36,659 bases of DNA from Leptospiraceae bacterium (GCA_947458405.1 CANGZW010000026.1:1-36659); one strand, 5' to 3'. Shown: positions 1 to 36,659, counted from the first letter of the stretch. Notes: generated by a model from the sequence alone, not told the origin. Program-made: numbers and translations.

Positions 1-1
1 A

Positions 2-1264
2 GTAGATAGTAAAGTTTTGACTTATACTGAGATTATGGTGGGGATTCTCATAGGCTCAGCTATTGGAACCTTTGCATCAATTCGTGTCCCAATGACATCG
101 ATGCCGGAAATGGTCGCCATTTTCAATGGGGTAGGGGGTCTGGCATCTCTCTTTGTTGCAGTATCCGATTTTTATTATCGATTTTTTGAAAGCCATTACA
201 CTCTTAAAGAGGAAGGGCTCGCTATTATACTGACAAGTGTGGTGGTGAGTATTCTCATAGGAGCCATCACTTTTACAGGTTCCTATATAGCATACGCGAA
301 ATTAAGCGGAACAATTGATGGAAGGGCAATCATGTACAAGGGCCAGCACTTTGTGAATTTGCTACTACTATTCGTTGCAATATTTAGCGGATTCATGGTA
401 GTCGTTGCCCCAATGGAGCATACAGTATTCCTATACATTCTTATTGGTGTTTCACTGCTTTTGGGAGTATTAACCGTAATACCAATTGGTGGGGCAGATA
501 TGCCTGTTGTGATCTCCCTGCTCAATTCCTATTCGGGAATGGCGGGTTGTGCTACGGGTTTTGTTTTGAATAACCCGGTTCTCGTGATTTCGGGAGCATT
601 GGTAGGTTCTTCGGGAATCATTTTAACTAGAATCATGTGTGTTGCCATGAATCGCTCCTTGGTAAGTGTATTACTTGGAGGATTTGGACAGGTAGCGGGA
701 ACCGATGATGGCTCTTCTGCACCAAAAATGAGCATTCGAGAAATTGGAGTGGAAGAAACAGCTATGCTCTTTGACTCTGCTTCGAGTGTGATCATCATTC
801 CTGGATATGGGATGGCTGTAGCACAAGCACAACACGTAGTACGGGAGTTGATGAATAAACTCGAAGCCAAAGGTGTTTTGGTGAGATTTGCCATTCACCC
901 CGTCGCTGGTAGAATGCCGGGACACATGAACGTTCTTTTAGCGGAAGCGGAAGTTCCGTATGACAAATTGATTGAAATGGATGAAATCAATTCTGAGTTT
1001 CCCAACACGGATATTGTTCTCATCATTGGTGCCAATGACATAGTCAATCCAGCGGCACGTAACAATCCGAATAGCCCAATCTATGGAATGCCTATCTTAA
1101 ATGCTGACAAAGCCAAAACTGTCATCATCAGCAAACGAAGTATGGCGGCTGGGTATGCAGGTATTGAAAACGAACTCTTTGGCTATGAAAATGCGTTTAT
1201 GCTTTTTGGAGATGCTAAAAGTTCGATTGGAAAAGTGAACTCTGAAATAGAGAGCCTCGGTTAA
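2..1264 (+). CDS. pntB: NAD(P) transhydrogenase subunit beta, 5'-truncated
   Basis: This is the membrane and NADP(H)-binding subunit of proton-translocating transhydrogenase, which moves hydride between NADH and NADP+ using the proton gradient. The reading frame is open through the left window edge (codons for V-D-S-K-V-L precede the first TTG at 17), so the true start lies outside; about 40-50 N-terminal residues are missing relative to the usual ~460. The visible part has several hydrophobic helices (dII), then the soluble dIII domain with the NADP signature GYGMAVAQAQ, then HPVAGRMPGHMNVLLAEA, GANDIVNPAA and a C-terminal KRSMAAGYAGIENELF-DAK segment, all family-typical. The alpha subunit would be expected upstream. 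The G+C content looks higher than in most of the window, as expected for a conserved gene. Confidence 0.97.
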   Translation, partial: VDSKVLTYTEIMVGILIGSAIGTFASIRVPMTSMPEMVAIFNGVGGLASLFVAVSDFYYRFFESHYTLKEEGLAIILTSVVVSILIGAITFTGSYIAYAKLSGTIDGRAIMYKGQHFVNLLLLFVAIFSGFMVVVAPMEHTVFLYILIGVSLLLGVLTVIPIGGADMPVVISLLNSYSGMAGCATGFVLNNPVLVISGALVGSSGIILTRIMCVAMNRSLVSVLLGGFGQVAGTDDGSSAPKMSIREIGVEETAMLFDSASSVIIIPGYGMAVAQAQHVVRELMNKLEAKGVLVRFAIHPVAGRMPGHMNVLLAEAEVPYDKLIEMDEINSEFPNTDIVLIIGANDIVNPAARNNPNSPIYGMPILNADKAKTVIISKRSMAAGYAGIENELFGYENAFMLFGDAKSSIGKVNSEIESLG

Positions 1265-1286
1265 GAAATAAATAACTAAAATTGAG

Positions 1287-1330
1287 AACTATCTTTATTT
1301 ACCAATAGGTTAAAAAAGATAGTTTTATAG
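1287..1330 (+). terminator. Probable terminator after pntB
   Basis: A 10-bp perfect inverted repeat (AACTATCTTT at 1287-1296 and AAAGATAGTT at 1315-1324) with an 18-nt loop is followed by a short T-rich tail. It starts 22 nt after the pntB stop. The long loop makes it a weak structure. Confidence 0.5.
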
Positions 1331-1450
1331 TTCTACAAAAAATCTAGTATTACAATTCCTATCTTTTTCTACCGGCATGGGGAAAAAGGCCTAGGATTTT
1401 TGGCTAAAAAATTCCATAAACAGACTTTTTACAGAAACACCCTATAAAAT

Positions 1451-2269
1451 CTACTTCTCTTTGAGTTTCAATTTTATAGATTGAATATCATCCTTTTCTC
1501 CTATATTTAGAAGAGTTTGTATATAATTTGCAAAGACATCATTTGATAGTTCAGTCTTTTTTATTTGCTCAAGAATTGCCTTACTTGCTTTTTTGGATCT
1601 TCGTCTATAAAAGCAGGCTAACTGGGAAGGGCTATAGTTGCTTGGTTGGATTGATAAAAGTAAATCTTCATACTCAGAAAAATTTTTATCACAAGCAAAA
1701 TTGACAGTGGTTACGTGAACATCATTGTCCTTTTCATATGAAAACTCGGTGAGAAGTCGGGTCAAAGTTTCCTTTTCTTTGGGAAATTTAGCTTTGGAGT
1801 AAGAATTGTTTAGGTATTGAATAATTTCATTTTTATCTTTCTTGGTAATGAAATTATTCATTTGGTCTTCGGATATTTCCTCCGGAGGTTTTCGTCCCAC
1901 AGAAGGTGATACGTCAAAGGCACTACGTATGAGCCAATCAATAGTAAACACCACAGGAGATGCAACAGCTCTAATAGGAAGGCTCCCCATTTCGGTCATG
2001 TAGCCATTGAATCGTATATCCCAGAGGAAATCTTTTGTATCAACATAAGCGGATACAGTTTGTATTGCAGGATGGATGATGAAAATATCGAGTATGCCCC
2101 CCGCAATTCCTATAGGGATATATATGGGAGCGAGTAAAATTTTCTGGGGTTGTTTTTCAGGAACTAAATTATCTTCTACGGCCACTATGAGTGGTGTATT
2201 TCTTTTATTAAATCCCGCACAATTGTTAAGGAAAAAAATAAAAATTAGCATGCTACATAGTGTTTTCAA
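1451..2269 (-). CDS. Putative lipoprotein, paralogue of the upstream gene
   Basis: A 272-residue protein of unknown function. It starts with TTG at 2269; a later ATG at 2254 would remove the Lys from the signal peptide. The N-terminus (MKTLCSMLIFIFFLNNC) is a short lipoprotein signal with spirochaetal lipobox LNNC, so it is probably anchored in a membrane. The first ~120 mature residues align by eye with the neighbouring 130-residue lipoprotein: an N-terminal arginine, API-IPIG, D-I-IIHP, and a terminal R-S-x-FDV motif. The C-terminal ~140 residues are hydrophilic and absent from the paralogue. The P-x-IP-G...D pattern loosely recalls small YceK/YidQ-type lipoproteins, but that is only a resemblance. 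It lies 2 nt after the paralogue's stop codon, so the two are probably co-translated. Confidence 0.8.
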   Translation of the reverse strand: MKTLCSMLIFIFFLNNCAGFNKRNTPLIVAVEDNLVPEKQPQKILLAPIYIPIGIAGGILDIFIIHPAIQTVSAYVDTKDFLWDIRFNGYMTEMGSLPIRAVASPVVFTIDWLIRSAFDVSPSVGRKPPEEISEDQMNNFITKKDKNEIIQYLNNSYSKAKFPKEKETLTRLLTEFSYEKDNDVHVTTVNFACDKNFSEYEDLLLSIQPSNYSPSQLACFYRRRSKKASKAILEQIKKTELSNDVFANYIQTLLNIGEKDDIQSIKLKLKEK

Positions 2270-2271
2270 GA

Positions 2272-2664
2272 TTAGCGCCTAACATCAAATAAAGATCGAA
2301 AAAGAGCGTCTAATAGTATAAATGGTGGAGTAAATACTAATTTGGGTATAAATAAGAATACCTGAACTACAGGACCTCCGCTTGGATTTACCCATATGTA
2401 TTCATAAGCATCCTCACTAGCAGGATAAAGACTTGATAGTGGATGAATGATTACAATATCTGAAGTTAGGGTTACAAGTCCCACGGGTATGGCGATAGGT
2501 GCTACTATTACCCTCTTTACAGTGGATTCGGGCTTAATATTTATAACCTCATCTAAGTAAGTTGTAACGGGTCTATTCCTTGCATTGGTAAAGGCACATT
2601 GGGAAAATATAAATAGGATAACTAGTAAAAGTATTTTTGAACTTAAATGCCAAAAATTTTTCAT
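2272..2664 (-). CDS. Small putative lipoprotein, first gene of a paralogous pair
   Basis: A 130-residue exported protein of unknown function. Residues ~8-22 form the hydrophobic signal core, ending at FSQC, a loose spirochaetal lipobox. The mature part carries the motifs shared with the downstream gene: R-x-P, API-IPVG, D-IVIIHP, an aromatic segment near YIWVNPSGG, and C-terminal LFRSLFDVRR. A GAGG sits only one base before the ATG, an unusually short spacing, so the exact start is somewhat uncertain. It ends 2 nt before the TTG start of the longer paralogue. Confidence 0.8.
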   Translation of the reverse strand: MKNFWHLSSKILLLVILFIFSQCAFTNARNRPVTTYLDEVINIKPESTVKRVIVAPIAIPVGLVTLTSDIVIIHPLSSLYPASEDAYEYIWVNPSGGPVVQVFLFIPKLVFTPPFILLDALFRSLFDVRR

Positions 2665-2733
2665 ACCTCAAAGTAAGGTATAAAAGAGAGTAAGTCAAGA
2701 ATTTTATAGGAGAGTGGGTTAGGTAAATTTAGA

Positions 2734-3465
2734 TTATTTCTTCACTGCCAAAAAGTTAATCAATGAACAATTTGTGTCGAGTTTCCATTTTTTGTAATCG
2801 GAGCCGATTCGTAAAATTTCAAAACCCTGACCTTCGGCAATACAGATAATTTCCTCGTTTGAATAGTATCTTTGTATGTGGAGTTCCTGGAAATATTCAG
2901 TACCATTCAATGAGTGCACCTGGAAGGTCAAAGTTGAGATAATTTCTTTTTTGGATTCGTTGTATATATTTTCCCAAATAATGGAGGTGTCGCCGTAGGT
3001 TTCCCTTATGGTTTGGTTGTGAAAATTTTTCTTTAAATTGTATTCGCTCGAAATATCGAAAAAATAATAACCATCATCTTCAAGAGCTGAGCGTACAGAG
3101 GAAAAGTGGGACTCTAGATCATAAACATTAATTATGTAATTTAAAGTATCATGGGTACAAACGATTAAGTCATAATTTCTATTTAATTGGATTTTACACA
3201 TATCTCCCAGGATAAATTCACAATTTGGATTTCTAAATTTGGCAATCTCTAGCATTTTACTGGAACGGTCAAAACCTGTTTTGTGGGTTAATTGGGGAAA
3301 TTCCCTAATGAGAGAGCCGGTTCCGCATCCTATATCTAAGAGGGTGGTGGGATAGTGAGGTTCAATTGAGGCTAAGATAAAGTTAGTCCAGGCACGAAAA
3401 TCGATGTGTTCCATGATTGGATCGTAGATTCCAGGAAAGAGAGTGTAGGGATCTAAATTTTTCAT
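2734..3465 (-). CDS. Class I SAM-dependent methyltransferase
   Basis: A 243-residue soluble methyltransferase of unknown substrate. Motif I is LLDIGCGTGSL (about residues 41-51). It is followed by the acidic post-motif (GFDRSSKMLEIA), a GDM acidic loop (motif III region) and DLIVCTHDTLNYI (motif IV region). The Rossmann core matches the Methyltransf_25/11 group common among small-molecule methylases. The C-terminal half has the beta-strand-rich insert often seen in these enzymes. No substrate clue comes from the neighbours: it is divergent from the coiled-coil gene across 100 bp and 69 bp upstream of the lipoprotein pair. Confidence 0.88.
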   Translation of the reverse strand: MKNLDPYTLFPGIYDPIMEHIDFRAWTNFILASIEPHYPTTLLDIGCGTGSLIREFPQLTHKTGFDRSSKMLEIAKFRNPNCEFILGDMCKIQLNRNYDLIVCTHDTLNYIINVYDLESHFSSVRSALEDDGYYFFDISSEYNLKKNFHNQTIRETYGDTSIIWENIYNESKKEIISTLTFQVHSLNGTEYFQELHIQRYYSNEEIICIAEGQGFEILRIGSDYKKWKLDTNCSLINFLAVKK

Positions 3466-3565
3466 GCTCCTAACTATAAAAAATACTTGTAATTTTTTTC
3501 CTATTCATAAATATCTAGTTATCGGGCAATAATGAGACATAATAAAGTAATGGTCGCTTAAAAAT

Positions 3566-6500
3566 ATGGGTATTGAACTTTTTCTTCCTTTTCTAGCCAG
3601 TTTATCTGTCATATGGTTTCTACGTAAAGTAGATGGCAGTGGATTTCGTGTGGGTCAACTCAAAAAATATTCACAAAAATTACAGGATGACCTTGATTTA
3701 GCGGCAATGACCGGGGTTCAGGCTGTAAAAGATGCAACCATTGACCTCGAGTTGACGAACAAACAAGCCAAAAAGCTGGTCACTGATCTGCAGGCACAGG
3801 CAACAGAGACCACTCTTCTCTTGGAAAACCTAAAGGCACATAAGGACTATTTGGATAATGTATTATCTGAATTGAAAGATGTTGTAAAAGTTTCCTCTGA
3901 GATACGGGAAGAATCCCGTTATGTTCAAGAAGGAATGGATATAATACGTTCCCATCGAGAAGAGTTAAAGAAAATGGACTCGGAAAATAATCAAATTAGA
4001 GACCAAGTCAAAGAATTAATTCATGGATTTAATGAAAAGATCAATACACGTACTACAGATATTCTAGAATCCCTTGCATCTAAGATTGTTGAGTTGGAGA
4101 ACTTGCTTGAAGTTAAGTCAGACAAAGTAGATGAGACCCTCAAAGATTTAGCAGATAATTATAAACATAGACTTTCCGAAGAAGTGGAATCCATAATTAC
4201 AGAGACAGTGGAAAGAGTTGAACTTGCGAATAATCGAATTGAGGACTTTACAAATTTTGTTAGAGATGGAGAAAAAAGTTTAGAAGTTAGATTAACGAGA
4301 TACAAAGATACCACAGATTCGATCTCAGATAGAATAGAAAGATTAGATGCAAGATTAGAAGAAAAAGCAGAAACTGTTGGAGAATCCGTCCAAGCAAGAC
4401 TTGTATCCTTTGAAAAGAAATTCCAGGAAAAATTTGAGTCTATATTTGACCAATTATCTCAAAACAAAGAAGCTTTCTTAAGTGGAGTGAAAATGGAAAT
4501 TGATCTCATGCGAACTGATGTAGAGAGCATGAGCCTGGAAATTATGACAAGAAGGGATGAAATTCTTACTGAAGCTCGAAGACAATCCGAGTTGGTACTG
4601 AGTAGTATCAATAATTTTCATGAGAAATTTATCGATGCGGAAAACAGAATCATCAAAACCGCTGAAATGAAGAGGGGTGACTTACAAAAAGAAATCAGTC
4701 GTTTTGAGAATGAATTCAAAAATACCTCCAATACTTTTTATTCCGAGGCTGACTCAATTAAAGAATCAATTATGAAAAATTTACACAATTTTGAATCAGA
4801 TTTGAGTAAGTCTTTAAATTATACAGAAAGTATCACAAGAGAAAAATTCAATTCCTTAAGAGAAGAGTTAGAAGAATCTATGCTAAGTCTTCACGGCAGA
4901 AAAAAAAGTGAGTTCTTAGATGAACTCGCCTCTATTGATCTAAAAATAAAAGAGTTAACTCGAGACACAACAGATAAAATTAAGAATGTTGATGACCATT
5001 TCTATGACTTAAAAAATGCTCTGATGGAATCCTCCAAAGATATAATTCACCAGGTCGAAAAGGAAGTGGATAGACTTTCTAGCGAACTTGATGGAGAGAA
5101 GAATAGAGTTGATCAAAAAATAGAATTCTTGGCAGAAGGTTGGAATTCAGAACTAGAAAGAATTAAAAATAGAACAAACAAAGATGTAGATTCTCTTACT
5201 TCAAGACTAAAAGACATTCACGTAGAAGGAAAAGATCTTGCTGATGAGATACGTTCAGAGTACAACAGCGGTAAAAATCAATTGGATCTCATGCTCAAGA
5301 AAGCGGATGATAATCTTAGAAACGAGATTGATTCATTGACAGATGAAGTACAAAATAAACTTAAAAAATCACAGGATGAAGCAGAAATAATTCTTGCCCG
5401 TCTGCAAAAAGCAGGGATAAACCTATACGAAAAGCAAGAATCCCTTCTGGGCGATTATGGTGAAAGGTTGTATCGTGATCTACAAGCTAAACTCGAAAAA
5501 ACACGTTATGAATCCGAAGAACTTTTGGATGACATTCAAAAAGCAGGTAATAATCTTCTGGAAAAACAAGAAGAGAAAATCGATAAATTAAAAAGTACAA
5601 TTGATGAAAGAATTTCCAGACAATTGACTGTATTACTCGACAAAGGACAACTTCAGTTAGACCAATTAGAAGAGAGAATAGCTACCTATGTTTCCGAAGT
5701 TAAAAATAATTTGGAATCAAATCTAAAAAATTCAAAGGATGATAGCGAAAGACAAATTGCTAATTTCAATTCTCAAATGCAAAGATCATTTAGAGATATG
5801 GAGAAGGTAAACAAAGAGTTTATTGATAGCAATAGAGAAGAATTCCAAAAATCTAGAGAAGAATTATCTAAAATTCACATTACAATTGAAAGCGAAATGG
5901 ATAAAGTCACGAGACTCAAGGGAACTTTACTAGAAGATTTCTCAAGAGAAGAAAGTAAGTTGAAGTATGTGATGGAAAAAATAACTGAAAAAATGAGAGA
6001 AATTGAATCATTCTCGGATACAATTCGTAATACAGATAAGGTTATGAGAGAATCCGAGGGAACTGTTCAAACTCTAAATGTATTAATGGATAAGCTTAGG
6101 GAAGAAGGTCATAATCTCCAAGAATATTCTAGAGGCTTAGACCAATTAAAATTAGCTAAAAAAGATATGGATACAGAGATTAGACTTCTTGAAACTCAAA
6201 AAATACGAATTGAGCAAATAGAAAATGAGCTAAACCGTGCTACAAATGTATGTGATCTTATTAACAAAAGAACAGAAGAATTGCATGATAAAATTAGCAC
6301 AATTACTTCCATAGATAACAAGCTCGTAGATATGACAAGGATGCAGGATGAGTTGGAATCAAAAATTAGTGAAGTCAAGGCGGCTTCTTCTAAGATTTAT
6401 GAAATCTCCCAATCACTCCAGAGCACGAATCGTATGGGAGATCAAATTTCAGAAAGACTTCTATCGCTAGAACGTGAACTTGAAAGAGTTGAATCAAAAG

Positions 6501-7012
6501 AAGTAGAGATATCAGATCATATATTCACTATAGCTGAAAAGGCAAATGAAATTGAATCAAGAAGTATGGACTTAAAATCTGTTGAGGCAAAGTTTGATAA
6601 GGTTGAACATTTAATGATGGACTTGTCTACGAAGCACAAACAGGTAGCAACCATGCAAAAGAGAATAGAAACTCTAAAAGCAGACTCAGAAGAAATGCGA
6701 GATGGTTTAGAAGGATTATTGGTCGAAGCAGATGATAAATTTCATAAATTAAGTGATTTTCTTAACAATATAGAAGGTTTTATTGAAACAAGGGGAACTG
6801 GAACTTCACCAACTCCTCAACGTCCTACAGTAATACAACCACCTCCAAAAGCCACAACTCCCCGAGAGCGGGAAGCTATGATTGAAATGAGTAAAAAAAA
6901 GAAAGCAACTGTATTAAATCTTTATGAAAATTATTCATGGTCAACGGATACAATTGCAGAAAAATTAAATATGGAAAAATCAATGGTGGAAGCAATTATA
7001 CATGGGAGATAA
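3566..7012 (+). CDS. SpiroCoCo-type giant coiled-coil protein with N-terminal membrane anchor and C-terminal HTH-like motif
   Basis: A 1148-residue protein. Residues ~3-20 form a hydrophobic membrane anchor followed by basic residues. Residues ~35-1070 are almost continuous charged heptad-type coiled coil, rich in E, K, D, S, L and I and nearly free of Pro and Cys. A Pro/Thr-rich linker (~1080-1103) leads to a compact basic C-terminal segment that reads as a helix-turn-helix: KKKATVLNLYENY then IAEKLNMEKSMVEAIIHGR. Filament-forming coiled-coil proteins are characteristic of spirochaetes, and NCBI uses the name SpiroCoCo for such proteins. The published spirochaetal protein Scc forms filaments and binds nucleic acid, but homology to it is not established here. 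An internal near-repeat (KAGxNLxEKQE) recurs at ~613 and ~656. The start lacks an obvious ribosome binding site. It probably acts as a cytoskeletal or nucleoid-linked scaffold at the inner membrane (inference). Confidence 0.85.
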   Translation: MGIELFLPFLASLSVIWFLRKVDGSGFRVGQLKKYSQKLQDDLDLAAMTGVQAVKDATIDLELTNKQAKKLVTDLQAQATETTLLLENLKAHKDYLDNVLSELKDVVKVSSEIREESRYVQEGMDIIRSHREELKKMDSENNQIRDQVKELIHGFNEKINTRTTDILESLASKIVELENLLEVKSDKVDETLKDLADNYKHRLSEEVESIITETVERVELANNRIEDFTNFVRDGEKSLEVRLTRYKDTTDSISDRIERLDARLEEKAETVGESVQARLVSFEKKFQEKFESIFDQLSQNKEAFLSGVKMEIDLMRTDVESMSLEIMTRRDEILTEARRQSELVLSSINNFHEKFIDAENRIIKTAEMKRGDLQKEISRFENEFKNTSNTFYSEADSIKESIMKNLHNFESDLSKSLNYTESITREKFNSLREELEESMLSLHGRKKSEFLDELASIDLKIKELTRDTTDKIKNVDDHFYDLKNALMESSKDIIHQVEKEVDRLSSELDGEKNRVDQKIEFLAEGWNSELERIKNRTNKDVDSLTSRLKDIHVEGKDLADEIRSEYNSGKNQLDLMLKKADDNLRNEIDSLTDEVQNKLKKSQDEAEIILARLQKAGINLYEKQESLLGDYGERLYRDLQAKLEKTRYESEELLDDIQKAGNNLLEKQEEKIDKLKSTIDERISRQLTVLLDKGQLQLDQLEERIATYVSEVKNNLESNLKNSKDDSERQIANFNSQMQRSFRDMEKVNKEFIDSNREEFQKSREELSKIHITIESEMDKVTRLKGTLLEDFSREESKLKYVMEKITEKMREIESFSDTIRNTDKVMRESEGTVQTLNVLMDKLREEGHNLQEYSRGLDQLKLAKKDMDTEIRLLETQKIRIEQIENELNRATNVCDLINKRTEELHDKISTITSIDNKLVDMTRMQDELESKISEVKAASSKIYEISQSLQSTNRMGDQISERLLSLERELERVESKEVEISDHIFTIAEKANEIESRSMDLKSVEAKFDKVEHLMMDLSTKHKQVATMQKRIETLKADSEEMRDGLEGLLVEADDKFHKLSDFLNNIEGFIETRGTGTSPTPQRPTVIQPPPKATTPREREAMIEMSKKKKATVLNLYENYSWSTDTIAEKLNMEKSMVEAIIHGR

Positions 7013-7041
7013 AATGTAAATATTGCTCTAAGTTAATAAAA

Positions 7042-7797
7042 CTACTTCTTTTCATTGAGATTCCAATTGTAATCTGTATATTTTATTTTGGCATCTTCTG
7101 GAATTTCAATTTTCATCCCTGATTTAATAAAAGAAATAAGGGATGAATTTTTAGTAAAATCCCCCGAAAACCAATCAAATATTTTAGATATAAATAGAGT
7201 ATTGATAGAACTGTCGTACTTATTTTTACTTTTATCGGCTAAAAAGATTTCCATGGAAGATTGTAATTGAGAATTTAAGGTTTTTGGAATATAAGCAGTT
7301 GAAGCAAGAGGGGGACATCCTATACTTGCACAGACAATTGCAAAGTGAATTTTTGGTTCTTCAAAATCTACTCTCAATTTTGAGTGTTCTATCCAGTCTA
7401 AGTTTCTTTTTTCACCTAATAGTGAAAAAAAATCAGTTTTCCATGCCGCTCCCGGTAAAAATCCAATTTTTCGAATACTAGTCAGGGGGTAGTTATCCAA
7501 AATAAGTTTAATTGTAAAAGCGTTATACGCATTTATTAAAAAGGATAGTTTTTCCTCTTTCGAGAAGGATGAATACTCTTTTAAGGAGACCAAACTTAAA
7601 TCATTTAAATATAAATTTAACTTTTCTTCTTCTGTTTTTATTCCTTTATAATCAACCATTCCATTCTTAACATACTTTTTTAAAAGAATATCAAAGTTAG
7701 AATGATTATGATCAAATGAAAATACAGGAAAGATTAATCCCGATAAAGTAAGTGATACGATTAAGTTTAATAAAATAAATTTACTTTTTAGTCTCAT
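7042..7797 (-). CDS. Exported DUF547 protein
   Basis: A 251-residue secreted or periplasmic protein of the DUF547 family. The chosen start is the ATG at 7797, not the ATG at 7812. GGAGAAG lies 7 nt upstream of 7797 and inside the longer version, the start overlaps the previous gene's stop as TAATG, and the shorter form begins with a normal signal peptide (MRLKSKFILLNLIVSLTLSG). Family hallmarks are INAYNAFTIKLIL, the HFAIVCASIGCPPL block, SKIFDWFSGDF and the terminal Y-x-W-NLN. The HFAIVCASIGCPPL block contains a CX4C pair (Cys156 and Cys161). The biochemical role of DUF547 is not established. It is translationally coupled to the VTT-flavoprotein upstream, which suggests a shared redox or envelope function (inference). 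Confidence 0.9.
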   Translation of the reverse strand: MRLKSKFILLNLIVSLTLSGLIFPVFSFDHNHSNFDILLKKYVKNGMVDYKGIKTEEEKLNLYLNDLSLVSLKEYSSFSKEEKLSFLINAYNAFTIKLILDNYPLTSIRKIGFLPGAAWKTDFFSLLGEKRNLDWIEHSKLRVDFEEPKIHFAIVCASIGCPPLASTAYIPKTLNSQLQSSMEIFLADKSKNKYDSSINTLFISKIFDWFSGDFTKNSSLISFIKSGMKIEIPEDAKIKYTDYNWNLNEKK

Positions 7798-9938
7798 TAT
7801 TTTCTTCTCCATTTGTGAAACTCTTCAACAATTTTTAGTAATTTTTCTGGTTTTCTGGCTTTTTTCCAATTACCGGCTACATATTTATTACCTTCGCCCA
7901 TAGTTGGATATGCATGAATAGTACCTAGAATCTTATTGAGACCAATTTTGTACTTCATAGCTAAAACAAATTCAGATAATAGTTCTCCTGCATTGTATCC
8001 AACTATTGTAACACCAAGAATTTTATCCTTACCCGGTTCAGTTAAAACTTTTATAAATCCTTTATTTTCGCTTTCTGTAATCGCTCGATCCAAATCATGA
8101 AGATCATACTTTGTGATCTCAACAGGAATATTTTTTTGGATTGATTCATCTTCCGTTAATCCTACGTGAGAAACTTCGGGATCAGTAAAGGTAGTATATG
8201 GTATTACGGAATAATCAGTCTTAAACTTTATAAATATACCAAAAAGAGCATTAACGGAAGCATACCAGGCTTCATGTGATGCAGTATGGGTCAGTTGAAA
8301 GGGTCCAGCAACATCACCGCAGGCAAAAATATTTGGATAATTGGTTTCCATAAATTCATTTACTACAATAGATTTTCTATTACTTATTTTTACTCCCAAT
8401 TCTTCCAATCCAAATCCTTCTATTCGGGGTTTCCTTCCCATACTAAGTAGTACATGATCAAATTCTATTTCTTTAATTATTGAATTTGATTCAACTTTAG
8501 CAATATAGTTATTATTATTTTTTATAAATTCAATTAATTTATGAGAAGTTAGTATAGTAATACCTTCATCAGTTAAAATCTTATTCATAAAAGAGGAAAC
8601 ATCTTTATCATCTCTTGGAAGAATTTTATCTGCAAATTCAATCAAAGTTACTTTAGATCCTAATCTAGAAAAAGCCTGTGCCATTTCGCAACCAATGGCA
8701 CCTCCTCCAATTATAAGGAAACTTTTAGGTAGGCTTTTAAGATTCCAAAGAGTCTCTGAGGTTAAATAGGGAACTTGGTTAATTCCAGGGATATTGGGGA
8801 TAAGTGGGCTTGCCCCTGTTGCGATAACTATGTTCTTGGTTGTAAGAATTTTTCCATTTACTTCTATTTCATAAGGAGATAAAATTTTAGCTGAACCTGT
8901 TATACAATCAACTCCTAATTTTGAATATCTGTCTATTGAATCATTTGGTTCGATAGTTTTGATAATATTAGAAACTCTATTCATTATATCTACAAAATCA
9001 AAATCGATATCTACCTTTTTTAATCCAAAATCCTTTGCTTTTTTTGAGAGATGAACTTTTTTTGCACTTGATATGATTGCTTTAGATGGAACACATCCAT
9101 AGTTCAAACAATCTCCACCCATTTTATGTTTTTCAATTAGAGCAACTTTAGCCTTTACAGTTGATGCGATATAAGATGTTACAAGTCCTGCTGCTCCACC
9201 ACCGATTGCGATTATATTATAATCAAAATTATTGGGTTTTTTATAGTTTTTATAAATTTTATTTATTTTAATTTTATTTACTATAAATTTTGCAAATAAA
9301 GGAAGTAGTCCTAATGCTAGAAAAGATAAGAGTAGAGGAAGGGACACAATATCTTTAGGATTATTTAAGGATGCTAGTTGTGTTCCTGCATTGACATAAA
9401 CTATTGTTCCTGGTAACATCCCAATTTGACTAACTAAGAAAAACTGAAATACAGAAATTTTTGAAATGCCCATCAATAGATTGATTAAGAAAAAAGGAAA
9501 AGCGGGAATTAACCGCAAAGAGAGTAAGTAGAATTTACCATCTTCTTCTAAACCTTTATTTATGGATTCCAGAGATGATCCAAACTTAGTTTGGACTAAG
9601 TCTCTAAATAAATATCTTGAAAATAAAAAACTGAGTGTAGCTCCTAAGGTACTTGCAAATGAAACTAGTATAGTACCGGTAACTACTCCAAATATAGCAC
9701 CTGCCGCCAAAGTAAAAATTGTTGCCCCAGGAAAAGATATAGCTACACTTACCACATATACTACAAAATATATGATTATGAATAAAATCTCATTTTCATG
9801 ATAGGTACTTATAAAAGTATCCTTTTGGGATTTTAAATATTCAAAGTTTAATAAATCTTGTAAACCGTAATACCTCGCTATAATGAAGAGGATAATTAAT
9901 AGAAATAGAATTAGAATTTGTTTAAATATTTTATTCAA
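7797..9938 (-). CDS. VTT/TVP38 membrane domain fused to FAD-dependent pyridine nucleotide-disulfide oxidoreductase
   Basis: A 713-residue two-domain fusion. Residues ~1-230 are a DedA/TVP38-TMEM64-type (VTT) integral membrane domain with a first helix at ~6-23, a conserved G-rich segment (FPGATIFTLAAGAIFG) and helices through ~225. Residues ~240-713 resemble dihydrolipoamide dehydrogenase or mercuric reductase: FAD-binding IAIGGGAAGLVTSY, redox-active GGDCLNYGCVPSK (Cys277, Cys282), NAD(P)-binding IIGGGAIGCEMAQAF, FACGDVAGP for the FAD, and a C-terminal dimer domain with HAYPTMGEG as the His-Glu pair. The NmerA and C-terminal Cys-Cys mercury motifs are absent, so mercuric reductase is unlikely. 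The start is TTG at 9938, preceded by AAGGA at 9 nt. Fusions of this type occur in other bacteria; the substrate is unknown. It is the first gene of an operon with DUF547. Confidence 0.92.
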   Translation of the reverse strand: MNKIFKQILILFLLIILFIIARYYGLQDLLNFEYLKSQKDTFISTYHENEILFIIIYFVVYVVSVAISFPGATIFTLAAGAIFGVVTGTILVSFASTLGATLSFLFSRYLFRDLVQTKFGSSLESINKGLEEDGKFYLLSLRLIPAFPFFLINLLMGISKISVFQFFLVSQIGMLPGTIVYVNAGTQLASLNNPKDIVSLPLLLSFLALGLLPLFAKFIVNKIKINKIYKNYKKPNNFDYNIIAIGGGAAGLVTSYIASTVKAKVALIEKHKMGGDCLNYGCVPSKAIISSAKKVHLSKKAKDFGLKKVDIDFDFVDIMNRVSNIIKTIEPNDSIDRYSKLGVDCITGSAKILSPYEIEVNGKILTTKNIVIATGASPLIPNIPGINQVPYLTSETLWNLKSLPKSFLIIGGGAIGCEMAQAFSRLGSKVTLIEFADKILPRDDKDVSSFMNKILTDEGITILTSHKLIEFIKNNNNYIAKVESNSIIKEIEFDHVLLSMGRKPRIEGFGLEELGVKISNRKSIVVNEFMETNYPNIFACGDVAGPFQLTHTASHEAWYASVNALFGIFIKFKTDYSVIPYTTFTDPEVSHVGLTEDESIQKNIPVEITKYDLHDLDRAITESENKGFIKVLTEPGKDKILGVTIVGYNAGELLSEFVLAMKYKIGLNKILGTIHAYPTMGEGNKYVAGNWKKARKPEKLLKIVEEFHKWRRK
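7804..7810 (-). promoter_or_regulatory. Shine-Dalgarno that fixes the DUF547 start
   Basis: GGAGAAG on the minus strand, placed ideally for the ATG at 7797 and overlapping the alternative ATG at 7812, which it therefore argues against. It lies within the last codons of the upstream flavoprotein gene. Confidence 0.7.
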
Positions 9939-9964
9939 GTATTTGTGTCCTTTTATTATTTATC

Positions 9965-9990
9965 GAGTAATTAATATAAATTAACTACTC
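9965..9990. repeat. Imperfect inverted repeat upstream of the VTT-flavoprotein gene
   Basis: Arms GAGTAATTAAT and ATTAACTACTC (11 bp, one mismatch) around an ATAA loop. It lies between the end of the symporter operon (10008) and the start of the flavoprotein gene (9938). No T-run follows on the minus strand, so an operator is as likely as a terminator. Confidence 0.4.
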
Positions 9991-10007
9991 ATATATTTGC
10001 TTACTCT

Positions 10008-10229
10008 TTAGTCTTTATTTTTTTTATATGCATAAATAAGTGATAAAACAGTTATAAAAATATCATCACCCCAGCCTAAAATCGGAATTATATCTGGAAT
10101 AAAATCTATTGGTGATAGATCATAGAAAAAAGCAAAAGCTATTATTCCGATAATTTTAATATACTTATATTTATCTTTTCTTTTAGAATTATCCTCATTA
10201 GGATTCGTAGTATCTTTTATTTCTTTCAT
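10008..10229 (-). CDS. DUF1232 (YkvA-type) small membrane protein
   Basis: A 73-residue protein with a charged N-terminus (~1-22), a hydrophobic helix (~25-37), and the DUF1232 signature DLSPIDFIPDIIPILGWGDD followed by a second hydrophobic helix and a basic tail. The biochemical function of the family is unknown. Its start ATG overlaps the symporter stop by 4 nt, so it is the last gene of the DUF485-symporter operon and translationally coupled to it. Confidence 0.88.
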   Translation of the reverse strand: MKEIKDTTNPNEDNSKRKDKYKYIKIIGIIAFAFFYDLSPIDFIPDIIPILGWGDDIFITVLSLIYAYKKNKD

Positions 10230-11767
10230 TCTGCACCTATACCGAGATACATTCTCACTTTTTCTAATTCATATTTTTTCTGTGCCTCTACTTCAGGATA
10301 AATTATAGAAAAAATATATCCAAAAAGAAAAGACAGGGTCATGGAAATAATAGCAGGATTTTTTAAAGGAATTATCGCAGATTCATTCTTTAAAATATCA
10401 ACCCAAACTGTAGGACTGAGAATAATGAGTAGTACAGCACTAATTGATCCTGAGAGAATTGAGGCAATCGCACCATTAGTAGAAAAATTTTTCCAGATAA
10501 TTGATAAAAAAAGTGATGGAAAATTTCCACTAGCCGCTATAGAAAAAGCAAGTCCCACCAAAAAAGCTACATTTTGATCCTTGAACAATATTCCTAAAGT
10601 TATCGCAATAATTCCAAAAATAATCGTAGCAATTCGGGCGACTTTAACCTGCTCATCTTCACTTGCTTTTCCATCTTTTATGACATTAAAATATATATCA
10701 TGTGATACCGTTGAAGCCGCGGCAAGTGTAAGTCCCGCCACTACAGCTAAAATTGTTGCAAAGGCAACTGCCGCAATAAAACCAAGAAAAGGAGTTCCGC
10801 CTAACATTTCTGCTAATAATGGAGCGGACATATTTCCACCTTTGTCAATACTTTGGATAAAATCTCTCCCCAGTATCACTGAAGCAGAAAACCCAACTAC
10901 CGGGATGATCAAATAAAAGTATCCTATAAAAGTTGTAGCATAAAGAATAGATTTTCTAGCTTCTCTAGCATCCGGAACAGTAAAGAATCTCATCAATATA
11001 TGCGGAAGTCCTAATAAACCTAGCATTAATGCTAAACCTAAAGAAATAGAATCAATAGGATTAGTTATAAATCCACCGGGTTCAAGTGCTGAGTTTCCAT
11101 ACATCTTTTCCACTTCTATATATACATTCCCAATATTAAAGTCGAATTTTCTTAAAGCTAAAAGTAACAAAAGTGTAACACCAAATAAAAGTAAGAATGC
11201 TTTTATGATTTGAACCCATGTAGTTGCAATCATCCCACCAAACAATACATAAAGAAGCATTACGGTTCCAACAGCAATTACTGCAAAATGATAAGGTAAA
11301 CCAAACATAAGTTCAATAAGTTTTCCTGAACCAACGATTTGAGCAATGGTGTAAGTTATCGTTACTAAAATACTAGAAATGGATGACGTAATACGAATTG
11401 GTTTTTGTCGTAAACGAAAAGCTAAAACATCAGCAAATGTATATTTACCTAGATTTCTGAGTGGCTCTGCTATTAAAAACATTAATGCAGGCCAACCAAC
11501 TAACCAACCAACTGCATAAATCATTCCATCATAACCTTTTAAAGCAACCATACCTGATATTCCCAAAAAAGAAGCCGCTGACATATAATCCCCCGCAAGG
11601 GCTAATCCGTTCTGAAATCCTGTAACACTGCGTCCAGCCGCATAAAATTCAGAAGATGTTTTCGTTTTTTTTGCTGCCCAATATGTGATATAAAGAGTAA
11701 GCAATACAAAAACGGCAAAGAAAGAAATAGATGTAATATTAGGTTGTCCTAGAGAAGATGTACTCAT
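10226..11767 (-). CDS. actP: Sodium:solute symporter, acetate permease (ActP)-like
   Basis: A 513-residue, ~13-helix transporter of the SSS family. Family features include the early S-SEFYAAGRSV--FQNGLALAGDYMSAASFLG region (substrate and Na+ site of TM1), GxIxAxxWxQ-type GGMIATTWVQIIKAFLL, and A-G-T-AAASTVSHDIY in the middle of the protein. The best match by eye is the cation/acetate symporter ActP, and the pairing with an upstream DUF485 protein repeats the E. coli yjcH-actP arrangement. No acetyl-CoA synthetase gene is seen here. It overlaps both operon neighbours by 4 nt. The substrate (acetate or another short carboxylate) is inferred from the family and the DUF485 partner. Confidence 0.9.
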   Translation of the reverse strand: MSTSSLGQPNITSISFFAVFVLLTLYITYWAAKKTKTSSEFYAAGRSVTGFQNGLALAGDYMSAASFLGISGMVALKGYDGMIYAVGWLVGWPALMFLIAEPLRNLGKYTFADVLAFRLRQKPIRITSSISSILVTITYTIAQIVGSGKLIELMFGLPYHFAVIAVGTVMLLYVLFGGMIATTWVQIIKAFLLLFGVTLLLLLALRKFDFNIGNVYIEVEKMYGNSALEPGGFITNPIDSISLGLALMLGLLGLPHILMRFFTVPDAREARKSILYATTFIGYFYLIIPVVGFSASVILGRDFIQSIDKGGNMSAPLLAEMLGGTPFLGFIAAVAFATILAVVAGLTLAAASTVSHDIYFNVIKDGKASEDEQVKVARIATIIFGIIAITLGILFKDQNVAFLVGLAFSIAASGNFPSLFLSIIWKNFSTNGAIASILSGSISAVLLIILSPTVWVDILKNESAIIPLKNPAIISMTLSFLFGYIFSIIYPEVEAQKKYELEKVRMYLGIGAE

Positions 11768-12075
11768 ATCTTCTCTTCTTTTAATAAGGTTTTGAGGTGA
11801 TCAACATCTTTATCGTATGACATATTCGCCCAATTAACATAAATTAGTGTTAGTATCCAAGAAAAAAGTATAACAAGTCCTGCCAATACAAGTCCTATAT
11901 TTGTGGATCCTCCAACTTTTACTATCATCAAATCTCTTTTGAAGGCTATAAGAGAAATATATCCGTAGTATGTAAAAAATAATAAAAAAAGTAAAAAAAA
12001 GCTCATTGTCCATCTTTTTCGAACTAATGCATGGAAAATTGGTAACTCGATTAACTCATGAGGAGAATGTTTCAT
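11764..12075 (-). CDS. DUF485 (YjcH-like) inner-membrane protein
   Basis: A 103-residue protein with two hydrophobic helices (~24-46 and ~57-80) and the family pattern F-x-x-LVRKRWTMSFFL near the start and LIYVNWANMSYDKDVD near the end. DUF485 proteins are encoded next to ActP-type symporters in many bacteria and are thought to accompany the transporter. The start at 12075 has AGGA 9 nt upstream. Its stop overlaps the symporter start (ATGA). It is the first gene of the three-gene operon. Confidence 0.9.
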   Translation of the reverse strand: MKHSPHELIELPIFHALVRKRWTMSFFLLFLLFFTYYGYISLIAFKRDLMIVKVGGSTNIGLVLAGLVILFSWILTLIYVNWANMSYDKDVDHLKTLLKEEKI

Positions 12076-12111
12076 GGGGTTTATTCCTGATTTAACTTAA
12101 ATTTCAATTAA

Positions 12112-12140
12112 ATATTTGTATTTATTTTAAGGAATGTCAA
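12112..12140 (-). promoter_or_regulatory. Sigma70-type promoter of the DUF485-actP-DUF1232 operon
   Basis: On the minus strand a perfect TTGACA (-35, 12140-12135) is followed after 17 bp by AAATAT (weak -10, 12117-12112). This would give a leader of about 30 nt that includes the AGGA ribosome binding site of the DUF485 gene. Confidence 0.55.
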
Positions 12141-12506
12141 CTATTAAATTATTGCAAGGTCTTTGATTCTGGAAGAGAGAGGCACTTATATTCAAATTAA
12201 CTTTAAAAATTATTATTTTTTGATTATCAAAAACTATCCTGAATTTCTTAAAGTGGGGGGCGCAGGCTTATAATATTTTATTTGAACTCAATACTAAGTT
12301 ATTTGTTAAGTACTTTAGTTTATATAGTTAATTTTATTTTAGAAGAATTATAGCTGAAATTAAATAATAGATATATAGAATTTTATTAAAAAAATAAGAA
12401 ATTCAAATCATATCCTTATTTATTTTTTCTATAATAAAAATTATAATATTTCGTAATACAGATAAAATATGTTACCACATCTAATTAAATTAATTTAAAA
12501 TTTCAA

Positions 12507-12535
12507 TTGACTGATTTAGATTTCTAAATTAAGTA
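12507..12535 (+). promoter_or_regulatory. Candidate promoter of the deaminase gene
   Basis: TTGACT (12507-12512), 17-bp spacer, TAAGTA (12530-12535). The GTG start codon is at 12542, so transcription would begin at or next to the start codon. There is no Shine-Dalgarno, and an in-frame TAA at 12536 excludes a start further upstream. Confidence 0.45.
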
Positions 12536-12541
12536 TAAATC

Positions 12542-13852
12542 GTGAAAACATATTCTGACTTAATTGAACTTCATTCTCATTTATATGGATCATTGTCAGC
12601 TGAAATATTATATGAGATAGGAAAAAATAATCCAAATCCTAGATGGCATATATTTACTGAATCTTATGAAAAATTATTTCATAAAAAAATAGATACTAAA
12701 AATTTTTTTAAAACTTTTGATTCATTAGATAAATTTAAAGAACTATATTATTTTTTAGAAAAAGCGCCTTTTGAAGTATTTCAATCTAAGTTTAATCTAA
12801 TAATAGCCCTTTCGAGGTTTAATCCCGAAGAAATCAGAGAAATATCAAAAAATGTACTACGAGAAAGTGCAAATAAAGGTATTAAATATTCTGAATTCAG
12901 AATTATGTATAGTCCTATGGCATTAGAAAGCGATTACTTAGAGCGAACTTTAGCGGCATGTATTGGACTATCCGAGGGTGAGAAGTATTACAATGTAAAA
13001 GGCAGATTGGTTGTATCCTTACATAGAAACCCTGGATTTGAAGATCAATATAGTTGGTTAAAAAAAGCAATGCAAGAGCATAAAATAATTTCTGATTATT
13101 TGGTTGGAATAGACTTTTGTAATATAGAAGAAGGGTATTCTCCGAAGTATAAAAAAGATTTTTTCAAAAAAGTTTTACAAGATAATGAGTTAGATCAAGA
13201 TAATTCCTTAGCAATTCTATACCATGTAGGAGAAAGCTTTCAGGATAAGTCTCATCTATCAGCTTGTAGATGGATTGCTGAATCCTCAGATTTTGGTGCA
13301 CATAGATTAGGACATTGTATTGCATTGGGTGAAAAAATAGATAAATATTTTGGGATAGAGAGGTTAGAATTAAGAGAAGAATTTGTTGATACAAATGAAT
13401 ATATTTTAAGTAATTATGATGATATTTCTCAATTTGGAAAATTCTCTGAATATGAGTACTTTCAATCAAATCTAAGCAAGGCAAATTCCGGTAACAAAGA
13501 CATTACAATTTCTTATGATGATACATTCTTAAAAAATCTTGAAACTTTTCGTAAATATGTAATACAAAAGCTAATAAAAAATGATACAGTGGTAGAATCC
13601 TGTCCTAGTTCAAATTTTCTTATTGGAATGATCGATACTTATGAAAATTTACCGGTAAAAGTATTTTCCGAAACTAATTTGAAATTAACAATCGGGGCAG
13701 ATGACCCAGGAATTTTTAATATAGATTTACAGGGGGAATATAAGATTTGCGAGTCGATTGGAATTCCATCTGATAAATTAAAATCCATCATTTTAAACTC
13801 GAAACAATATACTTCAGAGATTCTCAGCGGGAAGAAAAATATCGCGCCCTAA
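12542..13852 (+). CDS. Adenosine deaminase family amidohydrolase
   Basis: A 436-residue metal-dependent deaminase of the ADA/AMPD superfamily, which hydrolytically deaminates (amino)purine nucleosides or related substrates. The visible zinc and catalytic elements are ELHSHLYGS (His11, His13), YHVGES (His228; canonical enzymes usually have HAGE), the AHRLGHCIAL block (His254, His258), CPSSNFLIG and TIGADDPGIF (Asp387, Asp388). It is longer than E. coli Add (~333) and has extra segments between His258 and the CPSSN block, so the true substrate is uncertain. The start is GTG at 12542 because an in-frame stop immediately precedes it. Its last codons and stop codon lie inside the oppositely oriented tRNA-Arg gene. 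Confidence 0.85.
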   Translation: MKTYSDLIELHSHLYGSLSAEILYEIGKNNPNPRWHIFTESYEKLFHKKIDTKNFFKTFDSLDKFKELYYFLEKAPFEVFQSKFNLIIALSRFNPEEIREISKNVLRESANKGIKYSEFRIMYSPMALESDYLERTLAACIGLSEGEKYYNVKGRLVVSLHRNPGFEDQYSWLKKAMQEHKIISDYLVGIDFCNIEEGYSPKYKKDFFKKVLQDNELDQDNSLAILYHVGESFQDKSHLSACRWIAESSDFGAHRLGHCIALGEKIDKYFGIERLELREEFVDTNEYILSNYDDISQFGKFSEYEYFQSNLSKANSGNKDITISYDDTFLKNLETFRKYVIQKLIKNDTVVESCPSSNFLIGMIDTYENLPVKVFSETNLKLTIGADDPGIFNIDLQGEYKICESIGIPSDKLKSIILNSKQYTSEILSGKKNIAP

Positions 13853-13916
13853 AGGATTTGAACCTCCAACCTTTTGATCCGTAGTCAAATGCTCTATCCA
13901 GTTGAGCTAAGGGCGC
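13843..13916 (-). tRNA. tRNA-Arg (anticodon ACG)
   Basis: A complete cloverleaf on the minus strand: acceptor arms GCGCCCT/AGGGCGC, D-arm with AGCTCAACTGGATAGAGC, anticodon stem TTTGA/TCAAA with loop CTACGGA, T-arm GGAGGTTCAAATCCT. The discriminator base is G and CCA is not encoded. The 3' end overlaps the deaminase CDS (opposite strand) and the 5' end overlaps the small membrane protein CDS (same strand) by 10 nt. Confidence 0.96.
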
Positions 13917-14311
13917 TCTTTTTCTATTAGATAGGTTTCGAGAGCTTTTAAAATTTTCTCTCCAAACGGTAGTACCATATTTTTTTCTTTTTGCAGTGAG
14001 TAAATCAAAAATCCAGAACAACCCAGATAGTAAATTACACCTAAAAAGTGAATAATATTGGCTAAAATAGAACCAAAATAAGGAAATTTGGATGCGATTC
14101 CCCCAAATACTATACAGGAAAAGAAAATTCCAGTCAGAGTTATTGAGTATAGACAGTTTTTTCTTATTATTGGGTTCTCATATTTAAACAATACTAGGGG
14201 GTACCAACTAAAAAAGAGGGGGAGGAGGGCAATCTGAGATAATCCTTTATCAGTTTTCAGATGTTCCAGGAATTGCTTAAGTTTATGTATGGCAGAAGAA
14301 TTTTCGGTCAT
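13907..14311 (-). CDS. Small polytopic membrane protein lying between tRNA genes
   Basis: A 134-residue protein of unknown function. After a hydrophilic N-terminus (~1-25) it has hydrophobic helices at about 27-43, 53-72 and 82-105 and a charged tail. The gene starts 13 nt after the 3' end of tRNA-Ser(GCU), with no Shine-Dalgarno and a TATAAT four bases before the ATG (14321-14316). Its last codons and TAG are formed by the first ten bases of tRNA-Arg. The organisation implies one transcript in which tRNA processing would cut the mRNA on both sides. The protein is real by its composition and membrane pattern, but no family was recognised. Confidence 0.7.
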   Translation of the reverse strand: MTENSSAIHKLKQFLEHLKTDKGLSQIALLPLFFSWYPLVLFKYENPIIRKNCLYSITLTGIFFSCIVFGGIASKFPYFGSILANIIHFLGVIYYLGCSGFLIYSLQKEKNMVLPFGEKILKALETYLIEKERP

Positions 14312-14324
14312 TGTAATTATAGAT

Positions 14325-14413
<89 letters not shown>

Positions 14414-14417
14414 TAAT

Positions 14418-14501
<84 letters not shown>

Positions 14502-14513
14502 TGTTGCAATTCA

Positions 14514-14541
14514 ATCATTGAGATCGAACCCTATGTGTCAA
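14514..14541 (-). promoter_or_regulatory. Probable promoter of the tRNA-Ser/Ser-membrane protein-tRNA-Arg unit
   Basis: A perfect TTGACA (14541-14536) lies 16 bp from AATGAT (14519-14514; 4 of 6 matches to the -10 consensus). Initiation would fall a few bases before the 5' end of tRNA-Ser(UGA). Confidence 0.5.
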
Positions 14542-14616
14542 TGGAAAAATGATTAAAACTGTTGAAATTAAAATGGAAATCTTTCTAATTAGGAAAATAG
14601 TTTTGTAGAAGTTTGA

Positions 14617-15720
14617 CTATTTGGGAATAAAGAGGATAAAATCGGATCCACTACCAGTTGAACTATTCACATTTATAGAGCCATTACACAGTTCCATTAA
14701 TTCTTTACACAATAAAAGTCCAATGCCTGTTCCTTTTTCTCTGTTTGTGCCGGGTTTAGAATTAACATTTTCATAGTGAAAGAGATTATTTAGCTCATTT
14801 TCATTCATACCAATTCCTGTATCTTGAATATGAATATTACAGCCAAGATTAGTCATTTCTAAATAAATATTAACACTCCCATTTTTTAATGTATATTTAA
14901 TAGCATTTATTATAATATTTCTCAGAACAATTGTTAATACTTCTACATCAAATCGTACTACAAAATCAGATGGAATATTAATATTAATTTTAATATTCTT
15001 TCCAATGGAAAATGGCTCTACTGAATTTAAGATATCATTAATCTTTTCGAAAAGTACTACATTTTCAATCTTAAATTCTCTTTTTTTTAATTGAATAGAT
15101 GACCAGTTTAATAAATTATTTAATAGTAGAAAATTGCTATTTAATTGTTTGCCCAATGCAAAAAAAATATCTTTTGTATTTTCTAAATCAATATCTCCCT
15201 CATTTATTAAATCAACAATTCCTTTTAAGCTAGCTAATGGACCTCTTAAGTCATGTGCAATTATAGTAAATAATTTATCTTTAAAAGAATTAATTTCTTT
15301 TAGTTCTCTTTCAGACAATTGTAGCTTGAGTAAATTACTTTTTTCATTAGTTATTTCTCTATAGGTCCACAGATTTCCAAGGTAAGTATCTTTTTGTACC
15401 ACAGGAATGAAATTTCTAGAAAAAAATTTCCCGTCTAAGGTTTCAATTTCATCACCAATTACAACTAACTTTTTCAATAATATTTCAGTGATTCTTGAAG
15501 TAAATAATTCGGAATTTTTAAAATAATGCTTAAACTCATCTGCCATTTTCCCACAATCCAGTCCTAAAAAATCAGATGGTTTTTTATTCGGCTGAAAGTA
15601 GTCGCAGAATTTTTGATTGGTAAGTATTATTTTTCTCTTCTCGTCTTCAACTAAGACCCCTTCCAACATATTGTTGAGTAAGGTTTTAAATCTAATATTA
15701 TATAGATCGAGTTCGGGCAT
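14617..15720 (-). CDS. Soluble PAS-domain sensor histidine kinase
   Basis: A 367-residue kinase with no membrane segment. Residues ~5-125 form a PAS domain (FKTLLNNMLEGVLVED start, ITNEK end). A short coiled coil leads to the phosphoacceptor helix FTIIAHDLRGPLASLKG (His156). The HATPase domain shows the N box (LRNIIINAIKYT), G1 (DTGIGM) and G2 (GTGIGLLLCKEL). No response regulator is adjacent, so it is an orphan kinase in this window. It starts 5 nt after the stop of the ankyrin-repeat membrane protein, suggesting a two-gene operon in which the membrane partner might provide localisation or input (inference). Confidence 0.92.
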   Translation of the reverse strand: MPELDLYNIRFKTLLNNMLEGVLVEDEKRKIILTNQKFCDYFQPNKKPSDFLGLDCGKMADEFKHYFKNSELFTSRITEILLKKLVVIGDEIETLDGKFFSRNFIPVVQKDTYLGNLWTYREITNEKSNLLKLQLSERELKEINSFKDKLFTIIAHDLRGPLASLKGIVDLINEGDIDLENTKDIFFALGKQLNSNFLLLNNLLNWSSIQLKKREFKIENVVLFEKINDILNSVEPFSIGKNIKININIPSDFVVRFDVEVLTIVLRNIIINAIKYTLKNGSVNIYLEMTNLGCNIHIQDTGIGMNENELNNLFHYENVNSKPGTNREKGTGIGLLLCKELMELCNGSINVNSSTGSGSDFILFIPK

Positions 15721-15725
15721 GAAAA

Positions 15726-16664
15726 TTATTTTTTATATCCATTGCTCTCTAGATATGATTTTAATCTTCCCAGAGAAGGGGGTTCACCTGATACATTGGA
15801 AGTAACTTTTCTAATGTAATCGATAACTCTTTCGTTTTTATAATTACAGGCATTTACATCTAAGCCTAATTTTATCATTTCACCAATTACTTCAAAATTA
15901 GGCTCTACCCATTTTGATATTGGTAATTCAGGATCTGTACCGCAGGCATAAAATAATGCTGTATTGCCAAGAATTGTGTCACGTGCATTTAGATCTCCAC
16001 CTTTGTTTACATAATCTTTTACATCTTCAGCTGTTACAGTTATTCTCATTAAGTTGGTTCTACTGCCTGATTTAAGAGAGGAATCTCCTTCCAAAAAAGA
16101 TTCAATTTCTCTTATGGTGTAAAGGGCTTTATCTTTTGATTCATATTCAGATGTATAACAGTTATGTAATCGAATATAAGGGGGATGAAATATATCGTAG
16201 ACTAATCGAAAAAATAAGTTCCAGTTGAGTATCTCTTTAGCTTTGATGTTGAATACGTATATATAAAAACCGTATTTCCCTAAAAAAGATAATTGTTGTG
16301 ATACTAAATAATGATAATCGGGAAACACTTTTGCTGATGAGGAAATTCCGAGTATTTTGTAATAATAAATAAACTTCCTCGGGGCAACTTTTTCAAAAAT
16401 ATATTTAATGGTAAAACTAAAAAATCGTAAGTTCATTAAGAGTTTGTAAAATAAATATGTTAGAAGAAGATAGAACATAATAAACAAACTAAAATTATAT
16501 ATATTACTTAGTTTATAATAGTCTTCAATAAAAGGTATTGAATATCGAATATAAAATCCAAAAACAACAAAACATATCCAAAATAAAAATAAGAAAAAAT
16601 TATTTTTTCTAGATACGAAGCATAATTTATATTCCGTTTTCTCTGCAATTATAAATGAATTCAT
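15726..16664 (-). CDS. Membrane protein with C-terminal ankyrin-like repeats
   Basis: A 312-residue protein. Two hydrophobic helices (~23-42 and ~56-75) are followed by a ~130-residue soluble region, possibly a PH-like or other small domain. The C-terminal ~100 residues carry two ankyrin-type units: VNKGGDLNARD-x-x-GNTALFYA, then (after a spacer) MIKLGLDVNACNYKNERVIDYI. Ankyrin repeats mediate protein binding. The start at 16664 lacks a clear Shine-Dalgarno but has TATAAT ten bases upstream. It precedes the PAS kinase by 5 nt. Confidence 0.75.
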   Translation of the reverse strand: MNSFIIAEKTEYKLCFVSRKNNFFLFLFWICFVVFGFYIRYSIPFIEDYYKLSNIYNFSLFIMFYLLLTYLFYKLLMNLRFFSFTIKYIFEKVAPRKFIYYYKILGISSSAKVFPDYHYLVSQQLSFLGKYGFYIYVFNIKAKEILNWNLFFRLVYDIFHPPYIRLHNCYTSEYESKDKALYTIREIESFLEGDSSLKSGSRTNLMRITVTAEDVKDYVNKGGDLNARDTILGNTALFYACGTDPELPISKWVEPNFEVIGEMIKLGLDVNACNYKNERVIDYIRKVTSNVSGEPPSLGRLKSYLESNGYKK

Positions 16665-16734
16665 ACTAATTTAAATTATATTTTTTATCCAGAAGTTCTA
16701 TCATAGAGTATAAGAAGTCTTACCATATTTATCT

Positions 16735-17442
16735 TTATTTAAAATGACTATATGCAAGTTTTACAAAATAGCTTTTTCCCTGGGGGTTGTTTACATTAGA
16801 AATTCCCTCATAAAAAACAATTCTTTTTGTAGCTATATCATATGTTATATATATCGGAGGGATAAAAATATTTAACAACAAATTATCCAATTCCATTTTA
16901 ACAAACAAGGAGGATCTACCTTCGTAATCAGCAATTTTAGTTTTTATAACATAAAAATTAAAAGAATCAAGTTGAGAGGGAGCATAGAATTTAAATTTCA
17001 ACTTCTTGCCTGCCATTAAATCTGTCCAATTGTCTTTAATAAATGGATCAAATCCCCCATCTGCAATAGATAGCGGGGCAATTTCAAGGAGTTTCTCTTT
17101 CATTTGTTCATTTTTGTTTTTTCTGTGAAACATTTTATATTTTCCTTCAACAATTTCTCCCCCTTCAATGTAGCCATCTCTAAAATCCTCGAGCTTAAAA
17201 TCGGGTAAGTAGGAATTCGGATTGAATTTGATAGATTTTTTTCCAATCACCTTGCCTTGAGAATCTTTGTACTCAATTTGGGAAGAAACGTGTTTTCCAT
17301 TCACAACGAGTTCTGAATGATTATCACTGTATGCTTTTAAACCCGTTTTCACATCAATAGCATCCCCATAGTAATTATTGGTTTCAGCGTTGATTGAAAT
17401 TGTAAAAATTAAGATAATCAAAAGTAAAAGTTTAGTTTTCAT
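16735..17442 (-). CDS. Exported protein of unknown function
   Basis: A 235-residue protein with a Sec signal peptide (MKTKLLLLIILIFTISINA, cleavage after NA). The start is supported by GAGG 7 nt upstream of the ATG. The mature part begins with YYGDAIDVKTGLKAYSDNH, contains GGFDPFIKDNWTDLMAGKK in the middle and ends in a beta-strand-rich region (IYITYDIATKRIVFYEGIS). No Cys follows the signal, so it is not a lipoprotein. It is probably periplasmic or outer-membrane associated. I recognise no named family with confidence. It is divergent from the lipoprotein at 17593. Confidence 0.75.
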   Translation of the reverse strand: MKTKLLLLIILIFTISINAETNNYYGDAIDVKTGLKAYSDNHSELVVNGKHVSSQIEYKDSQGKVIGKKSIKFNPNSYLPDFKLEDFRDGYIEGGEIVEGKYKMFHRKNKNEQMKEKLLEIAPLSIADGGFDPFIKDNWTDLMAGKKLKFKFYAPSQLDSFNFYVIKTKIADYEGRSSLFVKMELDNLLLNIFIPPIYITYDIATKRIVFYEGISNVNNPQGKSYFVKLAYSHFK

Positions 17443-17592
17443 AATTATACCTCTATGTAATACATTAAAAAATGCTTATAATTTGAATAATAAATAATAT
17501 GCTAAAATTTAATAAACAAATAAACTCAATTTGCTTGTAAATTGTAGAATTAATAAGAATTTTGGATTAAAATAAATATGGAAGCGTATAGT

Positions 17593-18171
17593 ATGAAAAT
17601 TGTAACCGGTTTGTTGTTTTTTTTATTCGGTCTATTGAATTGTTCCTCATTAACATCATTAAATAAAGATCCCTTATATGAAAAGAAGGTGAATTTCACC
17701 AAAAGAATCACTGTTTTTATCAATAATCAAAGTAATATAACTAAAATGGAGCAAAATACCCTCTCGGATATTACCAGAGATTTAATGAGTCATCACAAAG
17801 AATTTATTGTTTATAAGCCTCCTCTTAAGTTTTCGGGATGCTCTCGAGATTTTAACAAAATAGAAGGAATCTTTAATGTATTACTGAAACAGGAACAGGT
17901 TCAAAATGAATTGAATTTAGAGTTGACGGGAAGTTTTTTGCAATGTCCCGATTCAAAAAGTATCTGGACGGCAACTGTTAAAAAATCATACAATCTGAAT
18001 TCGAGTGACAATGAATCTTTGCGTAGTACATATATCCAAAAATATGGAATGGGTATTGGAAATCGGGTAAATCCCTATTTTCAAATTGTTAATTTATTGA
18101 TCGAATATCTAGAAAGTCCACAGCTTACCGATGATGAAAAAGATGAAAAAATTGAAGTAGAATCAGTATAA
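17593..18171 (+). CDS. Putative lipoprotein, possibly of the MXAN_6521/LA_1396 family
   Basis: A 192-residue lipoprotein: MKIVTGLLFFLFGLLNCSS, lipobox LLNC. The ATG at 17593 is preferred over the in-frame ATG at 17578 because GGAAG lies 8 nt before it and it begins a standard signal peptide. The mature part has KRITVFINNQSNITKMEQ, a Cys-containing centre, and a segment (GMGIGNRVNPYFQIVNLLIEYL) that could be an amphipathic helix. The size and the KRI-V start recall the leptospiral LA_1396-type lipoproteins, but this is from memory and only tentative. The C-terminus is strongly acidic. Confidence 0.72.
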   Translation: MKIVTGLLFFLFGLLNCSSLTSLNKDPLYEKKVNFTKRITVFINNQSNITKMEQNTLSDITRDLMSHHKEFIVYKPPLKFSGCSRDFNKIEGIFNVLLKQEQVQNELNLELTGSFLQCPDSKSIWTATVKKSYNLNSSDNESLRSTYIQKYGMGIGNRVNPYFQIVNLLIEYLESPQLTDDEKDEKIEVESV

Positions 18172-18309
18172 TTTGAAGTTATCTAATTTCTTTAAGTTAA
18201 GTAAAAAACTTTTTATAATTTAATAATTTATTGACTTCAATATATATTGTTTAGAATTTATCCAAGCATTGGTTCTTTTTGATTAACACTCATTAAACCT
18301 ATTTTTTAG

Positions 18310-18340
18310 GGGATGTAGTAATACATCCCTATTTATTTTA
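18310..18340 (+). terminator. Hairpin terminator between convergent genes
   Basis: A perfect 8-bp stem GGGATGTA/TACATCCC (18310-18317 and 18322-18329) with a GTAA loop, followed by TATTTATTTT. It serves the lipoprotein at 17593-18171 and lies just before the 3' end of the convergent acyltransferase. Confidence 0.7.
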
Positions 18341-19165
18341 AAGCACAGTTGCAAATCTTCTGGATTGACCCCGTCTTTCCCAATGAGTAGTCAGGTAATA
18401 TACCCTTTTTTCAATTTCTTCTGTGAGCATTTTTGAGCTTTTTTTCTCATTAACTTTGGGAAATTGATCCGGTGGAACTGGATTCCCTACATTATAAATG
18501 ATTTTCGTTTTAAAAGCCGCCCCTGAAAGAATTGCCTGGGGGGTAGACATTTTCCAAGCTCCCGAAATCCCTGTGGGAATTATTGGGACATTCGCACGAA
18601 TGGCTAATTTTGCGGCCATAGCTTTGAAGGGAGCCATTACCCCTGTTTCTGTTCTGGTGCCTTCAGGAAAAATAGATAGGATTTCTCCACTTTTTAAAAT
18701 ATCACACATGTAATTTTCTAAATCTTCATAGTAGGACACAGCTGCTTTGGCGTCATTTCCTCTAAAATTCCGGACTATGGGCATTCCTCCCCAGTTTTGG
18801 ATTTGGCTCGAAAAAATCTTTCCAAAGAGCCCTATTGAGTCTTCAATTGGTTTTTTTATTATATTTAAAGGCTCCACTGATAGGATAGAGTCTTTTTGGT
18901 TGATAAATTCTATAATTTCTTCATGGGGATTGAAAAATTCATACTTGCCTAAAAATACTATCTTTCGAGGAAGAAATACTGCCTGTACGGGAATATCCAG
19001 GGCATCGGTATGATTACATACCAAAATGGCACCTCCCGATTTGGGGAAATTTTCCAAACCGGTCACTTCTATCTTATAAATGCTTTCTAACATCGCCTTC
19101 ATGAGAAATACGGGAACTTCTCGGGGGATAAAAAAAGGTTCTATCATTTTTTGAATTTCATCCAT
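18338..19165 (-). CDS. PlsC-family 1-acylglycerol-3-phosphate acyltransferase
   Basis: A 275-residue phospholipid acyltransferase. The catalytic HX4D box is NHTDALD (about residue 51), followed by KIVFLGKYEFF (block II region), FPEGTRTETGVMAPFKAMAAKLA (block III plus following helix) and VPIIPTGISGAW (block IV). It is expected to acylate lysophosphatidic acid or a related lysolipid at the inner membrane. No strong transmembrane helix is visible, so it is probably peripheral. The start at 19165 lacks a Shine-Dalgarno and has TATACT seven bases upstream. It is divergent from the AAA+ gene. Confidence 0.92.
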   Translation of the reverse strand: MDEIQKMIEPFFIPREVPVFLMKAMLESIYKIEVTGLENFPKSGGAILVCNHTDALDIPVQAVFLPRKIVFLGKYEFFNPHEEIIEFINQKDSILSVEPLNIIKKPIEDSIGLFGKIFSSQIQNWGGMPIVRNFRGNDAKAAVSYYEDLENYMCDILKSGEILSIFPEGTRTETGVMAPFKAMAAKLAIRANVPIIPTGISGAWKMSTPQAILSGAAFKTKIIYNVGNPVPPDQFPKVNEKKSSKMLTEEIEKRVYYLTTHWERRGQSRRFATVL

Positions 19166-19291
19166 AAGGAAAAGTATATTTAGTGTCTAAATTTTTAAAA
19201 CAAAAAAGTTTTTATATTTAGATTTTCATAATAATAAATTATTCTTTGATTTTCAAACGGATGAAACTTACTGTTTATATATGGGGGAGCA

Positions 19292-20710
19292 ATGAAAGAA
19301 ATTCGGACAATTAGTCAACTCAAGGAATCCGGCTATAAAGAGAGATCTATCAAAGTAGAGATGGCCCAAAACCTCAGCAATAAAATAAAGAATAAAGAGA
19401 ATTTATTTCCATACATACATGGATACGAGGATACAGTGATTCCTCAACTAATACATGCAGTTTTAGCAGGTCATAATATTGTTTTATTGGGAGAAAAGGG
19501 ACAGGCAAAGAGCCGAATCATGCGTTCTCTCATTCATTTTTTGGATGATCATATTCCTGTATTGGAAGGAACTGAAATCCCAGAAAGTCCCTTTAGTCCT
19601 ATCACCGCAAAAGGAAAGAAAATAATTTCTGAACTTGGTGATAAAGCAGAAATCAAGTGGATATCAAAAGAAGAGAGATATGGAGAAAGATTGGCACCTG
19701 GGGCAAAGATTGGAGATATTATTGGAGATATTGATCCTTCTAAAATAATAGGGGGAGAACCACTTTCTTCGGAGGGAGCTATATTTTTTGGACTCTTACC
19801 CAGAATGAATCGCGGAATTTTTGCAGTCAATGAAATGCCTGACTTGGATTACCTAGTGCAGGTTTCTTTATTTAATATTTTAGAAGAAGCGGACATTCAA
19901 ATTAGAGGGATTCCGATTCGATTTCCATTGGATGTAGTGGTATGTTTTACAGCCAATCCCGAAGACTATTCTAGAAGTGGAAAAATTATATCCCAACTAA
20001 AAGATAGAATTGGTTCCGAAATAAGAACTCACTATCCAAAATCCAGAAAGATTGGTTTAGATGTAACACGTCAGGAAATTTCACTGCCTATCCATTTTCC
20101 TGAAATAAAAGTTCCTCATTTTATAGAAGAGATAATCGAAGAGATTACAATTCAAGCTAGAAGCTCTCACCTTGTCAATCAGAAGTCGGGTGTCAGTGCT
20201 CGATTGTCAATTTCAAATTATGAAGTAGCTATCAGTTCTGCCCGAAGGAGAGCCCTAAAAAATGAAGAGGAGAGTGGTGTAGTACGTCTTACAGATCTAG
20301 GAAATTTATTTGCTTCCTGTTCGGGTAAAATTGAATTAGATCCGTATCGTGATGAGGCGATCAGTGAATATCAGGTTATATTAAAATTACTGGACTCTGC
20401 TACTAAGTTAGTGTTTGATGAATATTATTCACCTAAAAAATACAACAGTATATTCAATGATATAGCCGCACAAATTTATAAACTGGGAAAAATAGAAATC
20501 TCAGACCAAATGCCTGTGTCCTCCTATAAAGACCTTATGAAAGATATTCCTGCAATTTGGGATCTCATGCATGAAAAAGGGTACGACAAAGAAGACCATT
20601 TATTTGTAAGTGCATTTGAATTTATTTTAGAGGGTCTCACTGTAAATCAAAAACTTTCCAGAAGAAGGCTCGGAGAAATTTCTTCCTTTAAGACAGTAGA
20701 TTTATATTGA
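19292..20710 (+). CDS. MoxR / magnesium-chelatase-like AAA+ ATPase
   Basis: A 472-residue AAA+ protein with Walker A GEKGQAKS (about residues 69-76), a long H2-insert-type loop, the Walker B position FAVNEMPDL (Asn-Glu instead of Asp-Glu), sensor-1 FTANPEDY and sensor/arginine-finger region SQLKDRIGSEI. The fold matches ChlI/BchI or MoxR-like chelatase subunits; automatic annotation often names such proteins magnesium chelatase or sigma54-interacting regulator. No chlorophyll genes or sigma54-binding GAFTGA motif are seen, so neither name should be taken functionally. A VWA-domain partner would be expected but is not adjacent. The start is preceded by GGGGGAG. Confidence 0.88.
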   Translation: MKEIRTISQLKESGYKERSIKVEMAQNLSNKIKNKENLFPYIHGYEDTVIPQLIHAVLAGHNIVLLGEKGQAKSRIMRSLIHFLDDHIPVLEGTEIPESPFSPITAKGKKIISELGDKAEIKWISKEERYGERLAPGAKIGDIIGDIDPSKIIGGEPLSSEGAIFFGLLPRMNRGIFAVNEMPDLDYLVQVSLFNILEEADIQIRGIPIRFPLDVVVCFTANPEDYSRSGKIISQLKDRIGSEIRTHYPKSRKIGLDVTRQEISLPIHFPEIKVPHFIEEIIEEITIQARSSHLVNQKSGVSARLSISNYEVAISSARRRALKNEEESGVVRLTDLGNLFASCSGKIELDPYRDEAISEYQVILKLLDSATKLVFDEYYSPKKYNSIFNDIAAQIYKLGKIEISDQMPVSSYKDLMKDIPAIWDLMHEKGYDKEDHLFVSAFEFILEGLTVNQKLSRRRLGEISSFKTVDLY

Positions 20711-20716
20711 ATTTTG

Positions 20717-20765
20717 AACCATTAAGTAAGACATAAAAGGTTTTACTTAATGGTTTTTTATTTTG
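20717..20765 (+). terminator. Strong terminator between the AAA+ gene and tatC
   Basis: A perfect 13-bp inverted repeat (20717-20729 and 20743-20755) with a 13-nt loop, followed by a run of T. It begins 6 nt after the AAA+ stop. The convergent tatC ends at 20774, so the hairpin may act in both directions. Confidence 0.85.
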
Positions 20766-20773
20766 TATTACGA

Positions 20774-21661
20774 TTAAATTTCTTTATCTTTTTTTTCTGA
20801 TATTACCATTATAACTAGGGAAGCAAAAAATAAAATCATTAGGGGTATAAATAGCATCATCATAGAGAATACATCAGGTCCCGGGGAAAAAAAAGCGGAG
20901 AATACTGAAATAATAATTGTAGCTTCTCTCCAGCGATTGATTAAAAAAGATGATTTTAAAATTCCCAATCGACCCAATAAAATCAATACTATCGGAAGCT
21001 GAAAACTTGCCCCAAATACCAGATGTATATTGAAGAATATATCGTAGTACTCATCAATTGGTAATTTCATATCCACATCGGGTGGTCTAAAAATAACCAA
21101 AAAGATTTCTAATAAATTTTCGAATACAGTAAACCAACAGACCAAAACTCCACCCCAAAAAAGAAGTGTTGAAAATAATATAATAAATTTACCATATTTA
21201 TCTGTTGTTGGATCGAGAGCTGGTGATATGAAATTCCATAAGAAATAAAAAACAAAGGGAAATCCGAATAATATGGAAACCATAAAAGAAGTCTTTAAAT
21301 AGATAAAGACCGGAGCCATCAATTTTATCTGAAAGAATGTTGCGTCACTTCCCAAAACATTTTTATAAGGCTTAACAAAGATTGTATGTATCTCGCTCCC
21401 AAAAAAAAGGGAACCTATCATAATTGCAAATACAGTAATTATACTTTTTATTAATACCCATCTTAATTCTTCGAGATGTTCTCCGAGAGTCATATATTTT
21501 TCGCGTGGGTTAAATTCTATTGATTCCTCTTCGAGTCTGGGTTCTGGTAGGGGAAGTTGTGAAGGGGATACTGCTTTTGTTAAGTTAGCGGGGGGAGCGA
21601 TTTTATTTTTCTGGATTGCTTTTTTTTTACTCCCCGGGAAAGATTTTTTTTTGGCAGGCAT
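20774..21661 (-). CDS. tatC: Sec-independent translocase subunit TatC
   Basis: A 295-residue, six-helix core of the twin-arginine translocase that recognises signal peptides of folded proteins. The conserved [17 protein letters not shown] begins at ~residue 57. The later helices contain the [15 protein letters not shown] region and the periplasmic F-G-x-FQLPI element ([18 protein letters not shown]). It has an N-terminal extension of ~55 residues, Lys- and Pro-rich, compared with standard TatC. Its ATG directly follows the tatA stop (TAAATG), which supports use of the long form, although an internal start at Met57 cannot be excluded. Confidence 0.95.
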
Positions 21662-21931
21662 TTATGCTTTTTTCTTAGATCGGGGAGATTCCTCTTTTTT
21701 TTCTACACTTGCTTTGGGTATCTCTATGGGGGCTGTGGGGATTTGTTCGGCAGGAGGAGCAACAGTTTCTTCTTCCCCGGCAGAAGAAAGAGATTTTCGA
21801 AATTCTTTAATCCCTGAACCTAAATCCTTAGCCAAGGAGGGGAGCTTTTTTCCACCAAAAAGAAGAAGAGCTAAAACTAAAATAAGTGCGATCTCCCATG
21901 GACCCAAATTTAATAATGCTAGAGGTATCAT
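21662..21931 (-). CDS. tatA: Sec-independent translocase subunit TatA/TatB
   Basis: An 89-residue protein with a single N-terminal helix ([20 protein letters not shown]), the FGGKKLP hinge, the amphipathic helix ([16 protein letters not shown]) and a Pro/Glu-rich tail ending in a Lys cluster. These are the TatA features; the FG-KKLP motif favours TatA over TatB. The start has AGGAG 7 nt upstream. It is followed with no gap by tatC, so the operon is tatA-tatC with no separate tatB in sight. Confidence 0.95.
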
Positions 21932-22080
21932 AATTTTTCTCCTAGTAGCAGCATGAGAGGAGAAATACCTGTGTCAATCTAAGATTGTAGGAATATTGGA
22001 AAATCTTGTCAGAATTTATTCTTATTCCTCAATGGTAGAAGGACTAAATCCCGGGAAATAATTGTATTGTTGGAGAAAAA

Positions 22081-22695
22081 ATGTTATCATTCCAAAAGTT
22101 AAAAACTAAATCTATGAATCTATTTAAATATACTGATGAAAATTCTTTAAAAATAATTGTATTACCATTAAATATTGCCATTTTTCTATTTATATTTTTA
22201 AATTGTGCTAGTGGATCGGTTAAAGACTCACCTGAGAATAATATATGTCTAAGGGGAGATTGTATGAATGGATTCGGTATTCAGGAATTTTACAAAGCCA
22301 ATAAAGTTATAGCGAGATACGAGGGAAATTTCAAAAACTCGAAATATGAAGGAGATGGTTTTTTCTTGTTTGAAAACGGCGATAGATACAAGGGGAGTTT
22401 CAAGGATGATATGATTTCCGGGAAAGGGGAATATTCTTATTTTGAGAGCGGGGATAACTATAAAGGAGAATTTAAGGATGATTTAATGGACGGGAAGGGA
22501 GTCTATACAACCAAAAAAGGAAATAGATACGAGGGTATGTTTAGAAAAGGAAAATTGTTTGGAGAAGGAAAACTTATTCGTAAGGACGGGGAGGTTTTTA
22601 TTGGTAATTTTAAAGATGATCTCCCTTATGGAAAGGCAGTTATAAAAAATAGATCGGGAAAAATTATATTTGATGGCGAATTTATAGAAAAATGA
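22081..22695 (+). CDS. MORN-repeat lipoprotein
   Basis: A 204-residue protein. GGAG six bases before the ATG at 22081 supports this start, giving an unusually long N-region before the hydrophobic stretch and lipobox FLNC (Cys at ~42); an internal ATG at 22114 would shorten it. The mature protein carries about five MORN units of the form Y-x-G-x-F-x-x-x-x-x-x-G-x-G. Examples are YEGNFKNSKYEGDG, YKGSFKDDMISGKG, YKGEFKDDLMDGKG and YEGMFRKGKLFGEG. MORN repeats form beta-hairpin ribbons and often act in lipid or protein binding; a surface or periplasmic role is likely here. Confidence 0.85.
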   Translation: MLSFQKLKTKSMNLFKYTDENSLKIIVLPLNIAIFLFIFLNCASGSVKDSPENNICLRGDCMNGFGIQEFYKANKVIARYEGNFKNSKYEGDGFFLFENGDRYKGSFKDDMISGKGEYSYFESGDNYKGEFKDDLMDGKGVYTTKKGNRYEGMFRKGKLFGEGKLIRKDGEVFIGNFKDDLPYGKAVIKNRSGKIIFDGEFIEK

Positions 22696-22711
22696 AAAAA
22701 GTAATACAAAC

Positions 22712-23539
22712 CTAAAAGCTAAATCTTTTACTTACACCGACATACAATTGAAATACACTATACACCATGTCTAATTTACGTGATGCGATAGTGGTATATG
22801 CGATGGAATCTTTAAATTGAGAGTTCGATAAAAGCTCCAAACTTCCATCAGATTTGATATAATAAGATCCAAGGGAGTCATTAAAAGATCCATTAAAATA
22901 GGGGGCAGTGTGCATAGTGGCTGTAAAACCTGTCTCAAAAAAAACGGATTCAAAGATTCTCTTTTTTATACCCAGTTCAAGTCTATAGGAAAGTCCACTC
23001 GCCGTCATAAATCCACTCAATTCTTTACTTCCAAATCTACTGATTGTGTATCCTGAAGGGCTCAATTCTGTATTATTTACTCCTAGGGCAATTCCACCCT
23101 CCACCAAAAATTTTTTAAAATGCCATTCTTGGTGATACGTCAAAAATAAATAATCCGTACCTAAATTAAAATTTAAACGGGTATATTCAGGATAAGTATT
23201 AATCTCAGTCATATGGAATTTAGAAAAATTACCGGATCCCACTAAAAAACCCGCTTTGGAATTTGTACTCCAACGAGTGCGGGCATAGGCTTCTAAGTTT
23301 TTGGATATATGAAAAGGAGAGAGAGAAGTGGAGCCATAAATTCCAGTGCCTGAGTAAGTTTTATAGTTTTCGAGGGCATTCGAGAGCCTATCGTCACCCC
23401 TGTAACCAATTCCACCCCGTATCCCAACCTCAAATTCTCTCTCAAGCTCAATTTCTTCGTCTTTATCAGAAGTTTCTTTTGAAATAAGAGAATTTAGGAA
23501 GATTGTGTGTATTAAAAGAAGGGCGTAAATGAGCCTCAT
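22712..23539 (-). CDS. Probable outer-membrane beta-barrel protein
   Basis: A 275-residue protein with a signal peptide (MRLIYALLLIHTIFLNSLIS) and an acidic linker. It then shows alternating hydrophobic/polar beta-strand patterns with many Tyr, Gly and Ser (for example VGIRGGIGYRG and LNFNLGTDYLFLTYHQEWHF), ending in the aromatic LYVGVSKRFSF typical of barrel insertion signals. No family was recognised. It is divergent from argG with only a few tens of bases between starts. Confidence 0.72.
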   Translation of the reverse strand: MRLIYALLLIHTIFLNSLISKETSDKDEEIELEREFEVGIRGGIGYRGDDRLSNALENYKTYSGTGIYGSTSLSPFHISKNLEAYARTRWSTNSKAGFLVGSGNFSKFHMTEINTYPEYTRLNFNLGTDYLFLTYHQEWHFKKFLVEGGIALGVNNTELSPSGYTISRFGSKELSGFMTASGLSYRLELGIKKRIFESVFFETGFTATMHTAPYFNGSFNDSLGSYYIKSDGSLELLSNSQFKDSIAYTTIASRKLDMVYSVFQLYVGVSKRFSF

Positions 23540-23574
23540 AAATCTTAATTGTCAGGAAAATGGAAGGGGAATAC

Positions 23575-24795
23575 TTGTCATTTAAAATGAAAGAACAATT
23601 CCAACCTAAAAAGATTATTTTGGCTTATTCCGGGGGGCTAGACACTTCTGTAATTTTAGCCTGGTTAAAAGAAAAGTATTCCTGTGAAGTGATAGCATAT
23701 TGTGCCGATGTGGGTCAAAAGGAAGAGCTTTCCGGTCTCGAAGAAAAGGGCAAAAAAACGGGAGCCTCTAAGGTTTATATAGAAGATCTTCGCTTGGAAT
23801 TTGCGCGAGATTTCATATTTCCTGCCATTCAGGGCAATGCAATTTATGAAAATAGATATCTTTTGGGAACCTCTCTAGCGAGACCTCTCATCGCCAAGGG
23901 AATGGTCGAGGTTGCTAAAAAAGAAAATGCTGATGCTTTTTCTCATGGTGCTACGGGCAAGGGGAATGACCAGGTTCGTTTTGAATTGGGATTTAAAGCC
24001 CTAGCTCCCGATCTAGCCATCATTGCTCCCTGGAGAACCTGGGAATTTAAGGGAAGAACTGATTTAATAGAATTTGCCAAGGCTAAAAATATCCCTGTTC
24101 CCGTTACTGTTGAAAAACCCTATTCTATGGATCGAAATTTAATGCACCTTTCCTTTGAGGGTGGGATTTTGGAAGATCCATTTAAAGAACCCGATGAGTC
24201 CATGTTTTTACTCTCTGTATCACCCGAAAAAGCTCCCGATAAATCCACTTATTTAGAATTGGATTTTCAGGAAGGGAATTGTGTAGGAATCAATGGAAAA
24301 AAAATGAATCCCCTTGAAGTGATGGAAGAATTAAATAAAATCGGTGGAGAAAACGGGATTGGAAGGGTTGATATCGTTGAGAACCGATTGGTAGGGATTA
24401 AATCCAGAGGGGTTTATGAAACTCCAGGGGGATCAATTTTGCATATTGCTCATAGAGATATTGAGTCAATTACATTAGATCGTGATACACAGCACTTGAA
24501 AGATGATCTCGCAAATGAGTTTGCCAGGCTAATATACAATGGACATTGGTTTTCCTCTAAAATGAAATCAATTCGAGCTTTTATATCAGAAACACAAAGA
24601 TATGTGACGGGAACTGTAAGGGTCAAACTCTATAAGGGAAATTGTACTTTAGTAGGCCGAAAGTCTCAGGTTTCTCTTTATAATTCTAAATTATCCACTT
24701 TTGAAAAAGAAGAATTATACAATCAACAGGATGCTGAAGGGTTTATCAATATATATGGACTCCCAACGCGAGAAACAGCAAAATTAAGAAAATAA
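23575..24795 (+). CDS. argG: Argininosuccinate synthase
   Basis: Joins citrulline and aspartate with ATP to form argininosuccinate (arginine biosynthesis). It has the N-type ATP-pyrophosphatase loop [15 protein letters not shown], the [12 protein letters not shown] block and [18 protein letters not shown]; overall length ~402-406 residues as usual. The start is ambiguous. ATG 23560 has AGGA too close, TTG 23575 has AAGG at a good 7-nt spacing, and ATG 23587 gives the commonest N-terminus (MKEQ) but no ribosome site. I chose TTG 23575. The coaD start codon follows the argG stop with no gap. Confidence 0.95.
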
Positions 24796-25302
24796 ATGAA
24801 ATCTAAAATTGCTGTATATCCTGGAACATTTGATCCTTTAACAAATGGACACATAGACATTGTAAAACGGTCTTTGGCTCTTTTTGACAATGTAATTATT
24901 GCAGTTGCTGTTAATTCTAAAAAGCAGTCTTTATTTTCGGTGGAAGAGCGTATTGCACTCATTGAAAGAGTCCTAAAAGATGAAAAAAAATTAATTGTAA
25001 CACAATTAGAAGGATTAACAGCTGATTTTTGCAAAGAGAAAGGGGCTGTTGCTATTATTCGAGGACTCAGGGCTGTGGCTGATTTTGATTATGAATATGC
25101 AATTTCCATTTTGAATAAAAAGCTGGCTTCAGAAGTTGATACAGTATTTTTTATGGCTTCCGGTGAAAATTCTTTTATTTCATCGAGTATGGTAAAAGAA
25201 GTTGCCAGATATGGAAAAAATGTAAATGATTATGTTCCGGAAGAAGTAAATATCGCTCTCATTGAGAAATACAAACAATTACAAAGTAATAAGGAAAAAT
25301 AA
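24796..25302 (+). CDS. coaD: Phosphopantetheine adenylyltransferase
   Basis: A 168-residue enzyme that adenylates 4'-phosphopantetheine in coenzyme A synthesis. It shows the nucleotidyltransferase motif [15 protein letters not shown], the [14 protein letters not shown] block and the C-terminal [11 protein letters not shown] motif (ISSSMVKE), with standard length. It abuts argG (TAAATG) and is followed by ndk after one base, so argG-coaD-ndk are one transcript. Confidence 0.97.
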
Positions 25303-25303
25303 A

Positions 25304-25720
25304 ATGTCTCAAACATTTATCATGATTAAGCCCGATGCAGTAAGAAATAAACACGTCGGGGAAATAATTAACAGAATCGAAAAAGAGGGCTTTAAAATCC
25401 TCGGATTAAAATATCTTCACCTATCATTAGAAGATGCTAAACAGTTTTACAAAGTTCATTCTGCCAGACCATTTTATGATGAGCTATGTAAAGATATGTC
25501 GGCTTCCCCAATAGTTGCCGCGGCATTAGAAAGGGAAAATGCGGTATTACATTGGAGAGATGTAATTGGAGCCACTGATCCTAAAGAAGCAAAACCAAAT
25601 ACAATCAGAGCTCTCTATGCTGAAAGTAAGGGCGCTAATGCTGTCCATGGTTCTGATTCAGATGAAAATGCACTTTTAGAAATTAGCTTTTTCTTTAAGG
25701 GATATGAATTAGTAAAGTAA
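25304..25720 (+). CDS. ndk: Nucleoside diphosphate kinase
   Basis: A 138-residue enzyme balancing NTP and dNTP pools by gamma-phosphate transfer. The N-terminus [15 protein letters not shown] and the active-site segment [20 protein letters not shown] (phosphohistidine in AVHGSDS) are diagnostic. The start is ATG 25304, with AAGGA 8 nt upstream; the longer in-frame version from 25262 would extend into coaD and add 14 non-family residues. Confidence 0.97.
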
Positions 25721-25728
25721 TTTATTAA

Positions 25729-25763
25729 AAGATGCGGGATTTTCCCGTATCTTAAGATTTTTT
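25729..25763 (+). terminator. Terminator of the argG-coaD-ndk operon
   Basis: A 10-bp stem AAGATGCGGG/CCCGTATCTT (25729-25738 and 25744-25753, one G-T pair) with a 5-nt loop, then AAGATTTTTT. It starts 8 nt after the ndk stop. Confidence 0.85.
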
Positions 25764-25929
25764 CATTATAAAAAAAATTAAAAGAGTATTGCATTTTTTA
25801 AAAACTACTATCTATTATTTGTTAAAAAGGTATAATTTGTAATTTTACAAAAGAATTGATTATCAGTTTTTTTACCAATCTTAAAAAAGTGAATTAAACA
25901 TAAATCATTAAAGCAATAAATTAAAATGT

Positions 25930-25942
25930 GAGGATAAGATTC
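25930..25942 (+). promoter_or_regulatory. Shine-Dalgarno before a non-standard start
   Basis: GAGGA at 25930-25934 is followed after 4 nt by ATT (25939) and after 7 nt by CTG (25942), both in frame with the polyprenyl synthase. No ATG, GTG or TTG exists in that frame between the upstream stop (25909) and the conserved core. Confidence 0.6.
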
Positions 25943-26829
25943 TGGAATTAGAAAATTTATTAAAAAAAAAGAAAAAGATTTTTGAAGATTTTTTTTATTC
26001 TGATATTTTTTCACTCATAAAAAACACCTTTCACTTTCAACTTTCCGAATCTTGTATATATAGTCTCAAAGCAGGTGGTAAAAGAATAAGACCTATTCTA
26101 CTAATGCTAGCGGCTAATAGTGAAGATACAAACTCATTGACTCTCGGAGCCTCAATAGAATGTATGCATACATATTCTCTAATTCATGATGATCTCCCTT
26201 CTATGGACAATGATGATTTTAGAAGAGGACTCCCCACTAATCATAAGCAATTCTCAGAATCGACTGCAATTTTAGCCGGAGATGCTTTAAATTCATTTAG
26301 CTTTTATTTATGCTCAAGAATTGAAAAACAAAATGATTCAGGAATACATAAAAATTTAATTGAATTGCTTCATTTTGGAGGAGGGGGACCCGGGATGGTA
26401 TCAGGTCAGGTGATGGATTTGTATCACGAAAAAACTAATGAGCAGTCTTCTGAAAATTTAAAAATTATTCATTCATTAAAAACAGGTGCCTTAATAACTG
26501 CTACTCTTTTGATGGGTAATCGTTTAAGGGAAGATTATATCGAAAGAGAGAATTTAATAAGAAAATATGGAGAAGAGCTAGGGATTCTTTTTCAAATAAC
26601 TGATGATATTTTAGATGAAGAGAGTTCATTCTCGGAATTGGGAAAAACTCCCGGTAAAGATTCTGCTATGGGAAAATTAACCTATCCTTCAATGTTTGGT
26701 ATGGAAGAGTCCAAAAATTTAAAGAAATATCACCAATCCAATCTGGAAGAAATTGCAGAAAAACTAAAAGAACCAGAAGATAAAGTTTTTAAAATACTAC
26801 CTGCTTACATTGCCCAAAGAAAAAATTAG
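25942..26829 (+). CDS. ispA: Geranyl/farnesyl diphosphate synthase (polyprenyl synthetase), non-AUG start
   Basis: About 295 residues, making C10-C15(-C20) prenyl diphosphates from IPP and DMAPP for quinone and undecaprenyl precursors. Starting at the first ATG (26104) would remove family-conserved sequence. The same frame upstream reads LENLLKKKKKIFEDFF..., SCIYSLKAGGKRIRPILL, the GGKRIRP box that binds IPP, so the gene must begin earlier. The in-frame candidates are CTG 25942 (preferred, 7 nt after AGGA) and ATT 25939. The first Asp-rich motif is HDDLPSMDNDDFRRG and the second is ITDDILDEESS followed by LGKTPGKDSAMGKLTYPS. It overlaps tlyA by 20 nt. Confidence 0.9.
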   Translation: MELENLLKKKKKIFEDFFYSDIFSLIKNTFHFQLSESCIYSLKAGGKRIRPILLMLAANSEDTNSLTLGASIECMHTYSLIHDDLPSMDNDDFRRGLPTNHKQFSESTAILAGDALNSFSFYLCSRIEKQNDSGIHKNLIELLHFGGGGPGMVSGQVMDLYHEKTNEQSSENLKIIHSLKTGALITATLLMGNRLREDYIERENLIRKYGEELGILFQITDDILDEESSFSELGKTPGKDSAMGKLTYPSMFGMEESKNLKKYHQSNLEEIAEKLKEPEDKVFKILPAYIAQRKN

Positions 26830-27562
26830 ACTTGATACTCTTTTATTAGAGATAGGTATCGCAAATGACATAAAGAGAGCTCAATCACTCATTTTATCCG
26901 GTTCGGTCTTTGTGGATGAAAAAAAAATCACTAAAACTGGATTAAAATTTAATAGAGAAGTTACCATTAGAATTAAAAATGTAATACCAGAATTTGCCAG
27001 TCGTGGTGCAAAAAAAATTCAACCAGTTTTAGAAAAATTTAAAATAGATTTAAAGGGTAAAAAATGTATTGATCTAGGAGCATCCACGGGTGGTTTTACT
27101 GATATTTTAATCTCTAAAGATGTTGAAAGTGTAATTGCAATTGATGTTGGATATGGACAAATGATTGAAAGACTTCGCAATCATCCCAAAGTACGTGTTG
27201 TTGATAGATTTAATGCAAAAGATATAAATTGGGAGATAATTGGAAAAGGTACCTTAAATTTATTTATAGTAATAGATCTTAGTTTTATTTCTTTATTGTC
27301 GATTTATCCAGCTATTCATAGACTCAAAAAGGAAGAGATGGATGCAAATATTGAAGTCCTAAGTCTAATTAAACCCCAGTTTGAGTGTAATCCTATATTT
27401 TTAGAAAAAGGTATTCTTAAAAATTCAAATGAAAGATTTTCAGTTTTAAAAAAAATTTTAAAGTATATTAAAAAAATGAAAAGTAATCCATTAGGTTTGA
27501 CTATTTCCCCCATAAAAGGTACTGAAGGAAATATAGAGTATTTTATATACTGGAAAGTTTAA
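26810..27562 (+). CDS. tlyA: TlyA-family rRNA 2'-O-methyltransferase
   Basis: A 250-residue protein with an N-terminal S4 RNA-binding domain (~5-62; RLDTLLLEIGIANDIKRAQS, GSVFVDEKKITKTG). It is followed by an FtsJ-like methyltransferase: SRGAKKIQPVLEKF, SAM-binding CIDLGASTGGFTDILI, AIDVGYGQM and DLSFISLLSIYPA. TlyA enzymes methylate 16S/23S rRNA ribose and are often labelled haemolysins. The start is TTG 26810, overlapping the prenyl synthase end by 20 nt; ispA-tlyA adjacency is common in bacteria. Translational coupling is likely because no Shine-Dalgarno is visible. Confidence 0.93.
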   Translation: MPKEKIRLDTLLLEIGIANDIKRAQSLILSGSVFVDEKKITKTGLKFNREVTIRIKNVIPEFASRGAKKIQPVLEKFKIDLKGKKCIDLGASTGGFTDILISKDVESVIAIDVGYGQMIERLRNHPKVRVVDRFNAKDINWEIIGKGTLNLFIVIDLSFISLLSIYPAIHRLKKEEMDANIEVLSLIKPQFECNPIFLEKGILKNSNERFSVLKKILKYIKKMKSNPLGLTISPIKGTEGNIEYFIYWKV

Positions 27563-27617
27563 AAACTAAAATTTATAGAACTTAAATCAAAATAAAATTA
27601 GCATATAATATTTAATT

Positions 27618-27660
27618 CTTAAAATATATTTTTTTAAATTCATATATAAATATATTTTTT
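27618..27660. repeat. Direct repeat of a T-rich 14-15 mer upstream of the kinase gene
   Basis: AAATATATTTTTTTA occurs twice about 24 bp apart in the ~140-bp spacer between tlyA and the 7TM kinase. It may be only low-complexity AT sequence. A TATAAT lies upstream at 27604-27609. Confidence 0.35.
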
Positions 27661-27702
27661 TATTAATTGCTTTTTTTATGAGGAAGAGTATTCATAAATC
27701 GA

Positions 27703-30102
27703 ATGAAATTTTTACAATTATCAATATTGACTTTATTGTTCACTTTTTGCTCAGGGGGTAAAATTTCTCCCAAGGCTGAAAGGGGTGTATTGGATTTAAG
27801 AGAATGGAATTTTGAAGAAGATGGCATAGTAAAAATAGATGGGGAATGGGAGTTTTTTTGGGAAGAGACTTTATCGTTAGAAGAGATTGAAAATCGTAAA
27901 GTATGTGATACGGTATCCGAAATTAATTGTAAAAATTTTGATAATGAATTAAAAGAAAACTTAATAAATATTCCAAGGAATTGGAATGGTAAAAAAATAA
28001 AAAAAAATGCAAATTCTATAGGACAATATTCGGAAGATGAAACTATAAAATCTTTCGGATTTGCTACATATAAATTAAAGATACTTTTGAATGATAAATC
28101 AAACCTTGCATTTAAGATTCCCAATCTAGGTACATCTTATAATTTTTATTTGAATCAAGATCTCCTAATTCAAAATGGGGATTTTGCTATAAAACCAGAA
28201 AACAGTAACCCCATAAGAAGAGTTGAAGTACTGCATTTTTTCAATAATGCTAATGAAATAAATCTTATACTTCATATATCTAATTTTGAAAATTTCAGAG
28301 GCGGGATGTGGGGAAAAATATTCTTGGGAAGTTCTAAGGATATTACATTTGATTTTGCGAAATCCATAGCAGGAGGTTTTTTTGTATTAGGTGTTTTATT
28401 TATAATGGGAATATATCACATCGGTCTATATCTGAATAGAAAATATGATCGTTCCACATTGTATTTTGGAGTCTTCTGTATTTTACTTTCCATACGACAT
28501 TTTATAGTTTCTGAATATTTTGGATATTCTTTAATACCCGATTTAACATATCAAATAGGAATTAGAATTGAATATTTTTGTCTCTATATATCTCCTGCAT
28601 TCTTGGTATTATATATAAAAGAGATTTTTCCCAATAAACAAATAAAAATAATTGTGAATATTTTTATTTTAATATTCTGTATTTCATCTTTATTAGTTTT
28701 CCTTCCTAAGATATATTTGATTACCTTTTATTTGAGTATATTTCAATATTATATTATAATTATCAGTATATATTTTTTATATATTCTGATTTATTCTATC
28801 AAAGATAAAACTATGGGATCTAAAACATTTTTAACAGGATTTCTTATATTTTTGTTGTTCATAACTAACGATATATTAAACTTTCTAAATATAATTCAAA
28901 CAGGATCTTATTTTACCTATGGTATAGTATTTTTTATATTTTCTCAATCATATTTACTTTCACTTAGATTTTCCAATGCTTTTAAAGAAGTGGAAACATT
29001 ATCAAAAACTCTCATACAATCAAATAAAGATCTAGTTGATACAAAAGAAAGAGCTACCGAAGCATATCTTGCTTTGGAGGCTTCGCAGAAACAGTTAGTG
29101 CAATCAGACAAAATGATTACACTCGGGACTATGGTGGCGGGCGTAGCACATGAGATAAATACTCCTCTTGGTGCTATACGAGCAAATTCAGAAATAATCT
29201 TGGATTCACTCCGAGAACTCATTCAAAAATTAACTCCTAAAGTAAATGGAATTACTATTTCAGATTTAGAAAAATCCATAAAAATATATGAATTGGTAAA
29301 AGAAACTAACTCAGGACTATCAACTAGGGAAATCAGATCTCTAAGAAAAAAAGTGATTGGAATTTTGGAGTTAAGAAATCTAACAAACATTGAAATTTTA
29401 GCAGATTATACCATTGAATTAGGTCTTACTGATGCATTAGAGAAGAGTGATGAAATATTTCAGGAAGTTTTTATAGAAAAATATTTGAGTATAGCAGCCG
29501 TTTTACATGGAATCAATAAAAAGACATCTGTCATACGAAGCTCTGCTGAAAGAGTATCAAAAATAGTTAGATCTTTAAAATCTTACATGCATTTCGAAGA
29601 GAAAGAAGATAAAACTTTATCAGATATAGCAGAAGGCATGGAAACAGTATTAATCGTTCTTCATAATAAATTAAAGTATGGAATCGAAGTAATAAAAAAT
29701 TACGAAAATGTTCCTCAAATTTTATGCTATCCTGATGAGTTAAATCAAATTTGGACTAATTTAATACATAATGCGATCCAAGCAATGTCAGATAGTGGAA
29801 CATTAATAATAGAGATTGAGAAAAAACTCTTACTTTCAGGAAAGCCTGAGATAGATAATAGAAACTTAGATTATAAGGGAGATTACATATCTGTTTCGAT
29901 CCAAGATAGTGGTTCGGGAATCTCACCTGAAATACGATCAAAAATATTTCAGGCGTTCTTTACAACTAAGGCAGCAGGAGAGGGATCCGGACTCGGCCTT
30001 CATATTATTGGGAAAATTCTAAAAAAGCATGAAGGTGCATTGTACTTAGAATCTGAAATTGGTAAGACAAAGTTTACAATTGTCTTACCGGCTATTTTTT
30101 AA
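27703..30102 (+). CDS. 7TM-DISM membrane sensor histidine kinase
   Basis: A 799-residue kinase. The signal-like N-terminus (LLFTFCSGG) may be a loose lipobox. Residues ~25-205 resemble the extracytoplasmic DISM jelly-roll domain (RGVLDLREWNFEEDG, KIDGEWEFFW). Then come seven hydrophobic helices (~220-415), a coiled coil (~425-470), the phosphoacceptor helix MVAGVAHEINTPLGAIRANS (His483), an unusual ~110-residue helical insertion, the second dimerisation helix (RSSAERVSKIVRSLKSYM), and an HATPase with N box (NLIHNAIQAM), G1 (DSGSGIS) and G2 (GEGSGLGLHI). Such kinases probably sense carbohydrates or other extracellular ligands. No response regulator is adjacent. The gene is convergent with the desaturase, with 3 nt between. 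Confidence 0.92.
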   Translation: MKFLQLSILTLLFTFCSGGKISPKAERGVLDLREWNFEEDGIVKIDGEWEFFWEETLSLEEIENRKVCDTVSEINCKNFDNELKENLINIPRNWNGKKIKKNANSIGQYSEDETIKSFGFATYKLKILLNDKSNLAFKIPNLGTSYNFYLNQDLLIQNGDFAIKPENSNPIRRVEVLHFFNNANEINLILHISNFENFRGGMWGKIFLGSSKDITFDFAKSIAGGFFVLGVLFIMGIYHIGLYLNRKYDRSTLYFGVFCILLSIRHFIVSEYFGYSLIPDLTYQIGIRIEYFCLYISPAFLVLYIKEIFPNKQIKIIVNIFILIFCISSLLVFLPKIYLITFYLSIFQYYIIIISIYFLYILIYSIKDKTMGSKTFLTGFLIFLLFITNDILNFLNIIQTGSYFTYGIVFFIFSQSYLLSLRFSNAFKEVETLSKTLIQSNKDLVDTKERATEAYLALEASQKQLVQSDKMITLGTMVAGVAHEINTPLGAIRANSEIILDSLRELIQKLTPKVNGITISDLEKSIKIYELVKETNSGLSTREIRSLRKKVIGILELRNLTNIEILADYTIELGLTDALEKSDEIFQEVFIEKYLSIAAVLHGINKKTSVIRSSAERVSKIVRSLKSYMHFEEKEDKTLSDIAEGMETVLIVLHNKLKYGIEVIKNYENVPQILCYPDELNQIWTNLIHNAIQAMSDSGTLIIEIEKKLLLSGKPEIDNRNLDYKGDYISVSIQDSGSGISPEIRSKIFQAFFTTKAAGEGSGLGLHIIGKILKKHEGALYLESEIGKTKFTIVLPAIF

Positions 30103-30105
30103 TCT

Positions 30106-31188
30106 TTAATTTGCTTGAAAGTAGTAGGCAACTTCATTTTGTTTTTCATCATTCACATAACGGCAATTGTTATAAATTCTTGGATACGTATTAAAACTAA
30201 ATTTCTCTAAGTGATAATGATCTCCTAAGATAGGAACGATGGACTGAGTAGCCTCTTTTAAATAGTAGTGGGGTATGGAGGGAAATAGATGGTGAACCAC
30301 ATGGTACCTTTCTATGTTATGATGAAAAAAATCAAGCGCTCCCCCGAAAAAACCATAATCATAATCTGTCGTACTGAGTGCACCTTTTAGATATGTCCAA
30401 TTCGAATTGTAGTACCATGGATTTTTCTCATGATTATGGTGAAGATAAGTAACAAAATGCAGTGTCATATTGTATAAAACCCATGGGATAAAATAAGCAA
30501 AAATCATAAACAGTGGAGCTAATATTGTAGCAATGAGAATAATTCCCACCATAAAAAAATATCCCAAAATACTAATTTTAAATTTTAATCTTTCATTTTC
30601 TCTAAAATAAATATCATTAAATTCAAAATGAGATACAATCTTTCCTTTATGATTAGGATGATCATTATAGAATAAATAAATTGGAAAAAACATACATAAT
30701 TTGTAGAGTCTAATAAAAATTCTTCTTTTTAATTGTTGTCGTAATATAAATTTTAAGGCTCTATAATACTTTTTCGTAAGAGCAACATGGCTTTCATCTT
30801 TTTCTAAGTTACCATGGTAAAGGTGATGTTTTTGGTGAGAACGCTTCCAACTATGATAGGGAACTAAAATAAAAGAGTGGGAGATTAGCCCAAAAAAGTA
30901 ATTAATTTTACTATTGCCGGAAAAAGAAGCATGTCCGCAATCATGTCCGATCACAAAAATAGACCAGAACATACTTCCTTGTAATACTGAGAAAAGGGGG
31001 ATTAAGTAGTAGTATTGATTTTCAATTGAAAAATAAATTCCGAAGCTGAGTAATCCTACCAATAAAAAATCAAAGAAAAAATAAAATAGGGATAAGCCCA
31101 AATTTCCATGAAAATATTGTTTTGGAATAGCATTCTTCAAATCTTTGAGAGTAAAAGGGAGATTTGTGTTGATAGTATTTTCTGACAT
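30106..31188 (-). CDS. Delta12-type membrane fatty acid desaturase
   Basis: A 360-residue di-iron desaturase that introduces a double bond into membrane acyl chains. The three His boxes are HDCGH (82-86), HQKHH (118-122) and HVVHH (296-300, in YHVVHHLFPSIPHYYLKEAT). The last one, with IPHY, is the FAD2/Delta12-like pattern. Four hydrophobic segments flank them. The start is ATG 31188 (MSEN), not TTG 31200: GAGGA stands five bases before 31188 and would overlap the longer reading. It lies downstream of a tetR gene on the same strand and has its own palindromic operator candidate. Confidence 0.93.
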   Translation of the reverse strand: MSENTINTNLPFTLKDLKNAIPKQYFHGNLGLSLFYFFFDFLLVGLLSFGIYFSIENQYYYLIPLFSVLQGSMFWSIFVIGHDCGHASFSGNSKINYFFGLISHSFILVPYHSWKRSHQKHHLYHGNLEKDESHVALTKKYYRALKFILRQQLKRRIFIRLYKLCMFFPIYLFYNDHPNHKGKIVSHFEFNDIYFRENERLKFKISILGYFFMVGIILIATILAPLFMIFAYFIPWVLYNMTLHFVTYLHHNHEKNPWYYNSNWTYLKGALSTTDYDYGFFGGALDFFHHNIERYHVVHHLFPSIPHYYLKEATQSIVPILGDHYHLEKFSFNTYPRIYNNCRYVNDEKQNEVAYYFQAN

Positions 31189-31193
31189 ATTTA

Positions 31194-31198
31194 TCCTC
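31194..31198 (-). promoter_or_regulatory. Shine-Dalgarno fixing the desaturase start
   Basis: GAGGA followed by TAAAT and ATG at 31188. It lies inside the longer TTG-initiated reading, which it therefore argues against. Confidence 0.7.
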
Positions 31199-31206
31199 AA
31201 CTGTTC

Positions 31207-31228
31207 TTAACAAACGGTGTTAATTATA
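31207..31228. promoter_or_regulatory. Palindromic operator candidate and -10 of the desaturase gene
   Basis: A perfect inverted repeat TTAACA-N5-TGTTAA (31207-31223) is immediately adjacent to a minus-strand TATAAT (31228-31223) and 19 bp upstream of the desaturase ATG. It would cover the transcription start site. The binding protein is unknown; the adjacent TetR is one candidate. Confidence 0.5.
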
Positions 31229-31295
31229 ATTACCAATAAAATCTCTCCCTTTTTTTTGTCTATAAAAATGTTTATAATATAATTAATAACTATTT

Positions 31296-31967
31296 TTAAA
31301 TCTCTTTCTCTTGATTTAAAAATCCTTGTAAATAGATTTTTGTAATTCTTTTATAGCTAGAAGAAAATTCAGAAATTAGATCTTCCATTCCATTCGCCCT
31401 TAAGAGATTTTTTTGATTTTCATTTAATCCACAAAGAGAGTATAAACCATTTGCAAAGACTACTAAATTATTTATAAGTTCAGATATTTCCAAAGAAGAG
31501 AGTGTTGGAAAATATAAAGAAAAAGAGGGTATTAAGTGGTTTTGTATTGCAATATTCATAGATGTCTTACTTTGAAGAAGTATCTCATCCGAACAATTTT
31601 TTTCTAATATAGTGCCCGTCATAGAAAGTAATAGTAATAAATTTTTTTCTGAACTTAAAAGATCTGTCCATGTACTACAAAAATTATCAATTCCAATGGA
31701 TTGAGAAATAGCCTTGTGATTGAGTATTTCTTCTGCACCAATTGCAAATTTTAATATTTCATCTGCTAGCAAGGATAGATAAACTTCTTCTTTTGAATCA
31801 AAATATTTATAGATATTAGCTCTTGAAAAAGTTACCAAATCAGCCAGATCAGAAAATCGGATAGATTCATATGATTTCTCTTCAAGAAGTCTTTTGGCGG
31901 CTTGTAGGATTTCTTTTTCACGGCTTTCTTTTTGCTCGGACGTGCGTGCTCTTTCCCATTCTGTCAT
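31296..31967 (-). CDS. TetR-family transcriptional regulator
   Basis: A 223-residue repressor. The N-terminal HTH (about 19-62) reads REKEILQAAKRLLEEKSYES, then FSDLADLVTFSRANIYKYF and KEEVYLSLL, fully TetR-like. The C-terminal ~150 residues are an all-helical ligand and dimerisation domain of unknown specificity. It is divergent from the SDR gene over 96 bp that contains two TGAC-N5-GTCA sites, so it most probably represses itself and the SDR. On the minus strand GTGACA (32005-32000), 17 bp, TAATAT (31982-31977) gives a promoter whose start is only a few bases before the ATG. Confidence 0.92.
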   Translation of the reverse strand: MTEWERARTSEQKESREKEILQAAKRLLEEKSYESIRFSDLADLVTFSRANIYKYFDSKEEVYLSLLADEILKFAIGAEEILNHKAISQSIGIDNFCSTWTDLLSSEKNLLLLLSMTGTILEKNCSDEILLQSKTSMNIAIQNHLIPSFSLYFPTLSSLEISELINNLVVFANGLYSLCGLNENQKNLLRANGMEDLISEFSSSYKRITKIYLQGFLNQEKEI

Positions 31968-31991
31968 AGTAGGGGCATATTAAAAAATACT

Positions 31992-32040
31992 TGACGTATT
32001 GTCACTTATAATCTAGGCTAGGTTAATTGACAGAATGTCA
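31992..32040. promoter_or_regulatory. Two TetR-type operators between tetR and the SDR gene
   Basis: TGACGTATTGTCA (31992-32004) and TGACAGAATGTCA (32028-32040) share TGAC-N5-GTCA, with a T before each. Their centres are 36 bp apart. The first overlaps the -35 of the tetR promoter and abuts a plus-strand TATAAT (32007-32012). The second lies between that -10 and the SDR ribosome site. Confidence 0.6.
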
Positions 32041-32063
32041 GCTAAATAAAAAAGGAGACTAAG

Positions 32064-33074
32064 ATGTCTTATACACGAAAAACAGTGGAGTCCATATATT
32101 TTCCAAAATTTAAGGAAGGACTTCCTTCCATGAAGGGAAAAACCGTCGTGATTACGGGAACTACATCGGGAACAGGATTTGTCGCAGCAGATACAGTAGC
32201 AGGCTTAGGAGCCAAGCTATTACTTTTAAATAGAGCCTCAGAGAGAGCCATTAAAGCCAATAAGATTCTAAAAGATTCATACCCAAATGCTGAAATACAT
32301 TCAGTGGATTGTGACTTACAGTCTTTTGCATCCGTAAGAAATGCAATTAAAGAAGTAATACGAATTTGTCCAGAGGGAGTAAATATTCTCTGCAATAATG
32401 CAGGAGTGATGGCACTCAAAGATGAAGCAACTATAGATGGGTATGACGTTCAAATGCAAACAAATCATCTCTCACATTTTTTACTAACCATGGAACTTAT
32501 GCCACTTTTAGAGAAAACTGCTGAAATTTCAGGAGAATCTAGAGTTGTAAATCATTCCAGTGTTGCAAGGATGAATCCATCTAAAGAACTAAAAAAAGAG
32601 TATCTCGAAAAAAATGGCGGTAAACTTGGAGGGGATGGAGACAGCTTTATCTTTGGGGAAGCACGATGGAAACGATACAACCAAACCAAATTAGCCAATG
32701 CAGCATTTACCGCGGCACTACATGATAAATTACAGAAAAAAGGATCTAAGGTAAAAGCACTTGTAGCACATCCGGGTCTTGCAAATACCGAACTTCAGGT
32801 GACTTCTGTCAAAGACGGAGGAATGGGAAGTTTCTTTACAGGAATTCTAATGAGTATGGGACAGAGCATGGAAGATGGCGCTATGGGGATATTGAGTTGT
32901 ATGTGTTTGGAGAATGCTAAATCGGGAGAGTTTTATGGACCGGGAAGTTCTGTTATGGCTTTAAAAGGGAAAGCAGAACCATTTTTTCTTGAATCGTTTT
33001 ACAATAATGAAGCGACAAGAGAACTTATCTGGAAAAAAAGTTGTGAAGCTATTGGAAGAGAATTAGCATTATAA
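32064..33074 (+). CDS. Short-chain dehydrogenase/reductase (retinol dehydrogenase / protochlorophyllide reductase-like)
   Basis: A 336-residue NAD(P)-dependent oxidoreductase. The Rossmann motif is TGTTSGTG (about 31-38), followed by CDLQSFASV, NNAGVM, the catalytic Ser in NHSSVAR and Tyr-Lys in YNQTK; AHPGLANTEL follows. The length and the extra segment between the Ser and Tyr (ending FGEARWKRYNQTK) match the RDH/POR-like long SDR group. The substrate is unknown; the lipid-linked neighbours and TetR control suggest a hydrophobic carbonyl or alcohol. AAAGGAG lies 7 nt before the ATG, and expression is probably controlled by the divergent TetR. Confidence 0.93.
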   Translation: MSYTRKTVESIYFPKFKEGLPSMKGKTVVITGTTSGTGFVAADTVAGLGAKLLLLNRASERAIKANKILKDSYPNAEIHSVDCDLQSFASVRNAIKEVIRICPEGVNILCNNAGVMALKDEATIDGYDVQMQTNHLSHFLLTMELMPLLEKTAEISGESRVVNHSSVARMNPSKELKKEYLEKNGGKLGGDGDSFIFGEARWKRYNQTKLANAAFTAALHDKLQKKGSKVKALVAHPGLANTELQVTSVKDGGMGSFFTGILMSMGQSMEDGAMGILSCMCLENAKSGEFYGPGSSVMALKGKAEPFFLESFYNNEATRELIWKKSCEAIGRELAL

Positions 33075-33131
33075 TATTTTATATAAATATATATAATATT
33101 AGTAAAAAAATATACCGAAAGAAAAATTAGA

Positions 33132-33671
33132 ATGATAGTTTCTGTGTTTATGGGAGTTAGTTTAGATGGATTTATTGCCAGAGAAGATGGTAGTCTTGAT
33201 TTTCTAGATTTTTTTTCAGACCCGGGGGAAGATTACGGATACAAGGATTTTATGGAATCAGTGGATTGTCTCCTTATGGGTCGTTTGACTTATGAAAAAG
33301 TGTGCTCTTTTGGAAGTTGGCCATATGAAAAACCAGTTTATGTTTACTCAAATGGAACGATTAATATAGCGGAAGATCTTAGTCAAAAAGTTTTTCAGGT
33401 AAATGGGATGCCCAAAGAAGTAATAAATAAATTTAGTAATATGGGATTTAATAGAATTTATCTAGATGGTGGTATTACAATTTCTAACTTTTTAAAAGAA
33501 AATTTAGTTGATGATATCACTCTCACAAGACTCCCGTATTTATTAGGAAAAGGAATTCCCCTCTTTAGGGATTGGATTGGGGAATCTAAATTAAAACTCA
33601 TTTCTAATAAAGAATATTCATCTGGTCTGCTTCAGTCAGTCTATCAGTTTGAAAAAAAAGAAAAATACTGA
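33132..33671 (+). CDS. Dihydrofolate reductase / RibD C-terminal-like reductase
   Basis: A 179-residue protein of the DHFR-like fold found in RibD and YyaP-type proteins. The N-terminus SVFMGVSLDGFIAREDGSLDF is the nucleotide-binding start. LLMGRLTYEKV is the conserved GRxTYE motif, and the YLDGGITISNFLKENLVDDITL region corresponds to the family's DGG-x-x-x-x-x-L. It is unlikely to be the essential folate reductase because its motifs follow the RibD_C subgroup. It lies 57 bp after the SDR and may be cotranscribed, but the ribosome site is weak. Confidence 0.88.
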   Translation: MIVSVFMGVSLDGFIAREDGSLDFLDFFSDPGEDYGYKDFMESVDCLLMGRLTYEKVCSFGSWPYEKPVYVYSNGTINIAEDLSQKVFQVNGMPKEVINKFSNMGFNRIYLDGGITISNFLKENLVDDITLTRLPYLLGKGIPLFRDWIGESKLKLISNKEYSSGLLQSVYQFEKKEKY

Positions 33672-33681
33672 TATATATTAG

Positions 33682-33698
33682 AACTAGGGTCACTAGTT
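33682..33698 (+). repeat. Small inverted repeat after the DHFR-like gene
   Basis: AACTAG-GGTCA-CTAGTT, a perfect 6-bp stem 11 nt after the stop codon. It lacks a T-run, so it may be a weak or degenerate terminator. Confidence 0.35.
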
Positions 33699-33746
33699 AA
33701 ATTAATAAGTGAATACAAAATAAGAATTTTCCGTTAATTCAAATAG

Positions 33747-34037
33747 GATTTTGTAGGTTTTACTCAGATTGCAGAAAAGATGACCCCATCAAATCTTGTG
33801 GAGGAATTAGATATATGTTTTTCTCAATTTGATGATATTATAGATTATTATAAATTGGAAAAATTGAAAACGATAGGGGATAGCTACATGTTTGCCGGCG
33901 GAATTCCTATTAAATCTAAGACACATGCTATTGATTGTGTTTTAGCGGCTCTTAAAATTCAAAAATTTATAAGAGAAAAGCAAATCAAAAAACAGTCAAA
34001 AGGGGAAGATGGAAATGTTTACCGTAATTGGAATTAA
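33747..34037 (+). pseudogene. Remnant of a class III adenylate/guanylate cyclase domain
   Basis: The frame from 33747 reads DFVGFTQIAEKMTP, then LVEELDICFSQFDDII, YKLEKLKTIGDSYMFAGG and HAIDCVLAALKIQKFIREK. This matches the first half of the CHD cyclase domain: first metal-binding Asp in DFVGFT and second in KTIGDSY. A TAG at 33744 closes the frame immediately upstream of the conserved Asp, and the frame ends at 34037 before the usual RIGIHTGPVVAG half. No sensor domain or second half of the catalytic domain is present. A second short frame (34009-34116), beginning MEMFTVIGIKDELSE, overlaps the end and may be another piece. The ATG-initiated 85-residue ORF (33780-34037) is unlikely to make an active enzyme. 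Confidence 0.68.
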
Positions 34038-34123
34038 AGATGAGTTATCTGAAAATGGTGAACCCAATTCGAAATTTATAGAAATATATGATAATTTAAA
34101 AAATAATAATATTTAGTGTTACA

Positions 34124-34771
34124 TTATTTGATTATTAATCGAATATTTTTATTGGGTTTTATATTGAAAAGTTGTGTACTCCATCTCCATTCAGTATCAC
34201 AAGATCCAAAATAAGAATCAGACATTATCTGAATCTTGGAACAATTTGGATTTATTAATTCAAGATTAAAGTATATTTTTTCAATTTTATCACTCCAAAG
34301 TGCACCCGTAACTAAAATATATTCTATATATCTTCCTTTACTTCCAAATTCTTTTGAGAGAGGAGTGTACTTTTTAGGGGAAAATATATAGGAATCAATT
34401 AATGTAGAGTATTCATTTATTGTTATTGGAAGTGTTGATTTATGTTTTGCAAAGTATGGTTGGTTTTGAATATAGAAGGATTGATCTTTAGGTGCCATAA
34501 TCTTAATCACTTCCAAATTTTCTTGATTCCAATTTCTTCTAAAATTTGTTAGGGTATATTCAAATGGTTCAGGAAACGATATCTCTAGTGGTTTAAAAAT
34601 TCTTCCTTTCAATATATATTTAACAGTAACTGAAAAGTCTCCATTTTGCAGCTCAGAAAGTAGAATACTCTCACTATTCATACTAGGTAAAAGATTTATA
34701 CTGCAATTAAATAATAAAAAAACTAAAAAAGAAAACTTAGTTACATGATTTATCAAATTTTTCGAATGCAT
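34124..34771 (-). CDS. Putative lipoprotein overlapping the discoidin-like gene
   Basis: A 215-residue exported protein. The signal is MHSKNLINHVTKFSFLVFLLFNC, with lipobox LFNC. AGAGGA five bases before the ATG supports 34771, even though this places the start 35 nt inside the upstream gene. The mature part is beta-rich (FSVTVKYILKGRIFKPLEIS, YIEYILVTGALWSDKIEKIY) with a late Cys pair. No family was recognised. Co-expression and a possible complex with the upstream exported protein are inferred from the overlap. Confidence 0.72.
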   Translation of the reverse strand: MHSKNLINHVTKFSFLVFLLFNCSINLLPSMNSESILLSELQNGDFSVTVKYILKGRIFKPLEISFPEPFEYTLTNFRRNWNQENLEVIKIMAPKDQSFYIQNQPYFAKHKSTLPITINEYSTLIDSYIFSPKKYTPLSKEFGSKGRYIEYILVTGALWSDKIEKIYFNLELINPNCSKIQIMSDSYFGSCDTEWRWSTQLFNIKPNKNIRLIIK

Positions 34772-35429
34772 CTTGTTCCTCTGAACTTGAATAACTACCT
34801 AGAGGTTTGAAAATATTTAATTCTGAGATACAAGTGTCATCATATTTATTACCTTTATATACACTGATGATTTTTAATTGAAATTTAGTAATACATTGAG
34901 GTTTCTTAAGATAAATTTGACCACTTTGATTATAGTTATTATAATAACATTGGGATTTTAATCTTTTAATGCATGAATCAACTTTTTTTTCATTTTCAAT
35001 AATATCATAACATTCTCGTTCATCCCCAAAACCACAAAGATCATCATCAAATTTTCCTTTAATCTTTTCTTGTCGTCCATTTTTAAAAGTGATTATTGCT
35101 TCATATTCTTTAATTTTATTATTATCATTATATAGTTTTTTTGATACTCCAATTCCAGAGAATACACTTATACCGACTCCTGCGGTTGGAGAAAATTTTA
35201 CTTCAAAAGTTTCTCCAATTCCACTACCCTTTACTCCTTCACACCATGCAGTTAAAAGATTATTATCTATAGCATTACTTGCTAGATACTTTCTTTTATT
35301 TTCTGATAACTCAGAAGATGCCTTAGCTTTCGGTATAGATTTTTGATTAAAACTCCACTCAGGTGCCATATCACCTATTAAAAGTAAAGGAATAGTGATA
35401 CAAATTATGATTACTAAAATTTTTTTCAT
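34737..35429 (-). CDS. Exported discoidin-like (NADase-type glycan-binding domain) protein
   Basis: A 230-residue protein with a signal peptide (MKKILVIIICITIPLLLIG). The mature domain shows the pattern of F5/8-type folds called NADase-type glycan-binding: LASNAIDNNLLTAWCEG, then GIGETFEVKF, LYNDNNKIKEYEAIITF and a C-terminal ISVYKGNKYDDTCISELNIF. Such domains bind carbohydrate or act as accessory modules; no catalytic domain is attached here. The sequence contains eight or so cysteines, many in the CGFGDERECYD and CIKRLKSQCYYN stretch, suggesting disulfides. A strong AGGAGA precedes the ATG. The downstream lipoprotein overlaps it by 35 nt. Confidence 0.82.
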   Translation of the reverse strand: MKKILVIIICITIPLLLIGDMAPEWSFNQKSIPKAKASSELSENKRKYLASNAIDNNLLTAWCEGVKGSGIGETFEVKFSPTAGVGISVFSGIGVSKKLYNDNNKIKEYEAIITFKNGRQEKIKGKFDDDLCGFGDERECYDIIENEKKVDSCIKRLKSQCYYNNYNQSGQIYLKKPQCITKFQLKIISVYKGNKYDDTCISELNIFKPLGSYSSSEEQDAFEKFDKSCN

Positions 35430-35486
35430 GGATCTCTCCTGAGACTGAATAAAATTATAAATAGTTTTTTCAATTTAAAATTTACT

Positions 35487-36467
35487 TTATAAAAACATCA
35501 ATAGCAAAATTGGAATCTCCAAAAAAACATGTCCTGCCGAAAGTACGAAATAAAGTCTTCGCCACTCCGTCGGGAAATAGATAAATAATCCTATTGAAAC
35601 TATCCAAAGAGTTAGTATAAAATAATTTTGCAGGGTGTAATTTCTCTTTGAAAATCCTATAAAAAATAAAAATTCAGGAATAAAGCCTGAAAATCTTTCT
35701 TTTATCGGTCTCGAAGGAATTAAAAAAATCCATAGATAGTAATGAATTGCCTGTGAATAACCAAAAAGGGATAGTAATATTAATTCATTAGAGAAGGGGG
35801 AGAGGGAAGGTATTACATGTTGAAATAAATCTATTTCTAACTCATTTAAAAGAGCAAGTTGAGAGATAGATAAATCCAATCCGATAAATAATGATAGTGT
35901 TATAAGTGGGAGTACTATTCCAATTAAAAAGGTATGTAAATAAATTAATTTTCCTTTTTCCTTTGCTAAAAAAAACCAGGGTATCAAATTATGAATATGT
36001 ACTATGAAAAAAGAAAACTCTAGGGGATAAAAACCTCCAATAAAGAAGAAGGGAAGTATGAAAAATATATAAATATTTATATTATAATTATTTGTTATTT
36101 TTGGAAGAATAGATAAAAAAATTAAAAATCCTAATAAAAAATATAAAAATCTATAATATAATTCTGAATTTATATCAGAAGTCTTTCCGTATCCCCCTAA
36201 ATACCATCCAATTCCAATTGATGTAAGAAGTAAAGAGCCAATAAAGATTATTGGTGGAAAGGTCTTTCTTTTTCGGAGAATATTTTTTTCATTTGTAAGA
36301 TAACTAAACTCAGAAAAAATATGTAGTACGCCTCCAATAATTAGACTAAAAAATGAAAAGTGATAGGGATAATGAAAAGATAAAGGTAGAATAAATATTG
36401 AAAAAAAATAAATAATAAACATGGTTTTATCTATGAAATTACTATCAATAAGAAAATGTCTATTCAA
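35487..36467 (-). CDS. Polytopic membrane protein with intramembrane histidines, unknown function
   Basis: A 326-residue protein with about eight to nine hydrophobic helices. Histidines lie within or at the edge of several helices: His49 (GGVLHIFSEF), His157 and His159 (IVHIHNLIPW), His242 (QAIHYYLWIF) and His313 (SAGHVFLEIP). That pattern suggests metal or haem ligands as in membrane oxygenases and cytochromes. A link to Brp/Blh carotene oxygenases was considered but the motifs do not clearly match. The start is TTG 36467, 11 nt after the preceding CDS; ATG 36422 is an alternative. No ribosome site is clear, so translational coupling is likely. Confidence 0.7.
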   Translation of the reverse strand: MNRHFLIDSNFIDKTMFIIYFFSIFILPLSFHYPYHFSFFSLIIGGVLHIFSEFSYLTNEKNILRKRKTFPPIIFIGSLLLTSIGIGWYLGGYGKTSDINSELYYRFLYFLLGFLIFLSILPKITNNYNINIYIFFILPFFFIGGFYPLEFSFFIVHIHNLIPWFFLAKEKGKLIYLHTFLIGIVLPLITLSLFIGLDLSISQLALLNELEIDLFQHVIPSLSPFSNELILLSLFGYSQAIHYYLWIFLIPSRPIKERFSGFIPEFLFFIGFSKRNYTLQNYFILTLWIVSIGLFIYFPTEWRRLYFVLSAGHVFLEIPILLLMFL

Positions 36468-36478
36468 AATATTGAGTT

Positions 36479-36658
36479 TTAGGGATGAATTGGTATTCCT
36501 CTCTTTTTTTGAAGATCAATATTTTCTCTTATATTTTTAGCTAAATTGCTAATTGTCATATTTCCATTTATTTTGTAATCAGAAATTTCTTCTATGCTCA
36601 ATTCGATATAAATACTATACAAGCCTATTGTTCCACAAATCGTTTCTAGAATATATTT
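36479..36658 (-). CDS. 3' end of an unidentified CDS, cut by the window edge
   Basis: An open frame of 59 codons runs from the right window edge to TAA at 36481-36479, ending in LAKNIRENIDLQKKRGIPIHP. Its composition is protein-like (NGNMTISNLAKNI, charged tail), and it sits 11 nt before the next gene on the same strand, as expected for an operon. Too little is visible to assign a family. Confidence 0.55.
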   Translation of the reverse strand, partial: KYILETICGTIGLYSIYIELSIEEISDYKINGNMTISNLAKNIRENIDLQKKRGIPIHP

Positions 36659-36659
36659 G

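Follow-up and report, generated by a model that had tools for sequence, protein, structure and literature searches.

What might two proteins do together when one is a flavoprotein fused to a membrane domain, the other is an exported protein of the DUF547 family, and each carries a CX4C motif? The question is raised by two translationally coupled genes in a 36,659-nucleotide stretch of DNA from a Leptospiraceae bacterium (here called the window). The original prediction was that electrons pass from NAD(P)H through the VTT membrane domain to a CX4C acceptor outside the cytoplasm, as a disulfide or metalloid relay. The features on which it was built hold up: the open reading frame and the domain calls agree on a VTT domain fused to a reductase with CLNYGC at Cys277/282, the TAATG coupling is seen in the sequence, and CASIGC falls at Cys156/161 of the exported protein when translation is counted from position 7797 (Table 1).

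An AAAGGA precedes the TTG start of the fusion gene. For the DUF547 gene, an ATG at 7812 is likewise open and would give 256 aa, with Cys156 then numbered as residue 161, but the start at 7797 (251 aa) is the most likely one because a GGAGAAG ribosome-binding site sits within the 3' end of the reductase gene; the junction of the reductase stop and the DUF547 start reads GGAGAAGAAAATAATGAG. Upstream on the same strand (10008-12075, minus) lie genes for a 73-aa IPDxIP-motif protein, perhaps DUF1232-like, and for an acetate symporter of the ActP type and a DUF485 protein with overlapping ends; these genes and the pair may be transcribed together. Convergent with the pair, positions 3566-7012 encode a 1148-aa SpiroCoCo coiled-coil protein (NF047514/NF047515) of a spirochaete family.

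Table 1. Features of the gene pair, in coordinates of the window
Feature	Coordinates	Strand	Description and basis
VTT–flavoprotein fusion	7797..9938	minus	713 aa, TTG start; TVP38/TMEM64, DedA COG0398-like VTT domain plus MerA/dihydrolipoyl-dehydrogenase-like part
VTT membrane domain, ~residues 1-235	9234..9938	minus	Profile match; 0 Cys
CLNYGC, flavoprotein CX4C, Cys277/Cys282	9093..9110	minus	Aligned with MerA and dihydrolipoyl dehydrogenase structures
HAYPTMGEG, Tyr677 at the catalytic-His position of dihydrolipoyl dehydrogenases	7890..7916	minus	Alignment
TAATG stop/start overlap of the fusion and DUF547 genes	7795..7799	minus	Sequence
Exported DUF547 protein	7042..7797	minus	251 aa from the TAATG start
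CASIGC, DUF547 Cys156/Cys161	7315..7332	minus	Invariant in the DUF547 proteins compared

Profile searches place VTT_dom (PF09335) at residues 72-186 of the fusion (79.7 bits, cut-off 33.9), Pyr_redox_2 at residues 240-557 (223 bits), and Pyr_redox_dim at residues 579-683. This domain order and length are those of proteins recorded as bifunctional TVP38/TMEM64/FAD-dependent oxidoreductases (COG0398 + PF07992 + PF02852), a name that records also use for neighbors of DUF547 genes. We infer that the flavoprotein part lies on the cytoplasmic side, since positive charges follow the last hydrophobic segment of the VTT domain, which is itself strongly conserved among relatives. The flavoprotein CX4C is invariant in every full fusion aligned and, set against solved structures, falls on the cysteines that are redox active in MerA and in dihydrolipoyl dehydrogenase. 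An AlphaFold2 model of the whole fusion (pLDDT 65.5, built from seven sequences) was set aside for its poor quality.

The best-scoring solved relative of the flavoprotein is MerA (5x1y, 7e-81), and the likeness extends from the CX4C to a residue near the C terminus. Disulfide reductases of the dihydrolipoyl dehydrogenase type use a His there. At this position, that of the His in the His-Glu dyad, the window flavoprotein and all full-length relatives aligned have Tyr, frame-shifted or truncated frames excepted, and the replacement of the disulfide-reductase His by a MerA-like Tyr naturally suggests a metal(loid) or metalloid-thiol substrate. Three ready identities were nevertheless rejected. 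The name MerA does not fit: the protein has a VTT domain in front, scores below the TIGR02053 equivalog cut-off (395.9 versus 454.45 bits), and is without the C-terminal Cys-Cys that binds Hg(II) in MerA, none of the relatives having a CC among its final 40 residues. Neither does dihydrolipoyl dehydrogenase, despite a score above the TIGR01350 equivalog cut-off (413 versus 408.8), or plain disulfide reductase, given the Tyr in place of the catalytic His.

The partner is a member of PF04784 (83 bits, cut-off 27) with a signal-peptide-like N terminus (MRLKSKFILLNLIVSLTLSGLIFPVFS), and Cys156 and Cys161 are its sole cysteines. A comparison of 106 DUF547 proteins from many phyla, the window's included, finds both without exception, a result that for the first cysteine is partly ascertained because this residue formed part of one of the two retrieval patterns; the second was in neither. 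Other invariant residues are N89, Y91, N92, E137, D213, Y243, and W245. The original prediction called for conservation of these cysteines in paired homologues, and in all 35 proteins with an adjoining flavoprotein or VTT gene they are indeed kept. They are equally kept, however, in all 71 without such a neighbor, so that the Cys pair is a feature of the family and not a signature of pairing. A confident AlphaFold2 model of DUF547 (pLDDT 92.8) returned no match at E < 0.4 and no useful TM-score from the PDB and a viral-model library (Foldseek), and when PDB sequences were searched with the profile of DUF547, spurious myosin matches were all that came up. The papain-like or transglutaminase fold that we had presumed for this family was dropped because the confident model found no PDB or viral-model counterpart.

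Both genes are present in seven of eight genomes examined from the same family, the window's included. The fusion and DUF547 genes are likewise adjacent in Halobacteriovorax, Desulfuromonas, a deltaproteobacterium, and many Proteobacteria; in Delongbacteria, Planctomycetota, and Rhodospirillales, DUF547 adjoins VTT and flavoprotein genes that are not fused. Among 200 genomes of the order to which one Thiobacillus locus belongs (the order sample), the fusion was found in 51, DUF547 in 45, and both in 33 (Fisher 3e-15, a value inflated, like all p values from this sample, by relatedness within the order). DUF547 lies directly downstream of the fusion, on the same strand and at a near-constant distance, in 31 of the 33 genomes with both, or 31 of the 51 with the fusion. 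This survey of co-occurrence bears out the treatment of the two genes as a unit: judged by gene order, they are a widely conserved operon and not a chance arrangement.

The company that this operon keeps points to ArsS, which is the radical SAM enzyme in the biosynthesis of arsenosugars. ArsS from Synechocystis works on arsenic, according to PMC8552651, where Xue 2019 is cited, and PMC12159101, where Cheng 2021 is cited, and the word "arsenosugar" for the lineages considered here derives from family names together with this Synechocystis work. ArsS was found in 48 of the 51 order-sample genomes with the fusion versus 17 of the 149 without it (Fisher 6e-28) and in 42 of the 45 with DUF547 versus 23 of the 155 without it (Fisher 7e-23); leaving out three genomes that had been picked through DUF547 gave p values of 1e-26 and 2e-21, respectively. 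Independent of the inflation of these values is physical linkage, the fusion and ArsS being no more than 6 kb apart in 35 of the 48 genomes that have both. The association was weaker in a sample of 143 genomes taken across the class, with the fusion in 30 of 77 ArsS genomes versus 10 of 66 without ArsS (p = 0.0016). In 28 of these 77 ArsS genomes, a VTT protein, fused or alone, was encoded no more than 12 kb from ArsS, against a chance expectation of about 1 genome by our own arithmetic (1 to 3 VTT genes per ~3 Mb). Separate VTT and flavoprotein genes were also found adjoining ArsS.

What ties the pair to known ArsM/ArsS clusters is that it is inherited along with, and in many cases adjoins, ArsS, glycosyltransferases of TIGR04283 and TIGR04282, the TIGR04169 AhpD-like protein, and ArsM. 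A plasmid of Acinetobacter portensis, for example, carries in order ArsS, the VTT-flavoprotein fusion, DUF547, TIGR04283, TIGR04282, a methyltransferase, and a phosphate-type transporter, and the methyltransferase matches solved structures of the arsenite methyltransferase ArsM (best 1e-99). The metalloid theme of the original prediction thus finds agreement in both the co-occurrence with ArsS and the MerA-type Tyr, and at the level of the family the pair very probably belongs to the ArsS pathway. DUF547 itself has a wider use, since 13 of 50 DUF547 genomes are without ArsS, as are two genomes of the window's own family that contain the pair and have no ArsS above the cut-off (G002, 100% complete, and G004, 75%).

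For the window's own lineage, we compared its genome and 40 relatives, and of these 41 genomes, 23 have DUF547 of the window type, 23 have ArsS above the cut-off, and 20 have both. One genome of the same family (G005) has the full arrangement on one strand, with the VTT-flavoprotein gene at 4958-7105, DUF547 at 7107-7835, a TIGR04169 AhpD-like gene at 7877-8209, ArsS at 8212-9174, and a TIGR04283-like glycosyltransferase at 9245-9913. The window genome has ArsS (G000:C3:50134-51015; 421 bits, cut-off 300), the TIGR04169 AhpD-like protein (181, cut-off 120), a glycosyltransferase that scores below the TIGR04283 cut-off (109.5 versus 182), and ArsM (341, cut-off 263). Unlike in the contiguous ArsM/ArsS clusters, the pair in the window is not physically linked to ArsS: it is on contig C26, the AhpD-like, ArsS, and glycosyltransferase genes stand together on C3, and ArsM is on a third contig. 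Because these genes are on other contigs, the window holds, by gene content, the membrane half of the pathway, set apart from the remainder. The window copy of the pair is probably a pathway member as well.

Variants of the module indicate how its parts may be arranged. At one locus (L204; G062:C33, 1039-2487), a single open reading frame encodes a VTT-DUF547 fusion of 482 aa, with the CX4C intact and one extra hydrophobic segment joining the two domains; the flavoprotein is encoded by a separate adjoining gene, amid a cluster of PiT, ArsM-like, MtnP, and glycosyltransferase genes. From this fusion and its adjoining flavoprotein gene, VTT, flavoprotein, and DUF547 look like one functional unit, with the flavin inside and DUF547 outside. 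A second apparent VTT-DUF547 fusion (G248) proved to be three adjacent genes, which leaves L204 as the sole fusion standing. At three other loci (L023, L025, and L079), in Pseudoalteromonas, Catenovulum, and a deltaproteobacterium, the pair is accompanied by an ABC transporter with a PRK11622-type binding protein and by a CDP-alcohol phosphatidyltransferase, and in L023 and L025, the Pseudoalteromonas and Catenovulum loci, there is additionally a fatty-acid-hydroxylase-family protein. These neighbors hint at an arsenolipid or other lipid-linked product.

In the view that we favor, the pair serves an ArsS-type (arsenosugar) pathway as its module in the membrane and envelope, and we regard this assignment, taken jointly with the following outline of a mechanism, as reasonably probable. 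The flavoprotein, anchored by the VTT domain, would sit on the cytoplasmic face, where it would use NAD(P)H and its CX4C to maintain in reduced form an arsenical that is methylated or adenosylated, or else a thiol attached to that arsenical. COG0398 DedA proteins resemble eukaryotic lipid scramblases, and scramblase activity has been proposed for them (PMC10127716); by analogy with DedA/TMEM41B proteins, the VTT domain would handle or translocate a lipid-soluble or lipid-linked form. On the outer face, the invariant Cys pair of DUF547 would bind or process the arsenical or a disulfide. The separate steps are more tentative than the assignment. That the flavoprotein works on an arsenical or its thiol carrier is a finely balanced suggestion that leans slightly toward doubt, and that the VTT domain moves product rather than electrons is a little more doubtful still.

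The alternative that survives best is the originally predicted transfer of NAD(P)H electrons from the flavoprotein CX4C over the membrane to the CX4C of DUF547 outside, which we now consider unlikely. Such a relay would resemble CcdA and DsbD in having a cytoplasmic reductant, an exported partner with a Cys pair, and a membrane protein between them, and it would profit from the invariance of the cysteines in both CX4C motifs, from the VTT-DUF547 fusion, in which DUF547 forms the outward-facing part of one protein with the VTT domain, and from the CcdA and thioredoxin genes near some clusters. DUF547 also recurs beside NAD(P)H flavoproteins of two kinds, MerA-like at 32 loci and NirB/NorW-like, mostly directly beside DUF547, at 15 of 106 loci, with no locus of the 106 having both. 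The latter kind gives the best argument left for the relay: it forms a second module, mostly in Bacteroidota (L087, L088, L096, L099, L103, L114, L115, L116, L125, L139, L145, L034, L036, and L045), in which a rhodanese and a membrane polyferredoxin, a plausible electron carrier, are usual; in the Bacteroidota examples, the genes run in the order rhodanese, DUF547, NirB/NorW-like flavoprotein, polyferredoxin, mostly at loci without ArsS.

Passage of electrons through the VTT domain itself fares poorly. CcdA and DsbD have cysteines in the membrane, whereas the VTT domain of the window protein (residues 1-235) has none, no Cys is conserved in this domain among the aligned relatives, and no recognized cofactor site was seen in it, which argues against a thiol relay. 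No conductor is visible in the VTT module between the cytoplasmic flavin and DUF547 outside, and in the second module it is the polyferredoxin, rather than any VTT domain, that would conduct. The cysteines of DUF547, moreover, are just as invariant where no flavoprotein is near. What the second module does support, by pairing DUF547 with a NirB/NorW-like flavoprotein and polyferredoxin, is a redox role for DUF547 in general, in association with membrane redox proteins. We speculate, as a rather unlikely extension of the arsenosugar reading, that DUF547, for which no solved fold was matched, works on the outer face, as an enzyme or as an acceptor that binds the arsenical, within a VTT/flavoprotein/DUF547 membrane module whose task at the envelope is to reduce an arsenosugar or arsenolipid and to export or complete it, and that DUF547 proteins generally are terminal partners of membrane flavoprotein redox modules.

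A second alternative is that the chemistry is of the ArsS type on another element, for example yielding an organoselenium product, with "arsenosugar" being a database label. In its favor are the name of the ArsS model, rSAM_SeCys, and a pair of ArsS genes that each contain one in-frame TGA, as in selenoproteins (G055:C164:19577-20473 and G049:C158:8774-9676). The close homologue of solved arsenite methyltransferases in the Acinetobacter cluster, the ArsM in the window's genome, and the action of Synechocystis ArsS on arsenic, as given in the two sources cited above, all speak for arsenic, and we consider this alternative improbable. Least probable of all is that DUF547 is an operon bystander and that the fusion scrambles phospholipids, its redox domain being linked to aerobic metabolism, for although such fusions have been named the commonest in COG0398 and tied to aerobic metabolism (PMC10127716), a reading that differs from the ArsS link found here, the ArsS co-occurrence (48 of 51) with its 35 close linkages, the near-constant spacing of DUF547 downstream in 31 genomes, and the existence of a VTT-DUF547 fusion all stand against it.

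The components and the fusion were already known. The literature searched, with most subscription journals outside it, did not join TVP38 or DedA with arsenosugars or link the bifunctional fusion to DUF547 or ArsS, and the DUF547 literature searched had no arsenic subject, judged by title. ArsS genes are widespread in bacteria, and to our knowledge the later steps of the pathway, and those by which arsenosugars are exported or attached to lipid, are largely unassigned. The arsenosugar reading would tie to this pathway two families without assigned function, the commonest COG0398 DedA fusion and DUF547, and would give both proteins a testable role, offering arsenic biochemists specific genes and DedA researchers a substrate class.

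Plasmids and divergent DUF547 proteins provide some further observations. A complete cluster of ArsM, ArsS, the VTT-flavoprotein fusion, and DUF547 is carried by a plasmid that has NDM-1 in its name and was typed as mobilizable (L024; NZ_CP096121.1, pJNE5-X3_NDM-1). A third context of DUF547 is seen on Burkholderia and Cupriavidus plasmids (L026 and L027), where a divergent DUF547 gene that overlaps or just follows a radical SAM gene lies near ArsS, and at L195, where such a DUF547 gene lies beside the VTT-flavoprotein fusion.
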